Assembly: GCA_022511295.1 (NCBI GenBank)
Contig: JAFLRT010000008.1
Coordinates: 1 to 41,876 of the forward strand
Length of the DNA stretch: 41,876 nt
Direction: 5' to 3'
Source: Alistipes sp.
GTDB taxonomy: Bacteria > Bacteroidota > Bacteroidia > Bacteroidales > Rikenellaceae
The notes under the pieces were generated by a model. The model saw nothing but the letters and a program-made list of their open reading frames with translations, was not told the DNA's origin and made no database searches. Shown here one piece after another: positions 1 to 41,876 of this stretch (the first letter of the stretch is position 1; each line of letters opens with the position of its first letter). The position numbers were made by a program, and so were the translations under genes.

Positions 1-34
1 TGTTACATTGCGTAACATGGTTGTATTCTCTAAA

Positions 35-349
35 TTAGTCGCATTTCGACCCGACTACTGAGGATACACTAGATTTTGCTCCCGGACTACCCAAGTTTAC
101 TGTGGTCTCGCTGTGCGGCGGAACCATTTTGGTAATAGTGCGAAGACTTGAGCCAACATATACTTTAGCCGTTATATTTACATATTGGTCAGTGTCATTA
201 GCAAATGTAACGATTACGCCATCATCCGAATCAAACGAATTGACAACAACTGTACCTGTTGTACCTGAGACTCTGCAAGTTTTATAGTCGTCTGCATAAA
301 CGGATGCAAAACATATAACGGATAAACACATTAAAAATAACTTTTTCAT
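35..349 (-). CDS. small secreted protein, 104 aa, unknown function
   Basis: Clear N-terminal signal peptide (MKKLFLMCLSVICFASVYA), beta-rich mature region, two cysteines in the mature part (near N- and C-termini). Confidence 0.65.
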   Translation of the reverse strand: MKKLFLMCLSVICFASVYADDYKTCRVSGTTGTVVVNSFDSDDGVIVTFANDTDQYVNITAKVYVGSSLRTITKMVPPHSETTVNLGSPGAKSSVSSVVGSKCD

Positions 350-472
350 GATTTTTTCTTTTTATTTTTATTCCATACTCACTTAACGGCTTTTCAGGTT
401 ACTCCGTTTGTACCTTGTTGGTTTAGACAGAATACACACATAAAAAAACGCAGGTACTTTTTAAGAATATCC

Positions 473-591
473 CCTCTCAAAGGTGTTTGGCGTAACCCAG
501 CAGGAAGAATACTAAAAAGCCTGCGCCTTACATAGCGCAAACATTCAGCAATATTCTTTCCTGCTTTTAAGTCGCCAAACTTTTTGAGAGG
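473..591. repeat. long imperfect inverted repeat / hairpin element
   Basis: Arms: CCTCTCAAA (473-481)/TTTGAGAGG (583-591); GTTTGGCG (485-492)/CGCCAAAC (573-580); AGCAGGAAGAATA (499-511)/TATTCTTTCCTGCT (552-565, one-base bulge); inner GCGC/GCGC (523-526/535-538). Confidence 0.85.
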
Positions 592-688
592 CAGAATAAA
601 ACTAAAACGTTTTTTCAATATTTACAATGTGCGTATCAAATACGCTAATGTTTCATAGGCTAATCTGTTATTTGTTTTATTAATAATA

Positions 689-719
689 CAAAAGTATAAA
701 ATTATTTCTATAGCACAAA
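689..719 (-). promoter_or_regulatory. Bacteroidota-type sigma promoter reading towards the inverted repeat
   Basis: Minus strand: TTTG (719-716), N19, TACTTTTG (696-689); exact match to TTTG-N19-TAnnTTTG. Confidence 0.65.
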
Positions 720-730
720 TTCAATTTCAA

Positions 731-1696
731 TTATCTGCATGAGTACTTTTCCGCATTGCGGAAGCCGAGAAGCAACTCTTTGACTGTCATACGTTTTTTG
801 CCTGCTATCTGAAGTTCTGCAACATCTATCCAGCCGTCAGCGCAGGCTACACGAATATAGTTTTTTCCGTCTGTGCGTATATTGCCGGCAGCAAAGTTAT
901 GGTTATCCGCCACAAACCTCGCCGCGAAGATTTTGGCAGTCAGAGGTGCAACGCCCTCGCCCGTCATCGTCGTCCATGCCGCAGGATATGGCGACAGACC
1001 GCGAATAAAGTCTACAATATGCTTACCATCGGCACGCCAATCTATTATACAATCCTCCTTAAAGATTTTAGGTGCCGGTTTCAGCGTACTTTCATCTACA
1101 TGCTGCTGCTCAACAGGCGTAATATTCCCCGCAGCAATACGCTCGACCGTTTCAAGTACAAGACACGTCCCTATATTCATAAGTTTGTCGTACATCGTTC
1201 CGACATTATCCTCCTCGCCTATCGGAACGCGTGTCTGACCTATAATCGCGCCCTTGTCTATCTCGTGGTTGAGCAGAAATGTCGTAACACCGGTCTCGGT
1301 CTCGCCGTTCATTATGGCGCGGTTGATAGGTGCCGCACCACGATACTGCGGGAGCAGTGATGCGTGCAGATTGAACGTACCCAGACGCGGCATTGCCCAT
1401 ACGACTTCGGGCAACATTCTGAATGCTATAACAATTCCCAAATCCGGCTGCATTGTCTTCAGTGCCTCGACAAACTCCGGGTCTTTCATCTTCTCGGGTT
1501 GCAGCACAGGCAGTCCCAATTCGAGTGCGGCGAGTTTAACATCGCTCTCATGTATCTTCTGTCCGCGACCTGCCGGTTTGTCAGGCGTGGTAACTACAGC
1601 CACGACGTTATACCCCTCACTCACAAGCGCGCGCAACGACGGTACGGCAAATTCCGGCGTACCCATAAAGACTATACGCAACTCTTTGGCATTCAT
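731..1696 (-). CDS. fmt: methionyl-tRNA formyltransferase
   Basis: 321 aa; RIVFMGTPEFAVPSLRAL, TTPDKPAGRGQK, NLHASLLPQYRGAAPI motifs. Confidence 0.97.
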   Translation of the reverse strand: MNAKELRIVFMGTPEFAVPSLRALVSEGYNVVAVVTTPDKPAGRGQKIHESDVKLAALELGLPVLQPEKMKDPEFVEALKTMQPDLGIVIAFRMLPEVVWAMPRLGTFNLHASLLPQYRGAAPINRAIMNGETETGVTTFLLNHEIDKGAIIGQTRVPIGEEDNVGTMYDKLMNIGTCLVLETVERIAAGNITPVEQQHVDESTLKPAPKIFKEDCIIDWRADGKHIVDFIRGLSPYPAAWTTMTGEGVAPLTAKIFAARFVADNHNFAAGNIRTDGKNYIRVACADGWIDVAELQIAGKKRMTVKELLLGFRNAEKYSCR

Positions 1697-1698
1697 AT

Positions 1699-3207
1699 CT
1701 ATTTACTATTTTTACCGTTTCCCTTACCGGCTTTACGAGACTTGCGCCTCATCCACGACGGCAGCATAGCGACAAATTTATCACGATAGTATTTCAATCG
1801 CCCAATCTGCCAGTCGCTATCAAGCAATGTAGAGTCATTTGTCGCCTTGTAGGTCAGATAGACAGCCAGCGGTGCAAGTATCATCGCCGAAATCCACATA
1901 CCCCACACAGAGTCCCAGTCGCCTTCACGAGCATTCTTTTCTCCCGTCGTACTAATAATATAGTATATAACGAAGAATACGACCGACACCACTATCGGCA
2001 TACCAAAACCGCCTTTGCGTATAATAGCGCCAAGCGACGCTCCGATAAGGAAGAAGATGATAATCGACACCGGGAAAGCCAATTTGCGATGCCACTCGTT
2101 TTTACTTCGGTAGAGTTGATTGAGCGCATCTTTGGCAGATGATTCGTCAAACGTGATATTACGAGAGCTTCTTGCCATAATACGCGCCGACTTCCATATG
2201 CTATCACGTGAACGTACGCCAAGAGAGTTCAGAGAATCCGTTGCAAGCAGAGGTTTGAAACCGTTGTGGTCTCTCCACAACGAATCGCCGACCATAGCCA
2301 GCGCCGAGTTGTCATGCTGAAATATCTGCTGTTTTACAAGCGGGTCATAAGAGCTTGTCGTAGCTTCATTCACTGCCGAATCGAGGGAATCTATCGCATG
2401 CTGCAACTGTTTTATATCCCGCGTCTGACTGGAGTTGCCGAATGAGCTTTCGTCCGTACGCTCAAAATCGAAACCGGACATCGGTATCGTACCGTCCTGA
2501 CGCTCGAACGTGTGGCGGCGCAGCGAACTTTTGCTGAACCATTGATTATTGCGGGTTTGCTCGTATGTTTCGCCGTTAAAGAGTGTTACCAACAGGAACT
2601 TCTTGTCATCCGTAAGTCGTATATACCCCGAGTCCGCCAGCGTTGTGGTCATATTGCCGCCGATATTGCGGCTGTCGTAGATAAGCACTTTATTAAGCAG
2701 ATGAGTGCCGGGGTCCTGCTTCTCAACGCGGATGCTCATATTGTCTATACCGTTGAAAAACAAGCCGTCCTGGAACTCTATAGTCTGTTTTTGCTGGCGA
2801 ATATCGTATATTATACTGAACAGCTTGCGATTGGAGTACGGCACAAGATTGTTAATGATGAAGAAGCCGCCGATAGAGATAAGTATCACAATAAATATCA
2901 ACGGCCGCAGTATACGCATAAGCGACATTCCGGCCGACTTCATAGCCAGCAGCTCATAGTTCTCTCCAAGATTGCCAAGAGTCATAATAGCCGCAAGCAG
3001 CATGGCAAGCGGCAGACCCATTGTAATCATATTGACAGTAGCATAGCACAGAAGTTCGATAATCACCATCGGGTCAAGACCCTTTCCAACCAACTCGTCT
3101 ATATAGCGCCACACGAAATTCATCATCAGCACGAACGTGACGATGAGGAAGGTGATTATCATCGGCCCGAGATACGACTTCAAAACAAGTTTATGTATCT
3201 TTTTCAT
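1699..3207 (-). CDS. LptF/LptG (YjgP/YjgQ) family lipopolysaccharide export permease
   Basis: 502 aa; N-terminal 'LVLKSYLGPMIITFLIVTFVLMMNFVWRYIDELVGKGL', TM blocks at both ends, long periplasmic middle. Confidence 0.9.
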   Translation of the reverse strand: MKKIHKLVLKSYLGPMIITFLIVTFVLMMNFVWRYIDELVGKGLDPMVIIELLCYATVNMITMGLPLAMLLAAIMTLGNLGENYELLAMKSAGMSLMRILRPLIFIVILISIGGFFIINNLVPYSNRKLFSIIYDIRQQKQTIEFQDGLFFNGIDNMSIRVEKQDPGTHLLNKVLIYDSRNIGGNMTTTLADSGYIRLTDDKKFLLVTLFNGETYEQTRNNQWFSKSSLRRHTFERQDGTIPMSGFDFERTDESSFGNSSQTRDIKQLQHAIDSLDSAVNEATTSSYDPLVKQQIFQHDNSALAMVGDSLWRDHNGFKPLLATDSLNSLGVRSRDSIWKSARIMARSSRNITFDESSAKDALNQLYRSKNEWHRKLAFPVSIIIFFLIGASLGAIIRKGGFGMPIVVSVVFFVIYYIISTTGEKNAREGDWDSVWGMWISAMILAPLAVYLTYKATNDSTLLDSDWQIGRLKYYRDKFVAMLPSWMRRKSRKAGKGNGKNSK

Positions 3208-4034
3208 CTGGCGTCTCTTTTAGCAGCAAGCATTGTCATCGTCTTGACAAGGACAAGCACTGCGGTCAATATAAATATTATCGAAGGGCCTGAAGGGACC
3301 TCAAAGCAGTAACTGGCCATAACGCCCGACACGCTTGCAACAGAGGCGGTTATGGCAGCACCTATCGTTATTCTGATATAGGATTTGGAGAATGTCGCAG
3401 AGATAGCCACCGGCATTGTCAGCAGCGATATCAGCAGCACAATGCCCATAACGCGTATCGACAATACAATAACTACTGCCAGCAGTACTGACATAGCATA
3501 CGAGACGAGTTTAGTTCTCACACCCTGACTTCGTGCATACTCACGGTCAAACGCTATATACATTATCTGCCGCCACCACAATATGGTACAGAGCAACACT
3601 GCCAAAGTCAATATTGCAAGCACCGCCGTATCGGATGATGTTACCGTGATGATGCTGCCAAACATATAACTCGACAAATCGCCTGACGTATAACCGGCCC
3701 TGAGACTCATAAAGAGCGCTCCTACTGCCATTCCGAAGCCCCATATCATTCCTATTGCCGAGTCTTCGCGAATACGTCCCTTGTCTGAAGCCCACTCTAT
3801 GCCTATCGACGACAGGATTGCAAAGACCATCGCGCCGACAATCGGGTTTATGCCTGCATAGAGAGCAATGCCAAGACCTCCGAATGAGGCATGGGTAATG
3901 CCACCGCTCAGAAACACCATACGGCGGCACACGACATAAGTGCCGACTATACCACACAATATGCCCGACAGCAGACACGCCGTCAGCGCATTGGACAGAT
4001 AACCGTACCTGAGTATGTCTCCTACAACCACCAT
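3204..4034 (-). CDS. metal (zinc/manganese-type) ABC transporter permease, ZnuB/MntB family
   Basis: 276 aa multi-TM; 'GIVGTYVVCRRMVFLSGGITHASFGGLGIALYAG' typical of ABC-3 family; 4-bp overlap with the LptF/G gene. Confidence 0.9.
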   Translation of the reverse strand: MVVVGDILRYGYLSNALTACLLSGILCGIVGTYVVCRRMVFLSGGITHASFGGLGIALYAGINPIVGAMVFAILSSIGIEWASDKGRIREDSAIGMIWGFGMAVGALFMSLRAGYTSGDLSSYMFGSIITVTSSDTAVLAILTLAVLLCTILWWRQIMYIAFDREYARSQGVRTKLVSYAMSVLLAVVIVLSIRVMGIVLLISLLTMPVAISATFSKSYIRITIGAAITASVASVSGVMASYCFEVPSGPSIIFILTAVLVLVKTMTMLAAKRDAR

Positions 4035-4041
4035 CTATGCT

Positions 4042-4107
4042 CGTTGCTTACTCGTCGTTCAATCGTTGTTTGCCCGTTGTTCAATCGTTGCTTATTCGTT
4101 GTTTATT
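4042..4107. repeat. six tandem 11-bp degenerate repeats
   Basis: CGTTGCTTACT/CGTCGTTCAAT/CGTTGTTTGCC/CGTTGTTCAAT/CGTTGCTTATT/CGTTGTTTATT, contiguous. Confidence 0.9.
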
Positions 4108-4224
4108 TGAATTGAGCGCGTAAAAATACGTTTTTTTATTCTATTATTGTATAAAGTAGTCATACTTTCACGCAACTTTTTATAACTTCGCACCATAAAA
4201 ACGGAGATAAAAGCCCATTTTAGT

Positions 4225-5520
4225 ATGCAGCGCAGGGTTAATTTTCACACATTGGGATGCAAACTCAACTTCTCGGAAAGCTCGGCTTTGGCACGTGAAT
4301 TTGAGGATGGAGGATTCGTGCGTGTTTCCGCCGATGCCGAGGCCGACATCTGCGTCGTGAACACCTGCTCCGTAACAGAACACGCAGATAAAAAGTGCCG
4401 CAATCTGATACGCAAGCTGCATCGTCGCAACCCCGATGCAATCATAGCCGTTACCGGGTGCTATGCCCAACTGCGCCCGAATGATATAGCACAGATAGAA
4501 GGCGTTGATATAGTATTGAGCAACAACGATAAAGGAGATTTATATAAACGTGTACTTGATCTTTTACACAACGGTCGAACAAGGCAGGTATACGCATGCG
4601 AAACGGCAGAACTGACATCTTTCTTCGCCGCCTTCTCGAGCAATGACCGCACAAGAGCCTTTCTCAAGGTGCAGGACGGATGCGACTATAAATGCGCCTA
4701 CTGCACTATACACTATGCTCGCGGAGCAAGCCGCAATATACCGATATCGGATATCGTAAAACAGGCTGAAAAAATAGCGGCAGCCGGACAGAAGGAGATT
4801 GTTATTACCGGTGTCAATACCGGCGACTTCGGCAAGACTACGGGTGAGAAATTTATCGACCTGCTGCGCGAACTCGACAAGGTAGAGGGAATAGAGCGAT
4901 ACCGCATATCTTCAATAGAGCCGAATCTTCTGACAGATGAGATTATCAGTTTCTGTGCCTCATCAAAAAAGTTCCAGCACCACTTTCACATACCGCTGCA
5001 AAGCGGCTCCGACAAGATTCTGGGTGCGATGCGCCGCCGTTACACCTCGTCCAAATTTGCCGACAGGATTGAAACGGTACGCAAACATATGCCGGACGCA
5101 TTTATCGGAATAGACGTTATCGTCGGCTTCCCCGGTGAAACGGAAGAGGATTTCCGTACGACTTACACCTTTCTCGAGCGTATTTCACCATCTTTCATAC
5201 ATATCTTCCCATTTTCAGAACGCCCGGGAACACCGGCCGTAGATATGCAGGACAAGGTGCCGGCAGCGATTGCAGCTGAAAGAGTAAAAAGGCTTGAGGT
5301 TCTGTGCGAAAAACTGCACAGAGAGTTCAGTCTGAAGCATATAGGCAAGGTGGACAGCGTATTGTTCGAAAGCACGATGCGCGGCGGATATATGACAGGT
5401 TTCACCGGCAACTACATACGTGTAAGAGCGCCGTACGACCGTTCTAAAATCAATAAAATATGCCGTGTCGAATTGCATTCATCGACCGATACCGCTGACA
5501 TAGACGGTCATATCATATAA
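4225..5520 (+). CDS. mtaB: tRNA (N6-L-threonylcarbamoyladenosine(37)-C2)-methylthiotransferase MtaB
   Basis: 431 aa; radical SAM CxxxCxxC (CDYKCAYC), N-terminal MTTase cysteines, 'NFHTLGCKLNFSES'. Confidence 0.95.
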   Translation: MQRRVNFHTLGCKLNFSESSALAREFEDGGFVRVSADAEADICVVNTCSVTEHADKKCRNLIRKLHRRNPDAIIAVTGCYAQLRPNDIAQIEGVDIVLSNNDKGDLYKRVLDLLHNGRTRQVYACETAELTSFFAAFSSNDRTRAFLKVQDGCDYKCAYCTIHYARGASRNIPISDIVKQAEKIAAAGQKEIVITGVNTGDFGKTTGEKFIDLLRELDKVEGIERYRISSIEPNLLTDEIISFCASSKKFQHHFHIPLQSGSDKILGAMRRRYTSSKFADRIETVRKHMPDAFIGIDVIVGFPGETEEDFRTTYTFLERISPSFIHIFPFSERPGTPAVDMQDKVPAAIAAERVKRLEVLCEKLHREFSLKHIGKVDSVLFESTMRGGYMTGFTGNYIRVRAPYDRSKINKICRVELHSSTDTADIDGHII

Positions 5521-5643
5521 CTTAAATTCATTCTGTCCGAAATTTTCATTATATTTGCAACGATTATATGTGTTTCGCGTATACGGATAATTTGAAGCAC
5601 GGCAAACAATTTACATTTCGTTGAACAGTCAAAGATTTCAAAG

Positions 5644-6459
5644 ATGATAAAGAGAATTTCAATAGGTTTTTTAAGTATTGCCATATTGCTTTTCGTAGCA
5701 GGAATGATTTCGCTGTTTGAACTCAACCGTTTGGGTAATGATGCGAAGAGGTTGATAAACGAGAGCCGCAGCAGTATGGAGGCCGCCAAGAATATGTTTG
5801 ACGCATTGGAGGTCAATAATGCCGCCGTATCTCATATTGTTATGACCGGATACGACGAGAGCAGCAGTTTGCAATGCAAACAAAGTATGGCAAACCTTAA
5901 ATCCATAATCGACTCCGCATCTCTCCGCACACCCAAAAACACCTTGCTCGACTCACTGGCTGTTTCAGCGGACAATTTGCGGACTTTGAGCAGTAATTTT
6001 GTTGCGAAAATGATGATAGCCAAGAAAGAGAGCAACATACTCGGTCTGTCGGTTATGATACCGGAGATAGGTCAGGACACAGAGGGTGAGACGGATTTAT
6101 TCTGGTATGACAACAGGTATTATCCTCTCATCACCGAGATATCTGATATGATAAACAGATATATGGTCCAGTCTACCAACGGTCTCACGCCGCAAACAGA
6201 GCAACTTAGCCGCAATGCATATCGCGCCGTAAAGCCGGTATTCATATCACTGTTGGTAATGATTGCCATTATATTGATGCTCTTCTACTTTGTAATTATT
6301 TATTGCGTGCGGCCGATTATAAACATTAACCGAAGTCTTGCAGACTGGCTTAAATTCGGGAAAGCATATAACGTCAAAGCCGAGTGCCGCGATGAACTGC
6401 TTGCAATAAGAGACAATATAAAATCGCTCATCGAGCGTGCAGAAAAAAACGCAAAATAA
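5644..6459 (+). CDS. four-helix-bundle sensor-like membrane protein with HAMP-like C-terminus and no output domain
   Basis: 271 aa; TM near N-terminus, ~170-aa extracytoplasmic helical region, second TM, 'RPIININRSLADWLKFGKAYNV...DELLAIRDNIKSLIERAEKN' HAMP-like, then stop. Confidence 0.7.
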   Translation: MIKRISIGFLSIAILLFVAGMISLFELNRLGNDAKRLINESRSSMEAAKNMFDALEVNNAAVSHIVMTGYDESSSLQCKQSMANLKSIIDSASLRTPKNTLLDSLAVSADNLRTLSSNFVAKMMIAKKESNILGLSVMIPEIGQDTEGETDLFWYDNRYYPLITEISDMINRYMVQSTNGLTPQTEQLSRNAYRAVKPVFISLLVMIAIILMLFYFVIIYCVRPIININRSLADWLKFGKAYNVKAECRDELLAIRDNIKSLIERAEKNAK

Positions 6460-6465
6460 TCCGCC

Positions 6466-7911
6466 ATGCGATTCTTTGTCATACTGAGATATACCGGAAT
6501 GGTGATGCTCTACGTTGCGGCTCTTATGGTTGCATCTGCCGTCGTTGCCTTTTTCAACAACAGGGACTCATCCTTCTTCCCGCTGCTGCTGTCCGTGCTG
6601 CTGACTGCAATGCTCGCTATTTTCCCGCTGATATTCGTCCCGAAAACCGACCAGATAAATTCAAAAGAGGGATTCTGTATTGTTGTTGGCGCCTGGATTT
6701 TGGCGTGCGTCGTCGGGATGTTCCCCTATCTTATATGGGGCGGCGAGTTCTCGCTTGTCAATGCGTGGTTCGAGAGTGTTTCCGGCTTCACCACAACCGG
6801 AGCCTCCATTCTCAACGATATAGAAGGCCTGCCGAAAGGATTGCTTTTCTGGCGCTCATCGACGGCGTGGATGGGTGGTATCGGAGTAGTAATGTTTGCG
6901 CTCGTGATTCTGCCTTCACTCGGCAAAACAAAAATGATGCTGTCAAACATAGAGTTGTCATCGCTGGCAAAAGACAATTACCGCTATCGCACTCAGCAGA
7001 TAGTCAGGATTCTTCTTGCCGTTTACATAATACTTACCATAGTTGCCACTCTGGCTCTGCGACTGGCCGGCATGGGATGGTTCGATGCCGTCAATCACGG
7101 CATGTCAGCCGCAGCCACTTGCGGATTCAGCACGAAAAATGCGAGCATAGGTGCATTCGACTCGCCGCTGATATATATAATCATCATGACCACGATACTC
7201 ATATCGGGTATACACTTCGGTCTTATATTCGCAACCTTTACCGGCAAGCGTAACAACATATTCCGCTCGGAGGTAACAAGACTCTACTTCATAATAGTAG
7301 TCATAGGTTCCGTCGCCGTATCGGCAAATATCTATTTTGCAAATATCTATGATTCGCTGTCATCGTCGGTTATGCACGGCTCGTTCCAGTTTGTATCGCT
7401 GCTTACAACATCAGGATTCGCGACTGCCGATACGAATCTGTGGCCGCCGTTTGCCATTATGATTCTCATTTTCGCATCGATAATATGTGCGTGTGCAGGT
7501 TCTACATCGGGCGGTATCAAGGTAGACCGTCTGCTGATTTTCGGCAAGATGGTTAAAGCCCGTATGCGCGGACAGCAACATCCCAACCTCGTATCGCGCC
7601 TGAAAGTGGACGGTGTAGCGCAAGGTCCGGAGATGCTCGGCACAGTGATGATTTTTGTCGTTACCTATGTCGTGGTTATACTCGCAGGTACGACCGTCAA
7701 TGCGCTATTCGGTCTGGATTTATTGACAAGCGTAACATCCGCCATAGCCTGCATAGGCAATATCGGACCCGGATTCGGAGAGGTCGGTTCGCTGAACTCG
7801 TATGCCGGAGTGCCGGTTATACTTAAATTGCAGGATACGCTTATGATGCTTATGGGGCGTCTTGAGATATTCGGTTTCATTCAGTTATTCTTCTTAAGGT
7901 CGTGGCGGTAA
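6466..7911 (+). CDS. trkH: TrkH family potassium uptake protein
   Basis: 481 aa; selectivity-filter-like loops 'SGFTTTGASIL', 'ATCGFSTKNAS', 'TSGFATADT', 'IGNIGPGFGEVG'. Confidence 0.95.
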   Translation: MRFFVILRYTGMVMLYVAALMVASAVVAFFNNRDSSFFPLLLSVLLTAMLAIFPLIFVPKTDQINSKEGFCIVVGAWILACVVGMFPYLIWGGEFSLVNAWFESVSGFTTTGASILNDIEGLPKGLLFWRSSTAWMGGIGVVMFALVILPSLGKTKMMLSNIELSSLAKDNYRYRTQQIVRILLAVYIILTIVATLALRLAGMGWFDAVNHGMSAAATCGFSTKNASIGAFDSPLIYIIIMTTILISGIHFGLIFATFTGKRNNIFRSEVTRLYFIIVVIGSVAVSANIYFANIYDSLSSSVMHGSFQFVSLLTTSGFATADTNLWPPFAIMILIFASIICACAGSTSGGIKVDRLLIFGKMVKARMRGQQHPNLVSRLKVDGVAQGPEMLGTVMIFVVTYVVVILAGTTVNALFGLDLLTSVTSAIACIGNIGPGFGEVGSLNSYAGVPVILKLQDTLMMLMGRLEIFGFIQLFFLRSWR

Positions 7912-9458
7912 AACCCATACTCGCCGGACGCACACTCCTGTTGTGTGTGCTTACCGCTGTCGTACTGCCGTCGAGGCTCTATTCGCAGCAGTCGCAGAGA
8001 CGTATGGCAGGACTTGAGCGCAATGCAGAGTATGTGTCTGCCATAGCCGAAGAGAGGCAACTCAAAAACACGGTGGACTCCCTCTCCGGCGTCGTTACAG
8101 AACTGCGCGAGACGCTTGCGGATAACAGCGCCGACTATGACAGGCTTTCAGCCGAGATATTGCAACTCGAAAGCAACGTTATCAATTTGAATAACCGCCG
8201 TTCGGCAATTGCAGGAAGAATAACTGCTATCGAGAGTGAGTGGTTGGCTGTTAATTCGGATTACAACGACCGCAATATCGACACCGATATCGCGACAAGT
8301 ACCGAAGAGAGAACCAATTACGCCGATTTGGTACGCAACTCGTACTTTCGTCAGGCGCTCTCGGACGGAGACTACTCTACCCTGCTGATGGCACAAGAGT
8401 ATGAGGCTGTTGCGATGAATCTGCTCGCAGAATATGACAGGTGCTATCGTAATCTCGAACAGGTGAAAGCCGAATACGATGCTGCAAAATGCGACGCAGC
8501 CGCAGAGTCACTGATGACGCAGTTCCATAAAATGCAGTATGAATGCACAAAGGTCTCCGATTTGCTCTCCGAGGTATGGAATCGCATATATGACAACAAG
8601 AGTTACATATACGAACTGATTCTGGACAAAGACGGCTGCGAAGATGTACTGCTTCGGGCAGAAAAATTGCAGGCTGCAACGCGTCAACATAAAAACAGAG
8701 AGAGCGGATGTTATGCCTCGGATGCAGTTACCGCTTACTGCCTTGGCAAACGCTGTTTGCTCTCCTGCGAGATAGATATTGCGAATACGGCCGGTCTTAA
8801 AAATGCAGCCGACTCGCTATCGGCCGCCGCATCACTCTTCAGTTCGGTTCAATACGACTACAAACCGGTTAATATAGCGAGGCGAAATTTTGTAGTATAC
8901 AGTTCTTTGACACCATCATCACAAACATATTACAGCACAAAGAGACCAATTCCGGAGTGCGAGGTATACTCTTATGGGACAATCTACCGCATACGTCTTG
9001 AGCGCACGAACAAACCGCAGCCTCAGTCCAGATTCAACGGTATGCAACCGGTATACTGCAAACGCAATCCTGACAACTCTGTAACATACTATGCAGGAGG
9101 ATATCGCACCATCGAAGATGCAGAAAACGGACTTAATGTCGCCAAACGTCTCGGGTTCGGTTCGGCAGTTATTGCTGCGTGGTTCGACGGAGAGTATGGT
9201 GAGGGTACCGAAGAGTTGGAACGCCTTGCGGCAAAGAGTTTTATTGTCGAAATCAAAGGCGCCGACGAGTTGCCTGCTCGCGTGCGTGATATTATCGCCT
9301 CGGTCAAGACTTCTCTCAACATATCCCGTACCGGCAAGGGTCTTTTCGTTGTAGGAAATTTCACATCCATATACGAGGCAAGAAAGTTCGCCGAAGATAT
9401 TAATTCAATTTACACCTCACTCACCGCTTCGGTTTCAGAGATTGATGATATGAAATAA
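7902..9458 (+). CDS. secreted coiled-coil protein with C-terminal SPOR-like modules
   Basis: 518 aa, GTG start overlapping trkH by 10 bp; signal peptide; coiled coil; 'VTYYAGGYRTIEDAENGLNVAKRLGFGSAVIAAWFDG' and 'GLFVVGNFTSIYEARKFAEDI' SPOR-like. Confidence 0.65.
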   Translation: MAVKPILAGRTLLLCVLTAVVLPSRLYSQQSQRRMAGLERNAEYVSAIAEERQLKNTVDSLSGVVTELRETLADNSADYDRLSAEILQLESNVINLNNRRSAIAGRITAIESEWLAVNSDYNDRNIDTDIATSTEERTNYADLVRNSYFRQALSDGDYSTLLMAQEYEAVAMNLLAEYDRCYRNLEQVKAEYDAAKCDAAAESLMTQFHKMQYECTKVSDLLSEVWNRIYDNKSYIYELILDKDGCEDVLLRAEKLQAATRQHKNRESGCYASDAVTAYCLGKRCLLSCEIDIANTAGLKNAADSLSAAASLFSSVQYDYKPVNIARRNFVVYSSLTPSSQTYYSTKRPIPECEVYSYGTIYRIRLERTNKPQPQSRFNGMQPVYCKRNPDNSVTYYAGGYRTIEDAENGLNVAKRLGFGSAVIAAWFDGEYGEGTEELERLAAKSFIVEIKGADELPARVRDIIASVKTSLNISRTGKGLFVVGNFTSIYEARKFAEDINSIYTSLTASVSEIDDMK

Positions 9459-9519
9459 AGGTCTATTTTTTGTCGTTTCGGATAAAAATAGTATCTTTAA
9501 CCGACAAAAACTTTATATT

Positions 9520-9981
9520 ATGGTTTATATAATTTTGCTTATAGTCCTCGGCATACTGTTTCTTGTTGCCGAACTTGTATTCTTGAGCGGTTCATTTTTC
9601 GGCACAGCTCTCTCCATAGTATGTTTTGGCGGCTCTATATGGCTTGCATTTACCCAATACGGTACTATGACAGGTATCGTCACAGTTATCGTGGTAGCGC
9701 TGCTGTCATTGATAGCAACCGTAATATCCCTGCGCGCCAAGACGTGGCAACGACTCGCCTTATCCCAGGAGATAGAGTCGTCAAGCATGGAACTGCCGGA
9801 GCAAACGCTTCGTGAAGGAGACAGAGGAGTAACTGTTTCACGCCTATCCCCTATGGGCAAGATTGAGGTCGGAGGTAAAATCTACGAAGCGAAATCGGCC
9901 GACGCCTTTATCGACCAGAAGTGCGAGATTGAGGTAACCGGATTTGAAAATTTCAGCGTAATTGTCAGAAAAATCAAATAA
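9520..9981 (+). CDS. NfeD-like membrane protein (short form)
   Basis: 153 aa; TM segments plus C-terminal OB-like 'GDRGVTVSRLSPMGKIEVGGKIYEAKS'; followed by floA. Confidence 0.88.
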   Translation: MVYIILLIVLGILFLVAELVFLSGSFFGTALSIVCFGGSIWLAFTQYGTMTGIVTVIVVALLSLIATVISLRAKTWQRLALSQEIESSSMELPEQTLREGDRGVTVSRLSPMGKIEVGGKIYEAKSADAFIDQKCEIEVTGFENFSVIVRKIK

Positions 9982-10006
9982 CAACAAAACAAATAACTAA
10001 TAGAAT

Positions 10007-10972
10007 ATGAACGAAATTTTTATTGCGGTAATTGTAGCGCTGTCGCTCATTGCTCTTTGGCTGATTTTTTATTTTATCCCCGTAGGATTGTGGTTCTCGG
10101 CTTTAGTGTCCGGTGTCCGCATCAACCTGTTGCAGTTGGTGCTTATGCGCTGGCGCAAGGTTCCGCCTTCAACTATCGTCTCGTCGATGATTGAAGGCAC
10201 GAAGGCCGGTCTTAAACTCAACCCCAACGAACTTGAGGCGCACTATCTCGCCGGCGGTAATGTAACCAATGTGGTTCACGCGCTTGTTTCGGCACAGAAG
10301 GCGAGCATAATGCTCGATTTCAAGATGGCTACGGCTATCGACCTCGCAGGCCGCGACGTATTCGAAGCGGTGCAGATGTCCGTAAACCCCAAAGTGATAA
10401 ACACCCCTCCCGTTGCTGCCGTTGCCAAGGATGGTATACAACTCATCGCCAAGGCTCGTGTAACGGTGCGTGCCAATATCAAGCAATTAGTGGGCGGTGC
10501 AGGCGAAGAGACGGTTCTGGCACGCGTCGGTGAGGGTATCGTATCGTCAATCGGTTCAGCCGACTCGCACAAAACCGTATTGGAGAATCCTGACAACATC
10601 TCACGCGTAGTGCTTGAGAAGGGTCTTGATGCCGGTACCGCATTCGAGATATTGTCGATTGATATTGCAGATATCGACGTAGGAAAGAATATCGGTGCGC
10701 AGTTGCAGATGGACCAGGCCGATGCAGACAAGAATATCGCCCAGGCCAAAGCCGAGGAGCGTCGTGCAATGGCAGTGGCTCTCGAGCAGGAGAACCGCGC
10801 CAAGGCTCAGGAGGCTCGCGCAAAGGTGATACTTGCCGAGGCGGAAGTGCCGCTTGCAATGGCAGAAGCCTTCCGTAACGGCAATCTCGGCATAATGGAC
10901 TATTACAAGATGAAGAATGTGATGGCCGATACCGCGATGCGCGAATCCATATCGAGACCAGACAAGAAATAG
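10007..10972 (+). CDS. floA: flotillin-like protein FloA (SPFH domain)
   Basis: 321 aa; '[26 protein letters not shown]', '[63 protein letters not shown]'. Confidence 0.95.
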
Positions 10973-11030
10973 CGAATAGAACACACAAAGCACCAGAATC
11001 TGTCTGTTTCAGCATAAGAATATCAACCCG

Positions 11031-11423
11031 ATGGCATCACTCTCCGATAAAGAATGGTTCCAAAAATTGGTTATGTGGCAGATTCCTATGCTTACGATTA
11101 TATTCGGCTATACCTCTCCTGTCGGCTGGCGATTGCCTGTGGCTATATTGCTGCTCATCTATGCCATAGCCATCGCTGCCGGATATGGCGACTGGATGCT
11201 GATAGCGTATTCGCGAGGCAAAAAGCGCAAAAGAGAGCGGCGGGAAGAGGCGGCAATGATACGCAAAGCACCTTTGCGTGCCGTTATGGCGATTTGGAAT
11301 ATTGTCATAGCCGGAACGTTGGCCTTGTCGTCTTACATACAAATACCGATTCTGTGGTTATTGGTTACATTCTTTGCGGTCTCGGTTGTATGTCTGTTGC
11401 TCGCCAATATCCTCGCACACTAA
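11031..11423 (+). CDS. small integral membrane protein downstream of floA, unknown function
   Basis: 130 aa, about four TM segments, same strand, 58 bp after floA. Confidence 0.6.
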   Translation: MASLSDKEWFQKLVMWQIPMLTIIFGYTSPVGWRLPVAILLLIYAIAIAAGYGDWMLIAYSRGKKRKRERREEAAMIRKAPLRAVMAIWNIVIAGTLALSSYIQIPILWLLVTFFAVSVVCLLLANILAH

Positions 11424-11444
11424 AACAGTAGCGGCAATAACAGA

Positions 11445-11475
11445 GCCGACGGTTGAATGGACAACCGTCGGCTTT
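11445..11475 (+). terminator. intrinsic terminator hairpin
   Basis: GCCGACGGTTG - AATGGA - CAACCGTCGGC then TTT; 11-bp perfect stem. Confidence 0.75.
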
Positions 11476-11577
11476 ACATATCAAGCACGAAAAAATCCGG
11501 ATAGAACAGATTGTTTCGCCACTTTTTTCATATATTTGCAGTTGATTTGCAGAAGTATATATAGATTACATATAAGT

Positions 11578-13029
11578 ATGAGAAATATAACCAAATTCGC
11601 ATTTGCTCTGCTTGCCGGAGCGCTGTTGCTCGCCTGCAAAAAGGATGAACCGTGCAAGGTATCGTTCCCTGTATCGGCTGTATACCTTTCCGACTGGGGA
11701 GAAAGCACTGCAATAAAACTGAATCTCACCAACGTAAACTATATCACCGTTTCGTCGGCAACAAATGGTTGGAAAGCCGAGGTGGACCGCCCCTCCCGCA
11801 CACTCTCAATTACTGCACCCGAGAGTGCAGATGCAGAGGGCGCCGCATTGTCCTCCATAATAACGTTGTCGGCATCATCACCGAGCGGCGACATGACCAG
11901 CGCCTCATTGTACGCCTATATAGTAAACGGAACGGTAGACTTAAGCGAAAATGGCACTCACTCCAACTGCTATGTAATCACGCAGCCCAATACGAGATAC
12001 CGTTTCAATGCCTCTCTCAAGGGTGAGAGCGATGAGCGTCTGGCTACGGCAAGCATAGGTATTGTCTGGCAGTCCAAAACCTCACTTGTCAAATATCTTA
12101 CCCTCGATGATGGCTATGCCGATTTCTATATAGATTCCGATACTGACGACTCCGACCGGATAACAAACGGCAACGCCCTGATAGCCGCCTATAACAGCGC
12201 CGGCAATATTATTTGGAGTTGGCACCTGTGGCTTACTCGCGAAGACCCTCGCACGGAGAATATATCGACCTACTCCAACGGTCTGACTTTTATGAATTAC
12301 AATCTCGGCGCTTTTGCCAATTCTGACGAATCGACGGACAAAGATGAGATACTCGCCTCTTACGGACTCTACTATCAGTGGGGACGCAAAGACCCGTTTA
12401 TGCGTCCGAGACACTACGACTGCGCCGACAACAGCGACGAGATTCTCTACAACGCCAAAGGTCGTTATTTCTATATTACGGTTGCCAAGACGAGCGCTTC
12501 GACCGGTACTATGGCCTATGCTACAGCCCACCCGACCGTTCTGCTCTCATCACCGGAGGGCAATCGTGGCGACTGGTTATATGGTGCAGGCGATGACGCT
12601 TTGTGGGGTGCTAATGCCGGTAAGACTGTAAACGACCCCTGCCCCAAAGGGTGGCGTGTTCCATCCAAAGAGGCATTCACGGTACTCGACATAGCAACCG
12701 CTGAAGATAATATGGAACTGGATTTGGCGCGCAAGATTTTCGGCTGGAATCTTACAGACAAAGGTAACTCGCAAAAACACTTCTATACAGGTGCCGGTTA
12801 CCGCAGTTATTTTGACGGCGTACTCTCGAACGTAAACTACAAAGAGCAGTATCCGCATACGCCTGTACCCTGGGTAGGCTACTATTGGACAAATGGTGCA
12901 GGTGCAAACTCGACAGGCTGTGCAATGTTTTTCGACTTGAACACCTCACGTGCAACAATCAACGACTTCAATCCGGTATCGCAGGAGTATCGCGCCAATG
13001 CGATGCAGGTGCGTTGCGTAAAAGAGTAG
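11578..13029 (+). CDS. lipoprotein with FISUMP (Fib_succ_major) domain
   Basis: Start moved from ORF 11374 to the ATG at 11578 (MRNITKFAFALLAGALLLACKK lipobox); C-terminus 'DPCPKGWRVPSKEAF...YWTNGAG...AMQVRCVKE'. Confidence 0.8.
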   Translation: MRNITKFAFALLAGALLLACKKDEPCKVSFPVSAVYLSDWGESTAIKLNLTNVNYITVSSATNGWKAEVDRPSRTLSITAPESADAEGAALSSIITLSASSPSGDMTSASLYAYIVNGTVDLSENGTHSNCYVITQPNTRYRFNASLKGESDERLATASIGIVWQSKTSLVKYLTLDDGYADFYIDSDTDDSDRITNGNALIAAYNSAGNIIWSWHLWLTREDPRTENISTYSNGLTFMNYNLGAFANSDESTDKDEILASYGLYYQWGRKDPFMRPRHYDCADNSDEILYNAKGRYFYITVAKTSASTGTMAYATAHPTVLLSSPEGNRGDWLYGAGDDALWGANAGKTVNDPCPKGWRVPSKEAFTVLDIATAEDNMELDLARKIFGWNLTDKGNSQKHFYTGAGYRSYFDGVLSNVNYKEQYPHTPVPWVGYYWTNGAGANSTGCAMFFDLNTSRATINDFNPVSQEYRANAMQVRCVKE

Positions 13030-13072
13030 GCTAAACTATTGCCGGTGCCGGTCAAACGATTATTGTTTGTCG

Positions 13073-14065
13073 TTACAATTCCGCCAGGAACTGCATAACA
13101 TCCACATCGTCCGGACAATCTTCCAATCGCGGACGTTGTGAACAGCCGAAAGGTACCGACCGAGGATGATTGACGCAGTGCGTTACCACGCATTGCAATT
13201 CATTGTCGTGTAATGCTATCCAATCGGTTACCTCATCCATTTCATCATACTCGGCGACGGATATCGTACTTAAATATGCAGGAAAATCTCTGTCCGGAAC
13301 AAACAGCGTGCTGCCCGCATCCGCAAACGCAGTTCCGCGCATTGTCAGCATTGCCTTTGCCTGCAAATAGTTATTGCGGTACTTGGGATTAACCTCTGAC
13401 GAAACAAACTTCAGTTCAGTGCCGCGAGGAACGAATAACATAGATACATTCCGGCAGCCAAGACCCGAATATAGCAGCATATCGGATTCCAGACCCGAGA
13501 GTTCTTCTTCCGTTTCATCGCCGGCAAGCACTGCAACCGAATGTCTGCTGCCGCGCAGGAGCATAGGAATATCTGCAAAGTGCGAGCGAAAGAAGCGAAC
13601 CGCATTATCGCTGCCGGTTGCTATAACCGCATCCGGAACGGATGACAGCAACCCCTCATCATCGATAACATTGACGGGTATTTCAGGTTCGATTTCACGC
13701 AGGAGCGAGACTACATACAGCATCAAAGCCGTATCTTTGGCTGATGGCTTTACAACAGCGCGATGTCCGCCTGCAATGACGCACAGCAGGTCGTAAAAGC
13801 CGACAAGAGGGATATTTCCCGCCATTACGACAGCCACACTTTTGGGTGTCCGAGGGTTTATAGCATAAACACTCAACCACCTCTCGAGTTTATCGTGTTG
13901 CAGCATCTGCGAGCGTATGGCTTCCACTGCATACGCAATCTCACGGACAGAAAACCACCCGTTGGCGGACACAGCCTGACGTATCACCTCGGATGAGGCT
14001 TCGTCGTTGCCAAACCTCTCCAACCGTTTGCCGAGTTGAACAGATATGTCGATTGCACTCTTCAT
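13073..14065 (-). CDS. LuxC-type acyl-CoA reductase
   Basis: 330 aa; 'VMAGNIPLVGFYDLLCVIAGGHRAVVKPSAKD' and 'GLGCRNVSMLFVPRG' aldehyde-dehydrogenase-like/LuxC motifs. Confidence 0.8.
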   Translation of the reverse strand: MKSAIDISVQLGKRLERFGNDEASSEVIRQAVSANGWFSVREIAYAVEAIRSQMLQHDKLERWLSVYAINPRTPKSVAVVMAGNIPLVGFYDLLCVIAGGHRAVVKPSAKDTALMLYVVSLLREIEPEIPVNVIDDEGLLSSVPDAVIATGSDNAVRFFRSHFADIPMLLRGSRHSVAVLAGDETEEELSGLESDMLLYSGLGCRNVSMLFVPRGTELKFVSSEVNPKYRNNYLQAKAMLTMRGTAFADAGSTLFVPDRDFPAYLSTISVAEYDEMDEVTDWIALHDNELQCVVTHCVNHPRSVPFGCSQRPRLEDCPDDVDVMQFLAEL

Positions 14066-14129
14066 CGTTGCAAAGTTAGTTGTTTTTAATTTTTATCGCT
14101 ATCTTTGTAATCGTTAAAATATATAAAAC

Positions 14130-14645
14130 ATGTCAATGATTCTGCAATTCCGAATGCTCAGCGACGAAAACGACAACTTTGTCCGCGATTATGAGGTTAT
14201 GTACGATATGACGCTGTACGATTTTCACAAATTCATTCTCTCATCTCTCGACTATGAAGATTGTATGGCTTCATTCTTCACTGCCGACGACCATTGGGAG
14301 CCAATCCGCGAATTTACAGCCGTAGATATGGGAGATATGGATGATGGCGAGGATGCACCGATACCAATGGATAAAGTTCTGATAGGTCAGATTGTAGCCA
14401 ATAACCGCGACAGACTTATATATCGTTTCGATATGTTCACCGAGCGAGCATACTATCTCGAACTTACCGGCGCAAAGAGACCCGAAGATGGATTCGAATA
14501 CCCTCGCACCGCTTTCGAGAATGCTCCGGCCCCCGACCAGTTTGACCCGGATGCAGTAGGTTCCGACGAAGGCTCCATCTTCAATGAGATGATGGGCGAC
14601 TTCAACGATTTCGACGGCGACGACTCCTATGACGACGAATATTGA
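14130..14645 (+). CDS. plasmid pRiA4b ORF-3-like (IS1096 passenger TnpR-like) acidic protein
   Basis: 171 aa; 'DLYDFHKFILSSLDYEDCMASFFTADDHWEP'-type pattern; Asp/Glu-rich C-terminus. Confidence 0.6.
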   Translation: MSMILQFRMLSDENDNFVRDYEVMYDMTLYDFHKFILSSLDYEDCMASFFTADDHWEPIREFTAVDMGDMDDGEDAPIPMDKVLIGQIVANNRDRLIYRFDMFTERAYYLELTGAKRPEDGFEYPRTAFENAPAPDQFDPDAVGSDEGSIFNEMMGDFNDFDGDDSYDDEY

Positions 14646-15549
14646 CACCAAGCGTCTTATCGTTATCGTGGGCGCTACCGGCTCGGGCAAGACGGATTTA
14701 AGCATCGCTCTTGCCAGTTATTTCGGTGCGCCTGTAATCTCAACTGATTCACGGCAAATATACAGGAGCATCCCTATCGGTACCGCACAACCTACGGCAG
14801 AACAGTTGGCAGCGGTCAAACACTATTTTATAGCAACACACGACCTGACACAGGATTTCAGTTGCGGAGAGTTCGAAGAGCAGGCATCCCAACTGCTTGA
14901 ACAACTTTTTCAAATACACGATACCGTTATCGCTGTCGGCGGGTCCGGTTTGTATATCAAAGCCTTGTGTGAAGGTATGGACGACTTGCCGAAAGCCGAT
15001 ACCGGATTGCGTATGCAACTAAATAGACGTCTGCGCAATGAGGGATTGCAATCGCTTCGTGATGATTTGCAGCGTCTCGACCCGGAGTACTACGCGATTG
15101 TCGATTGCAACAACCCCTCACGTGTACTTCGCGCCGTAGAGGTCTGTATGCAGACCGGAGGAACATACACCGCTTTGCGCAAAGGTATGCAGCATAAACG
15201 CAATTACGATATTGTTAAAATAGGTATAGATATGCCGCGCGAAGAGTTGTACGACCGTATTAACCGCCGCGTGGAAATGATGATTGCCAACGGTCTTGAG
15301 CATGAGGCGCGCAAGGTCTATCATCTGCGGCATCTCAACTCATTGCAGACAGTCGGATACAGGGAACTCTTTGAGTGGTTCGACGGCTCCATTACACGCG
15401 AGGAGGCCATAGAGTTAATCAAACGCAATTCGCGCCGCTATGCCAAGCGTCAAATGACATGGTTCCGCCGCGATGAGGATATACATTGGTTCCCTTACGG
15501 CGATACAGATGCTGTTACAGAGTATCTCTCATCGGTGCTGCACTTATAA
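14629..15549 (+). CDS. miaA: tRNA dimethylallyltransferase
   Basis: 306 aa; P-loop '[17 protein letters not shown]', '[20 protein letters not shown]', '[11 protein letters not shown]'. Confidence 0.97.
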
Positions 15550-15576
15550 TATCGTACCGAAAATCGGCATAAATGA

Positions 15577-15606
15577 TTGCCAATTCCAAAAATTGCACTA
15601 TATTTG
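15577..15606 (+). promoter_or_regulatory. Bacteroidota-type promoter upstream of rho
   Basis: TTG (15577-15579)-N19-TATATTTG (15599-15606). Confidence 0.6.
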
Positions 15607-15673
15607 CATCAACAAACCGTTACTCGGTCGTCCGACCGGATTAACAATCACGAATTACATTGAGTTTCACAAT

Positions 15674-17251
15674 ATGCAAGATTTGAGTGCGCTCGAAGGC
15701 AAGACATTAGCCGAACTGCGCGAAATAGGCAGGGTGCTTGGCATTACAGACACCACTTTAAGAAAAAAAGAGTTGTTCAACAGGATTGTCGAAATCGCAT
15801 CGCGTGAAGATGCTGCGACGGAACCGCAGCCGGCGACAGCACCTGCACGTCGTCGCGGGCGTCCGCCTCGCGCACGAATGACGGAGCAGGCACAGCAGGT
15901 AATGCCTGCTGAGGAGCCGGTCTCAGAGCAACCGGTTGGCGGCAGCAGCAATGAGCCTGCACCGCAAGATGCTCCTGTGGCAGAACAGCCGGCGCCTAAA
16001 CGTCGTGGCCGCAAACCGAAGAATCATGTTCCCGAGGAGAGTGCTAAGACAGAGACCTCATCTGAATCGGATTCAGCACCGATAGCAGACGAGGCGGACG
16101 ATACCGAAGGCGACAATATAACCAAGGATGATTATACCGGCGTTATCGAGGGTGAAGGCGTCCTTGAACTTATCCCCGACGGCTACGGTTTTCTGCGTTC
16201 AGCCGACTACAACTATCTCAACTCTCCGGACGATATATATGTATCGCCCTCGCAGATAAAACTTTTCGGACTGAAGGCCGGCGATACAGTAAGCGGTGTA
16301 ATCAGACCGCCGAAAGAGGGAGAGAAATATTTCCCGCTTGTAAAAGTAAACTATATCAACGGTCTTGAACCTGACTATATCCGCGACCGTGTACAGTTCG
16401 AGTATATGACCCCGCTCTTCCCGAGCGAGAAGTTCAACCTTACGGGCAACGGTCATAACAACCTTTCCAATCGCATTATAGACCTTTTCTCGCCTATCGG
16501 CAAAGGACAGCGCGGACTTATCGTGGCACAGCCAAAAACCGGTAAGACGATGCTGCTGCAATCAATAGCCAACGCCATTGCAGACAATCACCCGGAGGTA
16601 TATATGATTGTGCTGCTCATTGACGAACGTCCGGAAGAGGTTACCGAAATGGCCCGCAATGTCAAGGCAGAGGTTGTCGCATCAACATTCGACGAGCAGG
16701 CATCGCGCCACGTCAAGGTGGCTGAAATGGTATTGGAGAAGGCGAAACGTATGGTGGAATGCGGACACGACGTGGTTATCTTCCTCGACTCAATCACCCG
16801 TCTGGCCCGTGCATACAACTCGGTGCAGCCGGCGTCGGGTAAGGTGCTGTCCGGCGGTGTCGATGCCAACGCGTTGCACAAGCCCAAGCGTTTCTTCGGT
16901 GCGGCACGCAACACCGAGGAGAAAGGCTCGCTGACGATTATCGCCACTGCTCTTATTGATACAGGCTCAAAGATGGACGAGGTTATTTTCGAGGAGTTCA
17001 AAGGTACCGGCAATATGGAACTTCAACTCGACCGCAAACTGTCCAACAAGCGTATCTACCCCGCTGTCGATGTTATTGCATCCGGGACGCGCCGCGAAGA
17101 CCTGCTTCTCTCGCGCGAGGTTATGAACCGCACATGGATACTGCGCAAATACCTTTCGGATATGACCACAGTAGAGACTATGGAGTTCCTGCAGAAACAG
17201 ATGGGGCTTACCGACTCCAACGAGGAGTTCTTGGCAACGATGAATCAATAA
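15674..17251 (+). CDS. rho: transcription termination factor Rho with low-complexity insert
   Basis: Start moved to the ATG at 15674 ([24 protein letters not shown]); '[25 protein letters not shown]', '[10 protein letters not shown]', '[30 protein letters not shown]'. Confidence 0.97.
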
Positions 17252-17266
17252 GTTCAGAGATAAGAG

Positions 17267-18037
17267 ATGAAAAGAGTATTGTTGCTGGCCATACTTGCAA
17301 TGCTCTCTTTACCCTCATTCGGCTGGGGACAGAAGGGGCATGATGTAACGGCGTACATTGCAGAGTGCAATCTCAAAACCCGTGTGCGCAACAAGGTAAC
17401 GAATATTCTTGGAGGACATTCGCTTGTATACTATGCCAACTGGCTGGATAACGCAAGCCATACTCCGGAATATGAGTATACGCGCACCTGGCACTATGCA
17501 AATGTAGATGAAGGTTTTACCTATGAGACAATGGATAAACTTCCCGAAGGCGATGTTATAACAGCCATCGAGGATTTGACAGCCAAACTCAAGGCAGGCA
17601 ACCTCGAACCGGAGAAAGAGAAACTCTATCTTATGATGCTCATCCATTTGGTCGGCGATATGCATTGCCCCATGCACGCAGGGCATCGCACAGACCGAGG
17701 CGGCAATTCTGTCCAGATAAAATTCTTCAATTCGCCGCGCAAGTTGCACGGCATATGGGATACCGACCTCGTGGAGGCAGCGCACAAATGGGGATATGTC
17801 GATTGGCAGTATCAGATAGACCGCTCAAGCAAAACTACGAAGCGTCATATTGCCGAAGGTCCACCGGAAAAGTGGTTTAACGAGACACACGCCATCGCCA
17901 CGCAGATATATGCTGACACGCCGGAAGGAACTGTGGTATCATACGACTATATTGCAAAATACACTCCCGTAATTGAAGACCAATTGATGCGAGGCGGCAT
18001 TCGTTTAGCGAAGATACTTAATGATATTTACGGATAG
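17267..18037 (+). CDS. secreted S1/P1 nuclease family protein
   Basis: 256 aa; signal peptide then 'WGQKGHDVTAYIAE', 'HLVGDMHCPMHAGHRTDRGGNSVQI', 'LHGIWDTDLVE' zinc-ligand pattern. Confidence 0.93.
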   Translation: MKRVLLLAILAMLSLPSFGWGQKGHDVTAYIAECNLKTRVRNKVTNILGGHSLVYYANWLDNASHTPEYEYTRTWHYANVDEGFTYETMDKLPEGDVITAIEDLTAKLKAGNLEPEKEKLYLMMLIHLVGDMHCPMHAGHRTDRGGNSVQIKFFNSPRKLHGIWDTDLVEAAHKWGYVDWQYQIDRSSKTTKRHIAEGPPEKWFNETHAIATQIYADTPEGTVVSYDYIAKYTPVIEDQLMRGGIRLAKILNDIYG

Positions 18038-18040
18038 TTT

Positions 18041-18071
18041 TTTGTTACAGCAATAAAAATGTATATATTTG
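18041..18071 (+). promoter_or_regulatory. promoter for tRNA-Gly
   Basis: TTTG (18041-18044)-N19-TATATTTG (18064-18071), exact consensus. Confidence 0.7.
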
Positions 18072-18081
18072 CAGCACCGCT

Positions 18082-18156
<75 letters not shown>

Positions 18157-18161
18157 AAAGA

Positions 18162-18206
18162 GAACAGACAGCACCTCAGTCGAAATAAGACAGGTGCTGT
18201 CTGTTC
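18162..18206. terminator. bidirectional intrinsic terminator
   Basis: GAACAGACAGCACCT/AGGTGCTGTCTGTTC 15-bp perfect stem, T-rich 3' flank (and A-rich 5' flank) between convergent tRNA and GH20 gene. Confidence 0.8.
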
Positions 18207-18227
18207 CTTTTATAGATTATCAGTTTA

Positions 18228-20267
18228 TTACTTCACGACAATCTCATCGGTAAACACGAAGCCTCCGAACTCACCGATAGAGGCCCTGTAACGGATATAT
18301 CGCGCACGGGTCTTGCCGCTCCATGAGAAAGTTTTGAAACTTACTTCATCGTCTTTTACTATCTCGTGGTCTATATGCGCAATCGTCTTGAAATGCCGTC
18401 CGTCATTCGACACTGCAATCTCAACACCGGCAGGCATAAAGACTTCAGGACCGCATATCTGCATAAAGTCCGCACCTACATAGCTTATCTTCGTGCGTCG
18501 TCCGAGGTCGATTACAGCATCCATACCGTTGCCGCCTATAAAGCCCTGCCAACGCAAATCGCTGTAATTCCAACCGCCGCGCAAACCATCAACAAGGGCT
18601 TCGTCGCCACCGGCTGAATATCCTGCGAAATATTTTCCTCCTTCACCATACGTTACGCTCTTACCGACAGCCAGATGCGATATCGGATATTCAGCCTCAG
18701 GCCTGTTGCCCTGCTCATGAGCCAAATCGAAAGCCGAAACGCCCGAAGTGCGCAAATCCTCCACTGCATCGAGGGCGCGCATACGGAAATCGCCATAATC
18801 CATAACTTCAGGGTCGCTCCATGCCACTTCGGCAAGCGCAAGCGCACGAGGATACAACATATGCTCGGCATGCTCTTTTGTAGGAATATACTCCGCCCAA
18901 AGGTTAGCCTGTACGCCTACGATATGCGAAGCAACATCTTCCGGAGTATCGGCCGGCACCGGATTGTATGAGTAGACTTTCGACAAAGGCAGATAACCGC
19001 CTATGGCCTCGGGTTGAGTCGAGGGAGCATCCTGATATGAGTCGAAATAGCAGTACCATCCCGGGGTCATGATAACATCATAGCCCTCGGCAGCAGCCTT
19101 TAGCCCACGCTCGGCACCGCGCCAGCACATAATAACCGCATCGTCAGCAGCACCGCCGTCGAGTATCTCATCCCATCCTATTACACGGCGTCCGGAAGAT
19201 GCCACAAAATCACCCACACGACGCATCATATATGATTGCAGTTCATCAACACTCTGCAATTTCTCATTGCGCATACGCTCCTGGCAAAGCGGGCAACTTT
19301 TCCAGTGATTTTTTGCGGCCTCATCTCCACCGATATGTATATACTCCGACGGGAACATCTCTATAACCTCCGACAGAACGCCTTCGATAAAATCGAATGT
19401 AGATTCATTGCCTATACAAAAATCGCCATGCACAGATACGCCTTTAGAGCAGCCGAGGTCGGGATATGCAGCCATAACCTCCTCGGAGTGCGACGGCATC
19501 TCAATCTCCGGAATGACAGTTATATAACGCGATGCAGCATATTCCACTATCTCACGTATATCGTCGCGAGTATAATAGCCGCCATAGGCACCCTCACTAC
19601 CCTTTTCCGCATAGCGATGACCGTTGCGGCTCCAATCCTTCCACAACGCTTCAGGACGCCATGCAGCAAACTCCGTAAGGCGCGGATAACCGTCGATATC
19701 TATACGCCAACCGGCAGCATCCGTAAGATGCAGATGCAGGCGGTTTATCTTATATCGCGACAATATATCTATCTGTTTTTTAATATGCTCTTTGTCAAAG
19801 AAATGACGCGACACATCGAGCATAATTCCTCTATACGCGAAGCGCGGTTCATCCGTTATGGTGCCGCAAGGTATCGACGTGCCGTCATAGAGTTGCAGTA
19901 GCGTTTGCACACCGTAGAAAAGTCCTGCCGGAGACAAGGCGAGTATATTCACTCCAGCCGGCGAGACCGCCAATACATATCCCTCGGGGGATGTTATGCC
20001 TTCAACGTCATCGACGACAGCAAGAATCACGGCATTGTCAGCGGCCGATTCGGAGGCAGTTATACCAAGAGCGGATTGTGATACATACTCCTCCAACATA
20101 AGTTTATCCTCTGGCACATTGCACACCACAACAAGACGCGTTTCGTCATTTGGAGAAAAACAACCGCCGGCATCAAGGGACTGAACTCGCGGCTGAGGAA
20201 TAACTGCATGAGCAATCGTCCAGATAAACATTACCGGAAGAAGGGAAATTGTCAATTTTACTTTCAT
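18228..20267 (-). CDS. GH20 beta-N-acetylhexosaminidase with C-terminal discoidin-like region
   Basis: Likely start at MKVKLTISLLPVMFIWTIAHA (ORF track start 20312); 'FAYRGIMLDVSRHFF', 'YKINRLHLHLTDAAGWRI', 'YIHIGGDEAAKNHWKSC'. Confidence 0.95.
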   Translation of the reverse strand: MKVKLTISLLPVMFIWTIAHAVIPQPRVQSLDAGGCFSPNDETRLVVVCNVPEDKLMLEEYVSQSALGITASESAADNAVILAVVDDVEGITSPEGYVLAVSPAGVNILALSPAGLFYGVQTLLQLYDGTSIPCGTITDEPRFAYRGIMLDVSRHFFDKEHIKKQIDILSRYKINRLHLHLTDAAGWRIDIDGYPRLTEFAAWRPEALWKDWSRNGHRYAEKGSEGAYGGYYTRDDIREIVEYAASRYITVIPEIEMPSHSEEVMAAYPDLGCSKGVSVHGDFCIGNESTFDFIEGVLSEVIEMFPSEYIHIGGDEAAKNHWKSCPLCQERMRNEKLQSVDELQSYMMRRVGDFVASSGRRVIGWDEILDGGAADDAVIMCWRGAERGLKAAAEGYDVIMTPGWYCYFDSYQDAPSTQPEAIGGYLPLSKVYSYNPVPADTPEDVASHIVGVQANLWAEYIPTKEHAEHMLYPRALALAEVAWSDPEVMDYGDFRMRALDAVEDLRTSGVSAFDLAHEQGNRPEAEYPISHLAVGKSVTYGEGGKYFAGYSAGGDEALVDGLRGGWNYSDLRWQGFIGGNGMDAVIDLGRRTKISYVGADFMQICGPEVFMPAGVEIAVSNDGRHFKTIAHIDHEIVKDDEVSFKTFSWSGKTRARYIRYRASIGEFGGFVFTDEIVVK

Positions 20268-20353
20268 AATTACATATATAAAATAAGCGAGAACAAATAT
20301 AGTGTTTTCCATCGAAAAAAACTAACTTTGCAGCAAAAGAGAACACATCGAAA

Positions 20354-21157
20354 ATGAGCAACAGAAAAACCGAAGCCGCAGGACGTCTGCTTGAAATCAT
20401 GGACCGCCTGCGCGTGGAGTGTCCCTGGGACCGTGAACAGACATTCGAATCCCTGCGCAACAACACTATAGAGGAGACATACGAGTTGGCGGATGCAATC
20501 GCCGACGGCGATATGGATGGTATCAAAGAGGAGTTGGGAGACCTGCTTCTGCATGTAGTATTCTATTCCAAACTTGGCGACGAGGCTCACCGTTTCGATT
20601 TTGCAGATGTTGCCGACGGTGTATGCGACAAGTTGATATATCGCCACCCGCACGTTTTCGGCGATATTCATGCCGATACTCCCGAGGAGGTGCGACACAA
20701 CTGGGAGGCTCTCAAGCTGCGCAAAAAGAACCGCAAAGGCGGTCTGCTGTCAGGCGTCCCGCGCAGTCTGCCATCTATGGTTAAGGCATATCGAATAAGC
20801 GAAAAAGCCTCGGGCATAGGTTTTGACTGGAAAAATCCTGAAGACGTTTGGGCAAAAGTGTCGGAGGAGATGACCGAAGTGCAGGCAGAAGTCGCATCGG
20901 GCGACAAGGAGCGCCTGACAGGTGAGATAGGCGACCTCTTCTTTGCATTGGTGAATGCCTGCCGTAAATATGGCATCGACCCCGAAATGGCTCTTGAACG
21001 CACCAATAAAAAGTTCATTTCGCGCTTCAACGGCATAGAACAGGCGGCAGCCGCACAAGGCAAGAGCCTCAGCGAGATGACGCTCGAAGAGATGGATGAA
21101 TTGTGGAATGAGCAGAAAAAGGCAGAGCATCGGGCAGAACAACAAATAAAAAAGTAA
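20354..21157 (+). CDS. mazG: nucleoside triphosphate pyrophosphohydrolase MazG
   Basis: 267 aa; 'LRVECPWDREQTFESLRNNTIEETYELADAI', 'EELGDLLLHVVFYSK', second EExxE...EIGDLFF motif. Confidence 0.95.
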   Translation: MSNRKTEAAGRLLEIMDRLRVECPWDREQTFESLRNNTIEETYELADAIADGDMDGIKEELGDLLLHVVFYSKLGDEAHRFDFADVADGVCDKLIYRHPHVFGDIHADTPEEVRHNWEALKLRKKNRKGGLLSGVPRSLPSMVKAYRISEKASGIGFDWKNPEDVWAKVSEEMTEVQAEVASGDKERLTGEIGDLFFALVNACRKYGIDPEMALERTNKKFISRFNGIEQAAAAQGKSLSEMTLEEMDELWNEQKKAEHRAEQQIKK

Positions 21158-21164
21158 AAAATAT

Positions 21165-21707
21165 ATGGCTCTTATAAAGAAAGTACGCGGACACGAACCG
21201 CAGATAGGAGAAAACACATTTTTAGCAGAGACCGCCGTAATTATAGGCGACGTAAAGATAGGCAGCGACTGCTCGATATGGTACAACGCCGTACTTCGAG
21301 GCGATGTAAACAGCATCACCATAGGCGACCGCACCAATATACAGGACGGAACGGTGATACACACCACATTCGATATGTCGAAACATCCGTCCCAGGCCCA
21401 TATCGGCAATGATGTTTCTATCGGCCACAACGCCACTATTCACGGTGCGACAATCGGAGACAAATGCCTGATTGGCATGGGCGCTACCGTGCTTGACAAC
21501 GCGGTCGTTCCCTCAGGATGCATCATCGCGGCAAATGCCCTCGTACTGTCAGGCAGCGTTCTTGAACCCGACTCGCTATATGCCGGAATCCCTGCAAAGA
21601 AAATCAAGAGCGTAACACCCGAACAGCGACAGGAGATTATAGAACGCACGGCACGCGACTATCGCCTCTATGCATCATGGTTTATGGAGGAGCAGGATAA
21701 GCAGTAG
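21165..21707 (+). CDS. gamma carbonic anhydrase family protein
   Basis: 180 aa; left-handed beta-helix hexapeptides, 'GSDCSIWYNAVLRGDVNSITIGDRTNIQDGTVIH', 'SIGHNATIHG'. Confidence 0.95.
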   Translation: MALIKKVRGHEPQIGENTFLAETAVIIGDVKIGSDCSIWYNAVLRGDVNSITIGDRTNIQDGTVIHTTFDMSKHPSQAHIGNDVSIGHNATIHGATIGDKCLIGMGATVLDNAVVPSGCIIAANALVLSGSVLEPDSLYAGIPAKKIKSVTPEQRQEIIERTARDYRLYASWFMEEQDKQ

Positions 21708-21819
21708 CCGGAAACAGAAAACTTGCATAAAACCCGATTTTTGAATATAATTCATTATATTTGCAATGTGTAAAAAATAAGCGCAACGCTCACAAAAGAT
21801 ACGAGTTACCGTTTTTAGG

Positions 21820-24800
21820 ATGAGAAAGGTTATTCTGCTTTTCATGTTGCTTCTGACTTATGGAGCAGCTGTCGCTCAAAAGAGAGGAGCCATAACTGTT
21901 AAAATAGTCGACGCCGATTCGAAAGAGGGAATCCCGGGCGCCATAGTCGAGGTATTCCCTAAATCCAGGCCCGACAATAAACGATACTACACCTCCGGCT
22001 ATGGCGGCAACCTCGAGATAAAATCCCTTGAATATGGCGAGTATACAGCCATATCTTCATTTCTCGGCTATGCCGATTTGGAGACGCAGTTCAAGGTATC
22101 GTCTTCAACGCATAATCTCGGACAGTGGATTATGACCGAGAGCGCCACTAGAATAGAGGCAGTAGTCAAAGAGGTGCAGGCTCTGCGCACATCACAGGAC
22201 GGCGACACGCTTAGTTATAATGCAGGGGCATTCAAAGTATCGAACGATGCCGATGTGGAGGGACTGCTGAAAAAAATGCCTGGTATCACTATCAACAACG
22301 GAGAGGTTGAGGCACAAGGTGAGACAGTCAAAAAAATTTTTGTGGACGGCAAGGAGTTCTTCGGCGAGGATGTAAGCACGGCCATAAAATCATTGCCGGC
22401 ACAGGCTGTAGACCGAATAGAGGTATACAACAAGCTGAGCGACCAGGCCGAGTTCTCAGGAATGGACGATGGCGAGGGATACAAAGCCATAAACATAGTA
22501 ACCCATGCCAATATGCGGCAGGGGCAGTTCGGAAAGATGTACGCCGGTTATGGTTATCAGCCGAAAACGGATGATGTTACATCGCACCACAAATATGTAG
22601 TAGGCGGAAATGTAAATATATTTCAAGACGACAGCCGCATATCGCTCATCGGACTTTTTAACAATATAAATCAGCAGAATTTCTCATTCGAGGATATTCT
22701 CGGCGTTACCGGTTCTTCTTCGGGCGGAGGCCGCTCCGGCGGCGGTCCGGGGCGAGGACGCGGTGTAGGTCAGTATATGGTGCGTCCTCAAGACGGTGTC
22801 GCATCGGTAAACTCCATAGGTCTTAACTACTCGGATACGTGGGGAAAGAGAGAGCAGGTTACATTCCAGGGCAGTTACTTCTTTAACAATACCACCACTA
22901 AAAATCTGTCGGAAGACAATACATGGTATGAGGCCCCATCACCCGCAGACACGCTCTACAAGAGAGGATTTTCACGCATACTGAACAACAATCACCGTCT
23001 GAGCGCTCGTGTGGAATGGAAAATATCCGACAACCAGTCGCTTATGTCGCGAACATCGGTCAGTTATCAGGGCAACTCCCCGCACTCAAACACTTTGGGT
23101 TATCAGTATGGTCAAAGCGGTTTCAGTTTTATAGCCGACTCCACATATACGAAGTCGCACGGTTGGAACGTAAGCGAGTTTCTGCAATACCGCCTGCGTC
23201 TCGGCAAAGCCGGTCGGACTATGACTGTGGACGGCCGTTTCAACTATATGGACAACCGCAATCATCGGCAACTCGTATCGAACAAAGCGGGTGTAATACC
23301 CGGAGACAACAGCGAATACGACTCCTATCGCGAAATGACCGATGCAGAAGACTGGACCGAGAGATTCAAGAGCGACAATATGTTATATAATCCTGTATAT
23401 CAATATATAGCATCCCCATCGCGCACCTACTCAGTCGGCGGCAACTTTACGTACAACGAGCCTTTAGGCAATGTTATGCAGTTGAGTTTCTCGTATAGGT
23501 TCAATTACCAGAACTCAAACCGCAACCAGACGGCATTTTTCACCGATAGGACCTTCGGCAACCGCGAGGAGAATCCGGAAATGACAAATTTCTATGAAAG
23601 CGGTTACTGGACACACCGCCTGGGACCGGGATTCCGTTATTCAAAGGACAAGAACACGGTTGTAGCAAACGTCTATTACCAACGCTCGGCACTCGACGGC
23701 CGGGTTATAGGCGGTCAGAAAGATGATATCAACCGCAGTTTTAACAATGTCCTTTACTTTGCCATGTGCAATTATATGTTCGACAGAGAGAACTCTATCC
23801 GCGTTTTCCTGCGCTCATCGACCGACGCTCCGTCAGTCTCGCAGTTACAGAACATATACGACACATCGACCCCGCAATACATAAGTGTAGGTAACAAGAA
23901 GTTGATGCCGGCATATTCGCACAGCCTTAATTTTCACTACATTAACTCCAATGTAGAGAAAGGTCGCACCTTTATGTGGATGTTTTCTGCCCAGAATCAA
24001 CAGAACTACATATCATCTTCAACATGGTATACCGGCGGCACGCCTCTGACACTGGAAGACGGGGATACGTACAATCCGCAGCGCGTTACATCGTACGAAA
24101 ATATCAACGGTTACTGGTTCTTGCGGACTCATGTCAGTCTCGGTCTGCCGCTGTCTTTTATGAAGTGCAACCTTAACATTATGACCGGCGTAAATTACAA
24201 CGTGCTGCCGGCAGCCTATTACAACAGCAGGCAGGATATGCTCGACCATATATTCTCGGTAAACAAGGCTAAGAATATCGGTTATGACATGAATGTTACA
24301 CTCGGCAGCAATATTTCCGAGAATATCGATTTCACCGTTTCGTGGAAAGGGACATTTAACCAGGCATGGAATACCGACACGACAACCGGCGGCAATAAGA
24401 ACAACTACTTCAACCACACGGCGGCAGCATCGCTGAAATGGATATTCTGGAAAGGTTTTACATTGACGGCGAATTGTTCGTACATTCAGTACGTTGGCTA
24501 TACGACCAAGTACAACGAGAATTATGTACTCTGCAACATTTACCTGGGCAAAAAGGTCTTCCGCAACCAATTGGGAGAGGTTCAGATTGGTGTAAACGAC
24601 ATTGCAAATCAGAATACGGCATTCGTGCGCAACACGGGGTCGGGATATACCCAGAATTTGCGCAACAGCATAATAGGAAGGTATTTCAGCATCCAATTCG
24701 TATACAACCTGCGCCATTTCGGCAAAAAGGGTTCGACAAATCATAACGATTATGACTACAATAAGTCGTCAAGCGGCGTAGGAGTAAACGGCGGCAGCAA

Positions 24801-24837
24801 CCAGCGTCCGCTCGGACCTCCTCCGGGGATAAGATAG
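21820..24837 (+). CDS. TonB-dependent-receptor-like outer-membrane beta-barrel protein (CarboxypepD_reg-like N-domain, OMP_b-brl_3-type)
   Basis: 1005 aa; signal peptide, N-terminal 'KVIDADSKEGIPGAIVEV', plug-like 'VEGLLKKMPGITINNGEVEAQGETVKKIFVDGKEFFGED', barrel. Confidence 0.88.
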   Translation: MRKVILLFMLLLTYGAAVAQKRGAITVKIVDADSKEGIPGAIVEVFPKSRPDNKRYYTSGYGGNLEIKSLEYGEYTAISSFLGYADLETQFKVSSSTHNLGQWIMTESATRIEAVVKEVQALRTSQDGDTLSYNAGAFKVSNDADVEGLLKKMPGITINNGEVEAQGETVKKIFVDGKEFFGEDVSTAIKSLPAQAVDRIEVYNKLSDQAEFSGMDDGEGYKAINIVTHANMRQGQFGKMYAGYGYQPKTDDVTSHHKYVVGGNVNIFQDDSRISLIGLFNNINQQNFSFEDILGVTGSSSGGGRSGGGPGRGRGVGQYMVRPQDGVASVNSIGLNYSDTWGKREQVTFQGSYFFNNTTTKNLSEDNTWYEAPSPADTLYKRGFSRILNNNHRLSARVEWKISDNQSLMSRTSVSYQGNSPHSNTLGYQYGQSGFSFIADSTYTKSHGWNVSEFLQYRLRLGKAGRTMTVDGRFNYMDNRNHRQLVSNKAGVIPGDNSEYDSYREMTDAEDWTERFKSDNMLYNPVYQYIASPSRTYSVGGNFTYNEPLGNVMQLSFSYRFNYQNSNRNQTAFFTDRTFGNREENPEMTNFYESGYWTHRLGPGFRYSKDKNTVVANVYYQRSALDGRVIGGQKDDINRSFNNVLYFAMCNYMFDRENSIRVFLRSSTDAPSVSQLQNIYDTSTPQYISVGNKKLMPAYSHSLNFHYINSNVEKGRTFMWMFSAQNQQNYISSSTWYTGGTPLTLEDGDTYNPQRVTSYENINGYWFLRTHVSLGLPLSFMKCNLNIMTGVNYNVLPAAYYNSRQDMLDHIFSVNKAKNIGYDMNVTLGSNISENIDFTVSWKGTFNQAWNTDTTTGGNKNNYFNHTAAASLKWIFWKGFTLTANCSYIQYVGYTTKYNENYVLCNIYLGKKVFRNQLGEVQIGVNDIANQNTAFVRNTGSGYTQNLRNSIIGRYFSIQFVYNLRHFGKKGSTNHNDYDYNKSSSGVGVNGGSNQRPLGPPPGIR

Positions 24838-24860
24838 CAGTATAGATAATGATTATACTT

Positions 24861-24894
24861 AAAGCGGGCGGTCCCAAAGGGTATTACCCGCTTT
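24861..24894. terminator. hairpin between convergent genes, probable terminator
   Basis: AAAGCGGG (24861-24868)/CCCGCTTT (24887-24894). Confidence 0.45.
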
Positions 24895-24901
24895 AGCCCC
24901 C

Positions 24902-27373
24902 CTAAAATCTATACGACACCGAAAGTCTCAGCGTAAGCGGATAGGCATAGAGACGTGTCGTCGGAAATGGTGAATAGATATAGCCGTCTGCGATATAGGT
25001 ACGTCGTATGCGCAATGATTCACGCGCACTGTAAACTATATTTCTGTTACCGGTAATATTATCCGCAGAGAACGACACCACCATATAAGATGATGATGCC
25101 GGTGTTAGGCGGAAACTCTTCCATACGGCGGCGTCCAAAGTAACGGCATCGGGCAGACGTTCCTGGCTGACGAACCGCTTGAATATCTCCTCGGATACTG
25201 ACGGTGCCTTCGCTACCCTATCAGTGCGGCGAACCGGTGCCGCCTCGACATAACGGAGACCTGCATAATTGGCTCTTAACCTGATACCCCAGCCGCGATT
25301 GCGGTATGTTGCATCGGCCGTAGCGGCGATTTGCGGAGCAGACCCTGCGGTACATGCACCCATGTGTGCCACAGCACGGTTGCACAATACCCTGTTGTCA
25401 GTATCGGCATATAAAGACACTCTCGGGTCGGAGATATATGTATAACGTCCTGCTACAACGGAGACCGAAGCATTCCAGTGTCGTGCCAGGCGGATTGTCG
25501 CAGCAATCTCGACCCCTGCATTAAGACGGTTTATATCGGTTACTACCATATCGCAGTATTCGCCTGCAAGGTCGTCATAATAGTGCGACACCTCGCAATT
25601 ATCAAGCAGTGCCATCGCAAAAAGCGTTGCGCGCAGGTTGAATGAACGGTGCAAAAATGTATAGTTTAGTTCTGAAGCATACTCTTTGCGCAAACGCGGA
25701 TTGTCTATAATGCGGTTATTATACTGTGTTTGCAGAAAAAGGTCTTCGAAGTCGGGCATATAACCGCATGCGGCTCCGCTCAACTCAATATAGTGGCGCG
25801 GTGTAAACGAGTAGCCATACGACAGTTTAATCGAATATGGCGACATCCCTATCTTGCGCGAACGACCGAATGATTCATTGCCGGCAAAGAGTTCTTTCTC
25901 GAAATAGCCTCTGCGATACGCCGTTTCAGCACCCAGTTCGGCTGCCAAATCGAACCGCGAACAGTCGCGATGCCAGTTAAGAGCCACATATACGCCTGCA
26001 TAGCGATTAACGGCAGCATAATCGTAGCCATATCTGCCGCCTTCGCGTACAATACGGTCCGGATTGCGTAAATCATTCTGTAATCGGGTACGATATGTTG
26101 CATCATCAGCAAGATAGTAGTCTTTATCTATTATATACCTTCCGCCAAGCAGGTCCCGCATTTGACGATAACTTCGATTGCGTGAATATGACATACTCAC
26201 TCCATAGCCCAACGTCAAGTCGCTGCCTATAAGAGTTACAGCCTCACCCCGCAGGGATAGTTTTGTGATTCGATTCACCATGTCGCTGACTGCATATACG
26301 GAGTGATTGCCGGCGAGACGGTTGCGCTCATACAAATCATCCCAATCAATTTGCGTATAGCGTCTGTCATCCTTGCGCCACGCCGACGCTACATCAGCAG
26401 CCACCTGCGCATCATCATAGTAACTCGGCATAAAACGATAGTTGTCAGGCATTGGCGTAAGTGCGTCAAACCAGTCGAGAGAACTGTAACGCGTTACCCC
26501 AGCTTCGGTTCCCAGCGTAAAGGTGAGATATGTTCGTCCCGAGAGATTCATATCGTATGATACAAGCATAGAAGGCAGAGAAGAACGGCGCACATTTGCA
26601 TTACGCACCTTACCGCACTGAAGTCCCCAAGACGGATTGTAGAGATTGTTGCCGACAAGTGTAAACGCTTCATCTGTCGATGCCCGCCTAACACCACGTT
26701 CCGAAGGAGAGTACATAAATATTATATTCAGCATCCTGTCTAAATTCCACTGTTTGACGACAGATATGCCTGCCGACGCCGAGTTGGAAAAGACTCCTTT
26801 CACATACAAATCCCGTCCTGTGCGCCCCGATAGATATGCCGAAAGCGACCACCCTTTATCGAACTGTTCGCTAACGGATGCACTAACACCGGCATTGTAG
26901 CCTCTGGTAGAGAAACCGGCGCTCACTCTGTGCGACGACAACGGTACGGAATAAGCAGACCTGTATTCCGTATAGCCGTTTACTCTGCCGACATAGTGTT
27001 CGGAATGGCGGAGACCCGAATAACGCCACCTCTCAATATTCAGTCGTGAAAGCGTCGATGCATATTCACTCCTTACCGGCAATCCGTTAAACATTGCCGT
27101 TTCACCATAAGTTCTCACGCCGCGACGGTGGTACGGGACAAACGACAGCCCGTAATCCGACACATCGGCAAAAATATCTTCAGTAGACTGCACGGCACGA
27201 TAAAACACCGACGAGTCAGCCTCTATATGAGGATTGTACTCGTCGGCGATAAAGTCGTGTATGTATATATGCTCATCTTCGGGCAACTGCGCCCGAACAG
27301 AAGTCGCTGCAAACAGAAAAATCATCAACGGCACAGCCACAGCCGTCTTAACGATATGTCTGCCGCAGCACAT
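24902..27373 (-). CDS. outer-membrane beta-barrel (TonB-dependent-receptor-like) protein
   Basis: 823 aa; signal peptide ending SVRAQ; short plug-like 'MFNGLPVRSEY' region; many alternating beta strands; C-terminal 'LTLRLSVSYRF'. Confidence 0.7.
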   Translation of the reverse strand: MCCGRHIVKTAVAVPLMIFLFAATSVRAQLPEDEHIYIHDFIADEYNPHIEADSSVFYRAVQSTEDIFADVSDYGLSFVPYHRRGVRTYGETAMFNGLPVRSEYASTLSRLNIERWRYSGLRHSEHYVGRVNGYTEYRSAYSVPLSSHRVSAGFSTRGYNAGVSASVSEQFDKGWSLSAYLSGRTGRDLYVKGVFSNSASAGISVVKQWNLDRMLNIIFMYSPSERGVRRASTDEAFTLVGNNLYNPSWGLQCGKVRNANVRRSSLPSMLVSYDMNLSGRTYLTFTLGTEAGVTRYSSLDWFDALTPMPDNYRFMPSYYDDAQVAADVASAWRKDDRRYTQIDWDDLYERNRLAGNHSVYAVSDMVNRITKLSLRGEAVTLIGSDLTLGYGVSMSYSRNRSYRQMRDLLGGRYIIDKDYYLADDATYRTRLQNDLRNPDRIVREGGRYGYDYAAVNRYAGVYVALNWHRDCSRFDLAAELGAETAYRRGYFEKELFAGNESFGRSRKIGMSPYSIKLSYGYSFTPRHYIELSGAACGYMPDFEDLFLQTQYNNRIIDNPRLRKEYASELNYTFLHRSFNLRATLFAMALLDNCEVSHYYDDLAGEYCDMVVTDINRLNAGVEIAATIRLARHWNASVSVVAGRYTYISDPRVSLYADTDNRVLCNRAVAHMGACTAGSAPQIAATADATYRNRGWGIRLRANYAGLRYVEAAPVRRTDRVAKAPSVSEEIFKRFVSQERLPDAVTLDAAVWKSFRLTPASSSYMVVSFSADNITGNRNIVYSARESLRIRRTYIADGYIYSPFPTTRLYAYPLTLRLSVSYRF

Positions 27374-27382
27374 AGCGCGATA

Positions 27383-28834
27383 TTATGATATATGTATCAG
27401 CACATCGGTAAGCAATGACCAGAACTTACCAACGGTTGCAATCTCGATACGTTCGTCAGGAGAATGCACACCACGCAGCGTAGGACCGAATGAAACCATC
27501 TCCAAATCGGGATACTTCTCGAGGAAGAGACCGCACTCAAGTCCGGCATGTATGGCCCGAACTTTAGGTTCGGTGCCAAACAGACGGCGGTAACTATCTA
27601 CCGTAATCTGCAACAGGCGCGATGACGGGTCAGGAGTCCAGCCAGGATAGCCGTCGGAATGCACCACCTCGGCACCGGCCAGCGTAAACACGGATTCGAC
27701 AGACTGCATAATATATGTCTTGGCACTCTCCACCGAAGAACGCTGCGAGAGCGTTACAACAATCCTGTTTCCGTCTTCAAACTTTACAGATGCGAGATTG
27801 GTGGATGTCTCAACCAAACCCGGAACTGCCGCCGACATCGAAATAACACCATTGGGGACACCGACGAGCGAGTCAATCAAGGCTTTCTGCGTATTCTCAT
27901 CTATAACGGTGGCAACCTCCGCTATTTCATTAAGCGTAATTTTGAAATTAGGTTCGGTATGTCTGTATTCGGCCTTTACATCTTCTGCAAAGAGGCGGTA
28001 GCGCTTTTCGAAACTGCTTTTGAGATGCATCGGCACCCCGAACACAGCGTATGCCTCACGCGGAATGGCATTGCGCAGATTGCCGCCGCAGAAGTAGCTA
28101 AGGCGCATTTCGTATGAGTGCGCAGCCTCCCACAGCAGGCGGCCGATAATCTTGTTGGAGTTGGCGCGGCCCTTGTCGATGTCGTCGCCCGAATGTCCGC
28201 CCAACAAATCCGACACATCGACACGGAAATATGCGTAGTTTTTCGGAGCCTCCTCATCCGTATAGTTGAACGTAGCGACAGTATCAACACCTCCGGCACA
28301 ACCTATAAATATTTCTCCTTCATCCTCTGAATCGAGATTTATAAGATACTTGCCGTTAAGCATCCCCTCACCAAGTTCGAATGCGCCCGTAAGACCTGTC
28401 TCCTCATCGACGGTGAACAACGCTTCAACCGCACCGTGAGCGATATTTTCATCCAAAAGCACGGCCAGCGCAGCAGCCATACCTATACCGCAGTCTGCTC
28501 CGAGCGTCGTTCCCTCAGCCTTGACCCAGCCGTCGCTCACATAGGTTTTTATCGGGTCGTTGTCGAAATCAAAATCCACATCAGAGTTCTTCTCGCACAC
28601 CATATCCATATGAGCCTGCAATACGACCGCAGGCAGATGCTCATACCCCGCCGTCGCTGGCTTGCATATTACGACATTACCTATCGCATCCTTTCTATAT
28701 GCGAGATTATGTTTACGGGCAAACTCCTCAAGGAAAGCGATAATTTTACCCTCCTTCTTCGACGGACGCGGCACGCGCGTGATATCATCGAACAATTCCC
28801 AAACCAATGCAGGTGCAAGATTTCTTACAGACAT
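27383..28834 (-). CDS. pepD: aminoacyl-histidine dipeptidase (peptidase D, M20 family)
   Basis: 483 aa; 'VVLQAHMDMVCEKNSDVDFDF', 'GADCGIGMAAALAVL', 'TVDEETGLTGAFEL', 'GGHSGDDIDKGRANSNK'. Confidence 0.96.
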   Translation of the reverse strand: MSVRNLAPALVWELFDDITRVPRPSKKEGKIIAFLEEFARKHNLAYRKDAIGNVVICKPATAGYEHLPAVVLQAHMDMVCEKNSDVDFDFDNDPIKTYVSDGWVKAEGTTLGADCGIGMAAALAVLLDENIAHGAVEALFTVDEETGLTGAFELGEGMLNGKYLINLDSEDEGEIFIGCAGGVDTVATFNYTDEEAPKNYAYFRVDVSDLLGGHSGDDIDKGRANSNKIIGRLLWEAAHSYEMRLSYFCGGNLRNAIPREAYAVFGVPMHLKSSFEKRYRLFAEDVKAEYRHTEPNFKITLNEIAEVATVIDENTQKALIDSLVGVPNGVISMSAAVPGLVETSTNLASVKFEDGNRIVVTLSQRSSVESAKTYIMQSVESVFTLAGAEVVHSDGYPGWTPDPSSRLLQITVDSYRRLFGTEPKVRAIHAGLECGLFLEKYPDLEMVSFGPTLRGVHSPDERIEIATVGKFWSLLTDVLIHIS

Positions 28835-28859
28835 TTTCGTGTATTTTATTTAGTTATCA

Positions 28860-29339
28860 TTATTTGAATACAAGCACGACGGCGGTTGCCGACACTCCGC
28901 GCTCCTCTCCCTCAAATCCGAGCCTCTCGGTAGTTGTCGCCTTGACGGAAACGCGTTCAGCATCAATGCCCATCACCTCCGCCATACGATGACGCATAGC
29001 ATCTATATACGGACGCAATTTTGGTCTCTGCATGGCAATCGTGCAGTCGGCATTCCCTATTTCGTAACCCTTATTCCTCACGATTTCACAGACACGCGCA
29101 AGCAGCAGTGTCGAATCAATGCCTCGATAGCGCTCATCATTGTCAGGGAAATGCAGACCTATATCACCGGCCGCCACAGACCCGAGCAGCGCATCGCACA
29201 AAGCGTGTATAAGAACATCGCCGTCGGAATGGGCAATACAACCCTTGCTATGCGGAATCTCCACTCCGCCCAACTTCAAACGCAGTCCATCGCCCAAAGC
29301 GTGAACATCATAACCATGACCTATTCTAAACTCTTTCAT
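28860..29339 (-). CDS. ispF: 2-C-methyl-D-erythritol 2,4-cyclodiphosphate synthase
   Basis: Start moved to the ATG at 29339 (MKEFRIGHGYDVHAL); 'HSDGDVLIHALCDALLGSVAAGDIGLHFPD'. Confidence 0.96.
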   Translation of the reverse strand: MKEFRIGHGYDVHALGDGLRLKLGGVEIPHSKGCIAHSDGDVLIHALCDALLGSVAAGDIGLHFPDNDERYRGIDSTLLLARVCEIVRNKGYEIGNADCTIAMQRPKLRPYIDAMRHRMAEVMGIDAERVSVKATTTERLGFEGEERGVSATAVVLVFK

Positions 29340-29442
29340 CACTGCAAATATAAAAAATAAAATCCAATTCAACACCAGCAAATACCGATTGGCATGCAAG
29401 ATGCCGATACAGACGGTATCATAATATAACAATAAAAAGAGT

Positions 29443-30048
29443 ATGGCTAAAAGTTTCAAAGAGGCGCTCAAAGATAGGCGCTCGATTTATGAACTCTCAC
29501 GTCGCTCCACGCTTGACGACCAACAATTAAAAGAGCTGCTGCAATTTGCCGTAAAGCACGTACCATCGGCATACAACTCGCAATCTACGCGACTTGTACT
29601 GCTCACAGGCAAAGCGCATGAAAAATTGTGGGATATAGTCAAGGAAACTTTGCAGAAAATAGTACCCGAGGATGCCTTTGCACGCACTCGCGACAAGATT
29701 GACGTGTCGTTTGCATCGGGATATGGCACGGTTCTGTTTTTCGAGGATGAGGAGGTAGTTGAGAATCAACAAAAGAAGTTTCCAACCTATGCCGACAACT
29801 TCCCGATTTGGTCGCAGCATACATCAGCGATGCATCAACTCGTCATCTGGACTATGCTTGAAGATGCTGGTATGGGAGCCTCGCTGCAACACTACAATCC
29901 GCTTATCGACAAAACCGTTACCGAGCATTGGCACCTTCCTGAAAAATGGAAGTTGATAGCACAGATGCCATTTGGCAAAGTTGTGGGAGAACCTGCTGAA
30001 AAAGAGTTCGAGCCGGTAGAGAAACGCGTACTCGCATTCTCGGAATAG
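29443..30048 (+). CDS. nitroreductase family protein
   Basis: 201 aa; 'FKEALKDRRSIYELSRRSTLDDQQLKELLQFAVKHVPSAYNSQSTRLVLL', 'MEDAGMGASLQHYNPLID'-type (HBN1-like) pattern. Confidence 0.9.
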   Translation: MAKSFKEALKDRRSIYELSRRSTLDDQQLKELLQFAVKHVPSAYNSQSTRLVLLTGKAHEKLWDIVKETLQKIVPEDAFARTRDKIDVSFASGYGTVLFFEDEEVVENQQKKFPTYADNFPIWSQHTSAMHQLVIWTMLEDAGMGASLQHYNPLIDKTVTEHWHLPEKWKLIAQMPFGKVVGEPAEKEFEPVEKRVLAFSE

Positions 30049-30071
30049 AGCAAGCACGACTTGTATGGATA

Positions 30072-30107
30072 AAAAACAGACGAAGCGGTATCGCTTCGTC
30101 TGTTTTT
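30072..30107. terminator. bidirectional intrinsic terminator
   Basis: AAAAACAGACGAAGCG-GTAT-CGCTTCGTCTGTTTTT between convergent genes. Confidence 0.88.
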
Positions 30108-30113
30108 GGTATT

Positions 30114-30719
30114 CTATTGACGGGCCAGCCAACCTACATATCGCATAGCCCCGTCAGGCGCTACAAGCGTCAGAACCGTCTGTCCTGTTACAGACGAGAC
30201 GACGAACCTGCAAAAGATAGTTTCATCAGACCGTTTCAGCGAAAAAGTCGTCGTCAAACCCGACTCAAACGGATATAGCCGATAGTCAGCGACCGACGAG
30301 TCAATATTTAGTATCGTAATCGACTCGGTCAGTTTATTAACATATGGCAGATGCAGCTCTGCGTTGTCTCCTGAAAGCGAGAACTGATAATAATCGGCAT
30401 AGATTGTCAGCACTTCACCGTCGGGGATATTCTGAGCGCTGTTCGGATAGAACACGAAGTTTCGCGAGCGCACCAGCGAGTCGATTCTATATGCAAACTC
30501 ATTCGCCTTGCGGGCCCGTTTTTCGGCACGGGTCATCTTGGGCGCCGGCTCCGTTATGACGGTCGAATCCACCTCTTGGATTTGTGTCTGCTCCGCAGGT
30601 ATTATAGTCGTAACAGGTACCGTCGCACCGCCTTCGACAGTTACGCTCTGCACCGTTTGAGCGGATACGGTCGAAAAAGCGAAAAGCAACAGCAGCAGAG
30701 GTACGATAACTCTATTCAT
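30114..30719 (-). CDS. DUF4251-like secreted protein (paralogue A)
   Basis: 201 aa; signal peptide; 'RAEKRARKANEFAYRIDSLVRSRNFVFYPNSAQ...LHLPYVNKL' pattern. Confidence 0.65.
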   Translation of the reverse strand: MNRVIVPLLLLLFAFSTVSAQTVQSVTVEGGATVPVTTIIPAEQTQIQEVDSTVITEPAPKMTRAEKRARKANEFAYRIDSLVRSRNFVFYPNSAQNIPDGEVLTIYADYYQFSLSGDNAELHLPYVNKLTESITILNIDSSVADYRLYPFESGLTTTFSLKRSDETIFCRFVVSSVTGQTVLTLVAPDGAMRYVGWLARQ

Positions 30720-30726
30720 AACTTAA

Positions 30727-31332
30727 CTAATAGAGACCTGTAATCGTTCCGCTGTATTGAACTGCGCTGTACCACGTCGAAGCGATTGTAAGCGTACCGC
30801 CGCCCTCCGTCGAAGATATTTCAAGAGTAAATGTATAGGTCTGTGCTGAGTACAGCGACGTCTTGAATGATACGGTCCAGCCATTATGCGTCTGTTCAAA
30901 GAGCAGGTCCGATACGGACGGGATTGTATAGTTCAAAACAGCGTATTGGTACGGCGGTGTAAAACCTTTTATATACGGGAGGCATACATCGACGGTCGAG
31001 TTCCAGAACGAGAGGCAGTAATTGGGATTGTTAATTATACGCATCGACCCCGTCGGTTGCTGCTGCATCGTCTGAGGGTTGAACTGGAAATTGTGCGATA
31101 GCACAAGTGAGTCCATATAGTGTTCATACTCGGATAAACGTTGCGCACGGCGCGCCTCACGTTGTTCGCGGCGCTCGTTAATCAGACTGTCATCGTAGTC
31201 GCCTTTGGACGGCGCAGCAGTCATACGGCCAGACTTCTGTGCATAGGTTGACGATTGAGCGTTGCTTGTCTGTCCCACGAGAGCCCAGCAACTTACCGCA
31301 ACACATAATGAGATAAAGAGTAGACGTTTCAT
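30727..31332 (-). CDS. DUF4251-like secreted protein (paralogue B)
   Basis: 201 aa; same architecture as the neighbour: 'REARRAQRLSEYEHYMDSLVLSHNFQFNPQTMQ...VCLPYIKGF'. Confidence 0.65.
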   Translation of the reverse strand: MKRLLFISLCVAVSCWALVGQTSNAQSSTYAQKSGRMTAAPSKGDYDDSLINERREQREARRAQRLSEYEHYMDSLVLSHNFQFNPQTMQQQPTGSMRIINNPNYCLSFWNSTVDVCLPYIKGFTPPYQYAVLNYTIPSVSDLLFEQTHNGWTVSFKTSLYSAQTYTFTLEISSTEGGGTLTIASTWYSAVQYSGTITGLY

Positions 31333-31477
31333 ATAGTTTTTTATTTAGCATTAAACATTGCCCCGTAAAACAAAATCCCTGCCTAAATGTCCGAAGGATG
31401 TACTAAAAGGCACACACCATTATATAAACGATACTCAACAACTGCCTGGAATGTTTTTTGCATAAGTCCCGGCCGCT

Positions 31478-31981
31478 ATGCATAACAGATATAAAAAATA
31501 TAGAAGCCATATTCCCGCCTTTTGCCGCAATACCGATACTGCGCTGCTCTTTCTTCGGCTGTTTATCGGTACCATAGTTCTAATGCACAACGTCGGCAAA
31601 TTGCAGGATTATGACGATATTATAAACACCTATCCGGCACTGCTGTTCAACAGTCCGCAGATTAGTTTCACGGTATTCTCAATTCTTGAATGCTTGTTCG
31701 CAGTGATGATTATTATGGGATTAAAACTGCGTTTCGCCGCCTTTGTTATGTCAATAGGTATGTTCCTGTCGATATTCGTGGCAATCAGGGCTAAAGATAT
31801 GACTGCAAGCGTATTGCAGTTCGTATATATGGGAATATACATATTTTTCACGCTCTCCGGAGCCGGACGGTATGCCTTCGACAGCAATGCCCTCCGCCGC
31901 AGGCGGCACCACCGCAAGAAGCGATACCACACAAGCTCAATGATTGATGGGAAGACAATGGATACGGATGAAATAAAATAA
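31478..31981 (+). CDS. DoxX family membrane protein
   Basis: 167 aa; 'TALLFLRLFIGTIVLMHNVGKLQDYDD...FTVFSILECLFAVMIIMGLKLRFAA', four TM. Confidence 0.8.
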   Translation: MHNRYKKYRSHIPAFCRNTDTALLFLRLFIGTIVLMHNVGKLQDYDDIINTYPALLFNSPQISFTVFSILECLFAVMIIMGLKLRFAAFVMSIGMFLSIFVAIRAKDMTASVLQFVYMGIYIFFTLSGAGRYAFDSNALRRRRHHRKKRYHTSSMIDGKTMDTDEIK

Positions 31982-32069
31982 ATTACTATATTTGCAGTTG
32001 ATTTAAGCAAACAGAAATATGCTCCTGCCGACGAAACCGTCTATGGCAGAACCAAAAATACATAATATT

Positions 32070-32594
32070 ATGAACGTAAAATATTTTATAGCCTCTTGTT
32101 TGATTATCTTATGCGTTGCAACTGCATCAGCACAGAATCCCACATTACCCAAGCAGGTAAAAAATTTAACGGTTCTCAGCCTTGACGGCAAAGCGGCGAC
32201 ACTCCCCCATTTTGGCGAGAAGAATCTGCTTATATTTTATGTAGATCCCGATAAGTACAAGCAGAATGCAGCCTTCACCGAAGAACTTGAAGCAAACAAA
32301 AAGGCCGCGAGCGATAACATATACGGCTTCGGTGTTATGAATCTGGCAGATGCACCCCTTATTCCCAATAAGTTAGCGCGCGCACTGGCTCAAAGACGTA
32401 CAGCAAAGAATGGGGCCACAATATTGGCGGACCAGACACATACCATGCGTGATGCCTGGGGTTTGGGCGACTGCAACAACCTGTTCGTACTTATGATAGT
32501 AAATATGGACGGGGAACTTGTCTACTGCCACAAAGGCGAGTTGTCGCGAGACGACATCAACCATTTCTACGACGTAATAGCGCAATACAGATAA
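32070..32594 (+). CDS. secreted thioredoxin-like-fold protein (YtfJ-like)
   Basis: Start moved to the ATG at 32070 (MNVKYFIASCLIILCVATASAQ); 'NLTVLSLDGKAATLPHFGEKNLLIFYVDPD', 'TILADQTHTMRDAWGLGDCNNLFVLMIVNMDGELVY'. Confidence 0.6.
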   Translation: MNVKYFIASCLIILCVATASAQNPTLPKQVKNLTVLSLDGKAATLPHFGEKNLLIFYVDPDKYKQNAAFTEELEANKKAASDNIYGFGVMNLADAPLIPNKLARALAQRRTAKNGATILADQTHTMRDAWGLGDCNNLFVLMIVNMDGELVYCHKGELSRDDINHFYDVIAQYR

Positions 32595-32600
32595 TTCCAC

Positions 32601-33842
32601 TTGCGGTATCTGATTATAAGTTTCATCGCAGTGCTGGCATGGTGCAGTTTATCGGCTTCACCGTCAGCAGAAAGTGTAAAGACAAGTCAAAACGACACAA
32701 TACGTTACACTTATATCCCCGCTACGCCTGCTTCATACGATGCCATTTACGGCACCACCGTCGTCCGCGAGAAACGCAGTTTTCTAAAGCGGGTGGTCGA
32801 TTATTATGAGAGGTCTGCAATCGACCGCACATTCGAGAAAAAAATCGATATAACAGTTGTCGGCGGACCGTCTTATTCAAGCGACAAAAGCCTATGTTTG
32901 GGAGTTTTGGCCGCCGGTTTGTACCGCGTGAACCGCAGAGACTCCGTTACACCTCCATCGAATGTTTCACTATACGGTACGGTGTCGATAAACGGATATT
33001 ACTATGTCGGCATAACCGGAAATACATTCTTCAGGCAGGGTCGTCATCGTTTGGACTATGACCTGGGACTATACTCGCAGCCGACAAAGTTCTGGGGTCT
33101 GGAATACAGTGATGCAATAAATAACGACGCCGTGAAGTATACGGCAAAGAGATATGGTATTACCGCCAAATACATGTATGCCGTTATGCGGAATACATAT
33201 ATAGGGGTAACTCTGGATTTCAACTATTCAAAGGCCAAAAACCTTAACAACCAAGACTACATTCACGGTCAACGATTGCACTATTTAGGGGCTTCGGTAG
33301 GTACGTTTATTGAATATGATTCGCGCGATGTCGTAACATATCCGACAAAAGGTGTCTATCTGAGCGGACGCTGTGCCGTGCAGCCGGATGCTTTCGGCGA
33401 TTGCGGACACACCATTTGGAGAGGAAGCATAACGGCAGATTTCTACCGCAGAGTATGGAAGGGCGGAGTATTGGCCCTTGATATCTACGGAGAGTTTAAC
33501 TCCACCTATACGCCCTGGACCATGTATGCAACTCTCGGCGGCAGCAACCGCATGCGCGGTTATTATGACGGTCGCTTCAACGATTTGGATATGGTAACGG
33601 CGCAGATAGAACTTCGTCAGCGCATTTGGAGAAGGATAGGCTGCGCAGTGTGGGGCGGTGCCGGAAATGTATTCCGGTCATTTGAACACTTCAGATGGAA
33701 GCATACTCTGCCCAACTACGGTATCGGACTACGATGGGAACTCAAAAAGAATATAAATGTAAGATTCGACTACGGATTCGGTTGCAGGATTAAAGGGAAA
33801 CTGGTAAATGGTTTCGTATTGTCGATGAATGAGTCCTTCTGA
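32601..33842 (+). CDS. BamA/TamA-like (Bac_surface_Ag) outer-membrane barrel without obvious POTRA domains
   Basis: 413 aa, TTG start; 'GASVGTFIEYDSRDVVTYPTKGVYLSGR', 'LGGSNRMRGYYDGRFNDLDMVTAQIELRQRIW'. Confidence 0.8.
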   Translation: MRYLIISFIAVLAWCSLSASPSAESVKTSQNDTIRYTYIPATPASYDAIYGTTVVREKRSFLKRVVDYYERSAIDRTFEKKIDITVVGGPSYSSDKSLCLGVLAAGLYRVNRRDSVTPPSNVSLYGTVSINGYYYVGITGNTFFRQGRHRLDYDLGLYSQPTKFWGLEYSDAINNDAVKYTAKRYGITAKYMYAVMRNTYIGVTLDFNYSKAKNLNNQDYIHGQRLHYLGASVGTFIEYDSRDVVTYPTKGVYLSGRCAVQPDAFGDCGHTIWRGSITADFYRRVWKGGVLALDIYGEFNSTYTPWTMYATLGGSNRMRGYYDGRFNDLDMVTAQIELRQRIWRRIGCAVWGGAGNVFRSFEHFRWKHTLPNYGIGLRWELKKNINVRFDYGFGCRIKGKLVNGFVLSMNESF

Positions 33843-35550
33843 ACAAAACAACAATACATACATACACAGAATCGCTCCGAGCCGTCAGGCAGCATACTTG
33901 CTCATATACCTTATAGTGGTGCTGACGATTCCGAGCATTGTTCTCGCCTGTACCGAAATACGCTCTTTCTGGTCATTGGCGGCAGGCTTACTGCTGCCTT
34001 CGGGCATATACGCTCTTCTCTCGTGCATCACCCGCCGCGCAGGCATAACCGTTTTATGCATGCTGCCGATAATAGCTCTATGCGCATTCCAGATTGTCCT
34101 TCTGTATATCTACGGCAACTCGGTTATCGCTGCCGATATGTACATCAATCTGATGACGACAAACACAGACGAGGCATCCGAACTGTTGAACAATATCTAC
34201 CCTGCCATAATACTCGTTTGTCTGATATATCTGCCCCTGCTGTGGGAGGCTGTACTCCAAACGGGACTTCGTATGCACATAACAAAAAAGATGCGGCGTA
34301 TATTTCTCCGGACAGGGCTTGTCTTTACAGGTTCGGGATTATCCATGCTGGTACTCGCCTATATTTTCGGAGGAAGAAATATCATTCAGGATGAAATTTT
34401 TCCGATGAACGCCATATACAACTTCTATTATGCGCTTGCGACGAAATACGATGTGCAGAGATATCCGGCGACATCGGCCGCCTTTCGCTACAACGCCACC
34501 TGTGCAACCGCAGACAACAGACAACAGATATATGTCTACATAATAGGCGAAGCATCGAGAGCGGCAAACTGGGAGTTATACGGCTATGACCGCCCTACAA
34601 ATCCGCACCTGCGAAAACGCGACGATATATATCTGTTTCGCAATGTCATAACACAAAGCAATACGACACACAAGAGCGTACCGCTTTTCATGTCATCGGT
34701 TCCAATCGAGCAGCACAGCGAACTATATTGCCGGAAGGGGCTTTCAGCCCTTTTCAGGGAGGCAGGATTCCGCACGCATTTCTACTCCAACCAATCGGCA
34801 CAGGGAGCAATGGTAGACCATTTGGCAAAAGAGGCGGATGAGGTTATATATATCGGCGCTCCGAGACAGGATATGCAGCTGCTGCGTATGATGCAGCGCA
34901 CAATCGAGACCGACAACGAACACAACCTGCTGTTTATTCTGCATTGTTACGGTTCGCATTTCAGTTATCACCAACGCTACCCTCGCGAGTTCGCACTTTT
35001 TCAGCCCGATGATGATGTAGCCATAAAACCGCAAAACGCAGAGATGATAGTCAATGCCTACGACAATTCGATACTCTATACAGACTATTTTCTTAACAGT
35101 CTGCTGGAATATATGAACGGACTGCAAACCTGTTCGGCTGTAATCTACTGTTCGGACCATGGAGAAGACCTCTTCGATGATGAGCGCGGACGTTTCCTGC
35201 ACGCCTCACCCTCGGTAACATACTATCAGTTGCACGTTCCGTGTCTTTTGTGGTTGTCAAAGGAGTTTATCGCCAACAATCCAGACAAAACGCTTATGGC
35301 CCGCAGGCACGAATATTCACCCGCAACGACACGCTCTATGTTTCATACCATTGCCGATATAGCGCAGATAGAGTCCCCGTATATCAACCGCGAGTTGTCA
35401 TTTGTAAGCGAGTCTTACAACGATAACACCCCAAGATACTACCTTGACGACCATAACCGCGCCGTAGAGTTTGACCGCAGAATAGGAATATGCGACATTG
35501 ACAGGGAACTATTTGCAGCTCATGGGATAGAGATTAATACTGCCATATAA
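33829..35550 (+). CDS. phosphoethanolamine transferase (EptA/CptA-like, sulfatase fold)
   Basis: 573 aa; N-terminal TM block then 'YVYIIGEASRAANWELYGYDRPTNPHL', 'NVITQSNTTHKSVPLFMSS', 'VIYCSDHGEDLFDDERGRFLHASPSV'. Confidence 0.92.
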   Translation: MSPSEQNNNTYIHRIAPSRQAAYLLIYLIVVLTIPSIVLACTEIRSFWSLAAGLLLPSGIYALLSCITRRAGITVLCMLPIIALCAFQIVLLYIYGNSVIAADMYINLMTTNTDEASELLNNIYPAIILVCLIYLPLLWEAVLQTGLRMHITKKMRRIFLRTGLVFTGSGLSMLVLAYIFGGRNIIQDEIFPMNAIYNFYYALATKYDVQRYPATSAAFRYNATCATADNRQQIYVYIIGEASRAANWELYGYDRPTNPHLRKRDDIYLFRNVITQSNTTHKSVPLFMSSVPIEQHSELYCRKGLSALFREAGFRTHFYSNQSAQGAMVDHLAKEADEVIYIGAPRQDMQLLRMMQRTIETDNEHNLLFILHCYGSHFSYHQRYPREFALFQPDDDVAIKPQNAEMIVNAYDNSILYTDYFLNSLLEYMNGLQTCSAVIYCSDHGEDLFDDERGRFLHASPSVTYYQLHVPCLLWLSKEFIANNPDKTLMARRHEYSPATTRSMFHTIADIAQIESPYINRELSFVSESYNDNTPRYYLDDHNRAVEFDRRIGICDIDRELFAAHGIEINTAI

Positions 35551-35624
35551 CAGAGCGAAACACTGTCGCTACTACGGCACACCGGCGCCACCTCACAACT
35601 GCCGGCCATAATCATACAAAATAA

Positions 35625-35653
35625 AAATACCTGTCTGTTTAAGACAGGTATTT
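35625..35653. terminator. bidirectional intrinsic terminator
   Basis: AAATACCTGTCT-GTTTA-AGACAGGTATTT between convergent genes. Confidence 0.8.
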
Positions 35654-35674
35654 GTGAGCGAAGACTCTCCGGGA

Positions 35675-35851
35675 TTATTTCTTAGCCTCGGAAACCGAAA
35701 CCTTGCGGAACTCCTTGAGGAGCTTGCTAAGTTCAAGAGCCGCCTTGCGAGCGCGAGTGCCGGCAGCCTTGTTGTTTTTCTCCACCTGAGCAGCAGCGTT
35801 AACCTGGAAAGCAGCAATCTGCTCGTTGATTTGTTCTACTAAATTTTTCAT
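35675..35851 (-). CDS. histone H1-like (Hc1-type) small basic DNA-binding protein, 58 aa
   Basis: Own translation: MKNLVEQINEQIAAFQVNAAAQVEKNNKAAGTRARKAALELSKLLKEFRKVSVSEAKK*; below the length cutoff of the supplied ORF track. Confidence 0.9.
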   Translation of the reverse strand: MKNLVEQINEQIAAFQVNAAAQVEKNNKAAGTRARKAALELSKLLKEFRKVSVSEAKK

Positions 35852-36072
35852 AATTTTGATTCCTTAGTGATTGATATCTCGTACAAAAGTATAAAAATAT
35901 CGTCGCAAAACAAATTTTTTGATAAAAAAAACGTTTTTTATTACAAGAATTGATGTATTTGTGCTAAAAATGTTATAAATCATTCCCTTCACAGCCTATA
36001 TAACCTTGAAAAATTCGCAATCGAAAAGCGTCGAACATCTACACGACAGTCTGAAATAACAGCCGGCAAGGA

Positions 36073-36103
36073 TTGATAATTTCTGCATAAATAGTTATCT
36101 TTG
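36073..36103 (+). promoter_or_regulatory. Bacteroidota-type promoter upstream of feoAB
   Basis: TTG (36073-36075)-N20-TATCTTTG (36096-36103). Confidence 0.55.
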
Positions 36104-36125
36104 CAGGCACAGAAAAAACCATAAT

Positions 36126-38483
36126 ATGCGTCTGTCAGAACTCAAAACCGGAGAATCCGGCGTAATACTCAAAGTGCTTGGACACGGCGGTTTCCGTCGC
36201 CGCATTATGGAGATGGGCTTTGTTCGCGGACAGAATGTCGAGGTCGTACACAATGCCCCGCTGCTCGACCCGATAGAGTACCGTATTATGGGTTACGATA
36301 TATCTCTGCGGCGTTCGGAGGCCGATATGGTCGTTATAATGACCCAGCAGGAGGCGCAGCAGACAGAGAGTACCGAGAAAGTCGGCAGCAGCGACAGCAG
36401 TTTCGCATTCGAAGAGGCGGTAACGCGCGAATTGAAAGTCATCAACATAGCCCTCATAGGCAACCCCAACAGCGGCAAAACATCTCTCTTTAATGCCATT
36501 TCCGGCAGCCATGAGCATGTCGGCAATTACAGCGGAGTAACCGTCGATGCCAAACGCGGCCGGCGCTCATATCGCGGCTATGAGTTCATCATCACCGACC
36601 TGCCGGGAACATACGCACTGTCGGCATATTCGCCTGAGGAGTTGTATGTCAGACACTATCTCGAGACAGATACCCCCGATGTAATAGTAAATGCGGTTGT
36701 TGCATCCAACCTCGAGCGGAATCTGTATCTCACGACGGAACTGATAGATATGAACCCGCGTATGGTTGTAGCGCTCAATATGTACGACGAACTTGAGGCC
36801 AGTGGTGCGACTCTCGACCATGACAGTCTCGGGCGTATGTTGGGTGTTCCGATGATTCCATTGGTGGCTCGCAACGGCAGAGGCATAGAGACGCTTCTCG
36901 ACACAATAATAGATGTATACGAGAGCCGCGATGACCGTGTAAGGCATATACATATCAATCAAGGCAATGAAATCGAGGAGTCTCTCGGCACTCTGGGCGA
37001 GGATATGAGCCGCAACCGCGACCAGTTGCCAAAGATGTTTCCTCCGCGTTACTTTGCGATTCGTCTGCTTGAAGGGGATAAGGATGTCGAGAAGATGCTC
37101 GCCGAATGTCCCGACTTCGGGCGTTGGACAGAGATTAGAGACCGCGAGGCAAAACGCATAACCGAACTGCTCGAAGAGGATGTGGAGACAGCATTGGCAA
37201 ACCGCAAGTTCGGTTTTATATCGGGAGCGCTCAAAGAGACTTATACCCCCGGTGTGCATGAGAAGGCACGCATAACGGATGCGATAGACACTCTGGTAAC
37301 ACACCGGATATGGGGATTCCCCATATTCTTCCTTATAATCGGTCTGATGTTCTACTGCACGTTCAGCCTCGGAGCATACCCGCAACATTGGTTAGAGATG
37401 CTCGTCGGGTTTATAGGGCGCGGTGTAAGTTCAATAATGCCTGACGGGATGCTCAAAGACCTTGTAGTGGACGGAATCATCGGCGGCGTGGGCAGCGTTA
37501 TAGTCTTTCTGCCCAACATCATGATTCTCTATCTTTTTATCTCGTTTATGGAGGATTCCGGTTATCTGGCCCGTGCCGCATTTATAATGGACAAGGTTAT
37601 GCACCGCATAGGACTGCACGGCAAATCATTTATCCCGATGATTATGGGATTCGGATGCAATGTGCCGGCAATAATGGCTACGCGTACAATAGAGAGCCGC
37701 AGCAGCAGGCTTATAACGATACTTATAACGCCATTTATGTCGTGCAGCGCCAGACTGCCTATATACATACTTCTGACAGGGATATTCTTTCCTCATCATG
37801 CAGGGCTTGTGATGTCGGGTCTCTATATAGCCGGTATAATTATGGCAGTCATAACCTCACGGCTTATGCGGAGATTCATGTTCAGGAGAGACGAAACGCC
37901 ATTCGTAATGGAGTTGCCGCCATACCGCATACCCACCTTCAAAGCCACTATGCTGCACATGTGGAGTAAGTGCGCACAATACCTGCGCAAAATGGGCGGT
38001 CTGATTTTGGTAGCGTCGGTAATCATATGGTTTCTCAGTTACTTCCCTACCGGAAATAGCGAAGCAAGCAAAACCGAGCATTATGAATATTCCTATCTCG
38101 GTCGTATGGGTAAGGCGTTCGAGCCGGTGTTCGCTCCGCTCGGATTCAACTGGAAAGGAAGTGTGGCCCTGCTGTCCGGCATTCCGGCCAAAGAGATTAT
38201 AGTCAGCACAATGGGCGTACTCTATACTGACGGTAATGAGGATTCCGCAGGCAACGATACAGCCTCTCTGCCGGAACAACTCAAGGCAAGCGGAGACTTT
38301 AATACGGCATCCGTAACAGCGTTTCTGTTATTCATCTTAATATATCTGCCGTGCATCGCTACAATAGCAGCCATAGGTTCCGAGGCCGGCTGGAAATGGG
38401 CCGCAGCATCTGTTTTTTACAGCAGCGCGGTTGCCTGGCTAATCGCATACGCCGCATATAACCTGATAAGTCTATTCCTATGA
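36126..38483 (+). CDS. feoB: ferrous iron transport protein, FeoA-FeoB fusion
   Basis: 785 aa; N-terminal FeoA SH3-like 'MRLSELKTGESGVILKVLGHGGFRRRIMEMGFVRGQNVEVV', G1 'IGNPNSGKTSLFNAISGS', Gate/TM region. Confidence 0.97.
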   Translation: MRLSELKTGESGVILKVLGHGGFRRRIMEMGFVRGQNVEVVHNAPLLDPIEYRIMGYDISLRRSEADMVVIMTQQEAQQTESTEKVGSSDSSFAFEEAVTRELKVINIALIGNPNSGKTSLFNAISGSHEHVGNYSGVTVDAKRGRRSYRGYEFIITDLPGTYALSAYSPEELYVRHYLETDTPDVIVNAVVASNLERNLYLTTELIDMNPRMVVALNMYDELEASGATLDHDSLGRMLGVPMIPLVARNGRGIETLLDTIIDVYESRDDRVRHIHINQGNEIEESLGTLGEDMSRNRDQLPKMFPPRYFAIRLLEGDKDVEKMLAECPDFGRWTEIRDREAKRITELLEEDVETALANRKFGFISGALKETYTPGVHEKARITDAIDTLVTHRIWGFPIFFLIIGLMFYCTFSLGAYPQHWLEMLVGFIGRGVSSIMPDGMLKDLVVDGIIGGVGSVIVFLPNIMILYLFISFMEDSGYLARAAFIMDKVMHRIGLHGKSFIPMIMGFGCNVPAIMATRTIESRSSRLITILITPFMSCSARLPIYILLTGIFFPHHAGLVMSGLYIAGIIMAVITSRLMRRFMFRRDETPFVMELPPYRIPTFKATMLHMWSKCAQYLRKMGGLILVASVIIWFLSYFPTGNSEASKTEHYEYSYLGRMGKAFEPVFAPLGFNWKGSVALLSGIPAKEIIVSTMGVLYTDGNEDSAGNDTASLPEQLKASGDFNTASVTAFLLFILIYLPCIATIAAIGSEAGWKWAAASVFYSSAVAWLIAYAAYNLISLFL

Positions 38484-38665
38484 CGTGGCAAGAGTGGATT
38501 GTAGCGGCGGTTGTGGCAATAGCCGTAATTGCGGCGATACGGTATATTATCGTATCGGCATGCAACAGCAAAAATCCGTGCAAAGGATGTCCCTCATCCG
38601 AAAACTGTACAGCAGCCGGAAAGAGAGACAAATCAGAATGCGAGCAGAATCATAGACTGCGCTAA
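38480..38665 (+). CDS. FeoB-associated Cys-rich membrane protein
   Basis: 61 aa; single TM then 'CNSKNPCKGCPSSENC'; overlaps the feoB stop by 4 bp. Confidence 0.88.
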   Translation: MTWQEWIVAAVVAIAVIAAIRYIIVSACNSKNPCKGCPSSENCTAAGKRDKSECEQNHRLR

Positions 38666-40294
38666 CAGCACTCTCAAAAACATAACCGCAGGATATACCG
38701 TCGCATAACTTACAGACGGCATATCATTGCCTGCCATCGAGTTGGAGAAGGCAAGCGCAACAGGGTCGGTCATACTTCCCGACAGCATACCCGTAAGTGT
38801 ATAGAAGTTCATCTTACCGAATATTCGAGCTACGATACCTATTATAATTATCGGCAGCACAGTGATAAGCGCGCCATACCCTATCCATACATATCCTCCA
38901 TTTACTATTGCATCCACAAAGCCATCACCGGCACCAAGACCTACGGCAGCAAGGAAGAGAGATATACCCACCTCACGAAGCATAAGATTCGCACTGACGG
39001 TGGTATAAGTTATCAGATGCATACGAGTACCAAAGCGGCCGATAAGTATAGCGACAATAAGCGGACCGCCTGCAAGACCGAGTTTAACCGGCTGCGGGAG
39101 ATTGAACAGAGGCATCGAACCAAGCAGTACGCCCAAAGCAATACCAAGGAATATGGTAAGTATGTGCGGTTGATGCAGTTTCTTAAGCGAGTTGCCCAGC
39201 AGCGACGCTACCTGCTCGACAGCCTTCTCCGTACCTACTACCATCACCTTGTCGCCAATCTGCAACTCCATGCCCTGATACGGTATCAGGTCTACGCCGG
39301 CTCGATTGACACGGGTGATATTTATACCATACTTGGTGCGCAGACGCAGGTCGGCAAAGCGTTTGCCGTTGATTTCGGAGCGGGTAATTACGATTCGGCG
39401 CGATACTAACTGGCTGTCGAATGCGCGCCACTCCTTCTCCTCCATCTCTATCTCTCGACCGGTGAATGTTATAACCGCCTCTTTGTCCTCGGCAGAACTT
39501 ACTATCAGCAGACGGTCTCCGATGTGCAAAACCGTATCGGCGTCGGCAATAGTAATGGTATTGTCGGGATGAGCCACACGTGAGATAACGAACTGGCGAT
39601 TGATAAGTTCGCGTATATGCCCTACCGTATTGCCTTCAATAGTGGCATTTGTAACCTCTGCCGAATACTTCAGAGCGAAACGATGGTCATTGTCCAACTG
39701 GCGCAGCCCTTCATCCTCCTTTTTGAAATTCACACGCAACATATATCGCATGGCTATCAGCGCCACTATTACACCGACTACGCCGAGCGGATATGTTACC
39801 GCATATGCCATAGAGATAGTCGGGTCTTCAATCCCCGTGCTGTCCGAGAATGCCTGCTGTGCGGCTCCAAGCCCCGGAGTATTGGTTACGGCGCCGGACA
39901 TCACTCCGACCATTGTCGAAAGCGGCGTACCGCTCAACAGATGGATAACATATGTTACGACGGCACCAAGTACAGCGGTAAGTGCAGCGAACATAATGAG
40001 TTTCATACCGCCCTGCTTCAGCGAGGCGAAGAATCCCGGGCCGACCTGCAAGCCTATGGAGAAGACAAAGAGTATAAGACCGAACTCCTTGATAAAATGG
40101 AGAGTACCATTATCAATAGTCATCCCGAAATGACTTGCCGCGATGCCTGCAAAGAGAATCCATGTGGCACCTAAAGATATACCCCAGACTTTTATTTTAC
40201 CCAAAAGGACTCCGACCGTAATGACAAGCGACAACGTGAGAACAGTGTGTGCTATACCACTGCCGAAAAACAATTCGAACAACCAGTTATTCAT
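38633..40294 (-). CDS. putative transporter, AspT/YidE/YbjL family with two TrkA-C-like domains
   Basis: 553 aa; two TM blocks with 'GLILFVFSIGLQVGPGFFASLKQGG' and 'VGISLFLAAVGLGAGDGFVDAI', central duplicated RCK-C-like regions. Confidence 0.92.
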   Translation of the reverse strand: MNNWLFELFFGSGIAHTVLTLSLVITVGVLLGKIKVWGISLGATWILFAGIAASHFGMTIDNGTLHFIKEFGLILFVFSIGLQVGPGFFASLKQGGMKLIMFAALTAVLGAVVTYVIHLLSGTPLSTMVGVMSGAVTNTPGLGAAQQAFSDSTGIEDPTISMAYAVTYPLGVVGVIVALIAMRYMLRVNFKKEDEGLRQLDNDHRFALKYSAEVTNATIEGNTVGHIRELINRQFVISRVAHPDNTITIADADTVLHIGDRLLIVSSAEDKEAVITFTGREIEMEEKEWRAFDSQLVSRRIVITRSEINGKRFADLRLRTKYGINITRVNRAGVDLIPYQGMELQIGDKVMVVGTEKAVEQVASLLGNSLKKLHQPHILTIFLGIALGVLLGSMPLFNLPQPVKLGLAGGPLIVAILIGRFGTRMHLITYTTVSANLMLREVGISLFLAAVGLGAGDGFVDAIVNGGYVWIGYGALITVLPIIIIGIVARIFGKMNFYTLTGMLSGSMTDPVALAFSNSMAGNDMPSVSYATVYPAVMFLRVLLAQSMILLAF

Positions 40295-40468
40295 ATTTTC
40301 AACCCATTAACCTGCGATTTTGCCGCTTGCAGCATAGTGCATCGGGCATTTCGCGCTGCAAAATTAATCCATTTTTCGATAATATCGAACATTTAGCACA
40401 AACGCGGTATATATTCACACTCTTTTTTATATCTTTGCAATAGTTATAAAAACACTATGATTTAATTT

Positions 40469-41653
40469 ATGGCAAAAGCAGTAACCATAGAGCGCTCGCA
40501 CAGGCTCGACGGCACGGGTGAATACTATTTTTCCCGTCGTCTGCGCGAAATAGCGGAGATAGAAGCCGCAACAGGCCGGCAAATAATTAAGCTCGCAATG
40601 GGTAGTCCAGACCTGCCGCCTGCACAATGCGTTATAGACCGCTTGGCAAAAGAGGCGCAGCGTCCCGATGTACACAAATATATGTCCTACAAGGGTGAGC
40701 CTATATTGCGCAAAGCGTTTGCCGACTGGTATGAGCGCTGGTACGGCGTAAAACTCGATTACAACACCGAGGTCTTGCCGCTCCTGGGTTCAAAAGAGGG
40801 TCTGATGCATATATGTATGACTTTCCTTAACAGTGGCGACAAGGTTTTGGTACCCAACCCCGGTTACCCCACTTACAGTGCAGCCGTAAAACTCTCGGGA
40901 GGCGTAATGCAACCCTATGCGCTCAATAAGGAGAATGGCTTCTTGCCCGATTTCGATGCTATCGAGAGCGAAGGTCTCGACGGCGTAAAGATAATGCTCG
41001 TCAATTATCCGAATATGCCGACAGGACAGACTCCGACGCCCGACCTTTTTGAGAAATTGGTAGAGTTCGGCGCGAAGCACAACATTATGATAGTTCACGA
41101 TAATCCATATAGTTTTATCCGCAACTCCAAGCCTATAAGCATAATGTCAGCAGATGGCGCCAAGGAGGTTGCAATGGAACTTAACTCACTGTCAAAGGGA
41201 CACTCGATGGCCGGTTGGCGTGTGGGAACGATTGTAGGCAAGCGCGAATGGATTGACACCATACTCACTTTCAAGAGCAATATGGATTCAGGTATGTTCT
41301 ACCCCGTTCAGGCGGCTGCCGAGACAGCACTCGGTTTAGGTCAGGAGTGGTTCGACCAACTCAATGCCATATACTATGCACGTGAAAGGCAGGGTTATGA
41401 GTTGCTCGATGCCCTTGGGTGCAAGTATCGCAAAGGACAGGCAGGATTGTTCATCTGGGCTGAACTTCCAGATGATTTCGACGGCGATAGTTTTGCTTTC
41501 TCGGATATGGTAATGGAGAAGTGCGACGTATTCCTCACCCCGGGCGGTATCTTCGGCAGCGAGGGAAGGCATTACATCAGAATTACCCTCTGTTGCCCTG
41601 AGGAACTGCTTGAAAAGGCGACACAGAGAGTTAAAGCAGGATTGCACAGATAG
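40469..41653 (+). CDS. class I/II PLP-dependent aminotransferase
   Basis: 394 aa; 'LAMGSPDLPPAQ', 'VPNPGYPTY', 'NYPNMPTGQTP', 'HDNPYSFI', 'SLSKGHSMAGWRVG'. Confidence 0.95.
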   Translation: MAKAVTIERSHRLDGTGEYYFSRRLREIAEIEAATGRQIIKLAMGSPDLPPAQCVIDRLAKEAQRPDVHKYMSYKGEPILRKAFADWYERWYGVKLDYNTEVLPLLGSKEGLMHICMTFLNSGDKVLVPNPGYPTYSAAVKLSGGVMQPYALNKENGFLPDFDAIESEGLDGVKIMLVNYPNMPTGQTPTPDLFEKLVEFGAKHNIMIVHDNPYSFIRNSKPISIMSADGAKEVAMELNSLSKGHSMAGWRVGTIVGKREWIDTILTFKSNMDSGMFYPVQAAAETALGLGQEWFDQLNAIYYARERQGYELLDALGCKYRKGQAGLFIWAELPDDFDGDSFAFSDMVMEKCDVFLTPGGIFGSEGRHYIRITLCCPEELLEKATQRVKAGLHR

Positions 41654-41674
41654 TTCGCAGTACGCGATACAGAT

Positions 41675-41711
41675 AAGTTGTTCGGTCTTAAAGGGTCGAA
41701 CAACTTTTTTG
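41675..41711. terminator. intrinsic terminator
   Basis: AAGTTGTTCG...CGAACAACTT followed by TTTT between convergent genes. Confidence 0.8.
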
Positions 41712-41724
41712 TTTAATATATCTC

Positions 41725-41876
41725 TTACATAAATTTTATCGCCACTCCTCCGCCGACGGCACTGGTCTCGCCATCGAAAAACGGGGACGGCACAACGGCA
41801 TATCCCTTACCCGCACGCTCCATACCGAAAATACGACGATTGACAGGCAGCATATCATAAATATTATTAGTGTAAT
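41725..41876 (-). CDS. C-terminal fragment of a gene running off the window, possibly an outer-membrane protein
   Basis: Own translation: ...YTNNIYDMLPVNRRIFGMERAGKGYAVVPSPFFDGETSAVGGGVAIKFM*; open to the window edge, ends in a beta-strand with a terminal aromatic-hydrophobic pattern. Confidence 0.5.
   Translation of the reverse strand, partial: YTNNIYDMLPVNRRIFGMERAGKGYAVVPSPFFDGETSAVGGGVAIKFM

Follow-up and report, generated by a model that had tools for sequence, protein, structure and literature searches.

A conserved leader RNA of roughly 230 nucleotides ahead of secreted-protein genes in Bacteroidota, a candidate transcription attenuator

The locus beside fmt and its relatives

The window, meaning the whole stretch of 41,876 nucleotides of Alistipes sp. 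that was analysed (contig JAFLRT010000008.1, assembly GCA_022511295.1), carries a structured region near its start, next to the fmt gene. An earlier note on this DNA had described, on the minus strand just past the fmt stop, an exact promoter, a near-palindrome of about 119 bp, a T-tract and a small secreted protein with two cysteines, and all four were found where it had placed them:

731-1696: fmt gene, its stop 12 bases before the TTTG promoter element begins on the minus strand
719-689, minus strand: Bacteroidota-type promoter TTTG-N19-TACTTTTG, assigned from its sequence (TTTG at 719-716, TACTTTTG at 696-689)
about 682-680, minus strand: predicted transcription start from the 689 promoter
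about 660-433, minus strand: the whole RNA element, roughly 230 nt
591-473, minus strand: long hairpin (the near-palindrome)
454-442, minus strand: T-rich stretch CCTGCGTTTTTTT
448-442, minus strand: U7 tract; a T-rich tract is found in nearly all homologs
349-35, minus strand: downstream coding sequence (104 aa); the protein has a signal peptide, and its mature part contains two Cys

Folded as RNA, the minus strand from 690 to 440 reached a minimum free energy (MFE) of -76.7 kcal/mol (z -5.7), a value equalled by 0 of 200 shuffled sequences. The palindrome is missing from the repeat-finder output for the locus because its arms are gapped relative to each other. Several further features were absent from the earlier note: a mini-ORF at 656-645, an alternative terminator stem, long-range pairings, a DUF805b-type motif at 407-372 and paralogs in the same genome.

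The title of that note had also guessed at a repeat element, and the RNA indeed belongs to a repeated family, with seven strong copies and one weaker copy in the window genome. A search of this genome with 361 bases recovered three further leaders (contigs C91, C127 and C108) sharing the opening sequence, the hairpin architecture and the T-tract; their hairpin sequences differ partly or wholly, and each stands before a different small secreted protein. Three more diverged copies were found by a covariance model, R1, and the eighth, weaker one by a broader model, R2 (L196, 600-1000; E 2.5e-4). This last copy has a terminator pairing of its own, GTGTGG:CCACAC, and a secreted protein downstream. 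Three leader contigs of the genome (C138, which is the window, C127 and C108) end inside or just past the downstream gene, which suggests strain-variable or repeated sequence there.

The opening motif CCTATGAARCATTAGCGTA, allowing up to two mismatches, was present in 33 of 268 genomes of the same family, a few of the two-mismatch matches being chance. Its exact form occurs in 47 stretches of public Bacteroidales genomes, named Alistipes, Rikenellaceae, Muribaculaceae, Bacteroidaceae, Paludibacteraceae, Barnesiella and others. The copies fall into two core types, A (GTTTGGCG/CGCCAAAC, as in the window) and B (e.g., CTTCGAC/GTCGAAG). R1 was built from type B copies only, with the 5' bases included, and scored the type A copy of the window at 123 bits (E 1e-22). 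The large searches were limited to about five scored candidates for each genome, which makes their genome and genus counts lower bounds: R1 matched at least 137 of 393 sampled Bacteroidales genomes and at least 83 of 207 genera, and R2 at least 53 of 396 genomes of a phylum-wide sample that included other orders and classes of Bacteroidota.

Covarying helices of the RNA

Seven helices, P1-P7, were counted in the covariation analysis; P1 and P2 close the element, and P3-P7 make up the long hairpin, with P6 weak in the window copy. An eighth pairing, P8, reaches across the U-tract. On the minus strand of the window they lie as follows:

635-627: P1 5' strand TACGCACAT, pairing with 441-433 (partner consensus ATGTGYGTA)
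441-433: P1 3' strand ATGTGTGTA, directly 3' of the U-tract
615-608: P2 5' strand AAAAAACG, pairing with CGTTTTTT of 450-442
591-583/481-473: P3, from covariation and MFE
580-573/492-485: P4, type A core GTTTGGCG/CGCCAAAC, from covariation and MFE
565-552/511-499: P5, from covariation and MFE
542-535/526-519: P7, apical, from covariation and MFE
457-410: P8, GTACC (457-453) with GGTAC (414-410) across the U-tract, only in read-through RNA

Across 88 aligned copies, 92.5% of the cells were paired, as against 73% after shuffling, and compensatory changes were seen in 50 of 54 pairs. Both sides had changed in 1001 cells compared with 299 ± 19 in shuffled data (0/500), and sliding the partners lowered the paired share to 35-53%. 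The 88-copy alignment was fitted to the model; a MAFFT alignment, which was not, gave the same answer (129 double-change cells vs 43 ± 5), the shuffle tests in both cases leaving the relatedness among copies in place. The earlier note had read the region as a candidate structured leader or stand-alone RNA and had made this depend on the preservation of stems at homologous loci; compensatory change does hold them, as expected of a cis-acting leader.

The long-range helices behave in the same way. P1 showed change on both sides in 7 of 9 pairs in one alignment (A4) and 8 of 9 in another (A6), and permuting its partners between copies gave 0/5000. P2, which hides the U-tract by pairing with CGTTTTTT, had both-side changes in 8 of 8 pairs and was 96% paired (A6); an interrupted T-tract is matched by an interrupted A-tract. 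For P8, the own pairing run averaged 4.72 vs 3.96 on permutation (0/5000); it is significant in type A, while type B alone, in which the P8 sequence is nearly invariant, gave 373/5000. The internal loops between P4 and P5 are also conserved, and some ligand or protein may bind there.

These data bear on two other readings. If a plain terminator, or else a short coding region (a 74-aa ORF at 618-394), had been mistaken for something special, this would account for a hairpin with a U-tract and for the one frame open in the window. We regard it as very improbable: all three frames are blocked over the core in 102 of 108 Bacteroidales copies, copy lengths fall in all classes modulo 3, and a terminator needs neither conserved internal loops nor long-range helices. 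P7, the apical stem, has a CTTTTT behind it on the minus strand (520-511) and scores as a terminator-like site, a feature that type A copies share.

The palindrome might alternatively act as DNA, in a mobile or recombining repeat (REP- or MITE-like, or a cassette site), and the many copies, their patchy distribution, the unrelated genes behind them, the three contigs of the window genome that break off within the downstream gene or shortly after it and two hairpin-deleted copies (L029 and L084) would fit such a repeat. We consider it improbable, since the compensatory changes follow one strand sense, G-U pairs are used, the T-tract and the mini-ORF lie on one strand, and the order promoter, leader, gene is constant. 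Searches of phage and plasmid collections and of viral contigs in IMG/VR (by exact pattern) gave no match. The copies that have lost the hairpin are located at L084 (6555 onward) and L029 (1501 onward). The L084 deletion has GCGTAT direct repeats as its exact end points, which palindrome slippage would give, and joins the mini-ORF to the DUF805b motif. An intron-like excision, considered for L084, was dropped because of these repeats.

Genes behind the leader and the DUF805b motif

The promoter of the earlier note recurs at homologous loci: TAnnTTTG lies within 80 nt upstream of 81 of 107 copies, compared with 7 expected from shuffling. In 101 of 103 Bacteroidales copies an ORF on the same strand begins no more than 200 nt after the RNA, as against 43 of 103 for an outward ORF on the other side, so that a promoter, the RNA and then a gene on the same strand follow each other as in a cis-acting leader, one of the two readings that the note had offered. 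The downstream proteins have a median length of 136 aa (n=105), and a simple heuristic gave 88 of the 105 in Bacteroidales (~84%) a signal-peptide-like or lipoprotein-like beginning. Otherwise they are mostly unrelated, few have a Pfam family, and no function common to the downstream genes was found that would name a ligand or metabolite.

For the 104-aa protein of the window, two further genomes of the genus yielded relatives, with 43% and 38% identity, and both of these, the closest relatives found, also stand behind a leader copy. It is predicted to be a beta-sandwich; a structure search returned weak beta-sandwich matches only, none at E <= 0.001. A link of the leader to a single protein family, DUF6567, was rejected, as R2 found the leader at 1 of 21 DUF6567 loci. 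Since DUF6567 proteins mostly lack the leader although the relatives of the 104-aa protein have it, the association of leader and gene is loose over long times. In other orders, three copies (L132, L138 and L145) lie about 425 nt upstream of TonB-linked outer-membrane-like proteins, with no ORF close by. A diverged copy (L097, 1501-3231) precedes a non-secreted protein of 230 aa and then a gene that by eye resembles a WYL-type regulator, possibly as part of a defence-related operon.

One further conserved motif lies 3' of the U-tract, ahead of the gene:

407-372, minus strand: DUF805b-type motif (RF02914), about 25-60 nt before the start codon

The window motif scores 18.8 bits, below the cut-off of 35.6, and that of the C91 paralog 50.3 bits, above it; the motif covers the 3' flank of the RNA only. 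A lone DUF805b motif (L088, G000:C140:3059-3094; 33.1 bits) precedes a lipoprotein-like gene that has no copy of the large RNA in front of it. In L051 and L075 a second motif lies between the first and second gene, as if there were one per gene. A gene cassette, an idea prompted by these two loci, was dropped: the transcription units behind the copies are ordinary ones, and DUF805b is also found on its own.

Competing folds and a model of attenuation

The 3' half of the RNA can also fold without the 5' half. The 3' strand of P7 (GCGCAGG in the window, commonly GCGUGGG) complements the bases adjoining the U-tract on its 5' side (CCUGCG in the window, commonly CCCACGC), which gives a terminator-like stem, T, alternative to P7:

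525-514, minus strand: T 5' strand CGCAGG + CTTTTT, pairing with 462-449
462-449, minus strand: T 3' strand AAAAAG-TA-CCTGCG, immediately before the U-tract

The pair CGCAGG:CCTGCG is shared by the window and the C91 paralog, and elsewhere its place is taken by GTACGG:CCGTGC, GCGCGAG:CTCGTGC, GCATGGG:CCCATGC, GCGTGGAGG:CCTTCACGC, GCGTGAT:ATCACGC or ATCGTG:CACGAT. Own partners scored 18.6 vs 16.6 ± 0.3 for permuted ones (0/5000). In an independent alignment of 37 3' halves, both sides had changed in 20 cells vs 6.7 ± 2.1 (0/500); when T was slid, only 0-5 such cells were left. T adjoined the U-tract in the folds of all 60 non-redundant 3' halves; folded alone, 3' halves had a mean z of -4.0, which changed to -1.3 when the T strands were removed, and the T arm of the window 3' half reached -24.9 kcal/mol. 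T and P7 are mutually exclusive through their common strand, 526-519, so that, as in an attenuator, a stem next to the U-tract excludes another conserved stem. T also has bases in common with P2 and P8 and crosses P3-P6. In the window, changing CCTGCG would break T, and changing GTTTGCGC would break P7. The loop of T is long, unlike those of textbook terminators.

T is predicted to terminate transcription. The closed fold of the window (-80.3 kcal/mol) is far more stable than T together with a separately folded 5' part (about -52.5 kcal/mol), so that T would need fast local, kinetic folding or a factor on the 5' half, for which the conserved internal loops next to P4 would be the obvious binding site.

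The earlier note had left a choice between a leader and a stand-alone RNA ending at the T-tract. Because a conserved alternative terminator stem precedes the tract, both outcomes are plausible: a leader if the polymerase reads through, a short RNA if it terminates. That the short product is the point of the element, a trans-acting small RNA with the gene merely a neighbour, seems to us unlikely. The promoter, the compact structure and the terminator-like 3' end with stem T would suit such an RNA, against which stand the closely following same-strand gene (101 of 103 copies), the conserved structure that runs past the U-tract (P8 and DUF805b) and the fact that no conserved single-stranded seed was noticed.

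At the 5' end, a start-stop mini-ORF provides the most conserved bases and overlaps a local hairpin:

656-645, minus strand: mini-ORF ATG AAA CAT TAG (MKH*) in the context GCCT-ATG, of a type enriched in Bacteroidales homologs
645-631, minus strand: hairpin H1, GCGTA (645-641)/TACGC (635-631), overlapping the mini-ORF stop

In diverged copies the codons, length and stop vary, and an ATG with a stop within a few codons is kept. The variants include ATG TAG, ATG TAA, ATG GAA TAA, ATG AAG TAA, ATG GTA TAG, ATG AAG CAT TGA, ATG AGT AAA TAA and others, and thus range down to ATG-stop without a codon between, with exchange of TAG, TAA and TGA. Counting only copies found by the model and not by the motif, 22 of 27 Bacteroidales copies had a mini-ORF vs 7.4 ± 2.3 after dinucleotide shuffling, and among lower-scoring Bacteroidales copies it was 11 of 20 vs 4.0 ± 1.6; R1, which covers the 5' bases, may favour the ATG but not these stops. 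Outside Bacteroidales no enrichment was seen (4 of 19 vs 4.3 shuffled). With 1-5 codons of varied sequence, the mini-ORFs do not show the codon content of a leader peptide.

The 3' arm of H1 is also the 5' strand of P1. In one and the same permutation test, own pairing exceeded permuted pairing for H1 (12.33 vs 10.81, 0/5000) and for P1 (17.33 vs 14.0, 0/5000); since both covary and use one strand, they are genuine competitors. A second hairpin, H2, as a conserved competitor of P2 was unsupported (428/5000).

Comparison of homologous sequences has established the structures and their covariation, the strand competition of T with P7 and of H1 with P1, the mini-ORF enrichment and the position before genes. 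The element is probably a transcription attenuator in the form of a cis-acting 5' leader RNA, in which the long hairpin would mean read-through and T termination. Transcription would begin at the 689 promoter. In the read-through form the 5' half would pair with the 3' half into the long hairpin P3-P7; in the off form the 3' half would fold on itself, GCGCAGG pairing with the CCTGCG before U7 into the intrinsic-terminator stem T. P1, P2 and P8 each need bases that lie within the U-tract or 3' of it, so none of them can form until the polymerase has moved on, and all come too late for the first termination decision, which must then be T versus P7. In read-through RNA they would close round the hairpin, mask the U-tract and the terminator strand and so keep the mRNA switched on. 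A ribosome sitting on the mini-ORF of Bacteroidales copies, which from known footprint sizes should cover H1, would open this hairpin and release the P1 strand, so that translation initiation there would favour the closed form; acting through the mini-ORF, the ribosome would be the lever.

The same helices allow a different emphasis, in which translation or mRNA stability is what the leader controls: the closed P1-P8 fold together with DUF805b would govern ribosome access or decay, and the U-tract would serve only P2. Consistent with this, P2 keeps the U-tract paired with covariation down to its interruptions, P1, P2 and P8 exist in read-through RNA only, and the motif at 407-372 lies close before the start codon. 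We give this a minor chance: it leaves unexplained the covariation of the apical strand with the bases ahead of the U-tract and the high stability of lone 3' halves.

Going further, one may picture an undescribed, phylum-wide, ribosome-gated RNA switch, in which the mini-ORF reports initiation or termination at AUG-stop, through H1 versus P1, to a 230-nt attenuator that in turn governs how strongly many rapidly changing secreted proteins of Bacteroidota are expressed; we offer this tentatively, as the less probable case. If right, a major phylum of guts, soils and waters would rely on a single large, uncatalogued RNA device, frequently present many times in one genome, for the control of secreted and surface proteins whose regulation lacks explanation. 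It would also offer testable base pairs (T vs P7, H1 vs P1), make the start-stop mini-ORF a candidate sensor, and account for long palindromes of a kind that an annotation pipeline would dismiss as terminators.

Attenuators of the trp, his and ilv type combine a short 5' ORF, mutually exclusive folds and a terminator stem with a U-tract before the gene. All of these are found here, but the ORF has 1-5 codons and no run of regulatory codons, the genes mostly encode secreted proteins of unrelated sequence, and one conserved 230-nt fold is maintained across the phylum. The large conserved leader with its conserved internal loops, many copies per genome and alternative terminator likewise recalls terminator-type riboswitches, from which it differs by the mini-ORF in Bacteroidales and by having no Rfam match.

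Minimal ORFs of one to a few codons are known from the lambda bar minigenes. A two-codon minigene occurs in the axe-txe operon (PMC8708949). The mini-ORF resembles both in standing, with its one to few codons, before a regulated gene; unlike them, it is coupled to a competing hairpin in a giant leader and conserved across many genera.

No Rfam 15 family matched the 230-nt RNA at the scanned loci, except DUF805b at the 3' flank; a near-match to ncr1241 (E 0.2) was attributed to chance. The DUF805b RNA forms the 3' flank of many copies, but it is a motif of 35 nt that also occurs alone, and the 230-nt RNA is separate from it. We call the latter an attenuator-type leader RNA that is absent from the resources searched. 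Flavo-1 (RF01705), likewise a widespread candidate RNA of this phylum, had no match in the homologous loci scanned; a flavobacterial transcriptome reported structured leaders and Flavo-1 matches without a function (PMC9723704). A human microbiome study lists palindromic Bacteroidetes candidates of 80-132 bp (HMP2_4205, HMP2_1032 and HMP2_1065) as predicted terminators (PMC8040213); going by the description given for them there, they resemble the present RNA in being palindromic and lying near genes in Bacteroidetes.
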